DNA of 64,000 nucleotides from Arboricoccus pini (GTDB taxonomy: Bacteria; Pseudomonadota; Alphaproteobacteria; Geminicoccales; Geminicoccaceae). This document shows positions 1 to 64,000 of this stretch, one piece after another. The notes under the pieces are model-generated. The model worked only from the letters and a program-made list of their open reading frames with translations, was not told the origin of the DNA and did no database searches. The DNA is taken from assembly GCF_900187945.1 (NCBI RefSeq), contig NZ_FYEH01000003.1, positions 62,001 to 126,000 of the forward strand. The letters run 5' to 3'. Position numbers and translations under genes: made by a program. How positions within the stretch are numbered: position 1 is the first letter of the stretch; every line of letters begins with the position of its first letter.

Positions 1-1
1 T

Positions 2-1018
2 CGCTACTTCCTGGACAATGTCGCCGGCTGGATCCTCGAACTCGACCGTGGCCGCGGCATTCCCTTCGAGGGCAATTATTCGGGCTGGCTCGAGCAGAAG
101 CGCAAGCGCCTGGAGCAAGAGGCCTCGGAGGACAAGGCAAGGCAGCGTACGCTCGCACGTGAGGCCGAATGGATCGGCCAGAGTGCCCGCGGTCGTCAGG
201 CGAAGCAGAAGGCGCGTATCACCGCCTATGAGGATCTCCTGCAGCAGGCGCAGAACCTCCAGGTGGGCACCGCCCAGATCATCATTCCAGCCGGCCCCCG
301 CCTTGGCGCCAACGTTATCGATGCCGAGGGGCTGACCAAGGCTTTTGGCGACCGGCTGCTGATCGACGATCTCACCTTCAAGCTGCCGCCTGGCGCCATC
401 GTCGGCGTGATCGGCGCCAACGGCGCCGGCAAGTCGACGCTCTTTCGCATGATCACCGGCCAGGAGAAGCCCGACAGCGGCACGATCACCATCGGGGACA
501 CCGTGACGCTCGGCTATGTCGACCAGAGCCGCGACAGCTTGAACCCCAACAAGAACGTCTGGGAGGAGGTCAGCGAGGGCAAGGAGATCATTGAGCTCGG
601 CAAGTCGACGATCAACAGTCGCGCCTACGTCTCTGCCTTCAATTTCAAGGGACCGGATCAGCAGAAGAAGGTGGGCCAGCTCTCGGGCGGCGAGCGCAAC
701 CGCGTCCACCTGGCCAAGCTTTTAAAGTCCGGAGCCAACGTCATCCTCCTTGATGAGCCCACCAATGATCTCGACGTCGACACGCTGCGCGCGCTTGAGG
801 ATGCGCTGCTCGACTTTGCCGGCTGTGCCGTCGTCATCAGCCATGATCGCTGGTTCCTCGATCGGATCGCCACCCACATCCTCTCCTTTGAGGGCGATAG
901 CCAAGTCGTCTGGTTCGAGGGCAATTATCAAGATTACGACGCCGATCGGAAGCGCCGGCTCGGCCATGACGCCGACCAACCGCACCGCATCAAGTACAAG
1001 CCGCTCCGTGTCGCCTGA
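2..1018 (+). CDS. ettA: EttA, ABC-F translational throttle ATPase (5' truncated)
   Basis: The gene is already open at base 2, so only the C-terminal 338 residues are present. The fragment starts near the end of the first ABC domain (RYFLDN, a post-Walker-B D-loop/H-loop context), crosses the basic, helical interdomain linker that contacts P-site tRNA in ABC-F proteins, and contains the whole second ATPase domain. That domain has Walker [10 protein letters not shown], signature [14 protein letters not shown] and Walker [14 protein letters not shown]. There are no membrane segments. ABC-F proteins of this type bind the ribosomal E site and gate the first elongation cycles according to the ATP/ADP ratio. 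The linker and the C-terminal KPLRVA-type tail fit EttA better than Uup or antibiotic-resistance ABC-F proteins, but the missing N-terminus prevents certainty. Confidence 0.93.
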
Positions 1019-1170
1019 GGCCGACGGCGCAAAGATCGTCGATTTCGCGTCGTGCGGCGGCGCAACGGTCCTGGCCCGGCAGTTTCACACGTGCCCGGTC
1101 GGCGACTTCGCCCATGTCCGGTCCCGCAGCTTTGCAGAGGTGCTTTCTGCAACAACGCGGCGCTCTCCTC

Positions 1171-1233
1171 TCCCGCCCCCCTTCTCCTTGGGGTGCGGGA
1201 GCGCTAGAGCCTTTGGATAGGCGCTCCCGCACC
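1171..1233 (+). repeat. Two mutually exclusive GC-rich hairpins after ettA
   Basis: A 13-bp perfect inverted repeat (GGTGCGGGAGCGC at 1192-1204 and GCGCTCCCGCACC at 1221-1233, 16-nt loop) follows ettA. Its left arm can instead pair with TCCCGCCCCC at 1171-1180, with GGGG 1190-1193 and GCGGGA 1195-1200 and one bulged T. The two folds exclude each other. There is no U-tract, so this is not a standard intrinsic terminator; a dispersed intergenic palindrome or a processing or attenuation structure is possible. The rest of 1019-1314 shows no gene. Confidence 0.6.
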
Positions 1234-1314
1234 GACACCGACGGAGTGCCCGGCTGGACCTAGCCGGTCTGGTTTAAGCAAGGACGCCTGGCGTCAATGG
1301 TTGGAGAAGCATCG

Positions 1315-1845
1315 ATGCCCCTTGGCAAACCCGGCCGTCTCATTCCCAGCCTAGCCTGTCTGCTGGCCCTCTCGGCCTGCGCCGAACCCTTCGTCTATCA
1401 GAGCCCCGACAGCGCCGCGCCGACTTTGAGCGGTACGGCCTCGCTCGCCCCCTCTGCCCCTCCACCGGCCAATGCAGGTGCGGCCGAAGGCGGCATTGCC
1501 GCCGCATCGGCGGCCACGGCCGAGCGCTGCCCACCCCTGGACTTCAAGCTTAGCATCGCTAGTGGCGGCACCATCGCCGGCGACGTCAGCGGCGCCCAGG
1601 GACATTATTACGCCTCGGGCGAGCTCTACGAAAACGGCAACATCCTGGTCCAGCTCTGGAAACCCACCTACTGGCCGAATGGCCCAGACCAGGCACCTGG
1701 CGAGAAGCCGTTCGCCGTCTGGCGCGGCACCGTAGCCGACCAGCAGGTGCGCCTCTACGAACAGCCCCCCGCGACCTGCCGCCGCAGCCTTGCGGTGCCG
1801 GCTGGCGAAATCGACGCGGCAGCGATCACCCGCGCGCCGCAATAG
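1315..1845 (+). CDS. Small outer-membrane-type lipoprotein, unknown function
   Basis: This encodes a 176-aa protein with a classic lipoprotein signal: basic N-terminus, hydrophobic core, lipobox LSAC with the acylated Cys at residue 22. I chose the ATG at 1315 rather than the in-frame ATG at 1297 because GGAG sits 8 nt upstream and the signal peptide then has the usual length. After the Cys comes an Ala/Pro/Ser-rich flexible stretch (about residues 25-75), then a compact C-terminal part with CPPLDFKLS and a later ATCRRS, whose two Cys could form a disulfide. I do not recognise the family. It stands alone between ettA and a strong terminator at 1865-1898. Confidence 0.75.
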   Translation: MPLGKPGRLIPSLACLLALSACAEPFVYQSPDSAAPTLSGTASLAPSAPPPANAGAAEGGIAAASAATAERCPPLDFKLSIASGGTIAGDVSGAQGHYYASGELYENGNILVQLWKPTYWPNGPDQAPGEKPFAVWRGTVADQQVRLYEQPPATCRRSLAVPAGEIDAAAITRAPQ

Positions 1846-1864
1846 GTCTTCAGGCCGCCAAGAG

Positions 1865-1898
1865 GGGCTGGCGCCTTCGGGCACCGGCCCTTTTTTTT
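1865..1898 (+). terminator. Rho-independent terminator of the lipoprotein gene
   Basis: An 11-nt stem (GGGCTGGCGCC / GGCACCGGCCC, one mismatch and one G-U pair) with a stable TTCG tetraloop is followed by eight T residues, 19 nt after the stop codon. Confidence 0.92.
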
Positions 1899-2157
1899 CG
1901 CCCGCGCCCGGAAAAGCCCGTGCTCAAAAAATCGCCACTGGATGGTCCTTGAGCAGCGCCCCCCACTTTGTTGCACCCGCGTGCTTCTTTGCTAACAAAT
2001 CACCACAAAACACCCGGTTTTACTGCATTTCCCGGCAATGGAGGAATGCTTAAACGCAGCTTCTCAGCGGGCGTGCAAAACTCGATATACCCACTCGTGA
2101 AACACATCTGCTCAGCCAATCGGCAAGCAGCACATCTTTTAGACTTAGGAGTTCACC
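1899..2157. other. Non-coding region upstream of the DUF1127 gene
   Basis: No gene is seen. It is more AT-rich than its surroundings and must hold the promoter of the DUF1127 gene. A 7-bp inverted repeat TGCTCAA / TTGAGCA lies at 1921-1927 and 1949-1955. AGGAG precedes the ATG at 2158. GATATA near 2089 could be a -10 element, but I see no convincing -35 for it. Confidence 0.5.
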
Positions 2158-2376
2158 ATGGCTGCCCAGATCGTGCGCCCGTCGCATGCGGCCACCCAGG
2201 AGCGGGGCTTTCTCGCCTCGATTTTCGGACGCTTCACCGGCTCGTTCGCCGAATATCGTCGCTTCAACCGCACGCGTAATGAGCTGGATTCGCTCACAGA
2301 CCGCGAGCTCGCCGATATCGGCCTCAACCGTGCCGACATCGACAACGTCGCCTGGCGCTGCGCGCATCGTCGCTGA
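2158..2376 (+). CDS. DUF1127 (YjiS-like) small protein
   Basis: A 72-aa, Arg-rich small protein. The DUF1127 signature fills the C-terminal half: an RFNRTRNELDSLTDRELADIGL stretch with the conserved L-x-x-L-x-D-x-x-L-x-D-I-G-[LI]-x-R pattern, ending in a basic tail. The N-terminal part is polar with a short amphipathic helix. A strong Shine-Dalgarno AGGAG precedes the ATG. Such proteins are widespread in alphaproteobacteria. The best-studied one, CcaF1 of Rhodobacter sphaeroides, is an RNA-binding protein cotranscribed with the CcsR stress RNAs and acts on RNA stability. Here too the 3' region carries CTCCC/CCTCCC motifs and a terminator, so the same protein-plus-sRNA architecture is inferred. 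The RNA-binding role is by analogy only. Confidence 0.9.
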   Translation: MAAQIVRPSHAATQERGFLASIFGRFTGSFAEYRRFNRTRNELDSLTDRELADIGLNRADIDNVAWRCAHRR

Positions 2377-2544
2377 TGAGGCAACGCTACTGAAGAGACC
2401 GCAGCCGTAGAGGCGGGCGGTTGATGCCCTGGCAGCGATGCCGGACGTAGCGTCCCTCCCAGCCGACGGCTCCTCCCTCGACGGTAGCTTCTGGCTTTTC
2501 ATCGACAGACAAGCGCCCGGTACCAATGGTACCGGGCGCTTTTT
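2377..2544 (+). ncRNA. Candidate CcsR/Cuckoo-type anti-SD sRNA in the DUF1127 3' region
   Basis: Between the DUF1127 stop and its terminator is a structured stretch with no ORF. GGCA-GCGA-TGCC (2431-2442) forms a GNRA-capped hairpin. GGACG-TAG-CGTCC (2443-2455) is followed by single-stranded CTCCC (2456-2460). A hairpin GCCGACG / CGACGGT (2462-2468, 2479-2485; 6 of 7 pairs) displays GCTCCTCCCT in its loop. CTCCC and CCTCCC are complementary to Shine-Dalgarno sequences. Loop-exposed CUYCYCC-type motifs behind a DUF1127 ORF are the hallmark of the alphaproteobacterial CcsR/Cuckoo RNAs. Release of an sRNA by processing of the mRNA is inferred, not seen. Confidence 0.6.
2512..2544 (+). terminator. 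Strong intrinsic terminator of the DUF1127/sRNA transcript
   Basis: A perfect 13-bp stem (AGCGCCCGGTACC 2512-2524, AAT loop, GGTACCGGGCGCT 2528-2540) runs straight into a T-run (2540-2544). It lies immediately before the convergent cobE stop. The minus-strand side has only a short T-tract, so it mainly serves the plus strand. Confidence 0.95.
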
Positions 2545-2545
2545 G

Positions 2546-2977
2546 TCAGTTTCGGGGCCCGGAACTGAACCCGTCCTCAGGGTCGATTCCATCCCCATGG
2601 GCCAGGGCACAGGTCAGATGCGACGCCCGCCGCTTACCGACCAGGAGCAGCGCCCCCCTACCGGCCGCTTCGAGCGCCGCCGCCTCGGCAACGCTGGCAA
2701 CGCCCACCAGCTCTTCCACCCGCATCGAGGGTGTGGGCACCCTTGCGCCCGCCAGTCGCTCGGCCGGATAGCCCAGCAGCGGACAATCCAAGGCCATCGC
2801 CAAGGCGCGCAATGCCGGATGACCGATCCGGCGCTCGAGGGAGACGATGCTGGCGAGTTCGGCCGCCTTTCGCTCCCCCTCGTCCAGCACCGCCAGAGCG
2901 AGCGCCAAGAGTGCCTGGGCATCAGCCCCGCTCGAGAGCCCGACGCCCAAGATCAACCTTTCGCCCACCTCGCTCAT
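2546..2977 (-). CDS. cobE: Cobalamin biosynthesis protein CobE (CbiG C-terminal family)
   Basis: A 143-aa protein matching the CbiG_C/CobE fold. It begins with LGVGLSSGADAQALLAL (the family's G-[VI]-G-x-x-x-x-x-[AT]-x-x-[LI] start), then SIVSLERRIGHPALRALA, CPLLGYPAERLAGARVPTPS and SVAEAAALEAAGRGALLLVGKR. In the aerobic B12 pathway CobE is a small protein thought to handle corrin-ring intermediates. The frame is open 42 codons further upstream, but the ATG at 2977 starts the conserved domain and has AAGG just upstream. It lies 85 nt downstream of phoD on the same strand. Unusually, it is not next to the corrin-ring methyltransferase genes; other cobalamin genes (cobB, cobT, cobS) occur within 12 kb. 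Confidence 0.85.
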   Translation of the reverse strand: MSEVGERLILGVGLSSGADAQALLALALAVLDEGERKAAELASIVSLERRIGHPALRALAMALDCPLLGYPAERLAGARVPTPSMRVEELVGVASVAEAAALEAAGRGALLLVGKRRASHLTCALAHGDGIDPEDGFSSGPRN

Positions 2978-3062
2978 CCGCCTTTTTGACCAGCCAGCTC
3001 GGACGCCCCGGTATTCGGGGCTCAGAAAAAGGCCGCGCCTTGCAGATAATCCGAGGCTGGGC

Positions 3063-4697
3063 TCAGACGCTAGGCTCCAGCTCCTTGGTGAACAAGGTGG
3101 CACCGTTCAGGTCCTTGAGGCGCACGGTCATGACCTCGCTCTCGCCATCGATCGTCACTTCGCCAAAGAACTGCATGCCGGCGGCGGGCGAGAGGCTTTG
3201 CTGCCCTGGGGGCGGCGCCTTCATGTAGACCACCTGTGGTCCGAACGTGTTGTCGAGCTGGTTCGGGCCGAACGTACCGGCATTCAAGGGGCCGGAGACA
3301 AATTCCCAGAACGGCAGAAAATCCTGGAACGCCGCTTTGTCTGGGTCATAGTAATGCGCGGCCGTGTAGTGGACATCGGCCGTCAGCCAGACCGTGTTCC
3401 GGATCTGATTGTCGCGGATAAAGCGAAGAATGTCGGCCACCTCCAGTTCGCGACCCTTGGGCGCTCCGTTATCGCCGTTCGCCCAGGCTTCCGTGCCCTT
3501 GCTGTTGACGGCATCGTCCCACACGCAAAGCCCGATCGGCATGTCGCAGGCGATGACCTTCCATGTGGCGTTGGAAGCCAAGAGGCGCTGCTTCAGCCAG
3601 CGGATCTGCGCTTCGCCGAGACAGCGCGTCTCCGGCGACATCTCGGTCTGCAACCCGTCCGTATCGTTGCGGCCGCGATAGGGCCGCATGTCGATGCGCA
3701 TCACCTCGAGCGAGGGGCCATAGGCGAAGTTCTGGTAGATCCGCTGCGGATCCAGCGGATGGCGACGCACGGGATAATAATCGAAGAACGCATTCATTGC
3801 CTGAGGTGCGAGCACTGAAACGCGCGTCTCGTTTCGGTAGAGCTTGTTGGTATCCAGCCGCTTCTCCCAGAACCAGTTATTCGTAACCTCGTGATCGTCC
3901 CACTGGATGAAGCTGGCCGTCCTGGCATTGAACGCGCGCACATTCTCGTCCAGCAGATTATAGGCGTGGGCACCTCGATACTCGGCCAGATTCTCAGCCG
4001 CCTTCGACTTTGCCTCGGTGACGATGTTCTTCCAGATCGTGCCGTCCGGCAGCCTGACTTCCGCAGCGAGCGGCCCGTCCGCGTAGATCGTATCGCCCGA
4101 ATGGATGAAAAAATCTGGGTCGGCCTCGAGCATGGTCTTATAGATCTTGATCCCGCCCATCTCGGGATTGATGCCCCAGCCCTGCCCGACCATGTCGCCC
4201 GACCAGGTGAACTTGATGTCGCGGCGGCCTGCAGGCGGCGTCTTGAAGCTGCCTTTGACTGGCACGCTGTTCGTCTTGAGATCGGCGAAATCGGTGAACG
4301 TCACCTCGTAGAAGATCGTCTGGCCGGCAGGCAGGCCATCGACATCGATCTTGCCGGAGAAATCCGTGTCGGCCAGGACGTTCAAGAACGGCAACTCGCG
4401 GGCATTCTTCATGCTCTCGACGGTCGACCAGCGCACGCTCATCCGTGCCGGCCGGTCGGACCGCGCCCAGAGCATGGCCCGGTCGCCCAGGACGTCACCA
4501 GCCTGCACGCCCGATGGCAGCTGCGGCCGCATCGAATCCGACGTCACGATGGCCGGCGCCGCAACCGTTCCCGCTGCCATTGCTTTGAGCGGCTGCCCCA
4601 TCGCCAGGGCCGTGCCCATCACTGCTGAACCGCGAATGAGCGAACGGCGGGAGAAAGCGGGCCCGCTGGCTGATGCGGGAAAATGTAGCTTGGGCAT
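3063..4697 (-). CDS. phoD: PhoD-type alkaline phosphatase, Tat-exported
   Basis: This encodes a 544-aa periplasmic phosphoesterase. The N-terminus carries a twin-arginine signal (SRRSLIRG, Arg17-Arg18) followed by a hydrophobic stretch, as expected for a PhoD that folds with its Ca/Fe centre in the cytoplasm. An N-terminal beta-rich domain (about residues 55-150, SVRWSTVES, FYEVTFTDF) precedes the metallophosphatase core. The core has HSGDTIYADGP, QWDDHEVTNNW and TADVHYTAAHYY supplying metal ligands. PhoD releases phosphate from phosphomono- and diesters. It is divergent from cobB across a 122-bp gap that must hold both promoters; I saw no convincing pair of Pho boxes. cobE follows on the same strand. 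Length is normal for the family. Confidence 0.95.
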   Translation of the reverse strand: MPKLHFPASASGPAFSRRSLIRGSAVMGTALAMGQPLKAMAAGTVAAPAIVTSDSMRPQLPSGVQAGDVLGDRAMLWARSDRPARMSVRWSTVESMKNARELPFLNVLADTDFSGKIDVDGLPAGQTIFYEVTFTDFADLKTNSVPVKGSFKTPPAGRRDIKFTWSGDMVGQGWGINPEMGGIKIYKTMLEADPDFFIHSGDTIYADGPLAAEVRLPDGTIWKNIVTEAKSKAAENLAEYRGAHAYNLLDENVRAFNARTASFIQWDDHEVTNNWFWEKRLDTNKLYRNETRVSVLAPQAMNAFFDYYPVRRHPLDPQRIYQNFAYGPSLEVMRIDMRPYRGRNDTDGLQTEMSPETRCLGEAQIRWLKQRLLASNATWKVIACDMPIGLCVWDDAVNSKGTEAWANGDNGAPKGRELEVADILRFIRDNQIRNTVWLTADVHYTAAHYYDPDKAAFQDFLPFWEFVSGPLNAGTFGPNQLDNTFGPQVVYMKAPPPGQQSLSPAAGMQFFGEVTIDGESEVMTVRLKDLNGATLFTKELEPSV

Positions 4698-4819
4698 CGT
4701 CTCGATCCTCGAACAGGAAGGTTGCGACGCTTCCGCTAGGCCCCCTTTGTGACACGCCTGTGGCGAACCTGCCCCTGATGTTCCTTGTGCCGCTCCGCAA
4801 GCCTTGCCAAAAGGCTGCC

Positions 4820-6133
4820 ATGAGCGCTGCCGGCTTCATCCTCTCCGCACCCGCCACGGGCAGCGGCAAGACCGTCCTGGCGATGGGCCTCATGCGGGCC
4901 TTTCGCCGTCGCGGCCTCGATGTCGGCAGCTTCAAGGTCGGTCCCGACTATATCGACCCCGCCTTCCATCGCCTCGCCAGCGGGCATGCCAGCCGCAATC
5001 TTGATGCCTGGTCGATGCGGCTCGAAACGCTGGCCTCCTTGTCCTCGACGATCTTCTCGACGCATGAACTCGTCATCGGCGAAGGCGTCATGGGCCTCTT
5101 CGATGCGGCGGCCGACGGAACCGGTTCGACCGGCGACCTCGCCGCCCTTCTCGACCTGCCCGTCATCCTCGTCATCGATGTCGGCTCCATGGGCGCCTCG
5201 ATCGCGGCCCTTGCCAGCGGTTTCATCCGCCATCGCCAGGATGTCGAGGTAGCTGGCCTCATCCTCAACCGTGTCGCCTCGGCGCGTCATGCGGCCATGC
5301 TGACCGAGGCCTGCGGCGATCACCTCGAGACTCCCGTCCTCGGCTGGATCGGTCGCGAGGCCGACCTTGCCCTGCCCAGCCGCCATCTGGGCCTGATCCA
5401 GGCACGTGAGCAGACTAGGATCGAGCAGGTCATCGAGCGGGCGGCCGAGATCGTGGCCGAAAGGCTCGATCTCGACCGTCTCCTCAGTCTGGCACGACCC
5501 TCCGCCCTCGACGCCCTCCACCTCGGCACCTGCCCGTTGCCGCCTCTCGGCCAGCACATCGCCGTGGCCGAGGACGTTGCCTTCGCCTTTCACTATCAGA
5601 CGACGCTCGAGGGCTGGCGCCAGGCGGGTGCCGAGGTCAGCTTCTTCTCCCCCTTGGCGGACGAGCCCCCCGCCTCGCATGCCGATGCCATTTTCCTGCC
5701 GGGAGGCTATCCCGAACTGCATGCCGGAAGACTTGCCAGCGCCAGCCGCTTCAAGGCCGGCCTCGCGGCGCGGGCGGCAGAGGGTGCAGCCATTCTGGGC
5801 GAGTGCGGCGGCTTCATGGTGCTGGGGCAAGGCCTGATCGATGCCGACGGCAGGCGGCATGAGATGGCGGGCCTCCTGCCGACCGAGACGAGCTTTGCCG
5901 CACGACAGTTGCATCTGGGCTATCGCCGGATCAGGCTCTGCGGCCCATCCTGCCTCGGGCCCGCCGGGACCCGCCTGCGCGGCCATGAATTCCACTACGC
6001 GACACTCTGCCGCAACGACGCCGCGCCGCTCCTGCAGATGACCGATGCACGAGGTGATCACGCGCGATTCGAGGGCGCTCTTCAAGGCAGGATCGCCGGG
6101 ACCTTCGCCCATATCGTGGACCGCGCATCTTGA
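4820..6133 (+). CDS. cobB: Cobyrinic acid a,c-diamide synthase CobB
   Basis: A 437-aa glutamine-dependent amidotransferase of cobalamin synthesis that amidates the a and c side chains of (hydrogeno)cobyrinate. The N-terminal dethiobiotin-synthetase-like ATPase has P-loop SAPATGSGKT (about residues 9-18), FKVGPDYIDPAFH and GEGVMGLFDA. The C-terminal class I-like glutaminase domain has FLPGGYPEL and the nucleophile motif GECGGFMVLGQ, then the His-containing GHEFHYAT. The frame is open to 4673, but conservation begins at the ATG at 4820; an ATG at 4778 is the only other plausible start. Whether it uses cobyrinate (CbiA) or hydrogenobyrinate (CobB) cannot be read from sequence; the neighbouring cobE favours the aerobic route. 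Confidence 0.93.
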   Translation: MSAAGFILSAPATGSGKTVLAMGLMRAFRRRGLDVGSFKVGPDYIDPAFHRLASGHASRNLDAWSMRLETLASLSSTIFSTHELVIGEGVMGLFDAAADGTGSTGDLAALLDLPVILVIDVGSMGASIAALASGFIRHRQDVEVAGLILNRVASARHAAMLTEACGDHLETPVLGWIGREADLALPSRHLGLIQAREQTRIEQVIERAAEIVAERLDLDRLLSLARPSALDALHLGTCPLPPLGQHIAVAEDVAFAFHYQTTLEGWRQAGAEVSFFSPLADEPPASHADAIFLPGGYPELHAGRLASASRFKAGLAARAAEGAAILGECGGFMVLGQGLIDADGRRHEMAGLLPTETSFAARQLHLGYRRIRLCGPSCLGPAGTRLRGHEFHYATLCRNDAAPLLQMTDARGDHARFEGALQGRIAGTFAHIVDRAS

Positions 6134-6292
6134 ATTCGACAGATGGCCGGCATGAATGCCAGCCGCTTGCGAAGCGACCAGTCCTGACGCAAATTCCGCC
6201 ATCTTTGCTGCACCGCCGCGCGACGCGGCACCGGCGCCGCCTTTATCCAATGCGGCGCCGGGTGCAGTCGCCACCCGAGAAGGAGATCTCGC

Positions 6293-6877
6293 ATGCCCAT
6301 CAATCCGCTCGAGTACCGCAAGGCCGACCATCCCATCGACGAGCAGTTCCTGCGTCGCTGGTCGCCACGCGCGATGTCGGGCGAGAGCCTGACGGATGCC
6401 GAGATCAAGATCTTGTTCGAGGCCGCGCGCTGGGCGCCTTCCGCCTATAATGAGCAGCCTTGGGTATTTCTCTATGCCAAGCGCGACACGCCGCATTGGG
6501 ATTCGTTCTTCAATCTCCTGATCCCGTTCAACCAGGGCTGGGCCAAGGATGCGGCCATGCTGGTCGTGGTCACGGCGCGCATGAACCTCAAGAAGAACGC
6601 CACGCCCAACGCGGCGCATCTCTTCGATACCGGCGCTGCCTGGGAGAACCTTGCTTTGCAGGCCTCCAAAATGGGGCTGGTCGCGCACGGCATGACGGGC
6701 ATCAAGCTGGACGAAGTGAAGCCCACCTTGAAGATCCCCGCCGACCACGCGGTGGCAGCGATGATCGCCATCGGTCGTCCCGGCGATCCGGCCACGCTGC
6801 CCGATGGCCTGCGCGAGCGCGAGTTGCCGAACGACCGCCTGCCGCTCTCGGAGATCATCCGCGAAGGCGGCTACTGA
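6293..6877 (+). CDS. Nitroreductase-family FMN oxidoreductase
   Basis: A 194-aa protein of the nitroreductase superfamily, which uses FMN and NAD(P)H to reduce nitro groups, quinones or enoates. The N-terminal RRWSPRAMSGESLTD is the FMN phosphate-binding RRS-like motif, followed by LFEAARWAPSAYNEQPWVFLYA, the hallmark (A-R-x-A-P-S-x-x-N-x-Q-P-W) segment. The C-terminal AAMIAIGRPGD completes the fold. A textbook AAGGAG lies 7 nt before the ATG. It stands 160 bp after cobB and a 680-bp non-coding stretch follows, so it is probably monocistronic. The BluB branch, which makes dimethylbenzimidazole for B12, belongs to this superfamily and would suit the neighbourhood, but I see no BluB-specific features. 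The substrate is unknown. Confidence 0.88.
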   Translation: MPINPLEYRKADHPIDEQFLRRWSPRAMSGESLTDAEIKILFEAARWAPSAYNEQPWVFLYAKRDTPHWDSFFNLLIPFNQGWAKDAAMLVVVTARMNLKKNATPNAAHLFDTGAAWENLALQASKMGLVAHGMTGIKLDEVKPTLKIPADHAVAAMIAIGRPGDPATLPDGLRERELPNDRLPLSEIIREGGY

Positions 6878-7557
6878 GCCCCGCGGCGGCGCTTGCCCCG
6901 TTCTTGATGGGAGAGGTGGCCGCCATCTCGCCCCATTTCCTTGAAGAGCCGCGCCGTGCCGACCGGAATTATCTAAGACGATCCATCCAGGCTCGCATTC
7001 CGGTCGCCTGACCTTGATGACAGGCCACACAACCTGCGGCGCACGAATCTGGAATACGCCACCGAAGAGGCGCAGTCGGCAGCTCTTCGTGCGAGGCCGA
7101 GTGCGCGGGTCATCCCCGAATTCATCCACGTCGCGTGATAATGTCGGCCAGGCACTTCGGCAGCCCGCCATTCGGAGCTGGGCCGTCCAAAAAACCTCAA
7201 TGCCGGTTAACCGCCAGACTTCGCCGGAATCGCCGAGCGTTTCCCTCGACTTTACATGGCGGATGCTTCATTTTATTAGCCGTCTACAAATAATGCACAA
7301 GAAGTTTAATTTTTGTGCATGACGATTGATTTTGAAGCAAATAACGAACGCGTTGGATTTTTGGCGGTTTTTGCTACTCATTTGGCCGATTCTGTACTCC
7401 CCATCGCTATTGTGTATCAGGCTGTTTTTCCCGGTAATGCCCTTCAGGCAAGCATGACTGCAAGCTCAGATCAGTACTCAAGGATCAAGGGCCAGCTCTT
7501 CCTCGCGGTGTGAATTCGCGGGTGACCCAGAGATGGCTGAGCCGCGCCGGGTGAACG
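6878..7557. other. Long non-coding region upstream of the nitrile hydratase cluster
   Basis: No credible gene lies in these 680 bases. The first half has ordinary high GC. From about 7240 to 7480 the composition turns clearly AT-rich (runs such as TTCATTTTATTAG and TAATTTTTG), typical of a regulated promoter region or of imported DNA. It contains the inverted repeat at 7293-7320 described separately. A 64-codon frame from 7319 lacks a ribosome binding site. Confidence 0.6.
7293..7320. promoter_or_regulatory. Candidate operator dyad upstream of the NHase operon
   Basis: Perfect 8-bp arms ATGCACAA (7293-7300) and TTGTGCAT (7313-7320) are separated by 12 AT-rich bases in the most AT-rich part of the spacer, 238 nt before the CobW-type gene. 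The arm spacing puts the centres two helical turns apart, as in many dimeric operators. It is too wide for NtrC. The GlxA-type regulator encoded at 12128-13222 is the obvious candidate ligand, but this is inference. Confidence 0.4.
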
Positions 7558-8532
7558 ATGATCAAGTTAAAGACGACGATAATCACCGGCTTTTTGGGGT
7601 CCGGTAAAACTACTCTCCTCAATCGGATACTTTCCGAGGCCGAGGGCACGCGGATAGCCGTCATCGTCAACGAGTACGGCGAGGTTGGTATTGACGGTCA
7701 ACTTGTCCTCGAGACGCAGGACGATGTCGTCGAACTGAACAATGGCTGCATCTGTTGCACGGTTCGCGAGGATCTCATCGCCGCCATCCGCGGTCTCCTG
7801 GATTCCGGACGCCCGATCGACCGTTTCATCATCGAAACCTCCGGGCTCGCGGACCCGGCACCGGTCATCCAATCGTTTGTTCTCGACGAGTGGCTGGCTT
7901 CAAGGCTGGAATTGGATGCGATCGTCACGGTCGTGGACGCGAACCATATCACGCAACATTTATCGCAGGAGGAGGCGGCCGAGCAGATCAGCTTCGCCGA
8001 TGTCCTTCTTCTCAACAAGACCGACCTCGCGGACGACGCTCATCTCGATGCGATCGAGAGCGACCTGCGCATGCGCAATCCACTTGCACGGATCCATCGC
8101 ACCAAGTCTTGCGACATAGCGCTTCGCCACGTGATGAACGTCAACGCCTTCGATTTGAAAAACATCCTGACGATCGATCCGCAAATCCTCCAGGAGCATG
8201 ACCACGAACACGACCAGTCGATCGGCTGCGTCGCGATTCGCGCGTTCGACCCGGTCGACCCGCAAGCCTTGAATGGCTGGCTCAACCGCCTGGTGCAGGA
8301 CATCGGGACCGATCTCCTGCGCATGAAGGGCGTGCTCAGCTTTGCAGACGAGGCTCGCAGATACGTCTTCCACGGCGTCCACATGACGCTCGAAGGTCGG
8401 CCCGGAAAGATCTGGCAGCCATCCGAAAGACGAAAAAGCGATATCGTCTTCATTGGGCGCAATCTCGACGAAACGACGTTGCGCGCCGGCTTTGAAGGTT
8501 GCTTGGCCGAACGTCGTGCACTTGTCTCCTGA
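7558..8532 (+). CDS. CobW/P47K-family GTPase, probable NHase metallochaperone
   Basis: A 324-aa COG0523 G3E GTPase. It has Walker A GFLGSGKT (residues 11-18), the metal-binding CxCC motif GCICC (Cys64, 66, 67) after EVGIDGQLV, Walker B/switch ETSGLADP, guanine-specificity NKTD (153-156), a His/acid-rich loop HDHEHD (214-219) and a C-terminal CobW_C domain ([21 protein letters not shown]). Such proteins insert or deliver Zn, Co or Fe. Within an NHase cluster the equivalent is P47K, the activator of iron-type nitrile hydratase. Here it leads the cluster, although the alpha subunit looks cobalt-type. B12-type CobW is the alternative, given nearby cob genes, but the gene order ties it to NHase. 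No good Shine-Dalgarno is visible before the ATG. Confidence 0.88.
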
Positions 8533-8580
8533 TCTTTTTCAACACGCATTAAGTCCATAGATTCACATGGGGACAAGCTC

Positions 8581-9081
8581 ATGCATCCGCGACTTGCCGC
8601 AATGGTCAGCTTGGGCGTTCTCGGCGCCATCGACACCTATATAACTGCGACTATCTTTCCCGTTCCGGTCTGGGTCACCTTCATCGCGTGGGCGTCTTTC
8701 TACGCCTGCGGCGGCGGTCAAGAGGGCCTTGTAAAAAGCGTAGCCCGGAATTGGACGGGCATTATCATCGCCTCGATCACCCTCCTCATCATCCAATTCG
8801 GGCCGACGCATCCGCTGTTTGCCGCCATCCTGGTCGGACTTGGCACCTCGGCCATGGTCTTGGCAGCCGGCATTAAGCTGCTGGATTTTCCACCCGCCAT
8901 CGTGTTCGGCTTCGCATCCCTTGTGGGCACCACCGCAGCTACCGACACGACGGTCGTCACGCCCGGCATCAACCATCCTACCCTGGTTGCCATGGCGGCC
9001 ATGCTGCTGGGCGGCATATTCGGCCTGCTCTCGGAGATCGGCACCTCGCTGCTCACCGCCAAAAAGTTGGCCGCCGCCTGA
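8581..9081 (+). CDS. DUF1097-family integral membrane protein
   Basis: A 166-aa, very hydrophobic protein with about five transmembrane segments: SLGVLGAIDTYITATIF, WVTFIAWASFYACGG, GIIIASITLLIIQFG, ILVGLGTSAMVLAAG and AMAAMLLGGIFGLLSEIG. The pattern, with a small-residue and Cys motif FYACGGG after the second helix, resembles DUF1097 (YcdZ-like) proteins of unknown function. It lies 48 nt after the CobW-type gene and 24 nt before nthB, so it is very probably cotranscribed. A role in passage of nitrile, amide or metal across the inner membrane is a guess from position; nothing in the sequence shows a substrate. Confidence 0.75.
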   Translation: MHPRLAAMVSLGVLGAIDTYITATIFPVPVWVTFIAWASFYACGGGQEGLVKSVARNWTGIIIASITLLIIQFGPTHPLFAAILVGLGTSAMVLAAGIKLLDFPPAIVFGFASLVGTTAATDTTVVTPGINHPTLVAMAAMLLGGIFGLLSEIGTSLLTAKKLAAA

Positions 9082-9105
9082 CCTTCCAATACAGGAGACC
9101 CTCCT

Positions 9106-9843
9106 ATGAAGCTGCAGCACTACCTTGGCGGTCTGGAAGGGCTGGGCCCGGTCAGCACCGAAACGCGCGTCTTTGTCGAAGAGTGGGAAAAACGCATCTT
9201 CGGTATCCACACGGCCATGATGGCGCTCTCCCCTCAGCTTCCGCTGCCGGCAACACCCTCTGAGTTTAGGACGGTCTGGACCTGGGCAGATCTGCGTAAG
9301 GGTGCGGAATCGCTCAATCCCTTCGAGTACTTCAAATTCAGGTACTATGAGAAATGGCTAGGGGGCATTTCCGGCTACTTCATCGATAACGGCTACATCA
9401 CTGCTGAAGAACTCGATGCCCTGACCGATGAATACTTAAGCGATCCGTCCAAGCCGCTGCCGACGGGCGGCAGCCCGGCCATCGACGAGCGGGTCGTCCA
9501 ATATCTGGTCGACGGCGATAGCCCCAAGCGCGAGGCTACCGTTTCCTACGAATTCGAGGTCGGTGACACGGTCAATATCAAGAACGTGCCCTCCGTCGCA
9601 CACACGCGACTTCCAGGCTTCCTGCGCAACAAGAGCGGGACGATCGAGACGGTCTATGAGGGAGCCTATGTCTATCTCTGCGACACCGGAAGCGACGGCA
9701 TAGGCGCGCCCATGCCCGTCTACTGCGTGAGGTTCGAGCCCGAGGAGCTCTGGCCGAACAACGCCGAGCAGAACTTCAGCCTCTACGCCGATCTCTATGC
9801 TCACTATGTCGAGGCACCGGCCACGTCCGGCACTCGTGCCTGA
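9106..9843 (+). CDS. nthB: Nitrile hydratase subunit beta
   Basis: A 245-aa beta subunit of nitrile hydratase, which with alpha hydrates R-CN to the amide. The N-terminal half has the family's LGGLEGLGPV, VFVEEWEKRIFGIHTAMM and FEYFKFRYYEKWLGGISGYFIDNGYIT. The C-terminal SH3-like barrel begins at about residue 150 (FEVGDTVNIKNV), followed by HTRLPGFLRNKSGTIE and VYCVRFEPEELWPN. The basic residues in HTRLP-x-[FY]-x-R include the Arg that touches the claw-setting ligand in the alpha subunit. AGGAG precedes the ATG. The order beta then alpha is that of the Rhodococcus J1 cobalt enzymes, in keeping with the alpha-subunit motif. Confidence 0.96.
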   Translation: MKLQHYLGGLEGLGPVSTETRVFVEEWEKRIFGIHTAMMALSPQLPLPATPSEFRTVWTWADLRKGAESLNPFEYFKFRYYEKWLGGISGYFIDNGYITAEELDALTDEYLSDPSKPLPTGGSPAIDERVVQYLVDGDSPKREATVSYEFEVGDTVNIKNVPSVAHTRLPGFLRNKSGTIETVYEGAYVYLCDTGSDGIGAPMPVYCVRFEPEELWPNNAEQNFSLYADLYAHYVEAPATSGTRA

Positions 9844-9872
9844 CAAGCCATCCGACAGGAGGTTCTCCGCTC

Positions 9873-10490
9873 ATGACTGAGCTTTTTCACTATCGCCAAG
9901 ATCGCGAAGCCTACAGTGCGGCACGGGTGAAGGCGCTCCAGGCCCTGCTCATCAAGAAGGGCGTCATCACCGACAAGACGGTCGATACGGTCCTCGATTT
10001 CTTCGAGACGAAAATGGGCCCGTTCAACGGTGCCAAGATCGTCGCGCGGGCCTGGGTCGATCCCGCATTCAAGGAACGGCTCCTGGCCGACACTCCCGCA
10101 GCGATCGCCGAACTCGACCTGCCTGAGGGCATGGCCGGCGCGGAAGGCGAGCACATGAGAGCCGTCGCTAACGCGTCCGATGTACACAATCTCATCATCT
10201 GCACCCTTTGCTCGTGCTATCCCTGGCCCGTCCTCGGTCTGCCACCCTACTGGTACAAGGATCCTACCTTTCGCAGTAGAGCGGCTCGCGAGCCGCGTGC
10301 TGTCCTCAAGGAATTCGGCCTTCCCATCCCGGACGGTATCGAGATCAAGGTCTGGGATTCGAGCGCGCAAATTCGCTGGTTCGTCATTCCCGAGCGCCCC
10401 GCCGGCTCCGAGGGCATGAGCGAGGCGGAACTCGAAGCCTTCGTCACGCCGGAAGCCATGATGGGCGTCGCCGTCGCCAAGGCTGCCTGA
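9873..10490 (+). CDS. nthA: Nitrile hydratase subunit alpha, cobalt-type motif
   Basis: The catalytic 205-aa alpha subunit. The metal claw is C110-T-L-C-S-C115. Cys113 and Cys115 are the residues normally oxidised to sulfinic and sulfenic acid, and the backbone amides of Ser114 and Cys115 complete the site. Thr at 111 (CTLCSC) is the usual marker of non-corrin cobalt enzymes; iron enzymes have Ser (CSLCSC). The downstream YPWPVLGLPPYWYKDPTFRSRAAREPR stretch, covering the active-site wall and beta contact, is typical. It starts 29 nt after nthB with AGGAGG upstream and is followed 10 nt later by the accessory gene. The cobalt assignment is supported independently by cbtBA in the same cluster. 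Nitrile range cannot be predicted. No amidase gene follows. Confidence 0.97.
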   Translation: MTELFHYRQDREAYSAARVKALQALLIKKGVITDKTVDTVLDFFETKMGPFNGAKIVARAWVDPAFKERLLADTPAAIAELDLPEGMAGAEGEHMRAVANASDVHNLIICTLCSCYPWPVLGLPPYWYKDPTFRSRAAREPRAVLKEFGLPIPDGIEIKVWDSSAQIRWFVIPERPAGSEGMSEAELEAFVTPEAMMGVAVAKAA

Positions 10491-10499
10491 GGTAGATCG

Positions 10500-10826
10500 A
10501 TGCTGACCCAGTTCGAACATTTCGCGGTCACAGAAATGATGGGTAAAGCCGACACGCCTCCTCGGGCCAACGGCACTCTCTGCTTCGGCTCGGAATGGGA
10601 GCGATGCTCCTTCGGGATCGCCCTAAGCCTGGCCAAGAGCGGTTATTTCGAGTGGGACGAGTTCCGCGACGAACTCATATCGGCGATCAAAGACTGGGAA
10701 GACGCGCACCCGATCGACCGGTCTACATGGAACTATTACGACCAGTTCCTAACGGCGCTCGAAAAAGCCGTCGTAAAGGCCGGCATTATCTCGCCGGATG
10801 AGATCAGGGAAGCGCTGACCGCTTGA
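10500..10826 (+). CDS. Nitrile hydratase accessory protein (P14K/NhlE-like)
   Basis: A 108-aa protein resembling the N-terminal half of NHase beta, as is typical of the small NHase accessory or self-subunit-swapping chaperones. Markers are GTLCFGSEWERCSFGIALSLAKSGYFEWDEFRDELI and the C-terminal YYDQFLTALEKAVVKAGIIS. In cobalt enzymes such a protein binds alpha, carries cobalt and oxidised cysteines into it, and is swapped for beta. It follows nthA by 9 nt, giving the canonical beta-alpha-accessory order. Two Cys (in LCFG and RCSFG) are present, but metal binding by this subunit is not established from sequence. Confidence 0.9.
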   Translation: MLTQFEHFAVTEMMGKADTPPRANGTLCFGSEWERCSFGIALSLAKSGYFEWDEFRDELISAIKDWEDAHPIDRSTWNYYDQFLTALEKAVVKAGIISPDEIREALTA

Positions 10827-10889
10827 AACGGACGCGCGATCATCAGCGTCTCAGAGGGGCGCACATCCAGCATCTAAAAGGTATTTTGC

Positions 10890-11078
10890 ATGTCCATCCT
10901 ACCTTCTTCCACGATTACGGCTGCCGGCGCCGCTGCCTCGACGAGTAAGGTCCTGCAAGCCACTCTGGCGCTCTGTCTCGGTCTCCTGATCGTGGGTATT
11001 GTCGGCTTTTCTCACATCGAGGCCGTGCATAACGCCGCGCACGATACACGCCACGCCAACGCGTTTCCCTGCCACTAA
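10890..11078 (+). CDS. cbtB: CbtB, small subunit of a cobalt transporter
   Basis: A 62-aa single-pass membrane protein. A polar N-terminus is followed by one transmembrane helix (VLQATLALCLGLLIVGIVGF) and a His-rich tail with the CbtB hallmark HIEAVHNAAHDTRHANAFPCH, which supplies five His and a Cys as likely cobalt ligands. CbtB pairs with CbtA, encoded 11 nt downstream, in a cobalt uptake system that is usually B12-riboswitch-controlled. No B12 riboswitch is visible in the 63 nt upstream, and the gene sits inside the nitrile hydratase cluster, so its cobalt is probably destined for NHase, and perhaps also for B12. Confidence 0.93.
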   Translation: MSILPSSTITAAGAAASTSKVLQATLALCLGLLIVGIVGFSHIEAVHNAAHDTRHANAFPCH

Positions 11079-11089
11079 GGTTTGACGCC

Positions 11090-11827
11090 ATGTCGTTGTT
11101 CCGCTCGATCGTGTTCACTGCTGTGCTGACGGGCATCATCGTTGGATGCGCCGCCAGCGTTTTCCAATTTTTGGGAACGAGTCAGTTGATCGCCGAGGCG
11201 GAAGTCTATGAGAACGCCGGCCAGGCGAAGGAAGCGCAGGTTGCAGGCTCTCCTTCACCCGACGCGCATGCCGGCCAAGCCGTTCGCCATCACAACGACG
11301 GTGAATGGAAGCCGGCCGACGGCTTCGAGCGCATGGCGTTCACCTTGGCTGCCAATGTGCTCACGGCAATTGGCTATGCGCTGATCCTCTGTGCTCTGAT
11401 CTCCCTGCGCGGCAAGCCGGTGACCTGGCGCCAAGGCCTGCTTTGGGGCCTGGCCGGTTTTGCCTGCGTGATGCTGGCACCCATGATCGGCCTGCCACCG
11501 GAGTTGCCGGGCACACCATCAGCGCCTCTAGCCGATCGCCAGATCTGGTGGATCGGAACGGCCCTGGCGACCGCCACCGGAATCGGCCTTATCGCGTTTC
11601 AACGACGGCTCTGGGCCATCGTCCTGGCCGGCGCCCTCATCGTCGCCCCACACGTGATCGGCGCGCCGCCGGCTCCGGAAGGCATGCATGCGCTGGCGCC
11701 CGACGCCCTGGAGCATAAATTCATCGCCGCCGCCTTGGTGACGAGCTTGCTGTTCTGGGTGCTCCTCGGATTATTGAGCGGGATGATCTATGGCCGCTTC
11801 GAGCACGCCGGGCAGCAGGCAACATGA
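11090..11827 (+). CDS. cbtA: CbtA, membrane subunit of a cobalt transporter
   Basis: A 245-aa polytopic inner-membrane protein. It starts with helix SIVFTAVLTGIIVGCAASVFQFL, then a soluble loop with HHNDGEWKPADGFERMAFTLAANVLTAIGYALIL, the CbtA family core, and further helices (about five in all) ending in FIAAALVTSLLFWVLLGLLSGMIY. The loop His residues around DAHAGQAVRHH could bind metal. CbtA with CbtB imports cobalt. Its stop overlaps the next start (ATGA at 11824-11827), so translation of the following 94-aa protein is coupled to it. In Rhodococcus J1 the NHase cobalt importer is the unrelated NiCoT protein NhlF; CbtAB appears to fill that place here. Confidence 0.93.
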   Translation: MSLFRSIVFTAVLTGIIVGCAASVFQFLGTSQLIAEAEVYENAGQAKEAQVAGSPSPDAHAGQAVRHHNDGEWKPADGFERMAFTLAANVLTAIGYALILCALISLRGKPVTWRQGLLWGLAGFACVMLAPMIGLPPELPGTPSAPLADRQIWWIGTALATATGIGLIAFQRRLWAIVLAGALIVAPHVIGAPPAPEGMHALAPDALEHKFIAAALVTSLLFWVLLGLLSGMIYGRFEHAGQQAT

Positions 11828-12108
11828 CGTGGAGAGATGATCTCGACGCCTTGCAGTTCGTCGCCAAAAACCACGGCAACTGTCTTGTGCATCGAAGAGC
11901 ATTTCGCGCGCTCTTGCAAAAGCCACCGTTGCAGCGGGACTGCGAGGCCTTCTTTCAGGAACACCGTGAGGCGTTCGAGGCGGCAGCCTCGGCCAAGATC
12001 GATGCCAAAACCATCGCCGACGGGGTCAATTTCCATCTAAATAGCAGACAGATCCGTGCCAGCCTTGAGGAGATGGGCGCCGGTTCGAGATCCCAGTTCG
12101 TTGAGTGA
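11824..12108 (+). CDS. Unknown 94-aa soluble protein of the NHase operon
   Basis: A 94-aa protein whose ATG overlaps the cbtA stop by 4 nt (ATGA), so it is translationally coupled to the cobalt transporter. It has no signal peptide or membrane segment and appears mostly helical: LDALQFVAKNHGNC, HRRAFRALL, CEAFFQEHREAFEAAASAKI, FHLNSRQIRASLEEM. It has two Cys (NCLVHRR and RDCEAFF) and five His, a composition compatible with weak metal binding but showing no known motif. I do not recognise the family. Possible roles, inferred only from context, are a further NHase maturation factor or a partner of CbtA. The reading frame uses ordinary codons and ends 19 nt before the regulator gene. Confidence 0.7.
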   Translation: MTWRDDLDALQFVAKNHGNCLVHRRAFRALLQKPPLQRDCEAFFQEHREAFEAAASAKIDAKTIADGVNFHLNSRQIRASLEEMGAGSRSQFVE

Positions 12109-12127
12109 ACAACCAGGGGCGTAAGCC

Positions 12128-13222
12128 ATGCGGATCGTAATACTCGCACCGCCGGGCGTTCAGTCATTGGATATCGTCGGTCCAGCTGAAGTGTTCTGGG
12201 AGGCTGCTCGACGCTTTGGCGACATGAGTGCCTACGACATACAGATCATGTCGACGGGAGCGCCCACGATCACCGGAACCGGCCAACTCAGATTCTTGGC
12301 GGATCGGACGATCTTCGATGAAGACGAGGAGATCGACACGTTGCTGGTGGCAGGCGACCCTGCCTTCCTCGACATTGATCCGGCTGTCATCGACTGGCTC
12401 AAGCGCCGGGTGCCCACCGTTCGCCGCTTCGGTTCGATCTGTACCGGCGTCTTCCTCCTGGCTGCCGCCGGGCTGCTGGAAGGCAAGCTGATCACGACGC
12501 ATTGGGAATGCGCCGCCAAATTTAGAAGCGACTATCCCAACATCGATCTTAACACCGACGCGATCTTCTTGAGGGATGGCGCGCTGATCACGGCAGCCGG
12601 GGTCACCGCGGGTATCGATCTCGCGCTCTCGTTGGTCGAGGAGGATTATGGCAAGGAAATCGCCATGATCGTCGCTCGCTATATGGTCATGTTCATGAAG
12701 CGGCCGGGCGGGCAATCACAATTCAGCGCCCATCTAGTCGGCCAGATGTCGCAAACGACGCTGATCCAAAGAGCACAGGAGCATGTGCTCGCCAATCTGA
12801 ACGGGTCTCTGGACGTCGAGAGCCTGGCGCGCAGCGTGGGCATGAGCACGCGTAACTTCGCCCGGGTCTTTCGCAAGGAACTCGGTCTTACTCCCGCGGA
12901 TTTCGTCGCCGCGGCCCGCACGGACGCCGCAAGAAGGTTGCTCGAAGACACGACACAGCCGCTACAACGCATCGCCAACGCGTGCGGCTTTGCGAATGTC
13001 AATGCGATGCGCCGTACATTCCTCAAAACGATCGGCGTCAGCCCCCACGACTACAGAGCTCGCTTCCAAAGTGCGGCCAAGCTATCATCCCAGGCATTGC
13101 CGAAGCCCGATCGGATAAAGTCAAAGCGAACCGTCGCCATGGGGATGGCGCTGGAAGCTTCCCATCCAGGCTCAATGCGCACGAGCGGAACGAAATCGAT
13201 ATCGCGCCACGATAATCTTTAA
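12128..13222 (+). CDS. GlxA-type AraC-family transcriptional regulator
   Basis: A 364-aa regulator with an N-terminal DJ-1/PfpI-like domain (MRIVILAPPGVQSLDIVGPAEVF; nucleophile-elbow GSICTGVFLLAAAGLL with Cys105; TTHWECAAKF) and a C-terminal AraC double helix-turn-helix (about residues 225-320: ESLARSVGMSTRNFARVFRKELGLTPADFV, LQRIANACGFANVNAMRRTFLKTIGVSPHDYR). GlxA-type regulators sense small amino or amide metabolites through the amidase-like domain and often activate adjacent catabolic genes. It ends the NHase cluster, 20 nt after the 94-aa gene, so it probably controls the cluster, possibly through the dyad at 7293-7320. The poorly conserved tail after about residue 325 is basic. Effector unknown. 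Confidence 0.93.
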   Translation: MRIVILAPPGVQSLDIVGPAEVFWEAARRFGDMSAYDIQIMSTGAPTITGTGQLRFLADRTIFDEDEEIDTLLVAGDPAFLDIDPAVIDWLKRRVPTVRRFGSICTGVFLLAAAGLLEGKLITTHWECAAKFRSDYPNIDLNTDAIFLRDGALITAAGVTAGIDLALSLVEEDYGKEIAMIVARYMVMFMKRPGGQSQFSAHLVGQMSQTTLIQRAQEHVLANLNGSLDVESLARSVGMSTRNFARVFRKELGLTPADFVAAARTDAARRLLEDTTQPLQRIANACGFANVNAMRRTFLKTIGVSPHDYRARFQSAAKLSSQALPKPDRIKSKRTVAMGMALEASHPGSMRTSGTKSISRHDNL

Positions 13223-13308
13223 GATGCGGACCAACGCCCCGCCGGCTGGGCAGCCGATATCAAGTCCATGCACGAGCGGCGCGCCTCCATCAATCCGTTT
13301 AAAGAGGC

Positions 13309-14352
13309 TCATGCATCCCGGTCGCTGACGCCAGCCTCCGCGAAGGTCGCCATGCCGGCGTGACAGGCAATGGCGGCGCGCAGCAGCGGTAGAGCCAACG
13401 CCGCGCCCGAGCCTTCGCCCAGGCGAAGCCCGAGTTCGAGCAGCGGCGGCAGCCCGAGACGCTCCAGGAGGCGGGTATGCGCCATCTCGGCCGATCGGTG
13501 GCCAGCCACCATAGCGGCTGTGAATGCCGGGTTGATCGCCTGCAGGACGGCGGCGGCGGCACAGACAACGAAGCCGTCCAGGAGCAGAGGGATTCGCGCC
13601 TGCCTGGCGGCGATCATAGCGCCGGCCATGGCGGCGATCTCGTGTCCCCCGACCTCGGCCAGGATTGCCAGCGGGTTCAGCTTGGCGACCCGCTGCCGAA
13701 CGCTCTCCAGAAGGTCCGCCTTGCGGGCGACGCCCGCCTTGTCGAGCCCTGTTCCGGCCCCGGCCCAAAGCTCGCCCGGCTCATCGAAGAGCAGCGTGCA
13801 AAGGGCGGCAGCCGAACTGGTATTGCCGATCCCCATCTCGCCCAGAACGAGCAACTGGGCTTGCGGGTCGACCGCCTCGAAGCCCATTTGCATGGCCTGG
13901 AGGCAGCATGCCGTCGACATGGCCGGCCCCTCGTCGAAAGGTGCGGTCGACTGGCCCTCCAGGATCGGCACAACGGACAGCTGGGCACCGCCCAGGGCTG
14001 ACAACTGGTTGATCGCGGCACCGCCCGCTCGGAAATTCGCCAGCATTTGGCCCGTGACCGCCGCCGGATAAGCTGAATAGCCCTTGTCGGCGATGCCATG
14101 CCAACCGACGAACACCAGGGCCTGAACGCGCTCGAGTGACGGAATTTCCCTGCCCTGCCAACTGGCCAGCCAGACCGCCAGCGCCTCGAGCCGGCCGAGC
14201 GAGCCTTCGGGCTTGGTCAATTGGCGCTGGCGTTCCAGCGCCGCCCGTCTTGCCAAAGTGTCCTCCTCAGGCAAGCTTGCAAGGCTGTGCATGAGACAAG
14301 CCTCGTCGGCGAAGATCCGCGCAGCGGCTTCTGATTTTCCTGACGCCGTCAT
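13309..14352 (-). CDS. cobT: Nicotinate-nucleotide:dimethylbenzimidazole phosphoribosyltransferase CobT
   Basis: A 347-aa enzyme that makes alpha-ribazole phosphate, the lower-ligand nucleotide of cobalamin (named CobU in Pseudomonas denitrificans). Diagnostic segments are RQRQLTKPEGSLGRLEALAVWLASWQG at the N-terminus, VFVGWHGIADKGYSAYP, LGEMGIGNTSSAAALC (substrate loop) and LRLGEGSGAALALPLLRAA, which contains the catalytic Glu. The frame extends 10 codons upstream, but the ATG at 14352 is preferred, with GGA upstream. It is divergent from cobS over only 83 nt, with no B12 riboswitch there. It converges on the GlxA-type regulator of the NHase cluster. Confidence 0.95.
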   Translation of the reverse strand: MTASGKSEAAARIFADEACLMHSLASLPEEDTLARRAALERQRQLTKPEGSLGRLEALAVWLASWQGREIPSLERVQALVFVGWHGIADKGYSAYPAAVTGQMLANFRAGGAAINQLSALGGAQLSVVPILEGQSTAPFDEGPAMSTACCLQAMQMGFEAVDPQAQLLVLGEMGIGNTSSAAALCTLLFDEPGELWAGAGTGLDKAGVARKADLLESVRQRVAKLNPLAILAEVGGHEIAAMAGAMIAARQARIPLLLDGFVVCAAAAVLQAINPAFTAAMVAGHRSAEMAHTRLLERLGLPPLLELGLRLGEGSGAALALPLLRAAIACHAGMATFAEAGVSDRDA

Positions 14353-14435
14353 AAAGAGCTCATTCCTTTTTTGGCCTTGCACCGAACCTTAGCCTGCGGG
14401 CCGCTCTATCATTCTTCGGAACGACTGCGAACACC

Positions 14436-15206
14436 TTGACCCTCCCCCCGTCGCTGCGACCGCCCCTCCTGGCCATCTCGCTGCTCACCCGACTGCCGCT
14501 TCACCCCGAGGGCGGGATCCGCCCGGGCGAGCTCCGTGGCGCGGCCGGCTGGTTCCCGCTGGCCGGCTTGGTCGTCGGCCTGGCCGGAGGCCTGACGGGC
14601 GCCCTGGCCCTACGTCTTGGTCTGCCGCCGCATCTGGCAGCCCTTGCCTGTCTCGCCACAAGCATTCTTCTGACCGGCGCCTTGCACGAGGATGGCCTAG
14701 CCGACACCGCCGATGCGTTAGGGGCCGGGACGAAGGCCGAGCGGGCGCTTGCCATTATGAAGGATAGCCGGATCGGCACCTATGGCGCCATTGCTCTATA
14801 TCTTTTTCTGACAGCACGGCTGCTGGCTCTGGCCACTATAGCCGAACTGGGCGGTCCGACCCTGATCGCCGCCGGCGTCACGACGGGTGCCGCCTCGCGA
14901 GCGCTCCTCCCCCTTGTCATGCGCCAGCAGAAGCCGGCCCGGCCAGGCGGACTCGGCGCCTCGATCGGCAGGCCCACACGTGGCGGCGTGCGCCTTGCCC
15001 TGACGCTAGGCGTCCTGCCGGCCCTCGTTCTCCTGCCGACCGCGATCGCCCTTGCCGGCATTCTCGCCGTCGGTGTGGCCTCCCTGGCCCTGGCAAGGGA
15101 TCAATCACGACGTCTGGGCGGCTTTACCGGCGATACGCTGGGTGCCCTGCAGCAGACGGCCGAGGTCGCCTTCCTCCTGGTCCTGACGACCATCCAGTCT
15201 TTCTGA
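14436..15206 (+). CDS. cobS: Adenosylcobinamide-GDP ribazoletransferase CobS
   Basis: A 256-aa cobalamin synthase (CobV in P. denitrificans) joining adenosylcobinamide-GDP with alpha-ribazole (phosphate) in the inner membrane. It has about six hydrophobic helices and the conserved acidic motif LHEDGLADTADALG (residues 83-96, Mg-binding), followed by IMKDSRIGTYGAIAL and, near the end, RRLGGFTGDTLGA. The assigned start is a TTG at 14436, since no ATG or GTG precedes the conserved SLRPPLLAISLLTRLP start; this is common for cobS. Divergent from cobT. Together they complete the nucleotide-loop step of B12 synthesis. Confidence 0.94.
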   Translation: MTLPPSLRPPLLAISLLTRLPLHPEGGIRPGELRGAAGWFPLAGLVVGLAGGLTGALALRLGLPPHLAALACLATSILLTGALHEDGLADTADALGAGTKAERALAIMKDSRIGTYGAIALYLFLTARLLALATIAELGGPTLIAAGVTTGAASRALLPLVMRQQKPARPGGLGASIGRPTRGGVRLALTLGVLPALVLLPTAIALAGILAVGVASLALARDQSRRLGGFTGDTLGALQQTAEVAFLLVLTTIQSF

Positions 15207-15425
15207 AGCGATCCATGCGGGAATACGGCTGGCCGCTCCTGCCCCGCCGGCGCTATATCCGCTGCGCCCCACGGAGATGCGTCTTGAGCAAACAGGTAGG
15301 ATGAGCGCGGCCTATGCAGAGCAGGGTTATGAGCGGCGGGCACGTCCAGCCCGTGCCCGGCCTGGGCTAGCGGCACCGGGGCACGAGAGAGACGCCCATC
15401 TTCGGCAACCACGCGGAAATGAGAC

Positions 15426-15941
15426 ATGAGCGACTGGCGATGGCGACCGATGCTGATGGCGGATACCATCAAGGTATGCGCCATCGGCGACGAAGTGCAC
15501 GCCGACTATCCCGAGAGTGACGAAGTCTTCCTCGAACGATGGCATCTCTGGCCACGTGGCTGCCACGTGCTCGAATTCTCCGCCGGCATCATGGGCTACT
15601 GCGTCAGCCATCCCTGGCTCCGCCGCCAGCCACCCCACTTGAACCTGCCTCTAGGCAGCCTGCCAACGCCGCCCGAGACCTATTATGTGCACGACGTTGC
15701 ACTCCTGCCGCCCGCCCGCGGCCTGGGTGCGGGCGTGGCGCTCATGGCCAAGTTAGAGATCCATGCCCGGGCGCTGGGCCTGAGGGAAATGGCGCTGATC
15801 GCCGTCTATGACGCGCCCCGCTATTGGGCACGACACGGCTTCACGCCAGTCCTGGACGACGCCGCACTCGCCGCCAAGACGGCCAGCTACGGCACTGGGA
15901 CCACCTACATGGAACGCCGGTTGGAACCGCTGCTTGCCTAG
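15426..15941 (+). CDS. GNAT-family N-acetyltransferase
   Basis: A 171-aa protein with the GNAT fold. Motif A is VHDVALLPPARGLGAGVALMAKLE (residues about 96-119), where ARGLGAG matches the acetyl-CoA pyrophosphate loop R/Q-x-x-G-x-G/A. Motif B is seen in LREMALIAVYDAPRYWARHGF. An N-terminal part rich in acidic residues (GDEVHADYPESDEVF) probably shapes the acceptor site; the substrate is not predictable. It stands alone between cobS and the nifJ operon. The 217 nt on each side show no gene. Confidence 0.85.
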   Translation: MSDWRWRPMLMADTIKVCAIGDEVHADYPESDEVFLERWHLWPRGCHVLEFSAGIMGYCVSHPWLRRQPPHLNLPLGSLPTPPETYYVHDVALLPPARGLGAGVALMAKLEIHARALGLREMALIAVYDAPRYWARHGFTPVLDDAALAAKTASYGTGTTYMERRLEPLLA

Positions 15942-16158
15942 CTGGTGGCAGGGCTTGCCAACATGCCGAGAGCTGGACGCAATGGAGACCGGCACAAATC
16001 TTATGCCGAGAGATGCCGTTGTTGGCGGACGCCGCCAGGCTCTGATTTTATAGCATGATGAGCCGTCATGATCCCCTGACGACCTTGAACAGCGTGTGAG
16101 CCGCTTCCGCCCGACCAGCCATAACGGTGGATCGCTTACATGCCTTTCCGGGTCGCGA

Positions 16159-17163
16159 TCATGACGGCATCACTGCATCACCCAGCATCTTCATGTAGCT
16201 TGGCCTGCCAAGGAGCTCTTTATTTGGCAACTTTTGCCCGCTCATCAGGCCGCGTAGCTCGGCGATGTCCTTAAAATCGCGCGCCGTCATCCAGGCTCGG
16301 AGGTCATCAAGCCAGATGCTCAGGCAGTTCGGGCCGTAGCGCAGCACGGCAGAGCTCGTCATGACGACGTCCGCGCCGGCTAGCAGAGCCTTCACCACGT
16401 CATCGGCACGATCCACCCCCGTCGATGCGGCGAGCGAGGCTTTCAGACGCCCGGCCAACAGCGAGATCCACAAGAGCGGCAGCCGCATCTCCTCCGGCCG
16501 GCTGAGCGGCATGTGGGTATCAAACGCCAGCCGCACGATGTCGATATCGGGCTGGACCAAGCGGTTGAACAGGACGAGCCCGTCGGCGCCTGCCTCGACG
16601 AGGCGCATGGCGAAATGACCGAGCGAACTGACAAAGGGCCCGAGCTTCACCGCGACGGGCACGTTCACGACCCGGCGCACCGATGCCAGGATGTGCAAGA
16701 TGCGCTCCTCAACCTCGCGCCCGTCGAGCGTGATGTCGATCGGAACGAGGGCGACATTAAGCTCGATCGCCTGCGCGCCCGCCTGCTGCAACAATTGCGC
16801 ATAGTTGGTCCAGCCCGCGTCTGTCGCACCGTTCAGGCTGGCGATCACCGGGATGGACAGCGCGGCCCGGGCGCGGCGAACAAGATCGAGATACGCATCG
16901 GGACCCACACCGTAGGGCCCGGCAATCGGCTCCGGGAAATAGGACGTGGCCTCGGGCGAGTTGTTGGCGTGGAGATCATAGATCTGGGCCTCAAGCGCCG
17001 TTTCGGCCTCGATCTGTTCCTCGAACAGCGAGGGCAGTACCACGGCAGCGGCCCCGGCATCCTCGAGGTGGCGCAGGTGGTCGAGATGCGCGTTCGGCGG
17101 CGCCGCGGACGCGACCAGCGGGTTCTTTAGCGTCAGACCGAGATATTGCGTCGTCAATGACAT
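16159..17163 (-). CDS. Dihydroorotate-dehydrogenase-like flavoprotein
   Basis: A 334-aa FMN-dependent TIM-barrel protein of the class I dihydroorotate dehydrogenase superfamily. It opens with TTQYLGLTLKNPLVASAAPPN, the PyrD-like substrate/FMN start, followed by PVIASLNGATDAGWTNYAQLLQQAGAQAIELNVA and PVAVKLGPF. The C-terminal phosphate-binding region is ALLAGADVVMTSSAVLRYG. It is last in the nifJ operon, 205 nt after nifJ. Homologues of this 'DHODH-like' branch commonly accompany 2-oxoacid:ferredoxin oxidoreductase genes; their role is unclear and need not involve pyrimidines. The true pyrD would be expected elsewhere. Confidence 0.85.
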   Translation of the reverse strand: MSLTTQYLGLTLKNPLVASAAPPNAHLDHLRHLEDAGAAAVVLPSLFEEQIEAETALEAQIYDLHANNSPEATSYFPEPIAGPYGVGPDAYLDLVRRARAALSIPVIASLNGATDAGWTNYAQLLQQAGAQAIELNVALVPIDITLDGREVEERILHILASVRRVVNVPVAVKLGPFVSSLGHFAMRLVEAGADGLVLFNRLVQPDIDIVRLAFDTHMPLSRPEEMRLPLLWISLLAGRLKASLAASTGVDRADDVVKALLAGADVVMTSSAVLRYGPNCLSIWLDDLRAWMTARDFKDIAELRGLMSGQKLPNKELLGRPSYMKMLGDAVMPS

Positions 17164-17368
17164 TGACAGGTTCCTGCGGCTTTAGGCTTTCTTGCGCCAC
17201 GCAAAGGTCGAGGAGCTGTGCGGCCAGGGCCCGGCAAGGAAGTCGGGAGCGCCTGGTGCCGACCGCGAGTCCGGGCGGTATGGCCGCATGCCGGCTCGCG
17301 CCCCACGACCGCGTCCCCTTCTTGCCGCAGGACGCGGCCACGGCGGTGCCGGCCTGGAACGACCGCCA

Positions 17369-20300
17369 TCACGCCGGTGCCCCGGATTGCTCCTCACCCG
17401 GATTGAAGCGGCTGCCATCGCGGGCAGCGAGATCTTCATATTGGCGGTATTTCTCATCCACGACGCGCTGCGCCGCAGCCAGCACGGCCTCGGCCTCGGC
17501 GGGGCGCGTCTGGGCCAGCGAGCGGTAGCGCACCTCCTTGTAGGCATAATCGCGCAGCTTGACGTGGGGGCGCGGCGAATCCAGCCGGAACGGGTTCTCG
17601 CCTACAGTGCGCATGGTCGGGTTGAAGCGGAACAACGGCCAGTAACCGCTGGCGGTCGCCATATCCTGCTGCTTCATGCCAAAGCGCATATCGATGCCAT
17701 GCGCGATGCAATGGCTGTAGGCAAGGATCAGCGATGGCCCTTCATAAGCCTCCGCCTCGCGGAACGCTTCCAGGGCTTGCTGTGCATTGGCGCCCATGGC
17801 GATCTGCGCAACATAGACGTTGCCGTAGGCGATCGCCTGCAAGGCAAGATCCTTGCGCGCCGTGCGCTTGCCGGCGGCGGCGAACTTCGCGACAGCCCCG
17901 AGCGGCGTCGCCTTGGAGGCTTGGCCGCCGGTGTTGGAATAGACCTCCGTGTCCAGCACCAGGACATTGACATTGCGGCCGGAGGCCAGGACGTGGTCAA
18001 GCCCGCCATAGCCGATGTCGTAGGCCCACCCATCGCCGCCAACCAGCCAGATGCTCCGCCGCACGAGGTGATCGACGACGGAGAGCAGATCCTCAGCCGC
18101 CGCCTCGCCGGGCAGCGCCAGCAGCTTGGTCTTCAGTTCCGCGACCCGGATACGCTGCGCACGGATGTCCGATTCCTCGATCTGCGGGGCGGCGGCTATG
18201 GCCTGCGCCAGCTCCGGCCCGACCTTGTCGGACAGTTCCGCCAGCAGTTTCAGCGCGAGCTCCAGATGCTTGTCGGCCGCGAGGCGAAAGCCCAGGCCGA
18301 ACTCGGCATTGTCTTCGAAGAGCGAGTTCGACCAGGCCGGGCCCCGCCCCTCTTGGTCCTTGGTCCAAGGGGTCACCGGCAGGTTGCCGCCATAGATCGA
18401 CGAGCAGCCGGTCGCGTTGGCGACCTGCATCCGGTCGCCGAAGAGCTGGCTCAGCAGCTTGAGATAGGGTGTCTCGCCGCAGCCGGCACAGGCACCCGGA
18501 AACTCGAAGAGCGGCTGCAGGAACTGCACGCCCCGGACATTGGCGAAGTCCACGCGCGCGCGATCATTGACCGGCAGGGTTTCGAAAAAGTCGATGCTGG
18601 CCTTCTCGCGCTCGAGGATCGGCAGCTTGTCGACCATGTTGATGGCCTTGACCCCGGGCTCGCGCGGGCTGGTCACCGGGCACGCCTCGACGCACAGGCC
18701 GCAACCCGTGCAATCCTCGACATAGAATTGCAGCGAGAAGCGGGTTTCCGGATAGCCGCGCGCGTTGATCACGGCCGATTTGAAACCCTCGGGCGCCGCC
18801 GCCAGCCTGTCCTCGTGATAGTAGCGGGCGCGAATGACGCTGTGCGGGCAGACAAAGCTGCACTGACCGCACTGGATGCACAGATCGTCTCGCCACTCCG
18901 GCACGATGTCGGAGATGTTGCGCTTCTCATAGGCGCTGGAGCCGGAAGGAAACGTACCATCCGCCGGCATCTGGCTGACCGGTATGGCATCGCCCTGCCC
19001 GGCGAACATGCGCGCCGTGACGGACTTGATGAAATCGGGCGCATTGGACGGCACAAGCGGCGGCATGGCGATGGCGCTGCTGGCGTTCCCCGGTACTGCT
19101 ACCTCATGCAGATGGGCGAGCGCGGCATCGACCGCGGCGAAGTTCTTGTCGATCACGATCTGGCCCTGACGGCCATAGGTCTTGCGGATCGCTTCCTTGA
19201 TATGGGCAATCGCCTCGTCGCGCGGCAACACGCCGGAGAGTGCGAAGAAGCAGGTCTGCAGGATCGTGTTCGTCCGCATGCCCAACCCTACCTGGCGCGC
19301 GACGGCGGAGGCATCGATGACGAAGAAGCGTAGCTTCTTGTCGATGATCGCCTGCTGCACCGGCCGCGGCAGGTGATCCCACACCTCCTCGGCCGGATAG
19401 GGCGCGTTCAGCAGGAAGGTCGCGCCGGGTGACGCTACGTGCAAAAGGTCCTGGCGCTGCAGGAAGACGAATTGGTGGCACGCGACGAATCCGGCCGTCG
19501 CGATCAAATAGGGCGCCTTGATCGCCGTGCGTCCGAAGCGCAGATGGGAGATCGTCTGGGCGCCGGATTTATGCGAATCGTAGACGAAATATCCCTGGGC
19601 GTAGAGCCCGGCATCCTCCGCGATGATCTTCACGCTATTCTTGTTGGCGCCGACCGTTCCGTCCGAGCCTAGGCCGTAGAAGACGGCGCGCGTGGAGGAT
19701 GGGTCCTCGATCGAGAATGTCGGATCGATCGGCAGGCTCGTGTGGCTCAGATCGTCATCGATACCGACCGTAAAGTCTTTGCGCGGCGCGTTGGCCTTCA
19801 GCGCCCCGATCGCGGCCTTGACCATGGCCGGCGTGAAATCCTTGGACGAAATACCGTAGCGGCCGCCGATCACCAAAGGCAGCGTCGTCCGATGCCCGCG
19901 CGCCACGGCGTCGGCCAGGCCGGTCACGACGTCCTGATAGAGCGGCTCGCCCGTGGCACCAACCTCCTTGGTCTGCTCCAAGACGGCAATGCGGCGCACC
20001 GTGTCGGGCAGCGCCGCAAGGAAATGCTCCACCGAGAAAGGACGAAACAGGCGAACCTGCAGCACGCCGACCTTCTCGCCTGCAGCGCGCAGGGTGGTCA
20101 CGGTCTGGCGCGCAGTCTCGGCACCTGAACCCATCAAGATCAGGACATACTCGGCCTCGGGGTCGCCCTCATACTCGAAAAGCGAGTAGTGACGGCCCGT
20201 CATCGCACCGAAACGCTGCATCGCCCGCTCGACGATGCCGGGCACCGCCGCATAATAGGGATTCACCGCCTCGCGCGCCTGGAAATACGTGTCCGGATTA

Positions 20301-20956
20301 TGCGCCGTGCCGCGGATGAACGGATGCTCGGGGTTCAGCGCGCGGGCACGATGGGCGCGCACGAGGTCGTCGTCGATCATCGACCGGATCTCCGCGTCGG
20401 AGAGCAGGTCCAGCGTGTTCAGCTCGTGCGACGTGCGAAAGCCGTCGAAGAAATGCACGAATGGCACGCGCGCCTCCAGCGTCGCCATCTGGGCGATCAG
20501 CGCCGAATCGTGCGCCTCTTGCACCGAGGCCGAGGAGAGCAGCGCAAAGCCGGTCGTCCGTACCGCCATGATGTCGGAATGGTCACCAAAGATCGACAGC
20601 GCCGACGTGGCGAGCGAACGCGCCGCCACATGGAACACCGTGGCGGTGAGTTCCCCGGCGATCTTGTACATGTTCGGCAGCATCAGCATCAGGCCCTGGG
20701 AGGCTGTGAAGGTCGTGGTCAGCGCGCCTGACTGCAGGGCGCCATGCACCGCGCCGGCGGCCCCCCCTTCGCTCTGCATCTCCTGCACGACGGGGATGTT
20801 GCCCCAGATATTCTGCTTGCCCTCGGCCATCCATTGGTCGGCAAGTTCCGCCATGGTGGAGGAAGGCGTGATCGGAAAGATCGCGCAGACCTCGTTGACG
20901 CGATAGGCGACATAGGCGGCGGCGGTGTTGCCGTCCATCGTGGTCCGGGTGCTCAT
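17369..20956 (-). CDS. nifJ: Pyruvate:ferredoxin (flavodoxin) oxidoreductase
   Basis: A 1195-aa single-chain PFOR that oxidises pyruvate and CoA to acetyl-CoA and CO2, reducing ferredoxin or flavodoxin. Domains in order: domain I with DGNTAAAYVAYRVNEVCAIFPITPSSTMAE; domain II; the gamma-like domain (GSDGTVGANKNS at about residue 430); a two-cluster ferredoxin domain with CIQCGQCSFVCP and CTGCGLCVEACP; and the C-terminal TPP-binding domain with GACAGCGETPYLKLL, GDGWAYDIGYGGLDHVLASG and DTEVYSNTGGQ. The extra proximal-cluster Cys occur in ACAGCGE and later in YSHCIAHG. The ATG at 20956 was chosen because conservation starts there. Upstream in the operon are a ferredoxin-fused GltD-like reductase (11-nt gap) and an MFS transporter. 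No nif genes are in the window. Confidence 0.97.
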   Translation of the reverse strand: MSTRTTMDGNTAAAYVAYRVNEVCAIFPITPSSTMAELADQWMAEGKQNIWGNIPVVQEMQSEGGAAGAVHGALQSGALTTTFTASQGLMLMLPNMYKIAGELTATVFHVAARSLATSALSIFGDHSDIMAVRTTGFALLSSASVQEAHDSALIAQMATLEARVPFVHFFDGFRTSHELNTLDLLSDAEIRSMIDDDLVRAHRARALNPEHPFIRGTAHNPDTYFQAREAVNPYYAAVPGIVERAMQRFGAMTGRHYSLFEYEGDPEAEYVLILMGSGAETARQTVTTLRAAGEKVGVLQVRLFRPFSVEHFLAALPDTVRRIAVLEQTKEVGATGEPLYQDVVTGLADAVARGHRTTLPLVIGGRYGISSKDFTPAMVKAAIGALKANAPRKDFTVGIDDDLSHTSLPIDPTFSIEDPSSTRAVFYGLGSDGTVGANKNSVKIIAEDAGLYAQGYFVYDSHKSGAQTISHLRFGRTAIKAPYLIATAGFVACHQFVFLQRQDLLHVASPGATFLLNAPYPAEEVWDHLPRPVQQAIIDKKLRFFVIDASAVARQVGLGMRTNTILQTCFFALSGVLPRDEAIAHIKEAIRKTYGRQGQIVIDKNFAAVDAALAHLHEVAVPGNASSAIAMPPLVPSNAPDFIKSVTARMFAGQGDAIPVSQMPADGTFPSGSSAYEKRNISDIVPEWRDDLCIQCGQCSFVCPHSVIRARYYHEDRLAAAPEGFKSAVINARGYPETRFSLQFYVEDCTGCGLCVEACPVTSPREPGVKAINMVDKLPILEREKASIDFFETLPVNDRARVDFANVRGVQFLQPLFEFPGACAGCGETPYLKLLSQLFGDRMQVANATGCSSIYGGNLPVTPWTKDQEGRGPAWSNSLFEDNAEFGLGFRLAADKHLELALKLLAELSDKVGPELAQAIAAAPQIEESDIRAQRIRVAELKTKLLALPGEAAAEDLLSVVDHLVRRSIWLVGGDGWAYDIGYGGLDHVLASGRNVNVLVLDTEVYSNTGGQASKATPLGAVAKFAAAGKRTARKDLALQAIAYGNVYVAQIAMGANAQQALEAFREAEAYEGPSLILAYSHCIAHGIDMRFGMKQQDMATASGYWPLFRFNPTMRTVGENPFRLDSPRPHVKLRDYAYKEVRYRSLAQTRPAEAEAVLAAAQRVVDEKYRQYEDLAARDGSRFNPGEEQSGAPA

Positions 20957-20967
20957 GGATGCGTCCT

Positions 20968-22593
20968 TCAGATCCGCTCGGGGACCATGTCGATGGCGTG
21001 ACAGGGGCATTGCTCGAAACAGGCGGCACAGCCGATGCAAAGTGTCATGTCGACGCGATAGCCCTTGGTGGGGCCGAGCTTGATGATCGCATCTTCCGGG
21101 CAGGCGGCCAGACAATTGTCGCATTCATAGCAATTGCCGCAGGAGAGGCAGCGACGCGCTTCGTGCAGGGCCTCCCGCTCATTCAGCCCGGCGGTGACTT
21201 CGGCGAATCCCTCGCGCAGCGCCGGCGGAATCTCGTTCTGGCGGGACGGGACGGCGTCGCTGTAGATCGGCAAATGCAGGTCGGCGAAGGAAATGCCGGG
21301 ATGCTTGGCGGGTGCCGCGTAGGCAGCGTGTCGCAGCCAGCCATCGATATGCCGAGCCGCCTTCTTGCCGTGACCCACCGCCGTGGTCACCGTCCGATTG
21401 CCGGGAATCATGTCGCCGCCGGCAAAAATACCCTCGGCACCAGTCATCATGTCGTCACCGACGCGCACAGTGCCGTCGGGTTCAACCTCGATGCCCGGCA
21501 CATTGGCGAGGAAGCGGCTCTCCGATTGCTGGCCGACGGCCAGGATCACGGCATCCGCCTGCAGGGTCTCGAACCGCCCGGTGGGTTGCGGCACCCCCTT
21601 CTCGTCGAGAGCCATCAGCTCGACCTTGATGTCGGTATCACCGATATCGCGGATGCTGCTCAGCCACCTGATCTTGACGCCTTCGCTCAGCGCCTCCTCG
21701 GCCTCGAATGCGTGTGCCTGCATATGCGAACGGTCGGAGAAGAAGACGATCAGCGCTTCCTCCGCACCCAGGCGTTTCGCGGTCCGAGCGGCATCCATGG
21801 CCGTGTTGCCGGCACCGTAGATCACCACGCGGCGGCCGAGGCGCGGCGCCGCACCGGCGCTGACGTCGTGCAGCAGGTTCACCGCCGAGATGACATGAGC
21901 GGCGTCCCGCGCCGGGATGTCGATGTGCTTGGCTGCCTGCGCGCCGATCGCGACAAAGGCGGCATCGAAGCCCCCCGCCTTCTTCTCCGCCAGGATGTCC
22001 TCGACCTTGTGGTTGAGAACGATCTTCACGCCCATCGCCTCGATCCGCTGGATCTCTTGCATCAGGACATTGCGCGGCAGGCGATAAGCTGGGATCCCGA
22101 AATGCAGCATGCCGCCCGGCAGCGGCCCCGCATCGTGGATCTCCACCGCGTGCCCGAGCCGGGCCAGGTGGTAGGCCGCCGACAAGCCGCTGGGCCCGGC
22201 CCCGACGATCAGCACCCGCTTTCCGCTGGATCCCGCGACCGGAATGGTCCAGCCCTCCTCGGTCGCCTTGTCGCCTAGGAAACGCTCCACGGCATGGATG
22301 CCGACCACGGTATCGAGCTCGCCGCGATTGCAGCCGCTTTCGCAAGGATGATAGCAGACCCGGCCATGCACCGCGGGCAGCGGATTGTCACGCACCAAAT
22401 GTTCCCAGGCCTCGCGGAACTTGCCGGCCTGCGCCAGGCTCAGCCAGCCCTGGATGTCTTCGCCGGCCGGGCAAGCCTGATTGCATGGTGGCAGATGGTC
22501 CAGATAGACCGGGTGAGCCGAACGGGCGGGCCCGACGGCACGCCGCCTCGTCATGTCGACGACAGGGCTCATATCATGAAGGCGAGCGCTCAT
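20968..22593 (-). CDS. GltD-like FAD/NAD(P) oxidoreductase with C-terminal 4Fe-4S domain
   Basis: A 541-aa protein. The N-terminal GltD-type Fe-S domain (CNQACPAGEDIQGW ... GRVCYHPCESGCNR, residues about 30-85) is followed by the FAD fold (VLIVGAGPSGLSAAYHLARLGH), the NAD(P) fold (VVIYGAGNTAMDAARTAKRLGA) and the second FAD loop (GIFAGGDMI). It ends in a ferredoxin-like module with CLSCGNCYECDNCLAACP and CIGCAACFEQCPCHAIDM (two 4Fe-4S clusters). Lacking a GltB partner and lying 11 nt before nifJ, it is better read as a ferredoxin:NAD(P) oxidoreductase or electron adaptor for the PFOR than as glutamate synthase. The ATG at 22593 overlaps the stop of the upstream MFS gene (ATGA). Confidence 0.88.
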   Translation of the reverse strand: MSARLHDMSPVVDMTRRRAVGPARSAHPVYLDHLPPCNQACPAGEDIQGWLSLAQAGKFREAWEHLVRDNPLPAVHGRVCYHPCESGCNRGELDTVVGIHAVERFLGDKATEEGWTIPVAGSSGKRVLIVGAGPSGLSAAYHLARLGHAVEIHDAGPLPGGMLHFGIPAYRLPRNVLMQEIQRIEAMGVKIVLNHKVEDILAEKKAGGFDAAFVAIGAQAAKHIDIPARDAAHVISAVNLLHDVSAGAAPRLGRRVVIYGAGNTAMDAARTAKRLGAEEALIVFFSDRSHMQAHAFEAEEALSEGVKIRWLSSIRDIGDTDIKVELMALDEKGVPQPTGRFETLQADAVILAVGQQSESRFLANVPGIEVEPDGTVRVGDDMMTGAEGIFAGGDMIPGNRTVTTAVGHGKKAARHIDGWLRHAAYAAPAKHPGISFADLHLPIYSDAVPSRQNEIPPALREGFAEVTAGLNEREALHEARRCLSCGNCYECDNCLAACPEDAIIKLGPTKGYRVDMTLCIGCAACFEQCPCHAIDMVPERI

Positions 22594-23861
22594 CGGCCGC
22601 TCCTCCGCGCTACCGTAACCGCCGCACCGGTTTCCCGGATGAAGCAGGACAGGATGATGGCAATGACGATCGACGCCATTCCGACCACGCTCGCCTCTTG
22701 GAACGTGCCGAGTGTGCGCGCGCCTTCGTCTGTAAGGTAATTCAAGAGCCAGCCATAAGCTGGCGCGAGCAGGGCGCTGAAAGTGAAGACGAGAAAGTTG
22801 ATGGCGCCCGTGGCACTGCCCTTTACTTCGTCCGGATTGACTTCCTTGATCATCGAATAGGGGATCATCGCCGCTCCCGAGCCGATGCCGAGGACGAGGC
22901 CCAGAACATAGGGAGGCGCCAGGTGCGGCAGGTAGACGATGATCGCGGCGGCGGCGAGCATCAAGATTGCACCGCCGATCAGCACGGGTTTGCGCCGACC
23001 GATCTTGTCGGCAATGTAGCCGAGCAGCGGGCAGCCGATCACCCAGCCTAACGGCACCATGGTTGCGCGATTGACGGCGGCCGCGTAGTCGACGCCCAGG
23101 CCCTCGCGCAGGAACGGCACGCCCCAAATCATATCACCGATCGTGGTGGGCAAGAACAGCAGGCCGGCCGCGAACCCACAAAGATAGGATTGCGGGTTGG
23201 AGAGCACGACCTTGTAGGGCCGCAACGCCGACCAGAGCGAGTTCGATCCGCCCGGGTGCTCGTCATGCCCGCCGGGCGTCGTGAACCACACCAGGAGGGC
23301 AATCGCGATCAGCACGATCCCGGCCAGGATCCAGAAGAGCTGCCAACTCACCACGCCATGGATCAGCGGCCCGACGGCGAACTGCCCGGCCGATCCCCCC
23401 AGCATGCCGAAGCATTGGGTGAAGCCCACGGCGGTCGCCAGCGAGCTCGCGGCAAAACCGTGCGTGGCCAGATAGACAGCACCGGTGAAGGCGAAGGCGG
23501 AGCCGACGCCCTGCAACAGGCGACCCAGTTCCGCGCCGGTGACGGAGCCCAGGCCGAAAAGGATCGCGCCCAACGCCGTCACCAGGATTCCAGCGGGGAT
23601 GACGTATTTTGCACCGTAGCGATCGAGCGCGGCGCCGGCGACCAGCGAGAAGGTCGAATAGGTGTAGTAATAAAGGCCCACCAGCGTGCTGACGCCGAGT
23701 GCCGACAGCCCGAACGTGCCGGTCAATTCGGGGATCATAATACCCGGCGCCGAACGCAAGGCATATTGCGCGAAATAGAAGATCAAACAAAACGCCCAGG
23801 CGGCGATGAAACCGGACTCCGTCCTGCCCACCCGTCGCGCAAGCTTCACAGACGATGACAT
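22590..23861 (-). CDS. MFS transporter of the nifJ operon
   Basis: A 423-aa, 12-helix major facilitator. The N-terminal half has GFIAAWAFCLIFYFAQYALRSAPGIM and the motif A-like DRYGAKYVIPAG; the C-terminal half has the repeated loop DKIGRRKPVLIGG, and helix 5 carries a motif-C-like GGSAGQF. It resembles organic-anion transporters of the oxalate/phosphoglycerate-like groups more than drug pumps, but the substrate is not identifiable; pyruvate or another carboxylate would suit the operon. The ATG at 23861 gives the usual N-terminus; an ATG at 23912 would add 17 residues. It overlaps the next gene by 4 nt and is preceded by an FNR/FixK-like site. Confidence 0.85.
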   Translation of the reverse strand: MSSSVKLARRVGRTESGFIAAWAFCLIFYFAQYALRSAPGIMIPELTGTFGLSALGVSTLVGLYYYTYSTFSLVAGAALDRYGAKYVIPAGILVTALGAILFGLGSVTGAELGRLLQGVGSAFAFTGAVYLATHGFAASSLATAVGFTQCFGMLGGSAGQFAVGPLIHGVVSWQLFWILAGIVLIAIALLVWFTTPGGHDEHPGGSNSLWSALRPYKVVLSNPQSYLCGFAAGLLFLPTTIGDMIWGVPFLREGLGVDYAAAVNRATMVPLGWVIGCPLLGYIADKIGRRKPVLIGGAILMLAAAAIIVYLPHLAPPYVLGLVLGIGSGAAMIPYSMIKEVNPDEVKGSATGAINFLVFTFSALLAPAYGWLLNYLTDEGARTLGTFQEASVVGMASIVIAIILSCFIRETGAAVTVARRSGR

Positions 23862-23930
23862 AGCCGCTCGTTTCCGTGTTTGCCGCCCAATAGAACCAGG
23901 CAGCAATACCATCGCCGGCTGGACCGTGCA

Positions 23931-23944
23931 TTGCGATAGATCAA
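23931..23944 (-). promoter_or_regulatory. Candidate FNR/FixK box of the nifJ operon
   Basis: On the minus strand it reads TTGAT-CTAT-CGCAA: a perfect left half-site and 3 of 5 in the right, or 7 of 8 against the core TTGA-N6-TCAA. It is centred 76 nt before the MFS start codon, which would place a class II (-41.5) start site about 35 nt before the ATG. Its position fits oxygen-responsive activation of an oxygen-sensitive PFOR. Confidence 0.5.
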
Positions 23945-24400
23945 CGGTTCAGGAACGCATTCCATGCGAAATCGCGATGTGAGACACTGGACGCTCGCCA
24001 CGAGCTGTGAGCTCGAGTCCTGGGCCGGGGATGATCTTCCGATGAAGCAAGGCGCGAAGCGGCTCGAGGAGGCCTCGGGCTACGGTCCTTCTGAGAAGGC
24101 GCAACGGGTTGTCCCGCTCTTCCCAGCCCCATGGCAGCTTGGCGGGCAATGCTGCATCCAGCCTAGGCGTGGCACAGCGATCGAGATCCGCGAGAGACAC
24201 TTCGCGACCGGCGAGGCACCAACCTTCCTGAGGCAAGAAGATGGGCGCGCGGTGATACCGAGCGGGTCGGGCGCGAAGATCAGCGGCGTTCCAAATCGAT
24301 CACCCTTAGCCGCCGCCCAGGCGCGGCGATCATGCGGGGAAGGCTGCCGCCGCGGCCACTATCTGGCGGCCAAGCTGCCCGCGCGGGACAGATCCAGGAC
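23945..24400. other. Non-coding region between gshA and the nifJ operon
   Basis: No gene is supported in this stretch. Frames of about 95-145 codons exist on both strands but have no ribosome binding site and no recognisable domain. The text around 24010-24040 (TCCTGGGCCGGGGATGATC) has the look of degenerate dispersed repeats found between genes in high-GC alphaproteobacteria. Confidence 0.5.
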
Positions 24401-25768
24401 CTAGTAGGCGTAATCGCTGAAGACCTTGTCGATCTGGCCTTCCCAGGCGCCGTTGAAGCTCGCGAGCTTGACCTCGGCCGGCGTGCGACCGGTCTCGACA
24501 ACCTCCTCCAGGCGACGCAGATAGCGCGTCTCGTCGGCACCTTCCCAGTTAACGCGGGCGCGGCGGATCAGGCCCCGATTGGCGATGGCGAGCGCGTCCC
24601 TTGCAACCTCGTGGACGCTACGCTTGCCAACCTTGGCCTTCAGGCCCTGGCGGGGGACTGCGAGGCGGACAGCCTCGATCTCGCCCACACTCCAATCGCG
24701 CACAAGTTCCTCCGCCTCGTCCAGCGCCGTCTCGTCATAGAGCAGCCCCACCCAGAAGGCCGGCAGGGCGCAAAGGCTCCGCCATGAGCCCGCGTCGGCG
24801 CCGCGCATCTCGAGGAACTTCTTCAGCCTCACCTCAGGAAAAGCGGTCGTCAGATGATCGCTCCAGTCGCTGAGATAGGGGCGCTCGCCCGGCAACTGCG
24901 GCAGCCTGCCATCGAGGAAGGCACGAAAGGACTGACCGGTGCAATCGATATAACGTCCCTCGCGATAGACGAAGTACATGGGCACATCGAGCATCCATTC
25001 GACATAGCGCTCAAATCCCATGCCGTCCTCGAAGACGAAGCGCGGCACGCCGCAGCGGTCATTGTCCGTATCGGTCCAGATCCAGCTGCGATAGGAGAGA
25101 AAGCCGTTAGGGCGACCCTCGACGAAGGGTGAGTTGGCGAAAAGCGAGGTCGCGATCGACTGCAGGGCCAGGCTGGTCCTGAATTTCCTGACCATGTCCG
25201 CTTCGCTGGCGAAGTCGAGATTGACCTGCACGGTGCAGGTCCGCAGCATCATGTCCAGGCCGAGCTTGCCGACCTTGGGCATATATTCCCCCATAATCTT
25301 ATAGCGGCCCTTGGGCATCCAAGGGATATCCTCGCGCCGCCATTTGGGATTAAAGCCCATGCCCAGCATGGCGATACTCAGGGGATCCGCGATCTTGCGC
25401 ACCTCCTCCAGATGCGTCGTCACCTCGCTACAGGTCTGGTGCAGCGTCTCAAGCGGGCCTCCCGACAATTCGAACTGACCACCAGGCTCGAGGCTGATGC
25501 TGCAATCATTCTTGATCAGGGCGATCGGCTGGTCGTTCTCAAGAACCGGAGTCCAGCCAAACTCCCGGGCCAGGCCATCCAGCAAGGCGCGGATGCCGCG
25601 CGGGCCCGCATAAGGCAGCGGCCGCCCATCTTCCCGCGTGAACGCGAACTTCTCGTGCTCGGTACCGATACGGAAGGCGGCTGGCGGCTTCGCGCCAGAG
25701 GCAAGGAACTCGACGAGCTGCCGCTTGTCGGTAATGGGCTCGCCCTTGCCGCTTGGCGGTGCCGCCAT
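24401..25768 (-). CDS. gshA: Glutamate-cysteine ligase (alphaproteobacterial/plant type)
   Basis: A 455-aa enzyme making gamma-glutamylcysteine, the first step of glutathione synthesis. It belongs to the GCS2/plant-type family: RIGTEHEKFAF near the N-terminus (Glu ligands to Mg), SLEPGGQFELSGGPLETLHQT, MLGMGFNPKWRREDIPWMPKGRYKIM, TCTVQVNLDF and QSIATSLFANSPFVEGRPNGFLSYRS are all diagnostic. The frame opens further up (GTG 25804, ATG 25795), but the ATG at 25768 has GGGGA 9 nt upstream and directly precedes the conserved domain. gshB is not in the window. The gene is monocistronic. Confidence 0.95.
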   Translation of the reverse strand: MAAPPSGKGEPITDKRQLVEFLASGAKPPAAFRIGTEHEKFAFTREDGRPLPYAGPRGIRALLDGLAREFGWTPVLENDQPIALIKNDCSISLEPGGQFELSGGPLETLHQTCSEVTTHLEEVRKIADPLSIAMLGMGFNPKWRREDIPWMPKGRYKIMGEYMPKVGKLGLDMMLRTCTVQVNLDFASEADMVRKFRTSLALQSIATSLFANSPFVEGRPNGFLSYRSWIWTDTDNDRCGVPRFVFEDGMGFERYVEWMLDVPMYFVYREGRYIDCTGQSFRAFLDGRLPQLPGERPYLSDWSDHLTTAFPEVRLKKFLEMRGADAGSWRSLCALPAFWVGLLYDETALDEAEELVRDWSVGEIEAVRLAVPRQGLKAKVGKRSVHEVARDALAIANRGLIRRARVNWEGADETRYLRRLEEVVETGRTPAEVKLASFNGAWEGQIDKVFSDYAY

Positions 25769-26081
25769 GTTCTTCGATCCCCGCCAGTTTCTCATACCGC
25801 GCACAGCCTATCGGCACGGTTCCAGCGGAAATAGTCGTGCATGCGGCCACATGCAATCCGCCGCTCGCGGGAAAGTTCGATGATGTTCGATCAATGCCGA
25901 GGATCGCGGCCGTCGACGAACCGGGCGACGGGCCGCAATCCTGCCCGTCGCGCCAGCCTCAGGATCGTCGCGACGCACGTTTTCGAGAGTTTGTCTCAAA
26001 CCCGAACAGGAGAGTTGGCGCCCACCTACCAGTCCCGGGCCCCGTTACCGCTCCCGGGACTGGCGATGACGATCCGCGCGC
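25769..26081. other. Spacer between ghrA and gshA
   Basis: Both flanking genes are on the minus strand, so this holds the gshA promoter and the 3' end of the ghrA transcript. It contains the long inverted repeat at 26029-26063. No ORF with a ribosome binding site is seen. Confidence 0.5.
26029..26063. repeat. Perfect 11-bp inverted repeat after ghrA
   Basis: CCAGTCCCGGG (26029-26039) and CCCGGGACTGG (26053-26063) flank a 13-nt loop, 19 nt after the ghrA stop. No U-tract follows on either strand, so it is either a factor-assisted terminator/mRNA 3'-stabilising stem or a REP-like palindrome. Confidence 0.6.
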
Positions 26082-27008
26082 TCAATAGCCTCGGTCGAAA
26101 TCGACGACGTTGGCGAGCGGCTCGCCACGCGCCAGGCGTTCCATGTTTTCAACCACTGTCTTGGCGGCGGTCTCCGGCCGGCCATTGCTCGCGATATGCG
26201 GTGTCACCGTGATCTTCGGGTGCCGCCAGAAGGGATGATCCGCCGGCAGCGGCTCCTTGTGGAAGACATCCAGCGTCGCATGCGCGATCTGCCCCTTTTC
26301 AAGGGCTGCCAGAAGGTCGTCATCGACCAGATGCGGACCGCGAGCAACGTTGATCAAACGGCAGCCAGGCTTGAGCTTAGCGAACAGCTCGGCATCGAGG
26401 ATGCCCCTCGTCTCTGCCGTCAGCGGCAGAAGGCAGACCAGGATGTCGAGATCGGCGAGGAACGGATCCAGCCCGTCGGCGCCCGAGTGACAGACTATGC
26501 CAGCCAGCGATTTCGGCGTGCGGCTCCAGGCGCTGACTTCGAAGCCATGACGCTGCAGCGCCAAAGCCGCATCGGTGCCGAGCACCCCCAGCCCCATCAT
26601 GCCGACCTTGCGTTCGTGGGGCGCGGGCGGCATCCGCCACTCCCATTTCCCTTCCTTGGCGAGCGCCTCGAAGATGTCGAATTCACGCAGATAGCGGAGG
26701 GTGCCGAGCAGCACGTACTCCGTCATTGTCGTCGTCAAAGACGGGTCGACCATACGGCAGATGGGCACGGGCGGCAGCGATGTATCTGCGAGAAGCGCAT
26801 CGACGCCCGCAGCAAGGGAGAAGATCGCTTTCAGATTTGGCAGCTTGGCCAAAAGTCCGGCGGGCGGCCGCCAAACGAGCGCCGTTTCGATCTCGGCCGC
26901 GTCGCCCATCGTGTCAACCTCGCGGAAATCGAGATCCGGCGCATGCTTGAGCAGCGCTTCCCGCCACATCACCGGATCATCGCCCTCGCTGAAGAACAGC
27001 AGTGCCAC
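26082..27008 (-). CDS. ghrA: Glyoxylate/hydroxypyruvate reductase A-like D-2-hydroxyacid dehydrogenase
   Basis: A 308-aa NAD(P)H-dependent reductase of the GhrA branch. The Rossmann motif is GMMGLGVLGTDAALALQRHGFEV. Catalytic residues are visible as Arg in NVARGPHLV, Glu in VFHKEPLP and His in TPHIAS. The early segment AIFSLAAGVDALL is the substrate loop. The start is a GTG at 27008: AAAGGAG lies 7 nt upstream and the N-terminus VALLFFSEGDD is then correct, whereas the longer frame adds an unconserved basic stretch. It reduces glyoxylate or hydroxypyruvate to glycolate or glycerate. Divergent from the DUF3750 gene across 114 nt. Confidence 0.9.
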   Translation of the reverse strand: MALLFFSEGDDPVMWREALLKHAPDLDFREVDTMGDAAEIETALVWRPPAGLLAKLPNLKAIFSLAAGVDALLADTSLPPVPICRMVDPSLTTTMTEYVLLGTLRYLREFDIFEALAKEGKWEWRMPPAPHERKVGMMGLGVLGTDAALALQRHGFEVSAWSRTPKSLAGIVCHSGADGLDPFLADLDILVCLLPLTAETRGILDAELFAKLKPGCRLINVARGPHLVDDDLLAALEKGQIAHATLDVFHKEPLPADHPFWRHPKITVTPHIASNGRPETAAKTVVENMERLARGEPLANVVDFDRGY

Positions 27009-27122
27009 GTTAAAACTCCTTTCGGGCTGAACCGCCAGCCTCGCGGGCATGCGATCCATGGGCAAGCGACATGCCGGGTTGGGATTGCGCCGGCGTGGCC
27101 GCATGCGCATCTTGCAAAAACC

Positions 27123-27878
27123 ATGACATGTCTGCGCCGCATGCTCCTATTCGTTCTGATCCTGGTTGTCGGTCTTCTGGCTGGCCCCTTGACCTATGGG
27201 TACCTCAACAGCTCCGAGGCCCAGCATTGGAGTCAGCGGCGATGGGACAGCAGCGGGCAAGCACCCGATCCGGCGACCTACCAGGATGCCGTCGTCCAAG
27301 TCTATGCCGCGCGCACCTATGGCTGGAAGGGCGCCTTCGCCGTGCATAGCTGGATCATCTTGAAAGAGAAGAATGCGAAGGCCTACGAACGCTACGACGT
27401 CGCCGGCTGGGGCATCGGCCAGGACCGTCCGGCTATCCGCCGCGACATGCGTGTGCCCGACGGTTATTGGGCGGGCAACAAGCCCATGATCGTTTCGCAT
27501 ACTACGGGTCCGGCCGCCGAACTGGCCATCCCCAAGATCAGGGCGGCCATCGCGGCCTATCCCTACCGCTATTCCTACGTGACCTGGCCCGGCCCCAATT
27601 CCAACACGTTCATCGCCAGCATTCTGCGCCAGGTGCCGGAACTGCGGACGGCGATGCCCCCGAATGCCGTCGGCAAGGACTTCCTGCCCTATTTCATGCC
27701 GTTCGCCATGGCGCCCAGCGGTACGGGCGTGCAATTTTCCCTGGCCGGCCTCCTTGGCATGACCCTTGCCAAGGAAGAGGGCCTGGAGATCAATATCCTA
27801 GGCATGGTCTTCGGCATTAACCCGCTCGGCCCCGCCGTCAAAGTGCCGGGATTCGGGACAATCAGTTTCAACCGCTAG
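27123..27878 (+). CDS. DUF3750-family membrane-anchored protein
   Basis: A 251-aa protein with an N-terminal hydrophobic segment (MLLFVLILVVGLLAGPLTYGYL) acting as signal anchor, then a soluble periplasmic domain. Conserved-looking stretches are VVQVYAARTYGWKGAFAVHSWIILKEKNAKAYERYDVAGWG, YPYRYSYVTWPGPNSNTFIASILR and a C-terminal FGINPLGPAVKVPGFGTISFNR. The WPGPNSNTF context with a preceding HSW looks enzymatic, and the fold may resemble NlpC/P60-like permuted hydrolases, but no function is established for DUF3750. The ATG at 27123 follows the ghrA divergent promoter region. Confidence 0.8.
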   Translation: MTCLRRMLLFVLILVVGLLAGPLTYGYLNSSEAQHWSQRRWDSSGQAPDPATYQDAVVQVYAARTYGWKGAFAVHSWIILKEKNAKAYERYDVAGWGIGQDRPAIRRDMRVPDGYWAGNKPMIVSHTTGPAAELAIPKIRAAIAAYPYRYSYVTWPGPNSNTFIASILRQVPELRTAMPPNAVGKDFLPYFMPFAMAPSGTGVQFSLAGLLGMTLAKEEGLEINILGMVFGINPLGPAVKVPGFGTISFNR

Positions 27879-27986
27879 AGAGAAACTTGCCGCGTTCCGA
27901 ATGAGGGAGTGGTCAAACCGCCCAGGTACCCCATCTTTTAAAACAAGAGTAACCTTTTGCTCTTAGAAGGTTTCAAGGTCGTACGC

Positions 27987-28958
27987 ATGCCTGAAGACTG
28001 GTCGATCCCTGCAACGTTGCAGGCCAAACCCGAAGCATTGGCCTTCGATCTCGACAGGACCCTTTTGAGTGTCCTCAGTCTGCGCGCGGAGATTCCCGAC
28101 GACGCCTACACCGCTGCCATGCTAGGAACCGAGAGGCGCGGAAGTGCCGTGCTGATCGATGCCAGCGGCCTTGTGCTAACGATCGGGTATCTCGTGAGCG
28201 AGGCCGAGAACGTCTGGCTCACCTCCCACGACAACAAGGCTGTGCCGGCCCATGTGTTAGGGCATGATTTCGATAGCGGTTTCGGGCTGCTCCAGACCAT
28301 GGGGCGCCTGGACCTTCCTCCTCTGGCACTGGGCAGCACGAAGGGCCTAGGCGTGGGCAGCCAGGTCACGCTGGCAGCCGGCGGCGGCCGACCTGCGGCC
28401 CTGCAGACGCGTCTGATCGGCAAACGCGAGTTTGCAGGCTATTGGGAATATGTTCTGGACGAGGCGCTCTATACGGCACCTGCCCATCCCCACTGGGGTG
28501 GGGCCGCCCTCCTTGACGAGCGAGGCCGGCTGGTCGGCATCGGCTCCTTGATGATCCAGGCCGAGGCCGGCGACAACAAGACCGCCGCTGGCAACATGGC
28601 TGTGCCCATCGACCTGCTGCCCCCCATCCTCGATGATCTGCGCCGACATGGTCGACGCAGTGGCCCCTCGCGTCCCTGGCTCGGCATCTTCGCGACCGAG
28701 GCCAGCGATCGCCTCGTTGTCGCGGGCCTGGCCCCTCTGGGTCCGGCAGAAGAGGCCGGGCTCGAGCAAGGTGACATGATCCTGGCCGTCGCCGGACAGC
28801 CGGTGAGCGACCTCGCCGATCTCTGGCGCACCACCTGGGATCTGGGCGAGGCCGGCGTCGAGATCCCGCTTACCATCCAGCGCGACCGCGAAACGATCAC
28901 GCTTTCGATCACCTCGGTGGATCGCGATCGATCGCTGAAGTCGCCAAAGCTGCACTAA
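27987..28958 (+). CDS. HtrA-like protein with degenerate catalytic triad plus PDZ domain
   Basis: A 323-aa protein with the architecture of a small HtrA/DegP: a trypsin-like region (about residues 45-215) and one PDZ domain (about 225-310, RPWLGIFATE, AGLEQGDMILAVAGQPVSDLADL). The triad positions are all replaced: NHVV becomes GYLV (His to Tyr68), the D-x-x-x-D-[LI]-A segment becomes DFDSGFG (Asp to Gly98), and GNSGGPL becomes HWGGAAL (Ser to Trp170). It is therefore read as a non-proteolytic homologue. No signal peptide is visible, so it may be cytoplasmic. The ATG at 27987 (AAGG 8 nt before) is preferred over the TTG at 27957. Binding or scaffold roles are inferred only. Confidence 0.8.
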   Translation: MPEDWSIPATLQAKPEALAFDLDRTLLSVLSLRAEIPDDAYTAAMLGTERRGSAVLIDASGLVLTIGYLVSEAENVWLTSHDNKAVPAHVLGHDFDSGFGLLQTMGRLDLPPLALGSTKGLGVGSQVTLAAGGGRPAALQTRLIGKREFAGYWEYVLDEALYTAPAHPHWGGAALLDERGRLVGIGSLMIQAEAGDNKTAAGNMAVPIDLLPPILDDLRRHGRRSGPSRPWLGIFATEASDRLVVAGLAPLGPAEEAGLEQGDMILAVAGQPVSDLADLWRTTWDLGEAGVEIPLTIQRDRETITLSITSVDRDRSLKSPKLH

Positions 28959-29048
28959 ACGAACGGCTGCGGCGCGGCGGATGCTGTCTCGACGCCATTC
29001 TGACGGATCCACCTGCCCGTCCGCTATCGCCACCGGGCCCACAGTTTC

Positions 29049-30008
29049 ATGTCGGTGAGACTGACGCCCTTGAGCCTGGCGCTGCAGGGCGGCGGCGCGC
29101 ACGGCGCCTTCACCTGGGGCGTGCTCGACCGCCTCCTCGAGGAGGACGTCACGATCAGGGCTATCAGCGGCACCTCGGCTGGTGCCCTGAATGCGGTGGC
29201 ACTGGCTTCGGGCCTCCTGGCCGACGGTCGGGCTGGAGCCAGATCCTCGCTCGATCTACTCTGGCGCACGATCAGCGGACTGACGCCGCTTCAGCTATCG
29301 GCCGGTCCTTTCGGGCGCTTCGGCCTGGGGCTGGCGACGCATCTCTTCAGTCCCTACCAGCTCAATCCGATCGGTCTCGATCCCCTGGGCGATGCGCTGG
29401 CCCAGATCATCGACTTTGCGGGACTGCGCGCGGCGGACCTTCCCCGCCTCCTGATCGCAGCCACAAATGCCAAGAGCGGAGCACTCAAGATCTTCGAGAA
29501 CTCCGAGCTTTCGGCTGCGGCCGTCATGGCTTCGGCCTGCCTGCCGCAGCTCTTTCGCGCCGTCGAGATCGACGGCGAGAGCTATTGGGATGGCGGCTTC
29601 ACGAGCAACCCGCCGATCGTGGCCCTGGCCCGTGCCATGCCAGCCCATCCCATCCTGCTCGTCCGCATCGAACCGATCGAGATCCAAGACGTGCCGCGCC
29701 GAGCGGATGCGATCCGCGCAAGGGTGGCACAGTTGGCCTTTGCCCAACCGCTCGTACGCGAGCTTCTCGAACTCGAACGGTTGCAGACCCTCCTGCCACC
29801 CTCCTTGGGCCTGCTCTCGCGCGAACTCCGCGAGCTCAGGCGCAACCGCATCACGACGATCAATGCTGGCGACTCCATCCGCCGCTTGGATCCTGCGACC
29901 CGCTTCGTGCCCGATTGGTCGCTAGTCTGTAACCTGCGTGATGCCGGGCGGGCAGCGGCCGAAGCCTGGCTGGCCGGTGAGGCGCGGCATTTGGTGACGG
30001 CCTGGTGA
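29049..30008 (+). CDS. Patatin-like phospholipase
   Basis: A 319-aa patatin-family serine lipid hydrolase. The oxyanion hole GGGAHG (residues 14-19), nucleophile elbow GTSAG (Ser43) and catalytic Asp181 in YWDGGFTSNPP are intact, so the Ser-Asp dyad should be functional. TNAKSGALKIFENSELS is the usual conserved middle segment. There is no signal peptide or N-terminal transmembrane helix. Cytoplasmic relatives hydrolyse phospholipids or process storage-polymer surfaces; substrate unknown. Its stop overlaps the endonuclease V start (TGATG), so the two form a translationally coupled pair of unrelated function. Confidence 0.92.
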   Translation: MSVRLTPLSLALQGGGAHGAFTWGVLDRLLEEDVTIRAISGTSAGALNAVALASGLLADGRAGARSSLDLLWRTISGLTPLQLSAGPFGRFGLGLATHLFSPYQLNPIGLDPLGDALAQIIDFAGLRAADLPRLLIAATNAKSGALKIFENSELSAAAVMASACLPQLFRAVEIDGESYWDGGFTSNPPIVALARAMPAHPILLVRIEPIEIQDVPRRADAIRARVAQLAFAQPLVRELLELERLQTLLPPSLGLLSRELRELRRNRITTINAGDSIRRLDPATRFVPDWSLVCNLRDAGRAAAEAWLAGEARHLVTAW

Positions 30009-30682
30009 TGACTCCCCATGACTGGAGCCAGTGGCCAAGAACGGCCGAGGAGGCCCGTGCCATCCAGGCACAACTCGCGGGTTCGTTGGGCGAGCGGCCG
30101 CTTGATGGTCCGGTACGAAACGTGGCCGGTGTCGACCTGCATTACGACCCGGCGCGCGGCCTGGCCTTCGCCGCCGCCGTCCTGCTGTCGGCCCGCACCC
30201 TTGAACTCGTCGAGAGCGCGATAGCGGTGCGTCCCATCGATTTTCCCTATGTTTCTGGCCTTTTGTCCTTTCGCGAGGTGCCAGCAGCCGTGGAGGCGCT
30301 CGGCATGCTGACCCGGCCACCCGATCTCGTCGTCGTCGATGGCCAAGGACTGGCCCATCCTACCGGCCTTGGCTTTGCCTCTCATCTGGGAATCATCACT
30401 GGCTTGCCAACGATCGGTTGCGCCAAATCGCGCCTTGTCGGCACCCATGCCGAACCGGCCCTGGAGCGTGGCGCGCGTGCCCCCCTGATCCACAAGCGAC
30501 GCATCGTCGGCAGCGTCCTACGCAGCAAGACGGGGGTACGCCCTCTCTTCATATCGGCCGGCCATGGCATCACACTCGACGAGGCCGTGGACTGGGTGTT
30601 GCGCACCGATGGCGGCCGGCGTCTGCCCGAGCCCACACGCCAGGCGGATCTCCTCTCGCGGTGCCATTCCTTGAAGGGCTAG
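30008..30682 (+). CDS. nfi: Endonuclease V (deoxyinosine 3' endonuclease)
   Basis: A 224-aa DNA repair nuclease that cuts near deoxyinosine and other deaminated bases. The metal-binding acidic residues are visible: Asp in VAGVDLHYD, Glu in FREVPAA and Asp in VVDGQG. The wedge/anchor region FPYVSGLLSFREVPAAVEAL and PTIGCAKSRLVG are typical. The ATG at 30008 shares a base with the patatin stop; a GTG at 30005 is in frame but less likely. It converges on the FUSC gene with a 4-nt overlap of stop codons. Confidence 0.95.
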   Translation: MTPHDWSQWPRTAEEARAIQAQLAGSLGERPLDGPVRNVAGVDLHYDPARGLAFAAAVLLSARTLELVESAIAVRPIDFPYVSGLLSFREVPAAVEALGMLTRPPDLVVVDGQGLAHPTGLGFASHLGIITGLPTIGCAKSRLVGTHAEPALERGARAPLIHKRRIVGSVLRSKTGVRPLFISAGHGITLDEAVDWVLRTDGGRRLPEPTRQADLLSRCHSLKG

Positions 30683-31212
30683 CGCAGTGTACCCCGTCCA
30701 CCGCCCACCCACTCGCGGAATCGCTCGACGATCCAGACGAGACTCACCGCGACTATGACGCCCCATGCGACTTCCGAGACGCGCCAGAAGGCTATGTCGC
30801 CTGCGCTGTAGATGCCGGAAGGTACGAGAAGGACGATGGTGGCGGTGATGCCAGACAGGCGCCCTGCGGCCGGCAGGCGGACCAGGGCGCAACAAACGGC
30901 AGCGACACCGACTGCGAGCCCGTAACTCCAGAGGTGACGGCCCACGGCCAGGACCATGGCAAGCGCGACGAGGCCGCCGATGGCGGCTCCCAGAAGCTGG
31001 TCCCTCGCCGTCGTACGTGTCAAACGCCACTCGCCCTGCGTGACGGCAATGGCGGTGATCGCGGCCCAAAACCCTTCCTGCAGGCCGAGCGTCTGCGTCG
31101 GGACATAGGCGATGAGGGCTGCCGCGGTGGTGAGGAGGGCACGGAGGATCCCCTGCCACCGCCCCGGCGAGCCGACGGCGAGTTGCCGGACGACGGACAA
31201 GCCGGGCTCCAT
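30679..31212 (-). CDS. FUSC-family (aromatic-acid-exporter-like) membrane protein
   Basis: A 177-aa integral membrane protein with about five or six helices: ILRALLTTAAALIAYV, GFWAAITAIAVTQG, LLGAAIGGLVALAMVLAVG, YGLAVGVAAVCCALV, ITATIVLLVP and VSEVAWGVIVAVSLVWIVERF. The QEGFWAAITAIAVTQGEWRLTRTTARDQLLGAAIGG stretch is the signature of the FUSC/ArAE half-domain (W-A-x-[IV]-T-x-x-x-V and a following R-x-x-G-x-x-x-G). Only the membrane half is present, without the soluble domain of full-length exporters. It overlaps the end of hpt (TGATG), so both are cotranscribed. Substrate unknown. Confidence 0.82.
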   Translation of the reverse strand: MEPGLSVVRQLAVGSPGRWQGILRALLTTAAALIAYVPTQTLGLQEGFWAAITAIAVTQGEWRLTRTTARDQLLGAAIGGLVALAMVLAVGRHLWSYGLAVGVAAVCCALVRLPAAGRLSGITATIVLLVPSGIYSAGDIAFWRVSEVAWGVIVAVSLVWIVERFREWVGGGRGTLR

Positions 31213-31742
31213 CAGGCCAATCGGCCAATATAAGGAAGGTGGCGATCCTGCTCGTCAAAGTCGATGCCGTAGCCGACGACGAACACGTCATCGATGACAA
31301 AGCCGACGAAATCCGCCTCGATGACGACCGTTCGCCGCGACGGCTTGTCGAGAAGAGCGCATGTCCAGACCCGCTCCGCACCGTGGCGTAGCAACAGATC
31401 GCGCGTGAAGGACAAGGTTCGGCCGCTGTCTAATATGTCGTCGACGAGGAGCACAGTCCGGCCGCCCACCGAATCCGGCAGGCCGCCTATGACCTTGACC
31501 TCGCCGCTGCTGATCTTGCCGCTGCCATAGCTCGATACCTGCAGGAACTCGATTCTGGGTCGACAGCCCGCCGCGTCCAGCTCGCGCGCCAAGTCGGCCA
31601 TGAAGATGAAGGCGCCCTTCAAAAGACCCACCATCGTAAATTGCGCAGGCAGCTCGCCGGCGATGGCCTGGGCCAGTTCATGTACCCGCGCCTCTATCCG
31701 CGCTGCCGCGACCAAAGGCACGATCTCTTGCCCGTCATTCAT
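31212..31742 (-). CDS. hpt: Hypoxanthine phosphoribosyltransferase
   Basis: A 176-aa purine-salvage enzyme converting hypoxanthine/guanine and PRPP to IMP/GMP. The PRPP motif VLLVDDILDSGRTL is intact (the two acidic residues bind Mg-PRPP), TMVGLLKGAFIFMADLAREL is the pyrophosphate loop region, and FVIDDVFVVGYGIDFDEQDRHLPYIG is the purine-binding C-terminus with the flexible-loop SSYGSG in the middle. The ATG at 31742 has GGAGAG 6 nt upstream; an in-frame extension of 23 codons lacks conservation. First gene of a two-gene operon with the FUSC protein. Confidence 0.95.
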   Translation of the reverse strand: MNDGQEIVPLVAAARIEARVHELAQAIAGELPAQFTMVGLLKGAFIFMADLARELDAAGCRPRIEFLQVSSYGSGKISSGEVKVIGGLPDSVGGRTVLLVDDILDSGRTLSFTRDLLLRHGAERVWTCALLDKPSRRTVVIEADFVGFVIDDVFVVGYGIDFDEQDRHLPYIGRLA

Positions 31743-32211
31743 CGGCCACTCTCCGCTCCCACCATCGCCCGCCCGGCCGATGCTAGTGAACGCCGCCGCA
31801 AGGGCAAGCAATGCCCGTTATTGCTGCGCGCGTGCAACGCTTGCTGCGATCACAACCGACTTGCGCAGCCAAATGTATGCAATTCGCGTATGGCCACGTG
31901 ACAGGCGGTTTAACCTATGCAAGAGGTGGCATGCTGTGCGTCGGTCGATTGTCCGACCAAGTATGGTTTGATTTGACGATCAAGGATGACCAAGGGATGT
32001 GCGGGACGAGGTGCTTGCGCGTGCCGTGCCGCGCGGCATCGACAAACTTCCACGCCAGTACTGGAGGGCGCGTTATATGAACGAATGCTTGATCGATAGC
32101 GCCTAATGACGTATAAGTCGTCATTTTTCATTTAATTCTTTGCGGCGATGCAAATTAACGCATCGTTAGCTACTGTGCGCTCCTCCGATATACGGTCCGA
32201 TATAAATAGCG
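31743..32211. other. Divergent intergenic region between hpt and the SNF2 helicase
   Basis: 469 nt without a credible gene, turning AT-rich after 32080. It must hold promoters for hpt (minus) and the SNF2 gene (plus). Two dyads lie close together: AATGACG / CGTCATT (32105-32111 and 32119-32125), followed by TTT, and CGATGC / GCATCG (32146-32151 and 32160-32165). They could be operators; the first could also be a weak plus-strand terminator. Confidence 0.45.
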
Positions 32212-35200
32212 ATGCTTCCGTTCAACCGCCTCGATCTCGAACGTCTATTTCCGCCGGCGATCTGGCTGAAGGCCGAGGATTTGGCCTCCCATGCGGCGGT
32301 CGTCGACGTGGAGGTGGAGCGCGATGGCAAGTCGGTAGTCGCCAAGGTCAAGGGTGAGCGCCGCACGCCAAATCTGACTCGCATCAAGGTCACCAATGGC
32401 CGGGGCGGCCGTGTGCGGCTGACCAGCACCTGCACCTGCATCACCTATTCCGAATGCGAACACGCGGCGGCCGCCCTGATTTCCCTGCTGGACAAAGTCG
32501 CCGCCCCGGAACCCGACGATGTCGCCGCCACCTTGGATGGCGAGCTCGAAAGCTGGCTCAGCCAGGTGGCCGGCGCCGCCAAACTCACTTCCATGAATGG
32601 CCACGCCGATGGCGGCGAATGCGTCCTCTATCTGCTGGAGCCGGCACAACGTTCCTGGCGCGAGAGCGGCGTCGCCCAGCCTTTGGCTGTGATCACATCC
32701 CGGGCGCGCTCTCTGGGCGACGGCATTTACGGTCGCGAGCAGGTTATCTCAGTGGCCTCGCTGGTGGCGGACGAGCCGCCGCCCTTCATCAAGCTTGAGG
32801 ACCAGATCATCGGCCGCCTATTGGCGGGCGCCTCGCGACGCCAGCACGAGGAGAGTGGCGAGTCGCACCCGCAGCGACGGCTTGGCGGTTCCGCCGACAG
32901 CGAGACGCTGCGTCGCATGCTCGAGACAGGTCGCTGTCATTGGCGCAACGGCCAGAATCTGCCGCTGAGCTATGGCGGCCCTCGGCCGGGTCGATTCAGT
33001 TGGCGCTTCGACGACGAAGGCCAGCAGCACGTCACCTGCACGCTCGACGAGACCAATGACGACATTGTCGTCGTCGGCCTCGGCACCCCTTGGTATATTG
33101 ATCTGTCCACCCATCGGGCTGGCCCCATCACCACCGACGTGCCCGAGCGCCTGGCCCAGCACCTCCTGCGCGCGCCGGCGGTTCCGGCAACGGCTGCAAC
33201 GCTCGTGCGGCAGCGCCTGCAGCCGACCGCCTCGATGCTGCCTTTGCCTGAGCCCTTGAAGCGGCGCGAGCGGATCGAGGTGCGGCCACAGCCGATGCTG
33301 CACCTGCATTGCCCGAGCGTGATCTATGCCCGCGGCCAGGGCTATAAGCGCGAGGAGCAGGAAATGGACCTGCCGCTCGCCCGGGTAACCTTCGATTATA
33401 GCGGCTACGAGGTGGGCTGGCAGGACGGCCGTACCGAACTCAATCACGTGGCTGGCACGCGGCTCATGGTGATGCCGCGCGATACCGTCTTCGAGGTGTC
33501 CTGCATCGAGACCTTGAACGGACTGGGCCTGCAGCCGCTGGGTCCGACCGGCATGGGACGCTTTGCACCCGAGAACTGCCGCCAGGATTTCACCTTCGAG
33601 GAAGGCGACGAAGACGACGACGTCGCCATGCGGTGGATCCATTTCAACGACGAGGTGCTGCCCGACCTCAAGGTCAAGGGCTGGAAGATCAGCTTCGATG
33701 ACGATTATCCCTTCAAGGTCGTGCATCCGCGCTCGACCTGGAGCATCGACATCGACGACAGCGGCATGGACTGGTTCGCGCTCGATATCGGCATCGACGT
33801 CGATGGCGAGCGGGTGCCTCTCCTTCCCATTCTTTTGGATCTCTTCCGCCGCAGTCCCAACGCGATGACGCCGGCCGCCCTGGAGAAGGCGGGTGAGCAA
33901 ACCATCTATGGCGAGCTTCCCGACGGACGCCTCGTGCCCATCCCGGCGACCCGGCTCAAGGCCGTGGTCGAGGCACTCTACGACCTCCTGGCAGGCGGCC
34001 GCCTCGACGAGAGCGGGATTCTCCGTCTCGGCCGGGCGGAGGCGACCCGCCTCGTCGCGCTTCGCAAGTCTTTGCCCGAACAGGCGCTCAAATGGGAGGG
34101 CGGCGACGAGCTCCGGCAGATGGCCGAGCGGTTGAGCGAGACGCGCGAGCTGCCGATGGTACCGCAGCCCGCAGCACTGCAGGCAACCTTGCGCCCGTAC
34201 CAGCAGCAAGGCCTTTCCTGGCTGCAACTCCTCTCGACCTGCGGCCTCTCGGGAATCCTAGCCGACGACATGGGCCTCGGAAAAACGCTGCAGACGCTGG
34301 CCCACATCGTCAGTGAGAAGCAGTATGGCAGGCTAGACCATCCGGTCCTGATCGTGGCTCCGACCTCGCTCATCCCGACCTGGCGCAACGAAGTACGCAA
34401 ATTCGCGCCCAGCCTCGAACTCCTTGTCCTGCATGGTGGCGAGCGCAAGGATCTCTGGCGGCACGTCGATGCGCACGACATCGTCTTGACCTCCTACGCG
34501 CTCCTCATCCGCGACAAGGAGCACCTGGTACCCCGCCACTGGCGGCTTTTGGTCCTGGACGAGGCCCAGGCCATCAAGAATCCTTCGACCAAGCTCGCCA
34601 AGACCGCGCGCGAGCTCAAGGCCGATCAGCGACTGGCACTCACCGGCACCCCCATCGAGAACCATCTGGGCGAGCTCTGGTCGGTCTTCGACTTTCTCAT
34701 GCCGGGCTTTCTCGGCTCGCGGGAGCAGTTCCGCCGTATCTTCAGAACGCCGATCGAAAAGGAAGGCGACCTGGAGCGCCAGCGCCTCCTGGTCAATCGC
34801 GTCCGGCCATTCATGCTTCGGCGCGAGAAGATGCAGGTGGCGGGCGAACTACCGCCCAAGAGCGAGTTCCTGCGCGAGATCGAACTTTCCGAGCGTCAAC
34901 GCGATCTCTACGAATCGGTCCGTGTCGCCATGTCGGATCGGATCCGCGACGAGATCAACGAGAAGGGTCTGGCGGGCTCGTCCATCGCCATCCTGGAAGC
35001 GCTCCTCAAGCTCCGCCAGGTCTGTTGCGATCCCCGCCTCCTAAAGACCGACCCGGCCCTTGATGACGAAGAGGAGCCCATCCAGCCGGCCGCAGCCGGC
35101 GGTCGAGCCACCCGTTCCTTTGCCAAGGCGCCAAAGCGCCAGCCGCGCACGGCCGATCTCTTCGACGCCATCGAGGACGGCGAGGCGGAGACCGTACTGG

Positions 35201-35739
35201 CGGCCGAGCCAGGGGAAAGCCTGGGTTCGGCCAAGTTCGAGCTCCTCATGGAGATGCTGCCCGCCATGGTGGAGACGGGCCGTCGCATCATCGTCTTCTC
35301 TCAATTCGTCGAGATGCTCGATCTGATCGACGAGGGCCTGAGCGAGGCAGGCATTCCCTTCGTCAAGCTTACCGGCCGGACGCGGGATCGCGAGACGCCC
35401 GTCAGGCGCTTTCAGGCCGAGGAAGTGCCGATCTTCCTGATCAGTCTGAAGGCAGGTGGCGTCGGCCTGACGCTCACGGCCGCCGACACGGTGATTCATT
35501 ACGATCCCTGGTGGAACCCGGCCGTCGAGGCGCAAGCCACCGACCGGGCACACCGGATCGGCCAGAAAAAGAGCGTTTTCGTCTATAAGCTCATCGCCGC
35601 CGGCACGGTCGAGGAGAAGATGGTCGAACTGCAGGGCAGGAAGCGGGCCCTCTACGAGGGCGTTCTTGGCGGCGGCACAGGCCAGCTTGGCTTCACCGAC
35701 GAAGACATCGCCAACCTGTTCGCCCCCCTGCCCGGCTAA
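32212..35739 (+). CDS. SWIM zinc-finger SNF2-family helicase/translocase
   Basis: An 1175-aa Swi2/Snf2 ATPase. The N-terminal SWIM zinc finger (C74-x-C76 ... C82-x-H84 in TCTCITYSECEH) is followed by a long helicase-associated region (about residues 100-630) and a C-terminal two-lobed motor. Motor motifs: ADDMGLGKTLQT (about 684), DEAQ box (about 783), LTGTPIENHLGELWS, FSQFVEMLD, SLKAGGVGLTLT and QATDRAHRIGQ. Such proteins move along duplex DNA or remodel protein-DNA or RNA polymerase complexes; they do not usually unwind. Intact, ordinary length, no restriction or defence partner nearby, so a housekeeping or repair role is more likely than a defence system. Confidence 0.93.
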   Translation: MLPFNRLDLERLFPPAIWLKAEDLASHAAVVDVEVERDGKSVVAKVKGERRTPNLTRIKVTNGRGGRVRLTSTCTCITYSECEHAAAALISLLDKVAAPEPDDVAATLDGELESWLSQVAGAAKLTSMNGHADGGECVLYLLEPAQRSWRESGVAQPLAVITSRARSLGDGIYGREQVISVASLVADEPPPFIKLEDQIIGRLLAGASRRQHEESGESHPQRRLGGSADSETLRRMLETGRCHWRNGQNLPLSYGGPRPGRFSWRFDDEGQQHVTCTLDETNDDIVVVGLGTPWYIDLSTHRAGPITTDVPERLAQHLLRAPAVPATAATLVRQRLQPTASMLPLPEPLKRRERIEVRPQPMLHLHCPSVIYARGQGYKREEQEMDLPLARVTFDYSGYEVGWQDGRTELNHVAGTRLMVMPRDTVFEVSCIETLNGLGLQPLGPTGMGRFAPENCRQDFTFEEGDEDDDVAMRWIHFNDEVLPDLKVKGWKISFDDDYPFKVVHPRSTWSIDIDDSGMDWFALDIGIDVDGERVPLLPILLDLFRRSPNAMTPAALEKAGEQTIYGELPDGRLVPIPATRLKAVVEALYDLLAGGRLDESGILRLGRAEATRLVALRKSLPEQALKWEGGDELRQMAERLSETRELPMVPQPAALQATLRPYQQQGLSWLQLLSTCGLSGILADDMGLGKTLQTLAHIVSEKQYGRLDHPVLIVAPTSLIPTWRNEVRKFAPSLELLVLHGGERKDLWRHVDAHDIVLTSYALLIRDKEHLVPRHWRLLVLDEAQAIKNPSTKLAKTARELKADQRLALTGTPIENHLGELWSVFDFLMPGFLGSREQFRRIFRTPIEKEGDLERQRLLVNRVRPFMLRREKMQVAGELPPKSEFLREIELSERQRDLYESVRVAMSDRIRDEINEKGLAGSSIAILEALLKLRQVCCDPRLLKTDPALDDEEEPIQPAAAGGRATRSFAKAPKRQPRTADLFDAIEDGEAETVLAAEPGESLGSAKFELLMEMLPAMVETGRRIIVFSQFVEMLDLIDEGLSEAGIPFVKLTGRTRDRETPVRRFQAEEVPIFLISLKAGGVGLTLTAADTVIHYDPWWNPAVEAQATDRAHRIGQKKSVFVYKLIAAGTVEEKMVELQGRKRALYEGVLGGGTGQLGFTDEDIANLFAPLPG

Positions 35740-35815
35740 GGCATTCGCCTTGACATAAGCCAGCCTCAGCCAAGCTCATTGCCGTCCCATCAGGGCAATC
35801 AGCGGAGGCGCGAGA

Positions 35816-36529
35816 ATGACTGACTACAAGCTCTATTACTGGCCGATGCTACAGGGACGCGGCGAATTCGTTCGCCTGGCCCTTGAGGATGCGGATGTGG
35901 CCTACGACGACGTCGCGAGGTCGCATGGCATGGATGCGATGCTGTCGTGCATGAATGCCTCGAATGGCGCGTTGCCGCCCTTTGCGCCGCCCTTTCTCGT
36001 CACCAGCGACCTTGTCATCGCGCAGACCGCGAACATTCTCTTGTTTCTCGGCGGCCGTCACGGGCTGGCCCCGAAGGGGGATGAAGGGCGCTTCTTCGTC
36101 AATCAGGTCCAACTGACCATCATGGACCTTGTCGCCGAGGTCCACGACACACACCATCCAATCGCCAGCAGTCTCTATTACGAGGATCAGCTCGAGGAAG
36201 CGAAACGCCGCTCAACCGATTTCATCGCGACACGCATGCCAAAATATCTCGGCTATTTCGAGCGCCTGCTCATGCGGAGCGACGGGCCCTATCTATTAGG
36301 CCAGGAGCACAGTTACGCCGACCTCTCATTGTTCCAGATCGTCCAGGGGCTGAGCTACGCGTTCCCATCGAGCATGCGCCGCCAAGCTTCAGCCTATCCG
36401 CTGCTCACGGCTCTTGGCGAACGTCTGAGCCAGCGGCCAAGACTGCACGCCTATCTTTCGAGCCCGCGCCGAATCGCCTTCAACGAGGAGGGCATTTTTC
36501 GCCACTATCCGGAACTCGAGGCCGAATAA
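35816..36529 (+). CDS. Glutathione S-transferase family protein
   Basis: A 237-aa protein with an N-terminal thioredoxin-like GST domain starting YKLYYWPMLQGRGEFVRLALEDADVAYDDV, which has the sigma/alpha-like Tyr and RGEFVR pattern, and the TANILLFLGGRHGL end of that domain. An all-helical C-terminal domain contains YLLGQEHSYADLSLFQIVQGL, with the N-capping-box S/T-x-x-D equivalent SYADL. GREFLP-type detoxification of electrophiles by glutathione conjugation is the family role; the co-substrate is unknown. gshA, which makes the cofactor, is 10 kb away. A hairpin terminator at 36533-36558 separates it from the convergent cold-shock gene. Confidence 0.88.
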   Translation: MTDYKLYYWPMLQGRGEFVRLALEDADVAYDDVARSHGMDAMLSCMNASNGALPPFAPPFLVTSDLVIAQTANILLFLGGRHGLAPKGDEGRFFVNQVQLTIMDLVAEVHDTHHPIASSLYYEDQLEEAKRRSTDFIATRMPKYLGYFERLLMRSDGPYLLGQEHSYADLSLFQIVQGLSYAFPSSMRRQASAYPLLTALGERLSQRPRLHAYLSSPRRIAFNEEGIFRHYPELEAE

Positions 36530-36532
36530 AGA

Positions 36533-36558
36533 AAAGGCCCGGCGTGAACCGGGCCTTT
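36533..36558 (-). terminator. Intrinsic terminator shared by gst and csp
   Basis: A perfect 10-bp stem AAAGGCCCGG / CCGGGCCTTT (36533-36542, 36549-36558) with loop CGTGAA. On the minus strand it is followed by TTTTCTTT (counting stem Ts), so it best terminates csp; on the plus strand it ends the gst transcript less efficiently. Confidence 0.85.
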
Positions 36559-36586
36559 CTGCATGACGCTGATCGTCTCGCGGCTG

Positions 36587-36799
36587 CTATTCAGCAGACT
36601 TGAGATTTTCAGCCGAGCTCTTGCCGCGCTTGGGATCGCGCTGCTCCTCGTAGGAGATCTTCTGACCTTCCCGTAGGTTACCGATTCCCGCGCGCTCGAC
36701 AGCGGAAATGTGCACGAAGATATCTGGACCACCGGCATCCGGCTGAATAAAGCCGTATCCCTTAGTCGCGTTAAACCATTTGACGGTGCCCACGGGCAT
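36587..36799 (-). CDS. Cold shock-domain protein (CspA family)
   Basis: A 70-aa single cold-shock domain. RNP1 is K13-GYGFI and RNP2 is IFVHIS; GTVKWFNATKGYGFIQPDAGGPD and the EGQKISYEEQRDPKRGKSSAENL C-terminus are typical of alphaproteobacterial Csp proteins, which bind single-stranded RNA/DNA and melt mRNA structure. TCGGAGA lies close upstream of the ATG. The 170-nt gap to terC could hold a long 5' UTR of the kind that thermoregulates csp genes; I did not find a clear cold-box motif. A terminator follows. Confidence 0.95.
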   Translation of the reverse strand: MPVGTVKWFNATKGYGFIQPDAGGPDIFVHISAVERAGIGNLREGQKISYEEQRDPKRGKSSAENLKSAE

Positions 36800-36969
36800 G
36801 ACGTTCTCCGAAAGATAGTGGCGCCGCGAACGTCGCGACGCGCCAGACTGACGCTGAGAATGAAGTCGTGCCCGTTAGGCAGCCGGCATCGTTAGATCAA
36901 CGCAGTATGACAATCCTAACCCTGTGCCGATATGAGCGCCGTGGCAAGGTGCTCGAGCCAGAAACCCGT

Positions 36970-37701
36970 TCACATTGCCTCTTCAGAGGTATTTTTAATG
37001 TCAGAACGCCTCCGACGCGACGTCCAGGCCACGATCGAGCCCGAGATGACCACACAAACAGCCATCCCTAACGACGCCGCAATGTCGAGCCAGGGCGGCG
37101 TGCCTTGCATCCAGGGCAGGACCACCGGGTCCGTCAACGCAATCTCGGCTGCCACCCAACCCAGTATGCCGGCTCCCAAGATGACGAGAAAGGGCAGCCT
37201 CTTTAATGCGGTGAGGACAATCTGACTGCCTCCGACGATGAGCGGCATGCTTACGAGCAGCCCCAGGATGAGCAGCACGATGTTGCCTTCGCTGGCGGCA
37301 GCGATGGCGATGACGTTGTCGAGACTCATGACCGCATCGGCGACCACGATCGTCAATATGGCCCCGGCCAGCGTCGTACGTGGCTTCACCTTGCTATCGT
37401 CCGCGCGGGACGGCAGCATCAGTCGGACGGCAATCCACAAGAGCAGGGCCGCCCCTACCAGCTTAAGATAGGGGACTTGCAAGAGATAGACGATGAAAAC
37501 GGCGAGAACGACACGGAGCGTGATAGCCACTCCGGCACCAAGGATCGTGCCCCAACGTCGTCGCGCGGGCGGCAGATCACGGCAGGCCATCGCTATGACC
37601 ACGGCGTTATCACCGCTCAAGAGCAGGTCGATCCAGATGATTTGGAGGACGGGGACCCAAAAGGCGGTCGTGGTCAAGGCGGGGACAAGATCGAGCATCA
37701 T
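36970..37701 (-). CDS. TerC-family integral membrane protein
   Basis: A 243-aa TerC/YjbE-type protein with seven or more helices. Signature segments are IIWIDLLLSGDNAVVIAMACRDLP near the N-terminus and VVADAVMSLDNVIAIAAASEGN in the middle, each with the conserved acidic-Asn pair (GDNA, LDNV) characteristic of TerC, which relates to metal-ion (Mn) efflux or exoenzyme metalation. The start is placed at 37701: AAAGGAGG abuts this ATG, and an immediately following second ATG (37698) may actually be used. Monocistronic; divergent from tag. Confidence 0.9.
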   Translation of the reverse strand: MMLDLVPALTTTAFWVPVLQIIWIDLLLSGDNAVVIAMACRDLPPARRRWGTILGAGVAITLRVVLAVFIVYLLQVPYLKLVGAALLLWIAVRLMLPSRADDSKVKPRTTLAGAILTIVVADAVMSLDNVIAIAAASEGNIVLLILGLLVSMPLIVGGSQIVLTALKRLPFLVILGAGILGWVAAEIALTDPVVLPWMQGTPPWLDIAASLGMAVCVVISGSIVAWTSRRRRSDIKNTSEEAM

Positions 37702-37787
37702 CCTCCTTTCAAAGGCGGCGGCAAGCGGGCTGCCGGCAGAGACCATGAACGCCCGGATTCGCCAAGGGTCTCCTGATCGCACTCTCC

Positions 37788-38399
37788 ATGTCTGAGTCCC
37801 TGCCGCGTTGCGGCTGGGCGGCCGGCAGCCCTGGCGAGTGCCGGTATCATGACGAGGAATGGGGCATGCCGCTTGTCGGCGACCGTAGCCTCTTCGAGTT
37901 CCTCACCCTGGAAGGCGCACAGGCCGGTCTCTCCTGGCGAACCGTGCTTGAGCGCCGCGCCGCCTATCGAGAAGCCTTTCTTGACTATGAGATCGAAGCG
38001 CTCGCCGCCCTCAGCGACGATCAGCTAATGGAGCGGCTGGCCAATCCGGGCCTCGTCCGCAATCGCCTAAAGATCCAAAGCGTGCGAACCAACGCCCGGG
38101 CCGCCCTGCCCTTCATCGCTCAGCCTGGTGGTCTCACTGCCTTTCTTTGGGCATTCGCCCCGGCCGAACGCAACCCCGTGCGCGCCGGCCCAGGCACAGT
38201 GCCGAGCGAAACGCCGGAATCGCGACTTATGAGTCGCGACCTACGCAAAGCGGGCTTCACCTTCGTGGGTCCGACGATCTGCTATGCCTTGATGCAGGCG
38301 ACCGGGATGGTCAACGATCATCTCAAGACCTGCCACCGCCAGAGCGTCTGCGCCGCGGCACCGGTGCTCGTGCCAGATGTTGGAAGTCCACACCTCTAA
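37788..38399 (+). CDS. tag: DNA-3-methyladenine glycosylase I
   Basis: A 203-aa base-excision repair glycosylase removing 3-methyladenine. RCGWAAGSPGECRYHDEEWGMPL provides the N-terminal Cys and His of the structural zinc 'snap', and HLKTCHRQ near the C-terminus supplies the other His and Cys. FEFLTLEGAQAGLSWRTVLERRAAYREAF is the HhH-like region with the aromatic and Glu residues of the base pocket. DLRKAGFTFVGPTICYALMQATGMVNDH is the conserved end. A rhodanese gene follows by 14 nt, probably cotranscribed. Confidence 0.95.
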   Translation: MSESLPRCGWAAGSPGECRYHDEEWGMPLVGDRSLFEFLTLEGAQAGLSWRTVLERRAAYREAFLDYEIEALAALSDDQLMERLANPGLVRNRLKIQSVRTNARAALPFIAQPGGLTAFLWAFAPAERNPVRAGPGTVPSETPESRLMSRDLRKAGFTFVGPTICYALMQATGMVNDHLKTCHRQSVCAAAPVLVPDVGSPHL

Positions 38400-38413
38400 G
38401 CGGGAAGAAGCCG

Positions 38414-38809
38414 ATGCAGATCAAGTCGACCAAGGAATTGGTCGCTGACGCCAGCCGAGCGATCGAGACCCTGCAGCCCGAGCAAGCCCAAGCCTTCGTG
38501 GACGATCGAGAGGTCCTTTTCGTCGATGTCCGCGAGCCCGCGGAATGGCAGGGCGGCCACCTTCCAGGCGCCATCCGCGTACCGCGTGGCCAGCTCGAGT
38601 GGGCGGCCGATCCCGCCAGCTCCTCCTACAAGCCCGACTTCGGCCGGGCCAACCGCATCGTCGTCTATTGCGCGGCGGCCGGTCGCTCAGCACTAGCCGC
38701 CAAGACGCTGTCGGACATGGGGTATCGGAACGTCAGCCATATCGACGGCGGCTTCGAGGCCTGGCGAAAGAGCGGCATGCCTATCGAGGAAGAAGGCACC
38801 CCGGCCTAA
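38414..38809 (+). CDS. Single-domain rhodanese (sulfurtransferase)
   Basis: A 131-aa rhodanese-homology protein with catalytic Cys86 in VVYCAAAGRSALAAK. The active loop CAAAGRS fits thiosulfate or persulfide sulfurtransferase use. FVDVREPAEWQGGHLPGAIRVPRG (CH2A motif) and GYRNVSHIDGGFEAWRKSGMP (C-terminal CH2B) are intact. Cytoplasmic, no signal peptide. The ATG at 38414 begins the conserved part; a longer frame into tag is spurious. It overlaps the convergent CoA-transferase gene by 4 nt. The SUF operon 1.9 kb away uses persulfide sulfur, but there is no evidence that they are linked. Confidence 0.9.
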   Translation: MQIKSTKELVADASRAIETLQPEQAQAFVDDREVLFVDVREPAEWQGGHLPGAIRVPRGQLEWAADPASSSYKPDFGRANRIVVYCAAAGRSALAAKTLSDMGYRNVSHIDGGFEAWRKSGMPIEEEGTPA

Positions 38810-40044
38810 TCGCTCACACCGACGACGCCCCTGGCGCGCAGGCCTTCGATCACCGAGGCTTCCAGCCCCAAAAGCTCCTGCAGCACGGCCCGGGTATCTT
38901 GTCCCAGCGTTGGCGGAGGGCAGCGATAGGCAGGCGGCGTCGCCGACATCTTGATAGGGCTGGCGATGACAGGCACGACACCGCCAGCAACATTGCCCTG
39001 CGGGATCGCCACCCGCATGCCGCGGGCCTCCACCTGCGGATCGGCGAAGACGCGATCCAGCGTGTTGACCGGTCCCGAGGGGACGCCAACCTGCTCAAGC
39101 TCGGCAATCCAGGCCTCCGTCTGGCGCTCGCGCATCAAGGGCTCCATCAAGGCGTGCAATTCCTGGCGGTGCGCCACTCGCGCCGGATTCGTGACAAAGC
39201 GCGGATCCTGCGCCAGTTCCGTTGCCCCTGCGACGGCACACCATTTGCGAAACTGCGCATCATTGCCGACGGCCAGGATGATGAAGCCGTCCGCCGTGGC
39301 AAAGACGCGATAGGGGACAATGCTTGGATGCTCGTTGCCCAGCCTCGGCGGCACTTCACCGGAGACCAGATAACTCGAGCCCTGGTTTGCTAACCAGGCG
39401 ATCTGCGTATCGAACAGGGACAGGTCGATCTGCTGGCCTTCGCCCTTGCGGTCACGATGGCGCAGCGCCGCCAGAATGGCCGTTGCCGCATACATGCCAC
39501 ACATCAAGTCGGCCACAGCGACCCCCACTTTCATGGGCTGGCCGTCCGGCTCGCCAGTAAGGCTCATGATGCCACCCTGGCCTTGCGCGAGATAGTCGTA
39601 GCCGGCCCGCGCCGCGTAGGGGCCCGTCTGGCCATAGCCGGTGATCGAGCAATAGACGAGGCGCGGGAAGCGAACCCGCAGGCTCGGATAATCGAGCCCG
39701 TAGCGCTTCAGGCCGCCGACCTTGAAATTTTCGACTAGCACATCGCAATGCGCGATCAACTCCAGAGCTAGGGCCTGACCTTCCGCCGAGGCGATGTCGA
39801 TCGCCACGGAGCGCTTGTTGCGGTTGGCGGCCGCGTAATAGGCGCTCTCGGCCATGGGCTGGCCGTCGCTTCCTTGCAAAAAGGGAGGGCCCCATCGGCG
39901 GGTGTCGTCGCCCTCCAAAGGGCGTTCGATCTTGATGACCTCGGCGCCAAGGTCGCCCAGAACCTGTGTGGCGGACGGTCCGGCCAAAATTCGGCTGAGA
40001 TCGAACACACGCAGGCCTGCCAAGGCCCCCGCGGGCTGCGTCAT
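38806..40044 (-). CDS. CaiB/BaiF class III CoA-transferase
   Basis: A 412-aa family III CoA transferase. It has LAGLRVFDLSRILAGPSATQVLGDLGAEVIKIERPLEGDDTR at the N-terminus, LVENFKVGGLKRYGLDY, SITGYGQTGPYA and the catalytic Asp in KVGVAVADLMCGMYA. The C-terminal GVPSGPVNTLDRVFADPQVEARGM completes the fold. These enzymes move CoA between carboxylic acids via an aspartyl-CoA thioester; the acid pair cannot be told (formyl-CoA, succinyl-CoA, mesaconyl-CoA and others are all possible). It stands alone and divergent from sufR, 172 nt apart. Confidence 0.93.
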   Translation of the reverse strand: MTQPAGALAGLRVFDLSRILAGPSATQVLGDLGAEVIKIERPLEGDDTRRWGPPFLQGSDGQPMAESAYYAAANRNKRSVAIDIASAEGQALALELIAHCDVLVENFKVGGLKRYGLDYPSLRVRFPRLVYCSITGYGQTGPYAARAGYDYLAQGQGGIMSLTGEPDGQPMKVGVAVADLMCGMYAATAILAALRHRDRKGEGQQIDLSLFDTQIAWLANQGSSYLVSGEVPPRLGNEHPSIVPYRVFATADGFIILAVGNDAQFRKWCAVAGATELAQDPRFVTNPARVAHRQELHALMEPLMRERQTEAWIAELEQVGVPSGPVNTLDRVFADPQVEARGMRVAIPQGNVAGGVVPVIASPIKMSATPPAYRCPPPTLGQDTRAVLQELLGLEASVIEGLRARGVVGVSD

Positions 40045-40216
40045 TTGCGGCTCTCCCCATCTTGCTTGATTCCTCTAGCGGGAATTCGGCCGCCGCGAAA
40101 CGCCACGTCCCCTCGTTTCGGCATAAGATTACAGCGCTTTTCTTCATTAGAGGGGTTCAAATTGGACCGAATTGGTTCTATTTGTCGCGGACCAGGATCG
40201 AAGCCGGACATTTTCG

Positions 40217-40696
40217 TTGATCAGGCTCAGCAAACTCGCCGACTACGGCATTGTGATCATGACGCATATGGCGCGCGGACGGGCACGCCAACATGCGACG
40301 CATGACATTGCCGAAGCGACGCAGGTGCCTGCGGCAATGGCCAGCAAGATCCTCAAGACGCTCGTGCGGACCGGCTTGCTGGCCTCCAATCGCGGGGCCA
40401 ATGGCGGCTATGTGATGACACGTGATCCGGCGATGATCACGGTCGCCGAGGTCGTCGAGGCCCTTGAAGGCCCGATTGCACTTACCAGTTGCACAGAAGA
40501 GGGTGAGACGGACTGCGGCATCGAGCAGCTCTGTCCCACACGAACCAACTGGCAACGAATCAACGATGCCATCCGCACGGCGTTGGCAGAAATTTCGATC
40601 GGCGAGATGGCCACGGCCATCCCGTCGGCTTTCATGGTCGAAGACGACAACAGCGATCATCAGGTGAGCCGGCCGCCCATGGCCAAGCTCGCTTGA
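40217..40696 (+). CDS. Rrf2-family regulator of the SUF operon
   Basis: A 159-aa Rrf2/IscR-like repressor. The winged helix begins IRLSKLADYGIVIMTHMAR, with VPAAMASKILKTLVRTGLLASNRGANGGYVM as recognition helix and wing, and three Cys (SCTEEGETDC-GIEQLC) likely bind a 2Fe-2S cluster. This is the 'SUF system Fe-S cluster assembly regulator' type. The TTG at 40217 starts the conserved domain; another TTG at 40172 would add 15 unconserved residues and overlap a dyad-like sequence. It lies 38 nt before sufB and so is autoregulatory with it. An imperfect palindrome GGACC-GAATT-GGTTC at 40164-40178 could be its operator. Confidence 0.9.
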   Translation: MIRLSKLADYGIVIMTHMARGRARQHATHDIAEATQVPAAMASKILKTLVRTGLLASNRGANGGYVMTRDPAMITVAEVVEALEGPIALTSCTEEGETDCGIEQLCPTRTNWQRINDAIRTALAEISIGEMATAIPSAFMVEDDNSDHQVSRPPMAKLA

Positions 40697-40734
40697 TGAT
40701 AGCGATGCTCTCCTGCAGTGCACTGAGGTAGAAA

Positions 40735-42186
40735 ATGGCAACGGCTCTCGAGACGGTGCGGGATTACGCCGGTGGTGGCGAGTATAAATACGGGTTCACC
40801 ACGGACGTGGGCGAAGATCGCGCCGCGGTCGGACTCGACGAATCCACGGTCCGCTTCATCTCGAACAAGAAGGACGAGCCCACCTGGCTAACAGAGTGGC
40901 GGCTGGACGCCCTTCGCCGCTGGCAGGGCATGGTCGAGCCCGACTGGCAAAAGCCGCAATATCCGACGATCGACTACCAAGCGATCTCCTATTTCTCGGC
41001 ACCCAAGTCGCCCGATGACCGGCCGAAATCGCTGGACGAGATCGACCCCGAGATTCGCAAGACCTATGAAAAGCTGGGCATCCCGATCAAGGAGCAGGAA
41101 CTCCTTGCCGGCATCGCCGTCGATTATGTCTTCGACAGCGTCTCGGTCGCCACGACGTTCAAAAAGAAGCTGAATGAGCTTGGCATCATCTTCTGCTCGG
41201 TCTCCGAGGCAGTCAAAGACCATCCCGACCTGATCAAGAAATATTTGGGCAGCGTCGTGCCGCAGGGCGACAATTTCTTTGCCGCCCTGAACGCCGCCGT
41301 CTTTTCCGATGGCAGTTTCGTCTACGTGCCGCCCGGTGTGCGCTGCCCGATGGAACTCTCCACTTATTTCCGCATCAACGCGGCCGGGACCGGACAGTTC
41401 GAGCGGACGCTCATCGTCGCCGATAAGGGCGCCTATGTGAGCTATCTCGAGGGCTGCACGGCGCCAATGCGTGATGAAAACCAGTTGCATGCGGCCGTCG
41501 TCGAGTTGATCGCCCTAGACGATGCCGAGATCAAATATTCGACCGTGCAGAACTGGTATCCCGGCGACAGGAATGGCAAAGGCGGGATTTATAATTTCGT
41601 CACTAAGCGAGGTGCCTGTCGCGGCAAGAACAGCAAGATCAGCTGGACGCAGGTCGAGACCGGCTCAGCGATCACCTGGAAATATCCCTCCTGCATCCTC
41701 CAGGGAGACAATAGCCAGGGCGAGTTCTACTCGGTCGCGGTGACAAACAACCACCAGCAGGCCGATACCGGAACCAAGATGGTCCATATCGGCAAGAATA
41801 CCCGCTCTCGCATCGTCGCCAAGACGATCTCGGCCGGCCGTTCTGATTCCACCTATCGCGGTCTCGTCAAGATGCTGAAGTCAGCCGAAGGCGCGCGCAA
41901 CTACACGCAATGCGACAGCATGCTGATCGGCGATCGCTGCGGCGCGCATACCGTCCCCTATATCGAGGTGCGCAACCGCAGCTCGCAATGCGAGCACGAG
42001 GCCACCACCTCGAAAATCAGCGACGATCAGCTGTTCTATTGCCGCTCGCGGGGCGTGCCGGAAGAGGATGCCGTGGCGTTGATCGTCAACGGCTTTTGTC
42101 GCGAGGTCATGGAAGAGCTGCCAATGGAGTTCGCCGTGGAGGCCAGGAAGCTCCTGGGCGTCTCGCTTGAAGGCAGCGTCGGCTAG
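40735..42186 (+). CDS. sufB: SufB, Fe-S cluster scaffold subunit
   Basis: A 483-aa core scaffold of the SufBC2D complex. The beta-helix region carries CIL(Q)[43 protein letters not shown]-like [20 protein letters not shown] and the C-terminal [26 protein letters not shown], including Cys at the position implicated in cluster assembly. It nucleates clusters from persulfide provided by SufS. Ordinary length. 82 nt before sufC, same transcript. Confidence 0.97.
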
Positions 42187-42268
42187 AGCCTCGGCCCGCC
42201 GCAGCCCCTCTGCAGATAAATACCGCCCCAAGGGAGCGGGTCGTCGTTTCGAAGTCGGATATTTCCCT

Positions 42269-43021
42269 ATGTTGAAGATCGAAAACCTCAAGGCTGGTGT
42301 CGAAGGCAAGGAGATCTTGAAGGGCCTGAATCTTCAGGTGAAGCCTGGTCAAGTACACGCGATCATGGGACCCAATGGCTCGGGCAAGAGCACGCTTGCC
42401 TATGTGCTGGCCGGTCGAGACGGCTATGAGGTCAGTGGGGGGTCGGTGACCTTCGACGGTCACGACGTCACCGAAATGTCGCCTGAGGAGCGAGCGGCCG
42501 CAGGCATCTTCCTGGCGATGCAGTACCCGGTCGAGATTCCAGGCGTCGCCAACAGTTATTTCCTGCGCCAGGCACTCAATGCCATCAAGAAGGCGCGCGG
42601 CGAGCCGGAAGTTTCGGCGGCCGCCTTCATGAAACTGCTTCGCGAAAAGGCGGCTGTCGTCGGGGTGCGCGAGGATCTCTTGAAGCGCGACGTCAATTTC
42701 GGCTTTTCCGGCGGTGAGAAGAAGCGCAACGAGATTTTGCAGCTGGCGGTGCTCGAACCAAAGCTCGCCATCTTGGACGAGACGGATAGCGGCCTTGACA
42801 TCGACGCGCTGCGGACGGTTGCCGAAGGCGTCAATCGACTGCGCTCACCTGAGCGCTCCTTCATCGTCATCACTCATTATCAGCGCCTCCTCGACTATAT
42901 CGTCCCCGACGTCGTCCACATTCAGGCGCATGGCCAGATCCAGCGCTCGGGTGGCAAGGAGTTGGCGGGCGAACTCGAGGAAAAGGGCTACGATGCCATG
43001 ATTGGCGCCGTGGCTGCTTGA
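42269..43021 (+). CDS. sufC: SufC, ATPase of the SUF complex
   Basis: A 250-aa ABC-type ATPase without membrane partner, driving conformational change of SufB-SufD. Walker A is GPNGSGKST, followed by the Q-loop MQYPVEIPGV; the signature is FSGGEKKRNEILQLAVLEPKLAILDETDSGLD, combining the SufC-specific KKRNEI and Walker B plus D-loop, and the H-loop is ITHYQRLLDYI. The ATG at 42269 is chosen because conservation (MLKIENLKAGVEGKEILKG) starts there. It ends in the TTGAGG overlap region before sufD. Confidence 0.97.
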   Translation: MLKIENLKAGVEGKEILKGLNLQVKPGQVHAIMGPNGSGKSTLAYVLAGRDGYEVSGGSVTFDGHDVTEMSPEERAAAGIFLAMQYPVEIPGVANSYFLRQALNAIKKARGEPEVSAAAFMKLLREKAAVVGVREDLLKRDVNFGFSGGEKKRNEILQLAVLEPKLAILDETDSGLDIDALRTVAEGVNRLRSPERSFIVITHYQRLLDYIVPDVVHIQAHGQIQRSGGKELAGELEEKGYDAMIGAVAA

Positions 43022-43038
43022 GGCAGGAATCGCAAGAC

Positions 43039-44418
43039 ATGTCTGCTGCTACGCTTCCAGTCAGTCCGCGTCCGCCGGCAGCCCGACGGCCGCAGGCGTT
43101 CGTCGAGCCCATCTCCAGCTTCGCCGAGGCATTCCTGGCGCAGGCTGGCCGGCTGAATGGCGCCACTGAGCTGGGCGACCTCCGCCGCCGCCGCTTCGAG
43201 CGCTTCAAGGCCCTGGGTTTTCCCAACCAGCGAGCCGAGCGCTGGCACTACACCAACGCCGCCCGCTTTCTCAATCGCCCCTGGCATCCAGCAGCTGCGG
43301 CCGAGCTCGGAAGTGCTATGGTGACCCCCTATCTTGCGGGTGGCTCGCGCGCGCGTCGACTGATCTTCGTTAATGGCCGCCCGGCGGCCAGCCTCTCGCA
43401 TGTGCAGGGCCTGCCGCCGGGCGTCATTTTCAAGAGTATCGGCCGCGTCCTCGCCGAAGAGCCTGCCGCCTTCAAGGCCCTTCTCGATCAGGACCGGGAA
43501 GATGACGGGCTCACCGCCCTGAATGCTGCCTTCGCGGATAACGGCGCCTGGATCGATATACCGGCTGGTGTAAAGCTCGAAGTGCCGCTGCAGCTATTGT
43601 TCCTGACGACCGTCGAGGCCGGACCGACGCCAATGACGCATCCGCGCGTGCGCATCAAGCTGGGGGCTGGTGCAGAACTGCGTCTGATCGAAACGCACGT
43701 GACGCTCGGGCAGTCGAAGGGCCTCACCAACCTCGTCGGCACAGTCGAGATTGGCAAGGGTGCCAGCCTGACGCATGATCGGCTGCAACTCCTGAGTGAA
43801 GGAGCCTGCTTTGTCGGCCAGCTTGCCATCGACCTGGAGGCCGAGGCCAAACTGAAGCAGACGATCGCCACCCTGGGTGGCGAGTTCGTGCGTAACGAGA
43901 TGGATGCACGCCTGAAAGGCAATGCCATCGATTGCCTTTTGAACGGCGTCTACATGCCGGTCGGCACGGAGCATGTCGACACCGCCATTCGCGTGCATCA
44001 TTTGGCCCCGGGCAGTCATTCCAACCAGTTCTACAAAGGCGTGATCAACGATCGCAGCCACGCCGTCTTCCAAGGCAAGATCTTCGTCGAGAAGCCGGCC
44101 CAGCAGACCAATGCCTTTCAGCAAAACAATAATCTGCTCCTTTCCGATGATGCCGAGATCGACACCAAGCCCGAACTCGAGATCTATGCCGACGACGTGA
44201 AATGCAGCCACGGAGCGACGGTCGGCGATCACGATCCGATGGAACTCTTTTATCTGCGCTCGCGCGGCTTGGACCGGGCGACGGCCGAAAGTATGCTCAC
44301 CTACGCCTTCGCAGCCGAAGTGTTCGAGCGCTTCAGCGACGTGCCGCTCAAGCTGCTGGCGAGGCGGATGGCATTCGAACGGCTGCCAGGGGGAAGTGCC
44401 CTGCAAGGCATGCTCTGA
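43039..44418 (+). CDS. sufD: SufD, Fe-S cluster assembly protein
   Basis: A 459-aa partner of SufB with the same beta-helix fold. KALGFPNQRAERWHYTNAARFL is the N-terminal helical part; MDARLKGNAIDCLLNGVYMPVGTEHVDTAIRVHHLAPGSHSNQFYKGVINDRSHAVFQGKIFVEKPAQQTNAFQQNNNLLLS is the conserved core, and CSHGATVGDHDPMELFYLRSRGLDRATAESMLTYAFAAEVF the C-terminus with the conserved Cys and His. The ATG at 43039 (GGA upstream) is preferred to the TTG at 43018 that overlaps sufC. The stop overlaps the sufS start. Confidence 0.95.
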   Translation: MSAATLPVSPRPPAARRPQAFVEPISSFAEAFLAQAGRLNGATELGDLRRRRFERFKALGFPNQRAERWHYTNAARFLNRPWHPAAAAELGSAMVTPYLAGGSRARRLIFVNGRPAASLSHVQGLPPGVIFKSIGRVLAEEPAAFKALLDQDREDDGLTALNAAFADNGAWIDIPAGVKLEVPLQLLFLTTVEAGPTPMTHPRVRIKLGAGAELRLIETHVTLGQSKGLTNLVGTVEIGKGASLTHDRLQLLSEGACFVGQLAIDLEAEAKLKQTIATLGGEFVRNEMDARLKGNAIDCLLNGVYMPVGTEHVDTAIRVHHLAPGSHSNQFYKGVINDRSHAVFQGKIFVEKPAQQTNAFQQNNNLLLSDDAEIDTKPELEIYADDVKCSHGATVGDHDPMELFYLRSRGLDRATAESMLTYAFAAEVFERFSDVPLKLLARRMAFERLPGGSALQGML

Positions 44419-45659
44419 TGGTGGACCGTCCAGAAGCGGCATTCGACGTCGCGGCGATCCGCGCGCAATTCCCTGCCCTTCGCCAGCAGATCAACGGTCG
44501 TCCGCTGGTCTATCTGGACAGCGGCGCCAGCACACAGAAGCCGCAGGCGGTCATCGACGCGCATGCGCGCTTTTATGAACACGACTACGCCAACATCCAT
44601 CGCGGCGTCTACGAATTGAGCCAGCGTGCCACCGCGGCCCATGACGAGGCGAGACGAAAGCTGACACGCTTCATCAATGCCGCGTCCTGGCGCGAAGTGA
44701 TCTTCACCCGCAACGCCACCGAATCGATCAATCTCGTTGCGCAATCCTTCCTGCGGCCCCGCCTCCAACCCGGCGACGAGATCCTCGTCACGGAAATGGA
44801 GCACCATGCCAACATCGTGCCCTGGCAGCTGATTGGTGCTGCAACAGGTGCGAGGCTCGTTGCAGCCCCGGTAACGCTTGAAGGGATCCTCGATCTCGAT
44901 GCCTTCGCCGAGCGGATCAACGCGCGCACCCGGCTGATCGCCTTCCCCTGGATCTCCAACGTTCTGGGCACAATCAATCCGGTGGACCGCCTGATCGAGC
45001 TGGCGAAAGATCGGGGCATTCCAGTCCTGGTCGACGCAGCACAGGCCGTCCAGCATCTGCCGGTCGACGTTCAGGGATTGGGGGCCGATTTCATCGCCTT
45101 TTCCGGCCACAAGATGTACGGCCCTTCAGGCGTTGGTGTGCTCTGGGGCAAGCTCGAGCATCTCGAGGCCATGCCGCCCTATCAAGGCGGCGGCGACATG
45201 ATCGAGCACGTGACGTTCGAGGCCACCACCTGGAACGAGGTTCCTTTCAAGTTCGAGGCCGGCACGCCCGACATCGCCGGTATCGTGGCGCTCGGTCATG
45301 CCGTCGACTGGATCGAGAGCGTCGGCATCCAGGCCATCGCCCGCCATGAAGCATCGCTCCTGGCCACGGCCACGCGCGACCTTTCGCAGATCGAGGGCCT
45401 GGAGATCATCGGCAGGGCGCCAGACAAGGCCAGCGTGCTCACATTCAAGCTCGGCGACATTCATCCGCAGGACGTAGCGACGATGCTCGACCTCGAAGGG
45501 ATCGCCATTCGCACCGGGCATCATTGCGCCATGCCGCTACACGCGAAATTCGGCCTTTCCGGCTCGGCACGCGCCTCGCTCGGCGTATATAATGATGAGA
45601 GCGACATCGCAGCTCTATCCCTGGCACTTCGGCGCGTCGCCCGCACGTTCGCCGGCTAG
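44418..45659 (+). CDS. sufS: SufS, cysteine desulfurase
   Basis: A 413-aa class II PLP cysteine desulfurase that removes sulfur from cysteine for cluster building. The Schiff-base Lys is in FSGHKMYGPSG (Lys232). The persulfide Cys370 is in IRTGHHCAMPLH, and EMEHHANIVPWQ is the stacking-His region. GTINPVDRLIELAKDRGIPVLVDAAQAVQHLPVDVQ carries the PLP-binding Asp and Gln. Start and sufD stop share a base (TGATG). No SufE or SufU gene follows to accept the persulfide. Confidence 0.96.
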   Translation: MVDRPEAAFDVAAIRAQFPALRQQINGRPLVYLDSGASTQKPQAVIDAHARFYEHDYANIHRGVYELSQRATAAHDEARRKLTRFINAASWREVIFTRNATESINLVAQSFLRPRLQPGDEILVTEMEHHANIVPWQLIGAATGARLVAAPVTLEGILDLDAFAERINARTRLIAFPWISNVLGTINPVDRLIELAKDRGIPVLVDAAQAVQHLPVDVQGLGADFIAFSGHKMYGPSGVGVLWGKLEHLEAMPPYQGGGDMIEHVTFEATTWNEVPFKFEAGTPDIAGIVALGHAVDWIESVGIQAIARHEASLLATATRDLSQIEGLEIIGRAPDKASVLTFKLGDIHPQDVATMLDLEGIAIRTGHHCAMPLHAKFGLSGSARASLGVYNDESDIAALSLALRRVARTFAG

Positions 45660-45701
45660 AAGACAGTGCCCGAGCACGCGAAAGAGTAGGAAGGTTCCGC
45701 G

Positions 45702-46133
45702 ATGGCAGACGAGAGGGACGACGCAGTGCCGGCCTCACCGACCGACCATGATCCGGCACTCGACCGGGCGACGGCCATTCTCGACGAAGGCGACGAACGC
45801 CCTTCGCCCGACCGCCTCGCTGCCGTGACGGCGCTAGGCGAACGCATCGTCGAGCAGCTCAAGACGGTGTTCGATCCGGAAATCCCGGTAAACATCTATG
45901 AATTGGGCCTCGTTTATAAAATCGACATCGATGACGAGAACAAGGTCTCGATCGACATGACCTTGACCTCGCCGGCCTGCCCTGTCGCGGAGAGCCTGCC
46001 GGGCGAGGTCGAACTCAAGGTCAACGCCGTCGAAGGCGTCAACGGCACCGTCGTCAACATCGTCTGGGATCCCCCCTGGACGCCGCAGATGATGAGCGAG
46101 GAAGCCCAGCTCGAGCTCGGCATGATCTACTGA
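45702..46133 (+). CDS. SufT-like/PaaD-type (DUF59) Fe-S maturation protein
   Basis: A 143-aa DUF59/MIP18-family protein that closes the SUF operon. After an acidic, low-complexity N-terminus (about 40 residues) the domain reads QLKTVFDPEIPVNIYELGLVYKIDIDDENKVSIDMTLTSPACPVAESLPGEVE and ends VNIVWDPPWTPQMMSEEAQLELGM; the Cys in SPACP is the family's conserved residue. SufT-type proteins assist cluster maturation or transfer. Its TGA is followed in the same frame by 18 more open codons up to a TAG at 46188-46190, which overlaps the end of the convergent mscS gene. Confidence 0.92.
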   Translation: MADERDDAVPASPTDHDPALDRATAILDEGDERPSPDRLAAVTALGERIVEQLKTVFDPEIPVNIYELGLVYKIDIDDENKVSIDMTLTSPACPVAESLPGEVELKVNAVEGVNGTVVNIVWDPPWTPQMMSEEAQLELGMIY

Positions 46134-46186
46134 GCGAAGGACGCCTTCCAGGAAGGTGCGGTCTCGCTCAAGATCCACTCGGTCGG

Positions 46187-48658
46187 CTAGCTGTCATTGC
46201 CGAGGGCCGAGGGCGGCGGTGATTCCGGTATGGCGCCACTCCGCTCCGCTTTCGATACTGGGCTCTGGGGTGCGGCAACATCGGCATGGCGTTCGCGCTG
46301 CTCGACGATCACCCTTTGTGCAGGAATCGCGATCTCGATACCTTCGGCCTCAAAGCGCTTCTTCATGCGCCGATTGAATTCACGCTGCACGCCCCAGCGA
46401 CCGGAATCCGTGCAGGCAATCTGACCAACGAGCTTGGCCGAACCGCCGTCAACATTGTCGACGCCCCAAAAGGCGAAGTCCGCAAGGATCCGGTCCTTAT
46501 AGGCTTCGTCCTCCCGCATGCCGCGGGCGATATCCTTCAAGACCTCGCCGACCCTGTCGGTGTCCTCCTTGGCCGACACCACGACCTCGATTGCAGCGTT
46601 GCCGAGCCCGCGATTGACGTTTGTCACCGTGCCGACCGAGCTGAAGGGAATGATGTGCAACGAGCCATCGCCAGCACGCAGTCGCATTGTACGGATCGAT
46701 AGGTTCTCGACGGTGCCGGAAAGCCCTGAAGCTGTGACGGAATCGCCCACCTGCATGGCATTTTCCAAAAGCAGGAAGATGCCGGTGATGAAATCCTGCA
46801 CCAGCTTTTGCGAACCGAAGCCGATCGCCACACCGAGAATACCGGCACCAGCCAGGAGCGGTGCGATATTGACGCCGATCTCACTCAAGAGCGTCAACCC
46901 GACAATCACCACGATGGTCGCCAAGAGCACCGTTCGCAACATCGGCAGCAATGTGCGCACCCTGGCCGCCCGCGCATACTGGCCAGCACGATTGAGCGTG
47001 GCCAGATGCCGGTCCATCATCGTCGTGACGAATTCCCAAACGAGGATCGCCACGACAGCGGCGACCAACACGGTCACACCCGCCGAAAGGAGTTGGGCGC
47101 CCATGGCGCTCGCGGTCAGCCAGTCCACGGCCTGGAGCCCCCAGACCTGAAGCAGCGCCAGGACGGTGAAGATCACCATGACCACCATAATCAGCCGACG
47201 AAGGATGGGGTAATACCGATTAGCCCGCGCCTCCAAGGTCGGATAGCGCCTGTGCATGTCCGGATGGACGCGAAACAGCCGATCCAGTGCGCCCAGAAGG
47301 AGAATGGTCAGAACCCGGGCGCCCACCAACACAATCAGCGTCGAGAGGAAGAAGACGAGAAGGCGGTAAAGGCCATCGCGTACCTCGAGCGCCCAGACGA
47401 ACCACATGGCCATCACGAGGATGACCGCCGGGTAGACCCAAACGGTCGCGAGGCGACGCCGGACGACCGAGAAATAGCCGCGCTTGTTAGCGGCTCCGGC
47501 GATCTCGCTGCTGATCGCTGCGCGCGATTGCAGGAGAATAATGACTACATACACGTGGATGAGAAGGATGACGATTTTGAGAATCGCCATGCGTGCCTCG
47601 GGGGTAAGGCCAAGGAAAAGCCCAATCTCGGCAATCGCGCCACCAAAAAGTCCGGTCGCCAGAATGCGACGCGCCCAGACTTCCAGATAGGCGCTGGTCT
47701 CCCCTTGCAGGGGAAGAAGGCGCAGGCCATCGGCGCTCGAATTGGTAAAGAACCGGACCCCGCTCAAGATCACTCGCAAGATGACATAGGCATTGACCAC
47801 GGCCAGTGCGGTCTGCCGCGCCGTCGGCGTAGCGCCCAGCGGCGTCGCCAGCAGAGCATAGGCCACGCCCAGGAATACGAGGACGGGCGCAATTTCGAGA
47901 ACCGTGTGCAACAAGGCTGCCGGTAGCCGACGCATCACCGCGCCCAATCCCGCCAGGAGTGCCCTGCCCCGATGCCTGTCATGGGCGCTCTCGACATGCA
48001 TGCTGGCTTCGCCCGCCGAAGAAAGGTCGGGGATCGGATCGACATGCCGCCCCGGCGGGGGGCCCGGCCTAGCCTGCAGTGTTCGTAGGGGAGGCCGCAA
48101 CACCTGGAAGATCAGGAACTCGGCTAAAAGGGCAACAGCGAGGATGACGCCCATCTTCCATACGGCATCGATGAGGCTATAGCGGGCAATGGGATCATTG
48201 ACCGTCCGCGTCAGCCAGCCCCAGAGTTGCGGGACATCCGACACGGTCCGGCCAATCTGGCTGAGTTCCTTGCTCGCATCCTCGACCCAGTACGCCGCCT
48301 GGTTGACCAGTTGAGCGCCCAAGCTGTCGGGAGCGAGATGGCCCTCCTCCGGTACGGACGCTGCCTCGGCCGGAGCCGCTGCGGCTACCGCCTCGGCTCC
48401 GCCAGGTGCGGCGGCAGCAATTGTCTCCAGCGTCGAGATCAACTCCGCGCGGCGACGGTCATCCTTGAGGATGGCCAGCGTCGTGCGAGCCTGTGCAGCA
48501 TCCACCTGGGCCGCCGAGGTGGGATGATCACCCGGCTGCTGCGCTCGAAGGCGAGTGGAGGGGAAGACGGCGATAAAAGAGAGCAACACAGGAAGCAAAA
48601 GGAGCCGCCGGCGGGCAGAAGAGCTTGTCAGCCGCATGCGTTTAAAGACCTCGCTCAT
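46187..48658 (-). CDS. Large MscS-family mechanosensitive channel
   Basis: An 823-aa multi-helix channel. An N-terminal signal ([21 protein letters not shown]) and a periplasmic region rich in Ala and Glu precede about nine or more transmembrane helices. The MscS core is C-terminal: pore helix [45 protein letters not shown], then the beta domain with [28 protein letters not shown] and the alpha/beta end [13 protein letters not shown]. The size and extra helices resemble MscK/YbdG-like larger members, releasing solutes on hypo-osmotic shock. GTG ATC precedes the chosen ATG. It converges with the SUF operon. Confidence 0.92.
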   Translation of the reverse strand: [823 protein letters not shown]

Positions 48659-48735
48659 GATCACACCCCATGGCAGCGCCGCCAGCCGTCGTCATCGCCT
48701 CGGCTAGCAGGTCGACCGGAATGAGGTTGCGAATT

Positions 48736-49236
48736 TTAAGGGAAAGACACGCCCGGCTGCGCCATACGCAAGTTCGGCATGTGACCGGCGTTTGGCTGCT
48801 TTGCTGCCTCGATTGCCTTGAAGAGAAGATCGATGAAGCTCCGATAGAGATCGATCGGCACGAATACGGCGTCGAGCGACCATGACCAGCCGGAGCGAAG
48901 ATGCTCGCGGGTCCAGAGCGCAAAGATGAGATCGTCGTTCTGCTGGAGCACAAGCGCATAGAGCTCGCGATCACCACGCAATCTATCCGAGGTCAAAACG
49001 GCCGTGCCGTCCTCGTCGAAAACGAGTTCCGAAGGCGCGCCCAACCGGGCAGAGGCCGAGCGCAACACGGTCATCAGGGCCCGTAATTCATCTAGCGGAA
49101 TGCGCAGGGTCCACGCACGACCATCGACCTCGCGCAAAATCTCGATCGCCAGGTGCCAGGGTGGACCACTGCGCCGAAATGTCCGGAGCTCCCCGTACTC
49201 GCCCAGTTTTTCCCAGGTTAAGATTGCTTCCGTCAC
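48736..49236 (-). CDS. Conserved-looking hypothetical protein
   Basis: A 166-aa soluble protein; I do not recognise the family. It starts with GTG at 49236, supported by GGAGG 7 nt upstream. The sequence has an N-terminal beta-rich part (ILTWEKLGEYGELRTFRRSGPPWHLAIEI), a middle VLQQNDDLIFALWTREHL and a C-terminal amphipathic helix SFIDLLFKAIEAAKQ. No metal or nucleotide motif. It lies 77 nt upstream of the mscS gene on the same strand and divergent from eipB, so it may be cotranscribed with mscS. Confidence 0.7.
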   Translation of the reverse strand: MTEAILTWEKLGEYGELRTFRRSGPPWHLAIEILREVDGRAWTLRIPLDELRALMTVLRSASARLGAPSELVFDEDGTAVLTSDRLRGDRELYALVLQQNDDLIFALWTREHLRSGWSWSLDAVFVPIDLYRSFIDLLFKAIEAAKQPNAGHMPNLRMAQPGVSFP

Positions 49237-49472
49237 TGGCCTGCCTCCAACCGGTCAACCCTCGCACTTCATTCGCTTATACATCTCGCGATGCATCGCC
49301 GTTCTCTTCCAAGCGTCTGTTTGGCTTACCTGTTCCCTCCTCGACAAGAAAGCCCAGCGCGTGTTTCGGAGCAATGCTTGGCTTTGCTCGCCAAGGGCCG
49401 ATCGCCAGGAGCGAGCGTGACACCGTCGCCAAAACGGATTTAGATCAGGGCGGACCTCATGTCGGAAAAACC

Positions 49473-50267
49473 ATGCGCTGGCTAACGGCCCCATTCCTGA
49501 GCGCTTCGCTGGCCCTGATGCTGACAGCCGGCCCTGCCGATGCCACCGACTTGCTTTCGCACCGCGCCGCCTATCGCCTCTCGCTTCTGACGGCAGATAC
49601 CGGAATCGAGAGCATTCGCGGCGGCCTCGTCGTCGAATGGCAGGCGGCATGCGATGGCTGGATCAGCAACCAAAGACTCGGTTTCGTCGCCACGAGCGGC
49701 GAGGACGATCAAGGATTCAGCTATGACGTGCGCTTCTCGAGCTGGGAATCGCGCGACAACAAGAACCTGCGCTTCACCGTCAGTTCGTTCGAAGGCGACC
49801 AACTGCGCGACGAGTTCAAGGGCAACGCCGCGCTCGCCACCCTAGGCGGCCCGGGAGAGGCCTTGTTCGAACAACCCGCTAATGAAAAAGTGGAGCTCCC
49901 GGCCGGCACTCTCTTTCCGACCGAGCATCTAAGACGCCTGATCAGCGCCGCAGAAGCAGGCGAGCATTTCGTCACCAATCAAGTCTTCGATGGCTCGGGC
50001 GGCAAAGGCCTGACCCAAATCACGGCGGTGATCGGCAAGCCCGGTGATGTTGCAGCCTCGGACGATGATCAAACAAGGGTCCCGAACTGGCGGGTCAGTC
50101 TCGCTTATTACGGCAGCGACGACTCAAGCGACACGCCCGATTTCGAGACCGAGTTCGACTTGGCCGCAAACGGAGTGATGCGCAACATGCGCATGGACTA
50201 CGGCAACTTCGTCCTCAAGGCCGATCTTGAGAAGCTCGAGGTGCTGCCAATGCCCAGTTGCCCTTAG
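49473..50267 (+). CDS. eipB: EipB-like periplasmic envelope integrity protein (DUF1849)
   Basis: A 264-aa secreted protein with a Sec signal (MRWLTAPFLSASLALMLTAGPADA-type, cleavage after about residue 25). The mature part has HRAAYRLSLLTADTGIESIRGGLVVEWQAACDGWISNQRLGFVATS, FSYDVRFSSWESRDNKNLRF and a C-terminal LKADLEKLEVLPMPSCP. The Cys in QAACDGW and the last Cys in PSCP match the conserved disulfide of EipB. In Brucella, EipB keeps the cell envelope intact under stress. This family is essentially alphaproteobacterial, which supports the taxonomic reading. The ATG at 49473 begins the signal peptide. Confidence 0.92.
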   Translation: MRWLTAPFLSASLALMLTAGPADATDLLSHRAAYRLSLLTADTGIESIRGGLVVEWQAACDGWISNQRLGFVATSGEDDQGFSYDVRFSSWESRDNKNLRFTVSSFEGDQLRDEFKGNAALATLGGPGEALFEQPANEKVELPAGTLFPTEHLRRLISAAEAGEHFVTNQVFDGSGGKGLTQITAVIGKPGDVAASDDDQTRVPNWRVSLAYYGSDDSSDTPDFETEFDLAANGVMRNMRMDYGNFVLKADLEKLEVLPMPSCP

Positions 50268-50287
50268 TCGCGCCGCGCGAAATCGCG

Positions 50288-51238
50288 TCAGGCACGGCTT
50301 TGGAGATCACGGCCGAGCCAGGCAGCACCGCGCACGCCGGAACTGTCGCCATGGCTAGCCGGGCGAATTGGCGTCGTGAAGGTGTCGGAAAAGATCCGAC
50401 CCGCGATGACCGGCGGCAACCGCTCATAAAGGCACGAGACATTCGACATGCCCCCTCCCAACACGATCACATCTGGATCGACGGTGTTGACGAGCGTGGC
50501 CAGGGCTCTCCCTAAACGATCGACATAGCGATCTAACGACGCCATAGCCGGTGCGTCGCCGGCCAGTGCAGCCGCCACGATTGACGGGGCATCCAGAGCC
50601 ACGCCTGTGGCCTCCCGATGATCGCGGGCAAAGGCCGGACCCGAGATCCATTCCTCCAGGCAGCCACGCTGGCCACAAAAGCATTGTCGCCCCGGCAATT
50701 CATCGGCGTCGGGCCAGGGCAGCGGGTTGTGCCCCCATTCCCCGGCCACACGATTGGGCCCGGCCAGCACCTTACCATGGACTGCGATGCCACCGCCGCA
50801 TCCAGTACCGATAATCACGGCAAAAACGCTGTTCGCACCCGCCCCAGCGCCATCGATTGCTTCGGAAAGTGCCAGGCAATTCGCGTCATTCGCGAATGCC
50901 ATCCTGCGGCCCATATGACGCGAGAGGTCGGTCTCGAAAGGCCGACCGTTCATGAAGACGCGGTTGCAATTCTTCATCAGCCCCGTCACGGGCGAGGTCG
51001 TGCCTGGGTGGCAGATGCCAACGCTCCCGACTTGACCCAACTCTTGTTCTACATCGCCGACCAACGTCACGATAGCGGCCAGAACCGCCTGATAGGCGTC
51101 GTCACCGCTGCCACTCGGCGTTGGCAGTCGGCGCCGAAGCAACTCGCCACCATCTGGTGCCAACGCTCGGGCCTCGATCTTCGTACCGCCAAGGTCGATA
51201 CCGATCGCAATGGCGTTCACCGTCGCTGCTTCCGTCAC
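50288..51238 (-). CDS. ROK-family sugar kinase (fructokinase-like)
   Basis: A 316-aa ROK kinase. The phosphate-1 loop is AIGIDLGGTKIEARALAPDGG; the catalytic/sugar segment is FANDANCLALSEAIDGAG, with catalytic Asp in NDAN; GTGCGGGIAVHGKVLAGPNRVAGEWGHNPL contains GxGxGGG and the zinc His; and the zinc Cys are in CFCGQRGCLEEWISG. It has the FMN-free Mak/fructokinase look rather than a regulator, because there is no N-terminal HTH. Sugar (fructose, mannose, glucose, N-acetylmannosamine) unresolved. Convergent with eipB; rpmG and its terminator lie upstream. Confidence 0.9.
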   Translation of the reverse strand: MTEAATVNAIAIGIDLGGTKIEARALAPDGGELLRRRLPTPSGSGDDAYQAVLAAIVTLVGDVEQELGQVGSVGICHPGTTSPVTGLMKNCNRVFMNGRPFETDLSRHMGRRMAFANDANCLALSEAIDGAGAGANSVFAVIIGTGCGGGIAVHGKVLAGPNRVAGEWGHNPLPWPDADELPGRQCFCGQRGCLEEWISGPAFARDHREATGVALDAPSIVAAALAGDAPAMASLDRYVDRLGRALATLVNTVDPDVIVLGGGMSNVSCLYERLPPVIAGRIFSDTFTTPIRPASHGDSSGVRGAAWLGRDLQSRA

Positions 51239-51292
51239 GCATAGGCGCCTAGCATGACGCCGGACCGCCCTATAGGGGGGCTCACCAATAGC

Positions 51293-51314
51293 AAAACCCG
51301 CCGAAGCGGGTTTT
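51293..51314 (-). terminator. Intrinsic terminator of rpmG
   Basis: Read on the minus strand: AAAACCCGC-TTCG-GCGGGTTTT, a 9-bp perfect stem with a stable TTCG loop ending in four T, 57 nt after the rpmG stop. The symmetry makes it bidirectional. Confidence 0.9.
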
Positions 51315-51370
51315 CGAGGGTCTCGTCAAAAATCCAGGGTGCAAGGGCCGCAAGGCCGCTACAAATGCCC

Positions 51371-51538
51371 TTATTTGATCTTCGCTTCCTTGAACTCGAC
51401 ATGCTTGCGAGCCTTGGGGTCATACTTGTTAAAGCTCAGCTTCTCGGTGCTCGTCCGGGCATTCTTCTTGGTGGTGTAGAAGAATCCGGTACCGGCCGAA
51501 CTCACCAGCTTGATGAGGGTTGTCGCGGCCTTGGCCAT
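51371..51538 (-). CDS. rpmG: 50S ribosomal protein L33
   Basis: A 55-aa ribosomal protein read directly from the minus strand. It starts [20 protein letters not shown], continues with a [10 protein letters not shown] segment and [13 protein letters not shown] and ends EAKIK, a clear L33 of the alphaproteobacterial, zinc-free type (no CxxC pairs). GTAGGAGA lies 6-7 nt before the ATG. It has its own promoter (51579-51606) and terminator (51293-51314), so it is a complete monocistronic unit. Very short, and easily missed by ORF length filters. Confidence 0.97.
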
Positions 51539-51578
51539 GACGGTCTCCTACGGCAAATCGTATTTCAGTCGGGCGCGA

Positions 51579-51606
51579 AACATACGGCCAAAGCCACGCG
51601 TGTCAA
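51579..51606 (-). promoter_or_regulatory. Sigma-70-type promoter of rpmG
   Basis: On the minus strand: TTGACA (51606-51601), a 16-nt spacer, then TATGTT (51584-51579), preceded by the CTTGACA context typical of alphaproteobacterial housekeeping promoters. The predicted start near 51572 leaves a 34-nt leader with the AGGAG site. Confidence 0.75.
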
Positions 51607-51771
51607 GCCCGCGACATTCTAGTCGGCAACTGCGCGATGATGAAGTTTTTTGCAGCGTCCAAGGTGATTTTGCCTAAACTGCGCTCGGCGGATTGGCTGG
51701 ACAATTACGAATCGGCCCTCATTCGACCGCAGACTGATCAAAGGCGCGCTGCGCGCGCGGGAGACCAATTG

Positions 51772-52503
51772 ATGAATCTTTCGACAAAATGCTTTGCTGA
51801 GGTGTTCGGCACCTTCTGGCTCGTCCTGGGCGGATGCGGCAGTGCCGTGCTGGCCGCAAAGTTTCCAGGAACGGGCATTGGCTTTCTGGGCGTGGCCCTC
51901 GCTTTTGGCCTCACTGTCCTGACCATGGCCTACGCGGTCGGCCACATCTCCGGCGGTCATTTCAATCCCGCCGTCTCCGTCGGACTGGCATTCGGCGGAC
52001 GCTTCAAGACTGCCGAGCTCATTCCCTACGTGGTGTCCCAGGTCGTGGGCGGCCTTCTAGGCGGTCTCGTCCTCTACATCATCGCCTCGGGCCAGGCGGG
52101 ATTCGACCCTAGTGCCGGCTTTGCCTCGAATGGCTATGGCGATCATTCGCCGGGCGGCTACTCGCTGCTGGCCTGCCTCGTGACGGAGGTTGTGATGACC
52201 TACATGTTCATCATGATCATCCTTGGAGGCACCGACGAGCGTGCGCCTACGGGCTTTGCGCCGTTGGCCATTGGCCTGGCACTTACCCTGATCCACCTGA
52301 TCAGCATTCCGGTCACCAACACCTCGGTCAATCCTGCCCGCAGCACCGGTGTTGCCTTCTTCGCAGGTGGCTGGGCCGTCGGACAGCTCTGGCTTTTCTG
52401 GGTGGCCCCGATCGTGGGCGCCGCTGCAGCGGGCCTGACATATCGCGTTCTCTTCGGCAAGGCGGCCACGGCAGGCATCGTGCCAAAGAAAGATTTTAAA
52501 TAG
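51772..52503 (+). CDS. aqpZ: Aquaporin Z
   Basis: A 243-aa MIP-family water channel with six helices and two NPA half-helices: [20 protein letters not shown] and [20 protein letters not shown]. The Thr/Asn-S-V-N-P-A-R-S pattern with the selectivity-filter Arg, together with His in the fifth helix (LIHLISIPV), marks a water-specific aquaporin rather than a glycerol facilitator. The ATG at 51772 (GGGAGA upstream) begins the first helix ([18 protein letters not shown]); the longer frame from 51637 is rejected. Divergent from rpmG. Confidence 0.95.
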
Positions 52504-52561
52504 AGCTTGCCCCTAACGATCCGCGGTTTGTTTTCCAACACGCAAGCAAGGGAGAAACGAC

Positions 52562-53227
52562 ATGGCAGATCTGGGCGGCCTTCTGGGCAGCATGATCGCC
52601 ACGCAAATGGGTGGGCGCGGAAATACGCGCTCATCCCGGAGTGCGTCGTCCCAATCGGGCTACAGCGCCGGACAGGCGGCGACGATCGCCGGTCTCGGCT
52701 ACCTCGCTTGGAAGGCGTTTCAGCAGTGGCAGCAATCCGGCCCGGCCGGCAGCCCGCAGCCCGGCGGCACGAATCCGGCGCCGGCGCCGGCAAGCAGTGG
52801 CGGCGGCTTTGGCGGCGCACTCGGTGATTCGATCGGCAAGATCCTACGAGCGCCCTCGCCGCCGCCCCCGCCGGTCGAGCCCATGCAGGACGCCAAGGCG
52901 CTTCTTCTAATCCGGGCCATGGTGGCGGCCGCCAATGCCGACGGGCAGATCAGCGACGATGAGCGTCAGCGGATCAGCTCGGCACTGTCCCAGGCTGGGG
53001 CCGGTGATGAGGAGCGGGCCATTCTCGAGCGCGAGATGAGCCAGCCTCTTTCCATTGACCAACTTCTTAAAGACGTTACCGACCAGACCAGCCGCGAACA
53101 GGTCTATCTAGCCTCCTTTGTCGCCGTCGACGCGACAAAGCGACCGGAGCGCGCCTATCTCGACTACCTGGCGAGCCGGCTCGGGCTCGACGCCGAACAG
53201 ACGAAGGCCCTAGAGGGCTCGCTCTAG
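52562..53227 (+). CDS. DUF533/TerB-like protein
   Basis: A 221-aa protein whose C-terminal half (about residues 115-215) is a TerB-like all-helical domain with AKALLLIRAMVAAANADGQISDDERQRISSAL, the acidic metal-binding-like D-G-x-[IL]-x-x-x-E signature, and QVYLASFVAVDATKRPERAYLDYLASRLGLDAEQ. The N-terminal half is Gly/Ser/Pro-rich, with one short hydrophobic stretch (ATIAGLGYLAWKAFQQW) that may anchor it at the membrane. Function unknown; the family is common in proteobacteria as a single gene. AGGGAGAAACGAC precedes the ATG. No tellurite genes nearby; terC is 15 kb away. Confidence 0.88.
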   Translation: MADLGGLLGSMIATQMGGRGNTRSSRSASSQSGYSAGQAATIAGLGYLAWKAFQQWQQSGPAGSPQPGGTNPAPAPASSGGGFGGALGDSIGKILRAPSPPPPPVEPMQDAKALLLIRAMVAAANADGQISDDERQRISSALSQAGAGDEERAILEREMSQPLSIDQLLKDVTDQTSREQVYLASFVAVDATKRPERAYLDYLASRLGLDAEQTKALEGSL

Positions 53228-53246
53228 CAGCATCTTGCTACCTCTT

Positions 53247-53272
53247 ACCGGCCGGAGGTCACTCCGGCCGGT
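53247..53272. terminator. Hairpin between the convergent DUF533 and aldose epimerase genes
   Basis: A perfect 11-bp stem ACCGGCCGGAG / CTCCGGCCGGT with loop GTCA, overlapping the last codons of the epimerase gene. ATTTAT follows on the plus strand, so it is a weak U-tract terminator for the DUF533 gene. Confidence 0.6.
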
Positions 53273-54419
53273 ATTTATCGACCTCGAAGCGGTAGATCGT
53301 CGTCGCTTTGTAGTTCTGCCCGGGCCGCAATTCAGTCGAAAAGAAAGACGGCTTGTTCGACGCATCTGGAAGATGCTCCGCCTCCAGGGCGATGCCGTCG
53401 CCCTGGCGGTAGATGCCGCCGGAGGAACCGACAACACTGCCGTCCAGTCGGTTGCCGGTATAAAATCGCAGGTCCGGCTGTGTCGTGGCGACGCGCAACG
53501 TGCGGCCCGATTCCGGGTCGTGAAGCATTGCAGCGGCGACAGGCGCCCCCGCAGTCGCATTGCTCCGATCGATCACGTAATTCATGTCGAAGCCTTTGGC
53601 CGCGACGAGCTGAGGATCGGCCCCTCGCAGTCGCGGACCGATAGCGGTCAGCCGGTGCAGGTCGAAGGGTGTTCCTTTGACAGGACGGACAGAGCCCGTC
53701 GGCATGCCCTGGGCGTCGGACGGCATGATGCTGTCCGCCTCGATCCGTACGAGATCGCGATCCGTGCTTCCACTGCCGTTCCCCCCGAGATTAAAATAGC
53801 AGTGACTCGTCAAGTTGACGACGGTGGGTGCATCCGTGCTGGCCTCGTAGTCGATCCTGAACTCGTTCCGATCCGTCAACGTGTAGGTTACGTGGACTGT
53901 GAGATTGCCAGGAAAGCCCTGATCACCGTCCGGGCTCTTAAGGGTTAAAACCGCAGCCTCGCCGCCAGCAGCTTCCTTGGGTGCCACTTTCCAAATGCGG
54001 CGATCAAAGCCGTCGGGTGTGCCGTTAACAGCGTTGGGCGAATCCTCGGGCGGCACCTGATAGGTCTTCCCATCAAGGACGACGCTCCTCTCGACCTGAC
54101 GATTGGCGAAGCGGCCAACCACGCCCCCGAAATGGTAGGTTCCGTTATAGCGCTGAAAGGCATCGAGGCTGGGGAGTCCCAGCACGATATTGGCCAGCTG
54201 CCCGCGTCGATCGGGGGTCACAATCGCCGTGACGATGGCACCATAATCGATAAATTCGACCTTCAGCCCGTGGGAATTGGTCAATTCGTAGCGACTGACG
54301 ACCTGACCGTCGGCGAGCCGGCCATAAGGTTGCGAGGTCATGGCCAATGCCGGATGGCTGGCCACCACACCTAGCGCCGCCGCCATGGCAACCCACCTCA
54401 AGCCCGGATGTGTCTTCAT
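53259..54419 (-). CDS. Exported aldose 1-epimerase (galactose mutarotase)
   Basis: A 386-aa mutarotase with a Sec signal peptide (MKTHPGLRWVAMAAALGVVASHPALA), so it acts in the periplasm, unlike most cytoplasmic GalM. YGAIVTAIVTPDRRGQLANIVLGL opens the fold; GTYHFGGVVGRFANRQV includes a conserved sugar-binding Arg; NLTSHCYFNLGG holds the catalytic acid His; and DGIALEAEHLPDASNKP holds the catalytic Glu. It interconverts alpha and beta anomers of sugars before uptake. The ATG at 54419 gives the signal peptide; the longer frame is rejected. A sugar transporter is not nearby. Confidence 0.93.
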   Translation of the reverse strand: MKTHPGLRWVAMAAALGVVASHPALAMTSQPYGRLADGQVVSRYELTNSHGLKVEFIDYGAIVTAIVTPDRRGQLANIVLGLPSLDAFQRYNGTYHFGGVVGRFANRQVERSVVLDGKTYQVPPEDSPNAVNGTPDGFDRRIWKVAPKEAAGGEAAVLTLKSPDGDQGFPGNLTVHVTYTLTDRNEFRIDYEASTDAPTVVNLTSHCYFNLGGNGSGSTDRDLVRIEADSIMPSDAQGMPTGSVRPVKGTPFDLHRLTAIGPRLRGADPQLVAAKGFDMNYVIDRSNATAGAPVAAAMLHDPESGRTLRVATTQPDLRFYTGNRLDGSVVGSSGGIYRQGDGIALEAEHLPDASNKPSFFSTELRPGQNYKATTIYRFEVDKYRPE

Positions 54420-54712
54420 ACTCAATCGCCGAGGCCTCCAGCGCCCTCTATCGCCGTGCAACAAGCGATGCCGTATCGCTGCATGCTGCGGCAGCGAGAG
54501 CCATCTGCAAAACAACATAGCTCGCTTTCGCGAAAAGCCTTTCGCATGAGACGTAGTGCCTATAAAAGGCCGGAGCGTTGGCGTTGTGTCTCTTGTCGTC
54601 GCGCGTCACGAATCTGCGTTTGGACCTTCAGTCATCCTCGTTTTCATTCCCCGGCCCGTCGCCGGGGCTGAGGCGTGTCCGGTCGCAGCCATTTATCAGG
54701 ACCGACCGCTAA

Positions 54713-56533
54713 ATGTCTTTTCCCTCGACCCATCCCGCCCTTGCCGAGGCGCTGGCTCAACGTGGCTATGCGACACCTACGGCAGTTCAAGCCGCGGTTC
54801 TCGAAGCGGGCAACGCTGAACGGGACCTGCTCGTCTCGGCGCAGACAGGCTCCGGCAAGACCGTAGCCTTCGGGCTGGCAGCAGCCCCCACCCTCCTCGG
54901 GGACAGCCTCCGCTTCGATGCGCCCGGCGCCCCGCTGGCGCTGATCGTCGCACCGACGCGCGAGTTGGCGCTGCAGGTGAACGAGGAGCTGAGTTGGCTC
55001 TATGCCGCCACCGGCGCGCGCATCGCGACCGCCGTCGGCGGCATGGACATTCGTCGCGAGCATCGGGCACTGGCGGCAGGCGCCCACATCGTGGTGGGCA
55101 CGCCCGGGCGTATCCGAGACCATCTGGAGCGTGGCAAGCTTGATACGAGCGCGCTCAGGGTCGTGGTCCTCGACGAAGCGGACGAGATGCTGGACTTAGG
55201 CTTTCGCGAGGATCTCGAGTTCATTCTCGAGGGGACCCCGGCAAGCCGGCGCACCCTACTCTTCTCGGCCACGCTGGCGCGCAACATCATCACCCTGACC
55301 AAGCGCTACCAACGGGACGCGCTCAGGATCGACACGCTGGATCGCGGCCAACCGCACGCTGATATCGATTATCGCGCCGTCGACGTTCTCCCGGCCGAAA
55401 CCGATGCGGCCATCGTCAATGTGCTGCGCTTCTACGAATCGCCGGCAAGCCTCGTCTTCTGCGCGACACGCGAAGCCGTCCGGCGACTGCATATGACCCT
55501 GTTGGATCGCGGCTTCAGTGCTGTGGCACTCTCGGGCGAACTCAGCCAGCACGAGCGCAACACCGCGTTGGATGCGATGCGCGCCGGCCGCGCCCGCATC
55601 TGCGTCGCCACCGATGTAGCAGCGCGCGGCCTCGACCTGCCCGAGCTTGACCTCGTGGTCCATGCCGACTTGCCCACCAACCACGCAACGCTCCTGCACA
55701 GGAGTGGCCGCACTGGCCGTGCCGGCCGCAAGGGCGTCAGCGTCCTCATCGTGCCATCTTCCCGGCGTCTCCGCGCCGAGCAGCTCCTCTATCGGGCCGG
55801 CCTGCAGGCTGTCTGGAGCGATCCTCCGACAGCGGCCCAGATCGAGGCGCGCGACCAGACTCGCTTCCTCGCAGACCCCCTTCTCCAAGAGCCGGCAACG
55901 GCGTCCGACCAGGAAGCCGCCCGCGCGCTCCTGGCTAAATTCGAGCCTGAGAGGTTGGCCGCAGTGCTCGTTCGCCTCTACCGGGCACGCCTGCCGCTGG
56001 CAGCCGATGTAACGGTGGCGGACTCGCTGCCCGAGGGCTCGCCGACGAAACCCTTGAACCGGCGCGAACGGCGCGCAGCGATGCGCGGCAATAATGCCGC
56101 CGCAGCGGGGACGCCTGAGCCTGTGACAAGGGCTCAGGTCGATGATAGCGCTAAGTCGATTGACAGCCACCGACGCGGCGAAGGGCGCTTCGCGCCGATG
56201 CCGGCCGTATGGTTCTCCCTGCCCGTAGGTCGACGCCAGAATGCCGATCCCAAATGGCTCGTGCCGATGATTTGTCGCCTGGGCCAGGTCACGAAGCAGG
56301 ATATCGGAAGGATCCAGATCGACGAGCGGGAGACGCGCTTCGAGATCGCCGAGGGCCGGGCCCGGGCGTTTAGCGCCGCCCTGGCCGCAGCCAAGGATCC
56401 CGAGGTACAAATCAGCACGTCGACCGCGCCAACCGGGCCGGCCAGGCACCCTCGTCGTGCCAGCGCAATAGCCCGCCTTACCGAGCGCCCCGCCGGCAAA
56501 CGTCCCGTGACGCGGCGCACGGCCCACGCCTGA
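54713..56533 (+). CDS. DEAD-box RNA helicase with DbpA-like RNA-binding domain
   Basis: A 606-aa ATP-dependent RNA helicase. Motifs: GYATPTAVQAAVL (Q-motif region), AQTGSGKT (43-50), PTRELA, GTPGR, DEAD (154-157), SAT, VFCATRE, ATDVAARGLDLPELDLVVHADLP and HRSGRTGRAGRKG. After a variable basic region the C-terminus (about 490-560) has FAPMPAVWFSLPVGRRQNADPKWLVPMICRLGQVTKQDIGRIQID, which is a DbpA/CsdA-type RNA-binding domain. It probably acts in ribosome assembly or cold-shock mRNA remodelling; DeaD/CsdA is the nearest named relative. Possible promoter in the 293-nt gap to the epimerase gene; nothing else was seen there. Confidence 0.93.
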   Translation: MSFPSTHPALAEALAQRGYATPTAVQAAVLEAGNAERDLLVSAQTGSGKTVAFGLAAAPTLLGDSLRFDAPGAPLALIVAPTRELALQVNEELSWLYAATGARIATAVGGMDIRREHRALAAGAHIVVGTPGRIRDHLERGKLDTSALRVVVLDEADEMLDLGFREDLEFILEGTPASRRTLLFSATLARNIITLTKRYQRDALRIDTLDRGQPHADIDYRAVDVLPAETDAAIVNVLRFYESPASLVFCATREAVRRLHMTLLDRGFSAVALSGELSQHERNTALDAMRAGRARICVATDVAARGLDLPELDLVVHADLPTNHATLLHRSGRTGRAGRKGVSVLIVPSSRRLRAEQLLYRAGLQAVWSDPPTAAQIEARDQTRFLADPLLQEPATASDQEAARALLAKFEPERLAAVLVRLYRARLPLAADVTVADSLPEGSPTKPLNRRERRAAMRGNNAAAAGTPEPVTRAQVDDSAKSIDSHRRGEGRFAPMPAVWFSLPVGRRQNADPKWLVPMICRLGQVTKQDIGRIQIDERETRFEIAEGRARAFSAALAAAKDPEVQISTSTAPTGPARHPRRASAIARLTERPAGKRPVTRRTAHA

Positions 56534-56536
56534 AGG

Positions 56537-57481
56537 TCAGGCCGCCGGCGCCACCTCCCAGGACTCCCAATAGGGCGGACGGCCAAAGTGTTCCTGGATA
56601 AAATCCAAGAACACCCTGACCTTTGGAGAGACAGGACCGCCTGGGGCGTGGATACCAAAGATGCCCGAGGGTGCGGTGGCGATCATCGCTTCCCACTCTG
56701 GCAAAACGAGACGCAGCCGACCCGCCGCTAGATCAGGTCCCACGAGCCATGTGGGTAGGAGGACCACGCCCACCCCGGCGACGGCCGCATCGCGAAGCGG
56801 CCCGGAATCGTCGGAGCGCAGTCGCCCGCTAACAGCAACGCTGCTCTCGCGTCCGCCCCGCCGGAAGTACCAGTAGGGCGAAGGCTGGAGCGAATAGATC
56901 AGGCAATTATGGCGCAAAAGGTCGTCGGGCTGCTGGAGAGGGCCGGCCTTGTCTAGGTAGGCCGGGCTGGCACAGACCACACGGCGGTGCGGCGCCAGCC
57001 TGCGAGCAATAAGCGATGAATCCAGCATGGGCCCGATCCGGATCGCGACGTCGACGCCAACCGAAACCAAGTCGACACGGATGTCTGATAGCCCCACATC
57101 CAGCCGGATATCCGGATAACGCGCCAGGAACTCAGGGATAAACGGCATGACGTGAAGCCGCGCAAAAGCCGCGGGCAGATGCAGCTTCAAGAGGCCCTGA
57201 GGACGGTCAGCGATCGCCGACACGGCACTTCGCGCTTCCTCGATCTCGCGCAACACCCGTAGCGCGTGCTGGTAGAGCGTACCGCCAGCCTCGGTCGGAT
57301 GCACCTTGCGGGTCGTTCGCAGGAAGAGTCCGACGCCGAGATCACGCTCAAGAGCCGCCACCGCCCGCGAGACGGCCGAGGTTTTGACCCCCAGCCGCCG
57401 GGCTGCGGCCGAAAAACTGCCGCCCTCAACGACGGCTTTTAGCGCGCGCATTCCAGCGAGATCGTCCAGCTGCGCCTCCAT
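56537..57481 (-). CDS. LysR-family transcriptional regulator
   Basis: A 314-aa LysR regulator. The N-terminal winged HTH reads DLAGMRALKAVVEGGSFSAAARRLGVKTSAVSRAVAALERDLGVGLFLRTTRKVHPTEAG, and the effector domain (about 90-300) has FIPEFLARYPDIRLDVGLSDIRVDLV and GVGVVLLPTWLV. It belongs to the LTTR subgroup with ADRPQGLLKLHLPAAFA (aldehyde/oxidative-type, unknown effector). It is divergent from the FdhF/YdeP gene, with a dyad between them (57484-57498), so it probably controls that gene and itself. An ATG start is clear. Confidence 0.93.
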   Translation of the reverse strand: MEAQLDDLAGMRALKAVVEGGSFSAAARRLGVKTSAVSRAVAALERDLGVGLFLRTTRKVHPTEAGGTLYQHALRVLREIEEARSAVSAIADRPQGLLKLHLPAAFARLHVMPFIPEFLARYPDIRLDVGLSDIRVDLVSVGVDVAIRIGPMLDSSLIARRLAPHRRVVCASPAYLDKAGPLQQPDDLLRHNCLIYSLQPSPYWYFRRGGRESSVAVSGRLRSDDSGPLRDAAVAGVGVVLLPTWLVGPDLAAGRLRLVLPEWEAMIATAPSGIFGIHAPGGPVSPKVRVFLDFIQEHFGRPPYWESWEVAPAA

Positions 57482-57483
57482 TA

Positions 57484-57498
57484 TTGCGCTATCCGCAA
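57484..57498. promoter_or_regulatory. LysR-type T-N11-A box
   Basis: A perfect inverted repeat TTGCG-CTATC-CGCAA, the classic LysR motif, begins 3 nt before the lysR start codon, where binding could block translation or transcription of lysR. It lies 81 nt before the divergent FdhF/YdeP gene. Confidence 0.5.
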
Positions 57499-57578
57499 CA
57501 ATCTTTTGTCGATCTAGCGACTTACGTACCGATCCCGCAAGACGTACCTGCAGCCTTTATAGTTGTGTCGAGTGAGGA

Positions 57579-59945
57579 GTGCGCCACATGTCTGGCAAGG
57601 CCAAGATCAAGGCATACAAGGCTGCTGCCGGCGGCCTTGGCGCACTCGAGGCGGTGGAGCGCCATCTCTGCCGGCAGAAGGTCTTCATCAACGGCAATCG
57701 CGCGCTGCTCCAGATGAACCAGCCCGAGGGGTTCGACTGCCCAGGTTGTGGCTGGCCCGACCCCTCGCACACAAGCTCCTTCGAGTATTGCGAGAATGGC
57801 GCCAAGGCCGTCGCCTGGGAGGCGACCAAGAAGCGGACCATCCCCGCATTCTTTGCCGAACATACGGTAAGCGAACTTTTGGAATGGAGCGACTTCGCGC
57901 TTGAGGACCAGGGTCGCCTGACGCACCCCATGGTCTACGATCCGGCGACGGACCGCTACGTCGAAACGAGCTGGGATGAAGCCTATGCGCTGATTGGACG
58001 GGAGCTTAACAAGCTCCCGGATCCAAACATGGTGGAATTCTATACCTCAGGCCGCGCCTCGAACGAGGCAGCCTTCATGTTCCAGCTCTTCGCGCGCGCC
58101 TGGGGAACCAATAATTTCCCTGACTGCTCCAACATGTGCCACGAATCGACGAGCGTGGCGCTTCCACAATCGATCGGTGTCGCCAAGGGAACGATCGTTC
58201 TCGAAGATTTCGAGAAGGCGGACGCCATTTTCATCTTCGGCCAGAATCCCGGCACCAACAGCCCGCGCATGCTGAATGATCTTCGTGCGGCCGCCAAGCG
58301 GGGGGCGGAGATCATCGTCTTCAATCCGCTGCGCGAGCGAGCTCTCGAGCGCTTCGCCTCGCCGCAGCATGTGGCCGACCTCGTAAAGCCCGTCCAGATC
58401 GCCACGCAATATCATCAGGTGCGTGTCGGCGGTGACCTTGCCGCCATCAAGGGCATCATGAAGGCCGTGCTCGAGGCCGATGCGGAGGCGCTGGCCGAGG
58501 GCCGTCCCTCGATCCTCGACCGGCAGTTCATCGCTACTCACACGACCGGCTTTGAGGCCGTGCAGCAGGATGTCGAGCGTCTGAGCTGGGCCGAGATCGT
58601 ACGCGAATCGGGGCTGACCAAAGAGGCTATACTGACAGCCGCTGGCAGCTATATCCGCGCCGATGCGGTCATCGCCGTCTGGGGCATGGGCATCACCCAG
58701 CACCGGACGGGCGTCGCCAACATCCAGCAGATCGTCAATCTCCTCATGCTGCGCGGCAATCTTGGCAAGCCCGGGGCCGGCTGCTGCCCCGTACGCGGTC
58801 ATTCCAACGTGCAGGGCGACCGTACGGTCGGCATCTACGAGAAGCCCAAGGGACCATTCCTGGACGGTCTGCAGCGCACCTTCGGCTTCGTCCCACCCCG
58901 CGACTGGGGTCACGATGTCGTCGAGGCAATTGAGGCCATGGTGGAGGGCCATTCCAAGGCGTTCATCGGGCTCGGCGGCAATTTCCTCCTGGCCGCACCC
59001 GACACCGAAGTGACAGCGAAGGCGATGCGCGGGCTCGACCTGACGGTCCAGATCGCCACCAAACTCAATCGCGGCCACCTCGTGCACGGCAAGGTCTCCC
59101 TCCTGCTGCCCTGCCTCGGACGCACCGAGATGGACTATCAGGCCTCCGGACCACAATCGGTCACCGTCGAGGATTCGATGTCGTGCGTGCACGCCTCGGC
59201 AGGGCGCAATTTTCCGGCCTCGCGGCATCTCCGCTCAGAAGTGTCCATCATCTGCGGCATGGCCAAGGCGACCCTGCCAGCCTCGCTCGGCATCGATTGG
59301 GACGGCTTCACGGCCAATTACGACCGCATCCGCGATGCAATCGAATCAACGATGCCGGATCTGTTTGCCGGGTACAACGCCAAGATCCGACAGCCCGGCG
59401 GCTTTCGCCTCTATTCGCCCGTCGACCATCGGATCTGGAAGACGCCGAACGGCAAGGCAAACTTCATCGTCCATGACGGCATCGTCGAGGATGACATGCC
59501 CGACAATGACACAAGCGTGCTCAACCTGACGACCATCAGAAGCCACGATCAGTATAACACGACCATCTATGGCCTAGATGACCGCTATCGCGGCGTCTTC
59601 GGCCAGCGCATGGTCGTTTTCGTCAACAAGGCAGACCGTGAGCGGCTTGGCTTTGCAGAGGGCGCGATGGTGGCGATGCGCACCGTCTCGCCGGATGGCC
59701 AGGAGCGACGCGTCGGTGGCTTCCGCTTGGTCGATTACGACATCCCGGCAGGCTGTGCGGCAGCCTATTATCCGGAGACCAATCCGCTGGTACCGCTGCA
59801 CCGTCGAGCTTTGCAGAGCAATACACCGACTTCGAAATCAGTGCCGGTCGTCCTCGAGGCCTGGACTGGAACGTGGAACGATCGTCCGGCACCCGAACTG
59901 GCCTTAGTTCCGCGCGACATGCGGGAAATTGCTGTCGGAGCCTGA
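57579..59945 (+). CDS. FdhF/YdeP-family molybdopterin oxidoreductase
   Basis: A 788-aa molybdopterin oxidoreductase of the formate-dehydrogenase-like YdeP group. FDCPGCGWPDPSHTSSFEYCENGAKAVAWEATKKR carries three Cys, FPDCSNMCHESTSVALPQSIGVAKGTIVLEDFEKADAIFIFGQNPGTNSPRMLNDL follows, and RGNLGKPGAGCCPVRGHSNVQGDRTVGI and TKLNRGHLVHGKVSLLLPCLGRTE are diagnostic. The C-terminal molybdopterin dinucleotide-binding domain contains TTIRSHDQYNTTIYGLDDRYRGVFGQRMVVFVN. YdeP is linked to acid resistance in enterics; the physiological substrate is unknown. LysR is divergent, and an MHS transporter lies 800 nt downstream. Confidence 0.92.
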   Translation: MRHMSGKAKIKAYKAAAGGLGALEAVERHLCRQKVFINGNRALLQMNQPEGFDCPGCGWPDPSHTSSFEYCENGAKAVAWEATKKRTIPAFFAEHTVSELLEWSDFALEDQGRLTHPMVYDPATDRYVETSWDEAYALIGRELNKLPDPNMVEFYTSGRASNEAAFMFQLFARAWGTNNFPDCSNMCHESTSVALPQSIGVAKGTIVLEDFEKADAIFIFGQNPGTNSPRMLNDLRAAAKRGAEIIVFNPLRERALERFASPQHVADLVKPVQIATQYHQVRVGGDLAAIKGIMKAVLEADAEALAEGRPSILDRQFIATHTTGFEAVQQDVERLSWAEIVRESGLTKEAILTAAGSYIRADAVIAVWGMGITQHRTGVANIQQIVNLLMLRGNLGKPGAGCCPVRGHSNVQGDRTVGIYEKPKGPFLDGLQRTFGFVPPRDWGHDVVEAIEAMVEGHSKAFIGLGGNFLLAAPDTEVTAKAMRGLDLTVQIATKLNRGHLVHGKVSLLLPCLGRTEMDYQASGPQSVTVEDSMSCVHASAGRNFPASRHLRSEVSIICGMAKATLPASLGIDWDGFTANYDRIRDAIESTMPDLFAGYNAKIRQPGGFRLYSPVDHRIWKTPNGKANFIVHDGIVEDDMPDNDTSVLNLTTIRSHDQYNTTIYGLDDRYRGVFGQRMVVFVNKADRERLGFAEGAMVAMRTVSPDGQERRVGGFRLVDYDIPAGCAAAYYPETNPLVPLHRRALQSNTPTSKSVPVVLEAWTGTWNDRPAPELALVPRDMREIAVGA

Positions 59946-60300
59946 GCCCGCCATCGCCATTCGCCGTTGACGGGCGGCGTAGGTGAACCCCAGGGTTACT
60001 CCGGCCCGCGGCTGATGAGCCTCGACCTCTCGTGGTAGCCGGTGATGGCGCAGCATCACCGGGAGCAGGCTTGCGATCGCCAGGACGGCCGAGAGGATAT
60101 CCAGGCTGGCCACGCGTAGAGAATTCTAATCCAGACTCCTATTGCGTCCATCAGCACGTTGCCGAATCGCATGAGATGGACTTCCACAACTCTCGCGCGG
60201 CAGAGCGCGCCATAGATCTTGTCGTCACGCCTGCTGCCGAATACCCGCCGGGGGGTGGCAACCACCGTTGTTTTGGCGGCCCCGGGGCGGAGGGGGATGT

Positions 60301-60465
60301 ATGGTATTTTCCAATGGTTTGATCGTCAGCCTCGCGCGTGGCAACGAAGTTATCGTTATCCTGGCGAACCTACGCATTGAAGGGCAGGACGGACACTTCG
60401 ATCGCGTTGCAGACAGCCTAACCATGAGGAGTATGGACGAGGCAAATACCCGATCGCTGCTTTGA
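60301..60465 (+). CDS. Possible 54-aa small protein
   Basis: A short frame with ATG 7 nt after GGAGG (an ideal spacing), encoding a hydrophobic-then-charged peptide (MVFSNGLIVSLARGNEVIVILANL, then RIEGQDGHFDRVADS). I do not recognise it. The ribosome binding site is the only positive evidence; composition does not clearly show codon bias. Confidence 0.25.
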   Translation: MVFSNGLIVSLARGNEVIVILANLRIEGQDGHFDRVADSLTMRSMDEANTRSLL

Positions 60466-60696
60466 CACGAAACCGCCTCGGCGGTCACCTGAGCGAACAC
60501 ATTTCGTCAAATCGATGATGTTCTATCTGCCGATATCATAAACGGTATCAATTCTAGTTAGCGCATCACTTATCTAATTCTTCTTTTCATCTAGTTCTCG
60601 CACGAACGCCAAATAAATAGGTTTTTCGGACGCCGATCACGATGATCGCATAACTCTGATTTGCTCTGGCGGCAAAACTGGCGCAGGCTAAGCATG

Positions 60697-60717
60697 CGTC
60701 CGCCTTGGAAGCGGACG
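60697..60717 (+). repeat. Hairpin in the MHS transporter leader
   Basis: CGTCCGC / GCGGACG arms around CTTGGAA, 28 nt before the start codon of the transporter. It might act in the 5' UTR or be an operator. Confidence 0.4.
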
Positions 60718-60744
60718 GTCAGGGCACCAATAAGGGATAAGGCG

Positions 60745-62136
60745 ATGACGGGGGCAGTCGCAGTGGATGAAGCGACCAATTCGGGATCCTCGGTCATAAC
60801 GACGTCCGAGTTGGCAGTCGCCGCCTGGACGGCCTCGCTCGGAAGCGCACTCGAATATTATGACTTTGCCCTCTACAGCCTGGCCTCGGCGCTGATCTTC
60901 ACGCCGCTCTTCTTTCCTGGGCAAGCGCCGGGCATCGGCCTCCTTGCGAGCTTTGCCACCTACTTCGTCGGCTTTGCCGTAAGGCCGATCGGCGGTATCG
61001 TCTTCGGGGCACTCGGCGACCGGCTAGGCCGCAAGTTCGTCCTCCTTGCCACCATTCTTCTCATGGGCCTGAGCAGCACGGCCATCGGCCTTCTACCGAC
61101 ATTCGAGCAGGCCGGGTTCGTGGCCCCAACTCTTCTGGTACTTTGCCGTATCATGCAAGGCTTGGGAGCAGGGGCGGAACAGGCGGGTGCTGCGGTCCTC
61201 ATGACCGAATATGCGCCCAAGGGCCGGCGTGGATTCTTCGCCTCCCTTCCCTTCATGGGCATCCAGATCGGCACGATCATCGCGGCCCTGGTCTATTTCG
61301 TACTACTCTACAGTACGGAGAACATCGCCGATTCGTGGCTCTGGCGCCTACCATTCCTCGGCAGCGTTCTCATTCTCGCCGTCGCAGTCTGGATGCGCCT
61401 GCGTCTCAAGGAAAGTCCCACCTTCAAGAAGCTCAAGGCGCATGAGCAAGACCGCGAGCATCCGCTACGTGCGCTTCTGCTCGCGTCCAAGCGTCCCATT
61501 TTGATTGGAATCGGCCTGAGGCTAGCCGAGAACGGCGGTTCCTCGATCTATCAGGCACTGGCCGTCAGCTATCTCGTCGGAACTATGGGCCTGCCTCGCG
61601 CGGACGGCTCTTTCGGCCTGATCGTCGCGGCGATCCTGGGAGCCATCACGGTACCGATCGCCGGAGCCCTGACCGATCGGTTCGGGCGTCGGCCGGTCTA
61701 TCGAAGCTTTGCCATTTTACAGTTCGTCCTGGCGATCCCGACCTGGTGGGCGTTCAGCCAAGGCGGCACCACCTTGTCGCTGACGTTCCTTGCCATCTCA
61801 CTGGGTATCGGCGCCTGGGGCATGTTCGGTGCACAGGGAGCTTTGATGCCGGAACTCTTCGGTGCCCGACACCGCTATCTGGGCGTTTCGATGGCACGTG
61901 AGATCTCGGCCGTGATTGCCGGTGGAATCGCCCCGCTCATCGGCTCGGCGCTGATCGCCGCGACGATAGCGCTTCATCCCGATGACGCACGCGGCGTCGG
62001 CGCCTGGCTGCCGATAGCACTCTATCTCATGATACTCACTGCCGGCACGATCTGGGCCACGTTTCTTCTCCCAGAGACGCGTGATCGGGATCTCGATGCT
62101 ATCGAGGATGCCACGGCCGCGGACCGGGCAGGCTAA
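60745..62136 (+). CDS. MHS-family (metabolite:H+ symporter) MFS transporter
   Basis: A 463-aa 12-helix transporter of the MHS branch. The N-terminal AAWTASLGSALEYYDFALYSLASALIFTPLFFP is the MHS signature (G-x-x-x-E-[WY]-[FY]-D-[FY]-x-[LIV]-Y). GALGDRLGRKFVLLATILLMGLSSTAIGLLPT is motif A, RIMQGLGAGAEQAGAAVLMTEYAPKGRRGFFASLP is the second conserved stretch, and DRFGRRPVYRSFAIL repeats motif A. MHS proteins take up dicarboxylates, sugars, osmolytes and aromatic acids with H+. The ATG at 60745 has AAGGG and AAGG upstream. It may serve the FdhF/YdeP pathway. It overlaps the convergent rsmA stop by 4 nt. Confidence 0.9.
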   Translation: MTGAVAVDEATNSGSSVITTSELAVAAWTASLGSALEYYDFALYSLASALIFTPLFFPGQAPGIGLLASFATYFVGFAVRPIGGIVFGALGDRLGRKFVLLATILLMGLSSTAIGLLPTFEQAGFVAPTLLVLCRIMQGLGAGAEQAGAAVLMTEYAPKGRRGFFASLPFMGIQIGTIIAALVYFVLLYSTENIADSWLWRLPFLGSVLILAVAVWMRLRLKESPTFKKLKAHEQDREHPLRALLLASKRPILIGIGLRLAENGGSSIYQALAVSYLVGTMGLPRADGSFGLIVAAILGAITVPIAGALTDRFGRRPVYRSFAILQFVLAIPTWWAFSQGGTTLSLTFLAISLGIGAWGMFGAQGALMPELFGARHRYLGVSMAREISAVIAGGIAPLIGSALIAATIALHPDDARGVGAWLPIALYLMILTAGTIWATFLLPETRDRDLDAIEDATAADRAG

Positions 62137-63011
62137 GGCCGGCCATCGAGCCGCTGCATGTAGAGACGCGTTAAATTGTGAAACTCGGCGAGCGAGAGTT
62201 CCTCGGCACGACGCGTCGACATAATGCCCGCTTCCTCCAGAAGCAGCTCCGGCTCCGGCAACAGGGTCCGCAGAGCTGATCGCAACATCTTGCGCCGCTG
62301 GCCGAATGCCGCCTGCGTGACCCGGCCCAATTGGACGGTGAATGCCTGCGCAGGCCGGTCGGGGCGAGGATCAAAGCGCACTACGCTCGACTCCACCTTG
62401 GGCGGCGGCACAAAGGCGCTGGCTGGCAGATCGAAGAGCCGTTCCACATCGCAGAGGGTCTGGGCCAGGACCGCAAGCCGCCCCCAGGCATCCTCGCCTG
62501 GTCGCGACGTCAGTCGAAGGGCCACCTCCTTTTGAAACATGAGAACGAGCCGCTCGAAGACATCCAGTTCGCCAAGCCATCCGAGCAGAAGCTCGGTCCC
62601 GACATTGTAAGGCAGGTTCGAGATCAAGATCAGTTTGTCACCGCCTGCCAGCGTGCCCGTATCCTGGCGCCGCGCATCACCCTCGATGATCTTTATCACG
62701 CCAGGAAAAAATCCATCCAGATCGTGGAGGGCCGCAAGGCAACGCCTGTCCTGCTCGATCACGGTCAGTCGCCTCGGTGCGGCCCGAAGGATGAACCGCG
62801 TCAGACCGCCGGGCCCCGGGCCGACCTCCACGACCACCTTGCCGGCAAGATCTCCGGCACTGGCGACAATGCGCCCCAGGATGTTGGGATCAGTGAGGAA
62901 ATGCTGGCCAAGCTTCTTGTCGGCGCGAAGGCCATAATGGCGGATGACTTCGCGCAAAGGCGGAAGGTCCGGTTCCGCTGAACGGGTGGATGGCGTGAGA
63001 GGCAGGGTCAT
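62133..63011 (-). CDS. rsmA: 16S rRNA A1518/A1519 N6-dimethyltransferase (KsgA)
   Basis: A 292-aa SAM-dependent enzyme that dimethylates two adenines at the 3' end of 16S rRNA during 30S maturation. KKLGQHFLTDPNILGRIV, VVEVGPGPGGLTRFIL (SAM motif I), ISNLPYNVGTELLLGWL (catalytic NLPY) and FVPPPKVESSVVRF are all present, as are the C-terminal RRKMLRSALRTL residues. The ATG at 63011 starts a proline-rich lead into the domain; an extension to 63077 is unlikely. An SDR gene lies 67 nt upstream on the same strand; pdxA, its common partner, is not visible here. Confidence 0.96.
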   Translation of the reverse strand: MTLPLTPSTRSAEPDLPPLREVIRHYGLRADKKLGQHFLTDPNILGRIVASAGDLAGKVVVEVGPGPGGLTRFILRAAPRRLTVIEQDRRCLAALHDLDGFFPGVIKIIEGDARRQDTGTLAGGDKLILISNLPYNVGTELLLGWLGELDVFERLVLMFQKEVALRLTSRPGEDAWGRLAVLAQTLCDVERLFDLPASAFVPPPKVESSVVRFDPRPDRPAQAFTVQLGRVTQAAFGQRRKMLRSALRTLLPEPELLLEEAGIMSTRRAEELSLAEFHNLTRLYMQRLDGRP

Positions 63012-63078
63012 CGCTCCGGCGTCGGTGGCTCTAGGCGCGTCATGCTTGCCGCAACAATCAGGCGCCGTCGAGAGCATG

Positions 63079-63897
63079 TCAGGGACCTGGTTCCTTGCTG
63101 ACCGTGCGACTCATCAGGCGATCGACGAGACGATCGGGCAATCCTGCAGCCAATTTGGCGAGCAGGAACGTCGTCCAGGGGAAAACAATCTTCGGGCGGC
63201 GCTGGTCCAAGCCTGTCTTGATCAACCGGGCGGCACGCTCCACAGACATCATGAAGGGCATGGGAAAAGGGTTGTCCCGCGTCAGGGGCGTGTCGACAAA
63301 ACCCGGGTAGATCGTCGAGACGGCGATGCCTAAAGGTCGGAGGCGGGCTCGTAACCCCTGTCCGTAGATATGGATCGCCGCCTTGCTGGCGGCGTAAGCA
63401 GGCGCCGCCGCATAGCCGCGATAGGCTGCAAGCGACGCCATTAGCGCCAGCTGTCCCGAGCGCCTCGTCTGAAAACGCGGCAGCAAGGCCTCAACCGTAT
63501 CGATCAAACCGAGAAGATTGATCTCCACGATCGTCCGAGCGACGATACCCCCCGCATCGATTGGCGGCGCCTCGTTCGGGCTGGCTTCGACCGCACCCGC
63601 GATGCCCGCGTTGGCGATCAGCAGATCGATTGGCTGACTATCGTCCCGCGCCAACAGCCACGCTCTCAGAGCATCCCGCTCGCGGACGTCGATCGCCTGG
63701 AGACTGGTGGCACCACCTTCCTCGACGCAGTGCGCAGCCACGCGACGCAGTCGCTCGAGATTTCGCCCCTGCAATGAGACGAGCGCACCCTCCTTGGCAT
63801 AAGCCAGCGCCAATGCAGCTCCAATACCGCTGGACCCACCGGTGATGAGGACGTGCTTACGGGGTTGGTTCGGAGCGTGGCTCGGATTAGTACTCAT
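63079..63897 (-). CDS. SDR-family short-chain dehydrogenase/reductase
   Basis: A 272-aa classical SDR. The cofactor motif is VLITGGSSGIGAALALAYAKEGALV (TGxxxGxG), then NAG in LLIANAGIAGAVEAS, catalytic Ser in LALMASLAAYRG, and YxxxK in PAYAASKAAIHIYGQGLRARLRPLGIAVSTIYPGFVDTPL. It has no signal peptide; a hydrophobic C-terminus (TTFLLAKLAAGLPDRLVDRLMSR) suggests membrane association, as in sterol/retinol-like SDRs. Substrate unknown. The ATG at 63897 is chosen conservatively because upstream ATG codons at 63903 and 63909 are also in frame and no ribosome site is clear. Confidence 0.9.
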   Translation of the reverse strand: MSTNPSHAPNQPRKHVLITGGSSGIGAALALAYAKEGALVSLQGRNLERLRRVAAHCVEEGGATSLQAIDVRERDALRAWLLARDDSQPIDLLIANAGIAGAVEASPNEAPPIDAGGIVARTIVEINLLGLIDTVEALLPRFQTRRSGQLALMASLAAYRGYAAAPAYAASKAAIHIYGQGLRARLRPLGIAVSTIYPGFVDTPLTRDNPFPMPFMMSVERAARLIKTGLDQRRPKIVFPWTTFLLAKLAAGLPDRLVDRLMSRTVSKEPGP

Positions 63898-63955
63898 CCG
63901 CATCGTCATATGTGGTGGGATTTCGCGCAAGAATGCTGGCCTCCGTACTCGTACC

Positions 63956-64000
63956 TCAGTCACGTCGGCGCGGCTTGATGCTAGTCATGTCGTCACCCTC
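63956..64000 (-). CDS. Possible C-terminal end of an upstream gene
   Basis: The minus strand is open for 14 codons from the window edge to a TGA at 63956-63958 (ending MTSIKPRRRD). This could be the tail of a gene preceding the SDR, but it is too short to identify or to be sure it is coding. Confidence 0.25.
   Translation of the reverse strand, partial: EGDDMTSIKPRRRD

Follow-up and report, generated by a model that had tools for sequence, protein, structure and literature searches.

The DUF1127 gene studied here is followed by an untranslated 3′ tail, which harbors two CU-rich anti-Shine-Dalgarno (anti-SD) stretches and ends at a strong intrinsic terminator. At best, this tail is a degenerate relative of the CIN1/CcaF1-CcsR loci; it does not constitute a demonstrated CcsR or Cuckoo RNA. 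We tentatively read it as a reduced CIN1/CcaF1-CcsR-like anti-SD RNA possessing one or two seeds and none of the CcsR hairpins, and give this reading somewhat less than an even chance. About as likely is the assumption that the tail is the ordinary 3′ UTR of a monocistronic DUF1127 gene, whose CU stretches arose by chance in C-rich DNA and have no function. In the following, the window denotes the whole stretch of DNA that was analysed (64 kb).

Known DUF1127-associated RNAs

As far as the available text of the cited sources goes, short DUF1127 genes associated with CcsR-like RNAs make up the CIN1 locus (PMC10253847). In Rhodobacter sphaeroides, the CcsR RNAs are processed from the 3′ UTR of ccaF1 (PMC8625941), and both RNase E and the 71-aa protein CcaF1 (PMC10253847) play roles in this processing (PMC8625941, PMC10253847). 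Cuckoo/ar14 RNAs comprise two to four hairpins with the motif residing in a loop or in an unpaired region (PMC4504443, PMC3927594, PMC10746234). The anti-SD motifs of one of these RNAs, NfeR1, silence ntrB via pairing at the translation start (PMC10746234). For arginine-rich DUF1127 proteins, binding to RNA (CcaF1) or to proteins (YjiS, Agrobacterium PhoR) is considered possible (PMC12501420). The literature, which was covered in part and thus leaves absence unproven, disclosed no tail of this kind beyond those already described for Rhodobacter and rhizobia.

Organization of the locus

The initial annotation had placed a DUF1127 gene in this region, which was confirmed. The product of the ORF 2158-2376, which is preceded by AGGAG at 2147-2151, matched PF06568 with 53.8 bits (E 1.6e-14), clearly above the curated cut-off of 23.3. 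Five DUF1127 matches were detected in the 4.07-Mb genome to which the window belongs, among which the gene of the window scored best. The locus comprises the following features:

1864..1898, plus strand: terminator of the upstream ORF, a GC-rich hairpin followed by 8 T (by eye)
2147..2151, plus strand: AGGAG as ribosome-binding site, 6 nt before the ATG of the DUF1127 gene (from the sequence)
2158..2376, plus strand: DUF1127 gene, 72 aa including 12 Arg (PF06568 Pfam match)
2377..2510, plus strand: untranslated stretch of 134 nt from the stop codon to the terminator, containing no supported gene
2454..2460, plus strand: anti-SD stretch 1, CCCTCCC (from the sequence)
2470..2477, plus strand: anti-SD stretch 2, CTCCTCCC, covering 8 of 9 positions in CCTCCTCCC (from the sequence)
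2511..2541, T tract 2540-2544, plus strand: intrinsic terminator with a perfect 14-bp stem and an AAT loop (fold computation)

The stretch preceding the terminator had been described as free of ORFs, and the four tested ORFs overlapping the tail revealed no Pfam family. Upstream of the DUF1127 gene resides an ORF (1297-1845), for which no Pfam family was matched either. On the other side, a minus-strand gene (2546-3103) encoding a CbiG C-terminal domain runs towards the DUF1127 terminator. The own terminator of the upstream ORF and the convergent CbiG gene give the DUF1127 gene and its tail the appearance of a unit on their own, which suggests that the gene is transcribed separately. A scan of the region 1500-3200 for sigma-70 promoters yielded nothing.

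The terminator, which the initial annotation had called near-perfect, exhibited a stem of 14 bp without any mismatch (-28.2 kcal/mol, z -7.1), whose T tract consists of 5 T only. A pattern-based terminator scan listed neither 2511-2544 nor 1864-1898. Since the T tract is present on the plus strand only, the terminator is not expected to function for the convergent CbiG gene. The stem 2511-2541 is palindromic and matches its own reverse complement to 97%.

CU-rich stretches in the tail

The second anti-SD stretch is embedded in GCTCCTCCCT, which is present at 2469-2478. The whole genome contains 112 copies of CTCCTCCC over both strands (57 + 55); the expectation for 135 nt on a single strand is about 0.0019 copies. 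CTCCTCC together with a separate CCCTCC within 135 nt was found in the tail and nowhere else in the window, neither on the forward nor on the reverse strand. When 2377-2511 was shuffled 5000 times with dinucleotides preserved, the same pair appeared in only 0.06% of the products. The G+C content of the window amounts to 63% and the tail is locally C-rich; given the uniqueness of the pair and its rarity in shuffles, C-richness alone is insufficient to account for it. This finding argues against an ordinary 3′ UTR, as does the position of the motifs behind a gene family that is already known for such motifs. On the other hand, the site had been picked out of 64 kb for the initial annotation, so that single-site probabilities overstate the case, which favors the ordinary 3′ UTR.

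We also counted anti-SD motifs behind DUF1127 genes in general. The 92 rows of the family set, obtained by our own profile and by coordinates, include some loci contributing two rows. Loose anti-SD strings followed the gene in 11 of these rows, while shuffles gave a mean of 11.7 and the reverse strand 7; at other ORF ends the strings were found in 17 of 211 cases. There was thus no enrichment of loose strings over shuffles in the family, in agreement with an ordinary 3′ UTR. By this measure, the same holds for 82 other named rows including the arrays, which gave 13 forward and 3 reverse hits at a shuffle mean of 12.2. A different result was obtained with the exact sequence CTCCTCCC: within 200 nt after the DUF1127 genes of the family it was seen three times versus 0.34 expected (Poisson p 0.005), where the expected value was derived from per-genome rates and 88 DUF1127 matches and the observed one from the 92-row set. 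One of the three cases (L026) is located about 104 nt after the stop codon, close to the next gene. The exact 8-mer is therefore modestly over-represented behind DUF1127 genes of the family, which is at variance with functionless sequence.

Hairpins of -11 kcal/mol or lower carrying the motif in the loop occurred in 6 of the 92 family rows on the forward and in one on the reverse strand (shuffles: mean 3.5, max 9). The window tail did not belong to these six. Other ORF ends gave 6 of 369, the other rows 4 of 82 (reverse 0, shuffle mean 2.6) and the array rows 7 of 9 (reverse 0, shuffle mean 0.4). Altogether, the evidence for above-chance motifs behind DUF1127 genes of the family is suggestive at best.

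Predicted structure of the tail

Including the terminator, the whole tail folds at z -5.2. Without the terminator (2377-2508) a z-score of only -1.5 was obtained, and 15 of 200 shuffles folded equally well; three sub-regions of the tail reached z -0.4 to -1.1. The good folding of the whole tail is thus mostly due to the terminator, while the remaining structure is not clearly beyond chance, as would suit an ordinary 3′ UTR. The stacked hairpins reported in the initial annotation thus received weak support or none.

According to the same annotation, GCTCCTCCCT is displayed in the loop of a hairpin, whose stem is formed by six of seven possible pairs. Sequence and stem do exist (-4.3 kcal/mol as drawn), but the stem was predicted in only one of 13 contexts. 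It was part of the minimum-energy fold of an RNA starting exactly at the ATG (2158-2546), where pair probabilities were about 0.5. For 12 other choices of start and end the hairpin was missing from the minimum-energy fold and its probabilities were 0.02 or less. Moreover, the best hairpin enclosing the second motif ranked 78th among the 157 CCTCC sites of the window, and the mean unpaired probability over 2469-2478 varied with the context between 0.34 and 0.65. The single-stranded CTCCC that had been proposed nearby showed a similar dependence. Stretch 1 (2454-2460) was mostly open when the RNA started at the ATG, or at 2420 or later, but mostly paired with the upstream G-rich sequence GGCGGGCGG when folding began at the stop codon.

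Searches with CcsR and ar14 models

The whole window did not match any Rfam family at the gathering threshold. A covariance-model search had been suggested in the initial annotation as a check of its proposal. On 2100-2620, neither CcsR1 (RF02791) nor ar14 (RF02344) matched up to E 5, a result that is in line with an ordinary 3′ UTR and speaks against a member of either family. Anti-hemB scored 20.3 bits on the same region (E 0.023, cut-off 49.5); this match and sub-threshold matches of Pxr and of a Betaproteobacteria toxic sRNA were taken as chance on a hairpin plus terminator.

As controls served seven array loci, six from Rhodobacterales and one from a further member of the class (L022, G052), in which several hairpins displaying CTCCTCC in the loop lie downstream of the DUF1127 stop codon. 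Both CcsR1 and ar14 matched in the three control loci tested (L022, L079 and L109). The ten CcsR1 matches in these loci ranged from 20 to 52 bits, all of them below the gathering score of 65.3, indicating that this model is strict. The ar14 matches, found in three of seven loci searched, were above the gathering score in L109 and below it in L022 and L079.

In addition, we constructed a hairpin model from 25 of 40 CcsR-type units of the seven loci, after 15 units, mostly near-copies or irregular ones, had been dropped by eye. At the tail, this model matched only the loop sequence CTCCTCCCT over 9 nt, without a stem and with 7.7 bits, while antisense to the terminator stem it gave 10.1. Eight control hairpins of L022 and L079, two loci which also fed the model, reached 43-54 bits. 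Over the whole genome to which the window belongs, no match below E 0.69 was obtained. Applied to 59 of 228 loci, the model recovered no Roseomonas-type or Pseudolabrys locus and is thus biased towards hairpins like those from which it was built. The best match of this model in the window (16468-16515; 16.7 bits, E 0.035) lies antisense in a 334-aa ORF (16159-17163, minus strand) and was dismissed as chance.

The seven array-bearing DUF1127 rows and one other form one clade (95/82), from which the protein of the window is excluded. The rows of the window and of genome G011 both attach to a multifurcation of 81 rows in this tree, which comprised 142 of 184 rows and 45 columns, left 49 of 130 inner branches open and was used for the array clade only.

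It is therefore very unlikely that the tail genuinely belongs to the CcsR/Cuckoo (ar14-like) sRNA family as an RNA of one or two hairpins. Its location after a DUF1127 gene, the agreement of CTCCTCCCT with the loop consensus of the CcsR-type model, and the hairpin folding from the ATG would fit such a member, but the stem remained unmatched by the model, and the energy of the hairpin, which is missing in most contexts, is average. Furthermore, the terminator of the window has an AAT loop, whereas in four control loci a motif hairpin is followed by a T-rich run.

Common to the window and the CcaF1-CcsR1-4 locus of Rhodobacter sphaeroides (RF02791) are a small DUF1127 protein (72 versus 71 aa), anti-SD motifs and a terminator. 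However, one near-full and one partial motif stand against the four hairpins of Rhodobacter sphaeroides, and the window has neither a supported motif stem nor a motif in the terminator loop nor a model match; its DUF1127 protein also lies outside the array-bearing clade. With Cuckoo/ar14 (RF02344; SmelA075/SmelA099, NfeR1) the window shares an 8-of-9 copy of CCUCCUCCC preceding a strong terminator, but it lacks two to four adjacent hairpins with CCUCCUCCC loops; none of its motif hairpins is well supported, and Rfam gave no match. Regarding the features of a CIN1 locus, the DUF1127 gene and the motifs are present, while the structure is not CcsR-like. Of the CcaF1-CcsR/Cuckoo architecture seen by the initial annotation, the layout of gene, anti-SD motifs and terminator thus held up, whereas the hairpins displaying the motif in their loops, with a loop-only match of 7.7 bits, did not.

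Other roles of the C-rich region

The C-rich and partly open stretch before the terminator might also be a Rho-loading (rut-like) or hybrid-terminator element without an antisense seed. Within the window, the 80-nt segments beginning at 2440 and 2450 stand at the 96th percentile in their excess of C over G and at the 98th in YC steps. This excess is moderate, and a rut site would be redundant here as a perfect intrinsic terminator follows directly, so that we regard such an element as highly improbable. Even less probable is a cis switch controlling DUF1127 translation by pairing of a CU stretch with the AGGAG of its own gene (2147-2151), to which CUCCU is complementary by eye, or with GGCGGGCGG of the tail, with which stretch 1 pairs if folding begins at the stop codon. 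The own-site pairing amounts to just 5 bp, as many SD sites would give, and there is no conservation to draw on.

Tails of related DUF1127 genes

A comparison of the tail DNA with 31 genomes of the order, all of them from one family and none from the same genus, recovered nothing apart from the window and the palindromic terminator in it. When 2040-2560 was compared with 60 genomes, matches outside the own genome were restricted to coding DNA (query 242-330). This lack of matching tail DNA elsewhere in the family is expected for an ordinary 3′ UTR. The initial annotation had stated that its proposal would fall if the C-rich loop motifs were not conserved in relatives. With the tail unmatched in 30 relatives our data come close to this case, but motifs of the same type do recur in two genomes.

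The five genomes with the most similar DUF1127 proteins are G007, G029, G011, G005 and G027. In two of them, a C-rich motif is located between the DUF1127 stop and a terminator-like hairpin, namely CCTCCTCCCC in G011, whose DUF1127 protein is 56% identical, and CCCCTCCCC in G007. No C-rich motif was present within 130 nt of the DUF1127 stop in G029, G005, G027 and G030. A hairpin straddling the stop codon can loop out the motif in G007 (-20.9 kcal/mol) and G011 (-12.7 kcal/mol) if the motif is held open; the unconstrained fold closes part of it in both genomes. The downstream neighbor differs as well: the CbiG gene in the window versus a convergent gene for a DUF294 nucleotidyltransferase/CBS protein in G011 and G007. 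Within the own genome, a paralogue (L004, C8; 1693-1840) contains CCCCTCCT few nucleotides before the terminator stem, and its 3′ tail including the terminator folds at z -5.9.

In L017 (G007; about 1690-1790) and L019 (G011; about 1660-1740), the C-rich anti-SD stretch resides right behind the DUF1127 stop, and the possible motif hairpin would draw part of its stem from the end of the coding sequence. Directly behind it, both loci have a long terminator-like hairpin, whose T tract is short or missing.

Anti-SD loop hairpins between the DUF1127 stop and the terminator were also found in L087 and L097 (Roseomonas types) and in L080 (Pseudolabrys). Together with G011 and G007, these single-motif tails resemble the window in the succession of DUF1127 stop, one anti-SD stretch and a terminator or terminator-like hairpin. 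Their best motif-enclosing hairpins, however, have energies of -11 to -21 kcal/mol as against -7 to -9 in the window. A further anti-SD loop hairpin between DUF1127 stop and terminator was observed in L083 (a proteobacterium), which our hairpin model missed. L087, L097, L080 and L083 are possible one-hairpin relatives of CcsR.

Possible function of the tail

If the tail is an anti-SD RNA, the one-gene unit would give rise to the DUF1127 protein of 72 aa, and its mRNA would have a 3′ end of 168 nt, as judged from the predicted transcript ends. The two CU-rich stretches near the terminator would pair with SD sequences (AGGAG/GGAGG). The 3′ end may act as part of the mRNA, or else in the form of a fragment of about 90-160 nt, presumably released by RNase E and protected by the strong terminator hairpin. 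By this means, the tail would block ribosome binding on other mRNAs, perhaps under stress. The own genome carries an Hfq gene (E 4.5e-31) as well as two genes for RNase E/G.

The reading of the tail as an anti-SD RNA is thus based on the motif pair, which is confined to one site of the window and seldom arises in shuffles, on the genome-wide rarity of CTCCTCCC and its excess behind DUF1127 genes, on the motifs in G011, G007 and L004, the hairpins in L087, L097 and L080, the presence of Hfq and RNase E/G, and the precedent of CcaF1/CcsR. Against it stand the missing enrichment of loose strings, the lack of structure apart from the terminator and of any match to the tail, the motif-free genomes G029, G005 and G030, the differing downstream neighbors, the absence of a clear excess of strong hairpins, and the T tract of 5 T.

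Should the anti-SD reading be true, the coupling of protein and sRNA known from Rhodobacter would reach another alphaproteobacterial order, in a form that is undetected by Rfam models, and the tail would be relevant to deciding between RNA and proteins as binding partners of DUF1127 proteins. Otherwise, the tail is an ordinary 3′ UTR and calls for caution, as CTCC-type strings are common in C-rich tails. Two of the five DUF1127 genes of the own genome, G011, G007, the Roseomonas types and Pseudolabrys could also be taken to mean that a minimal DUF1127/anti-SD form is widespread in Alphaproteobacteria outside Rhodobacterales and ancestral, the multi-hairpin CcsR arrays being a later elaboration; we consider this rather unlikely.

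Among the controls, the locus L109 of an uncultured Rhodobacteraceae contained six CTCCTCCC units after the DUF1127 gene (3126-3425), mostly with loops of the ACCTCCTCCCG type. Two ar14 matches above the gathering score and weaker CcsR1 matches fell into the same DNA of this array, which links the two Rfam families.
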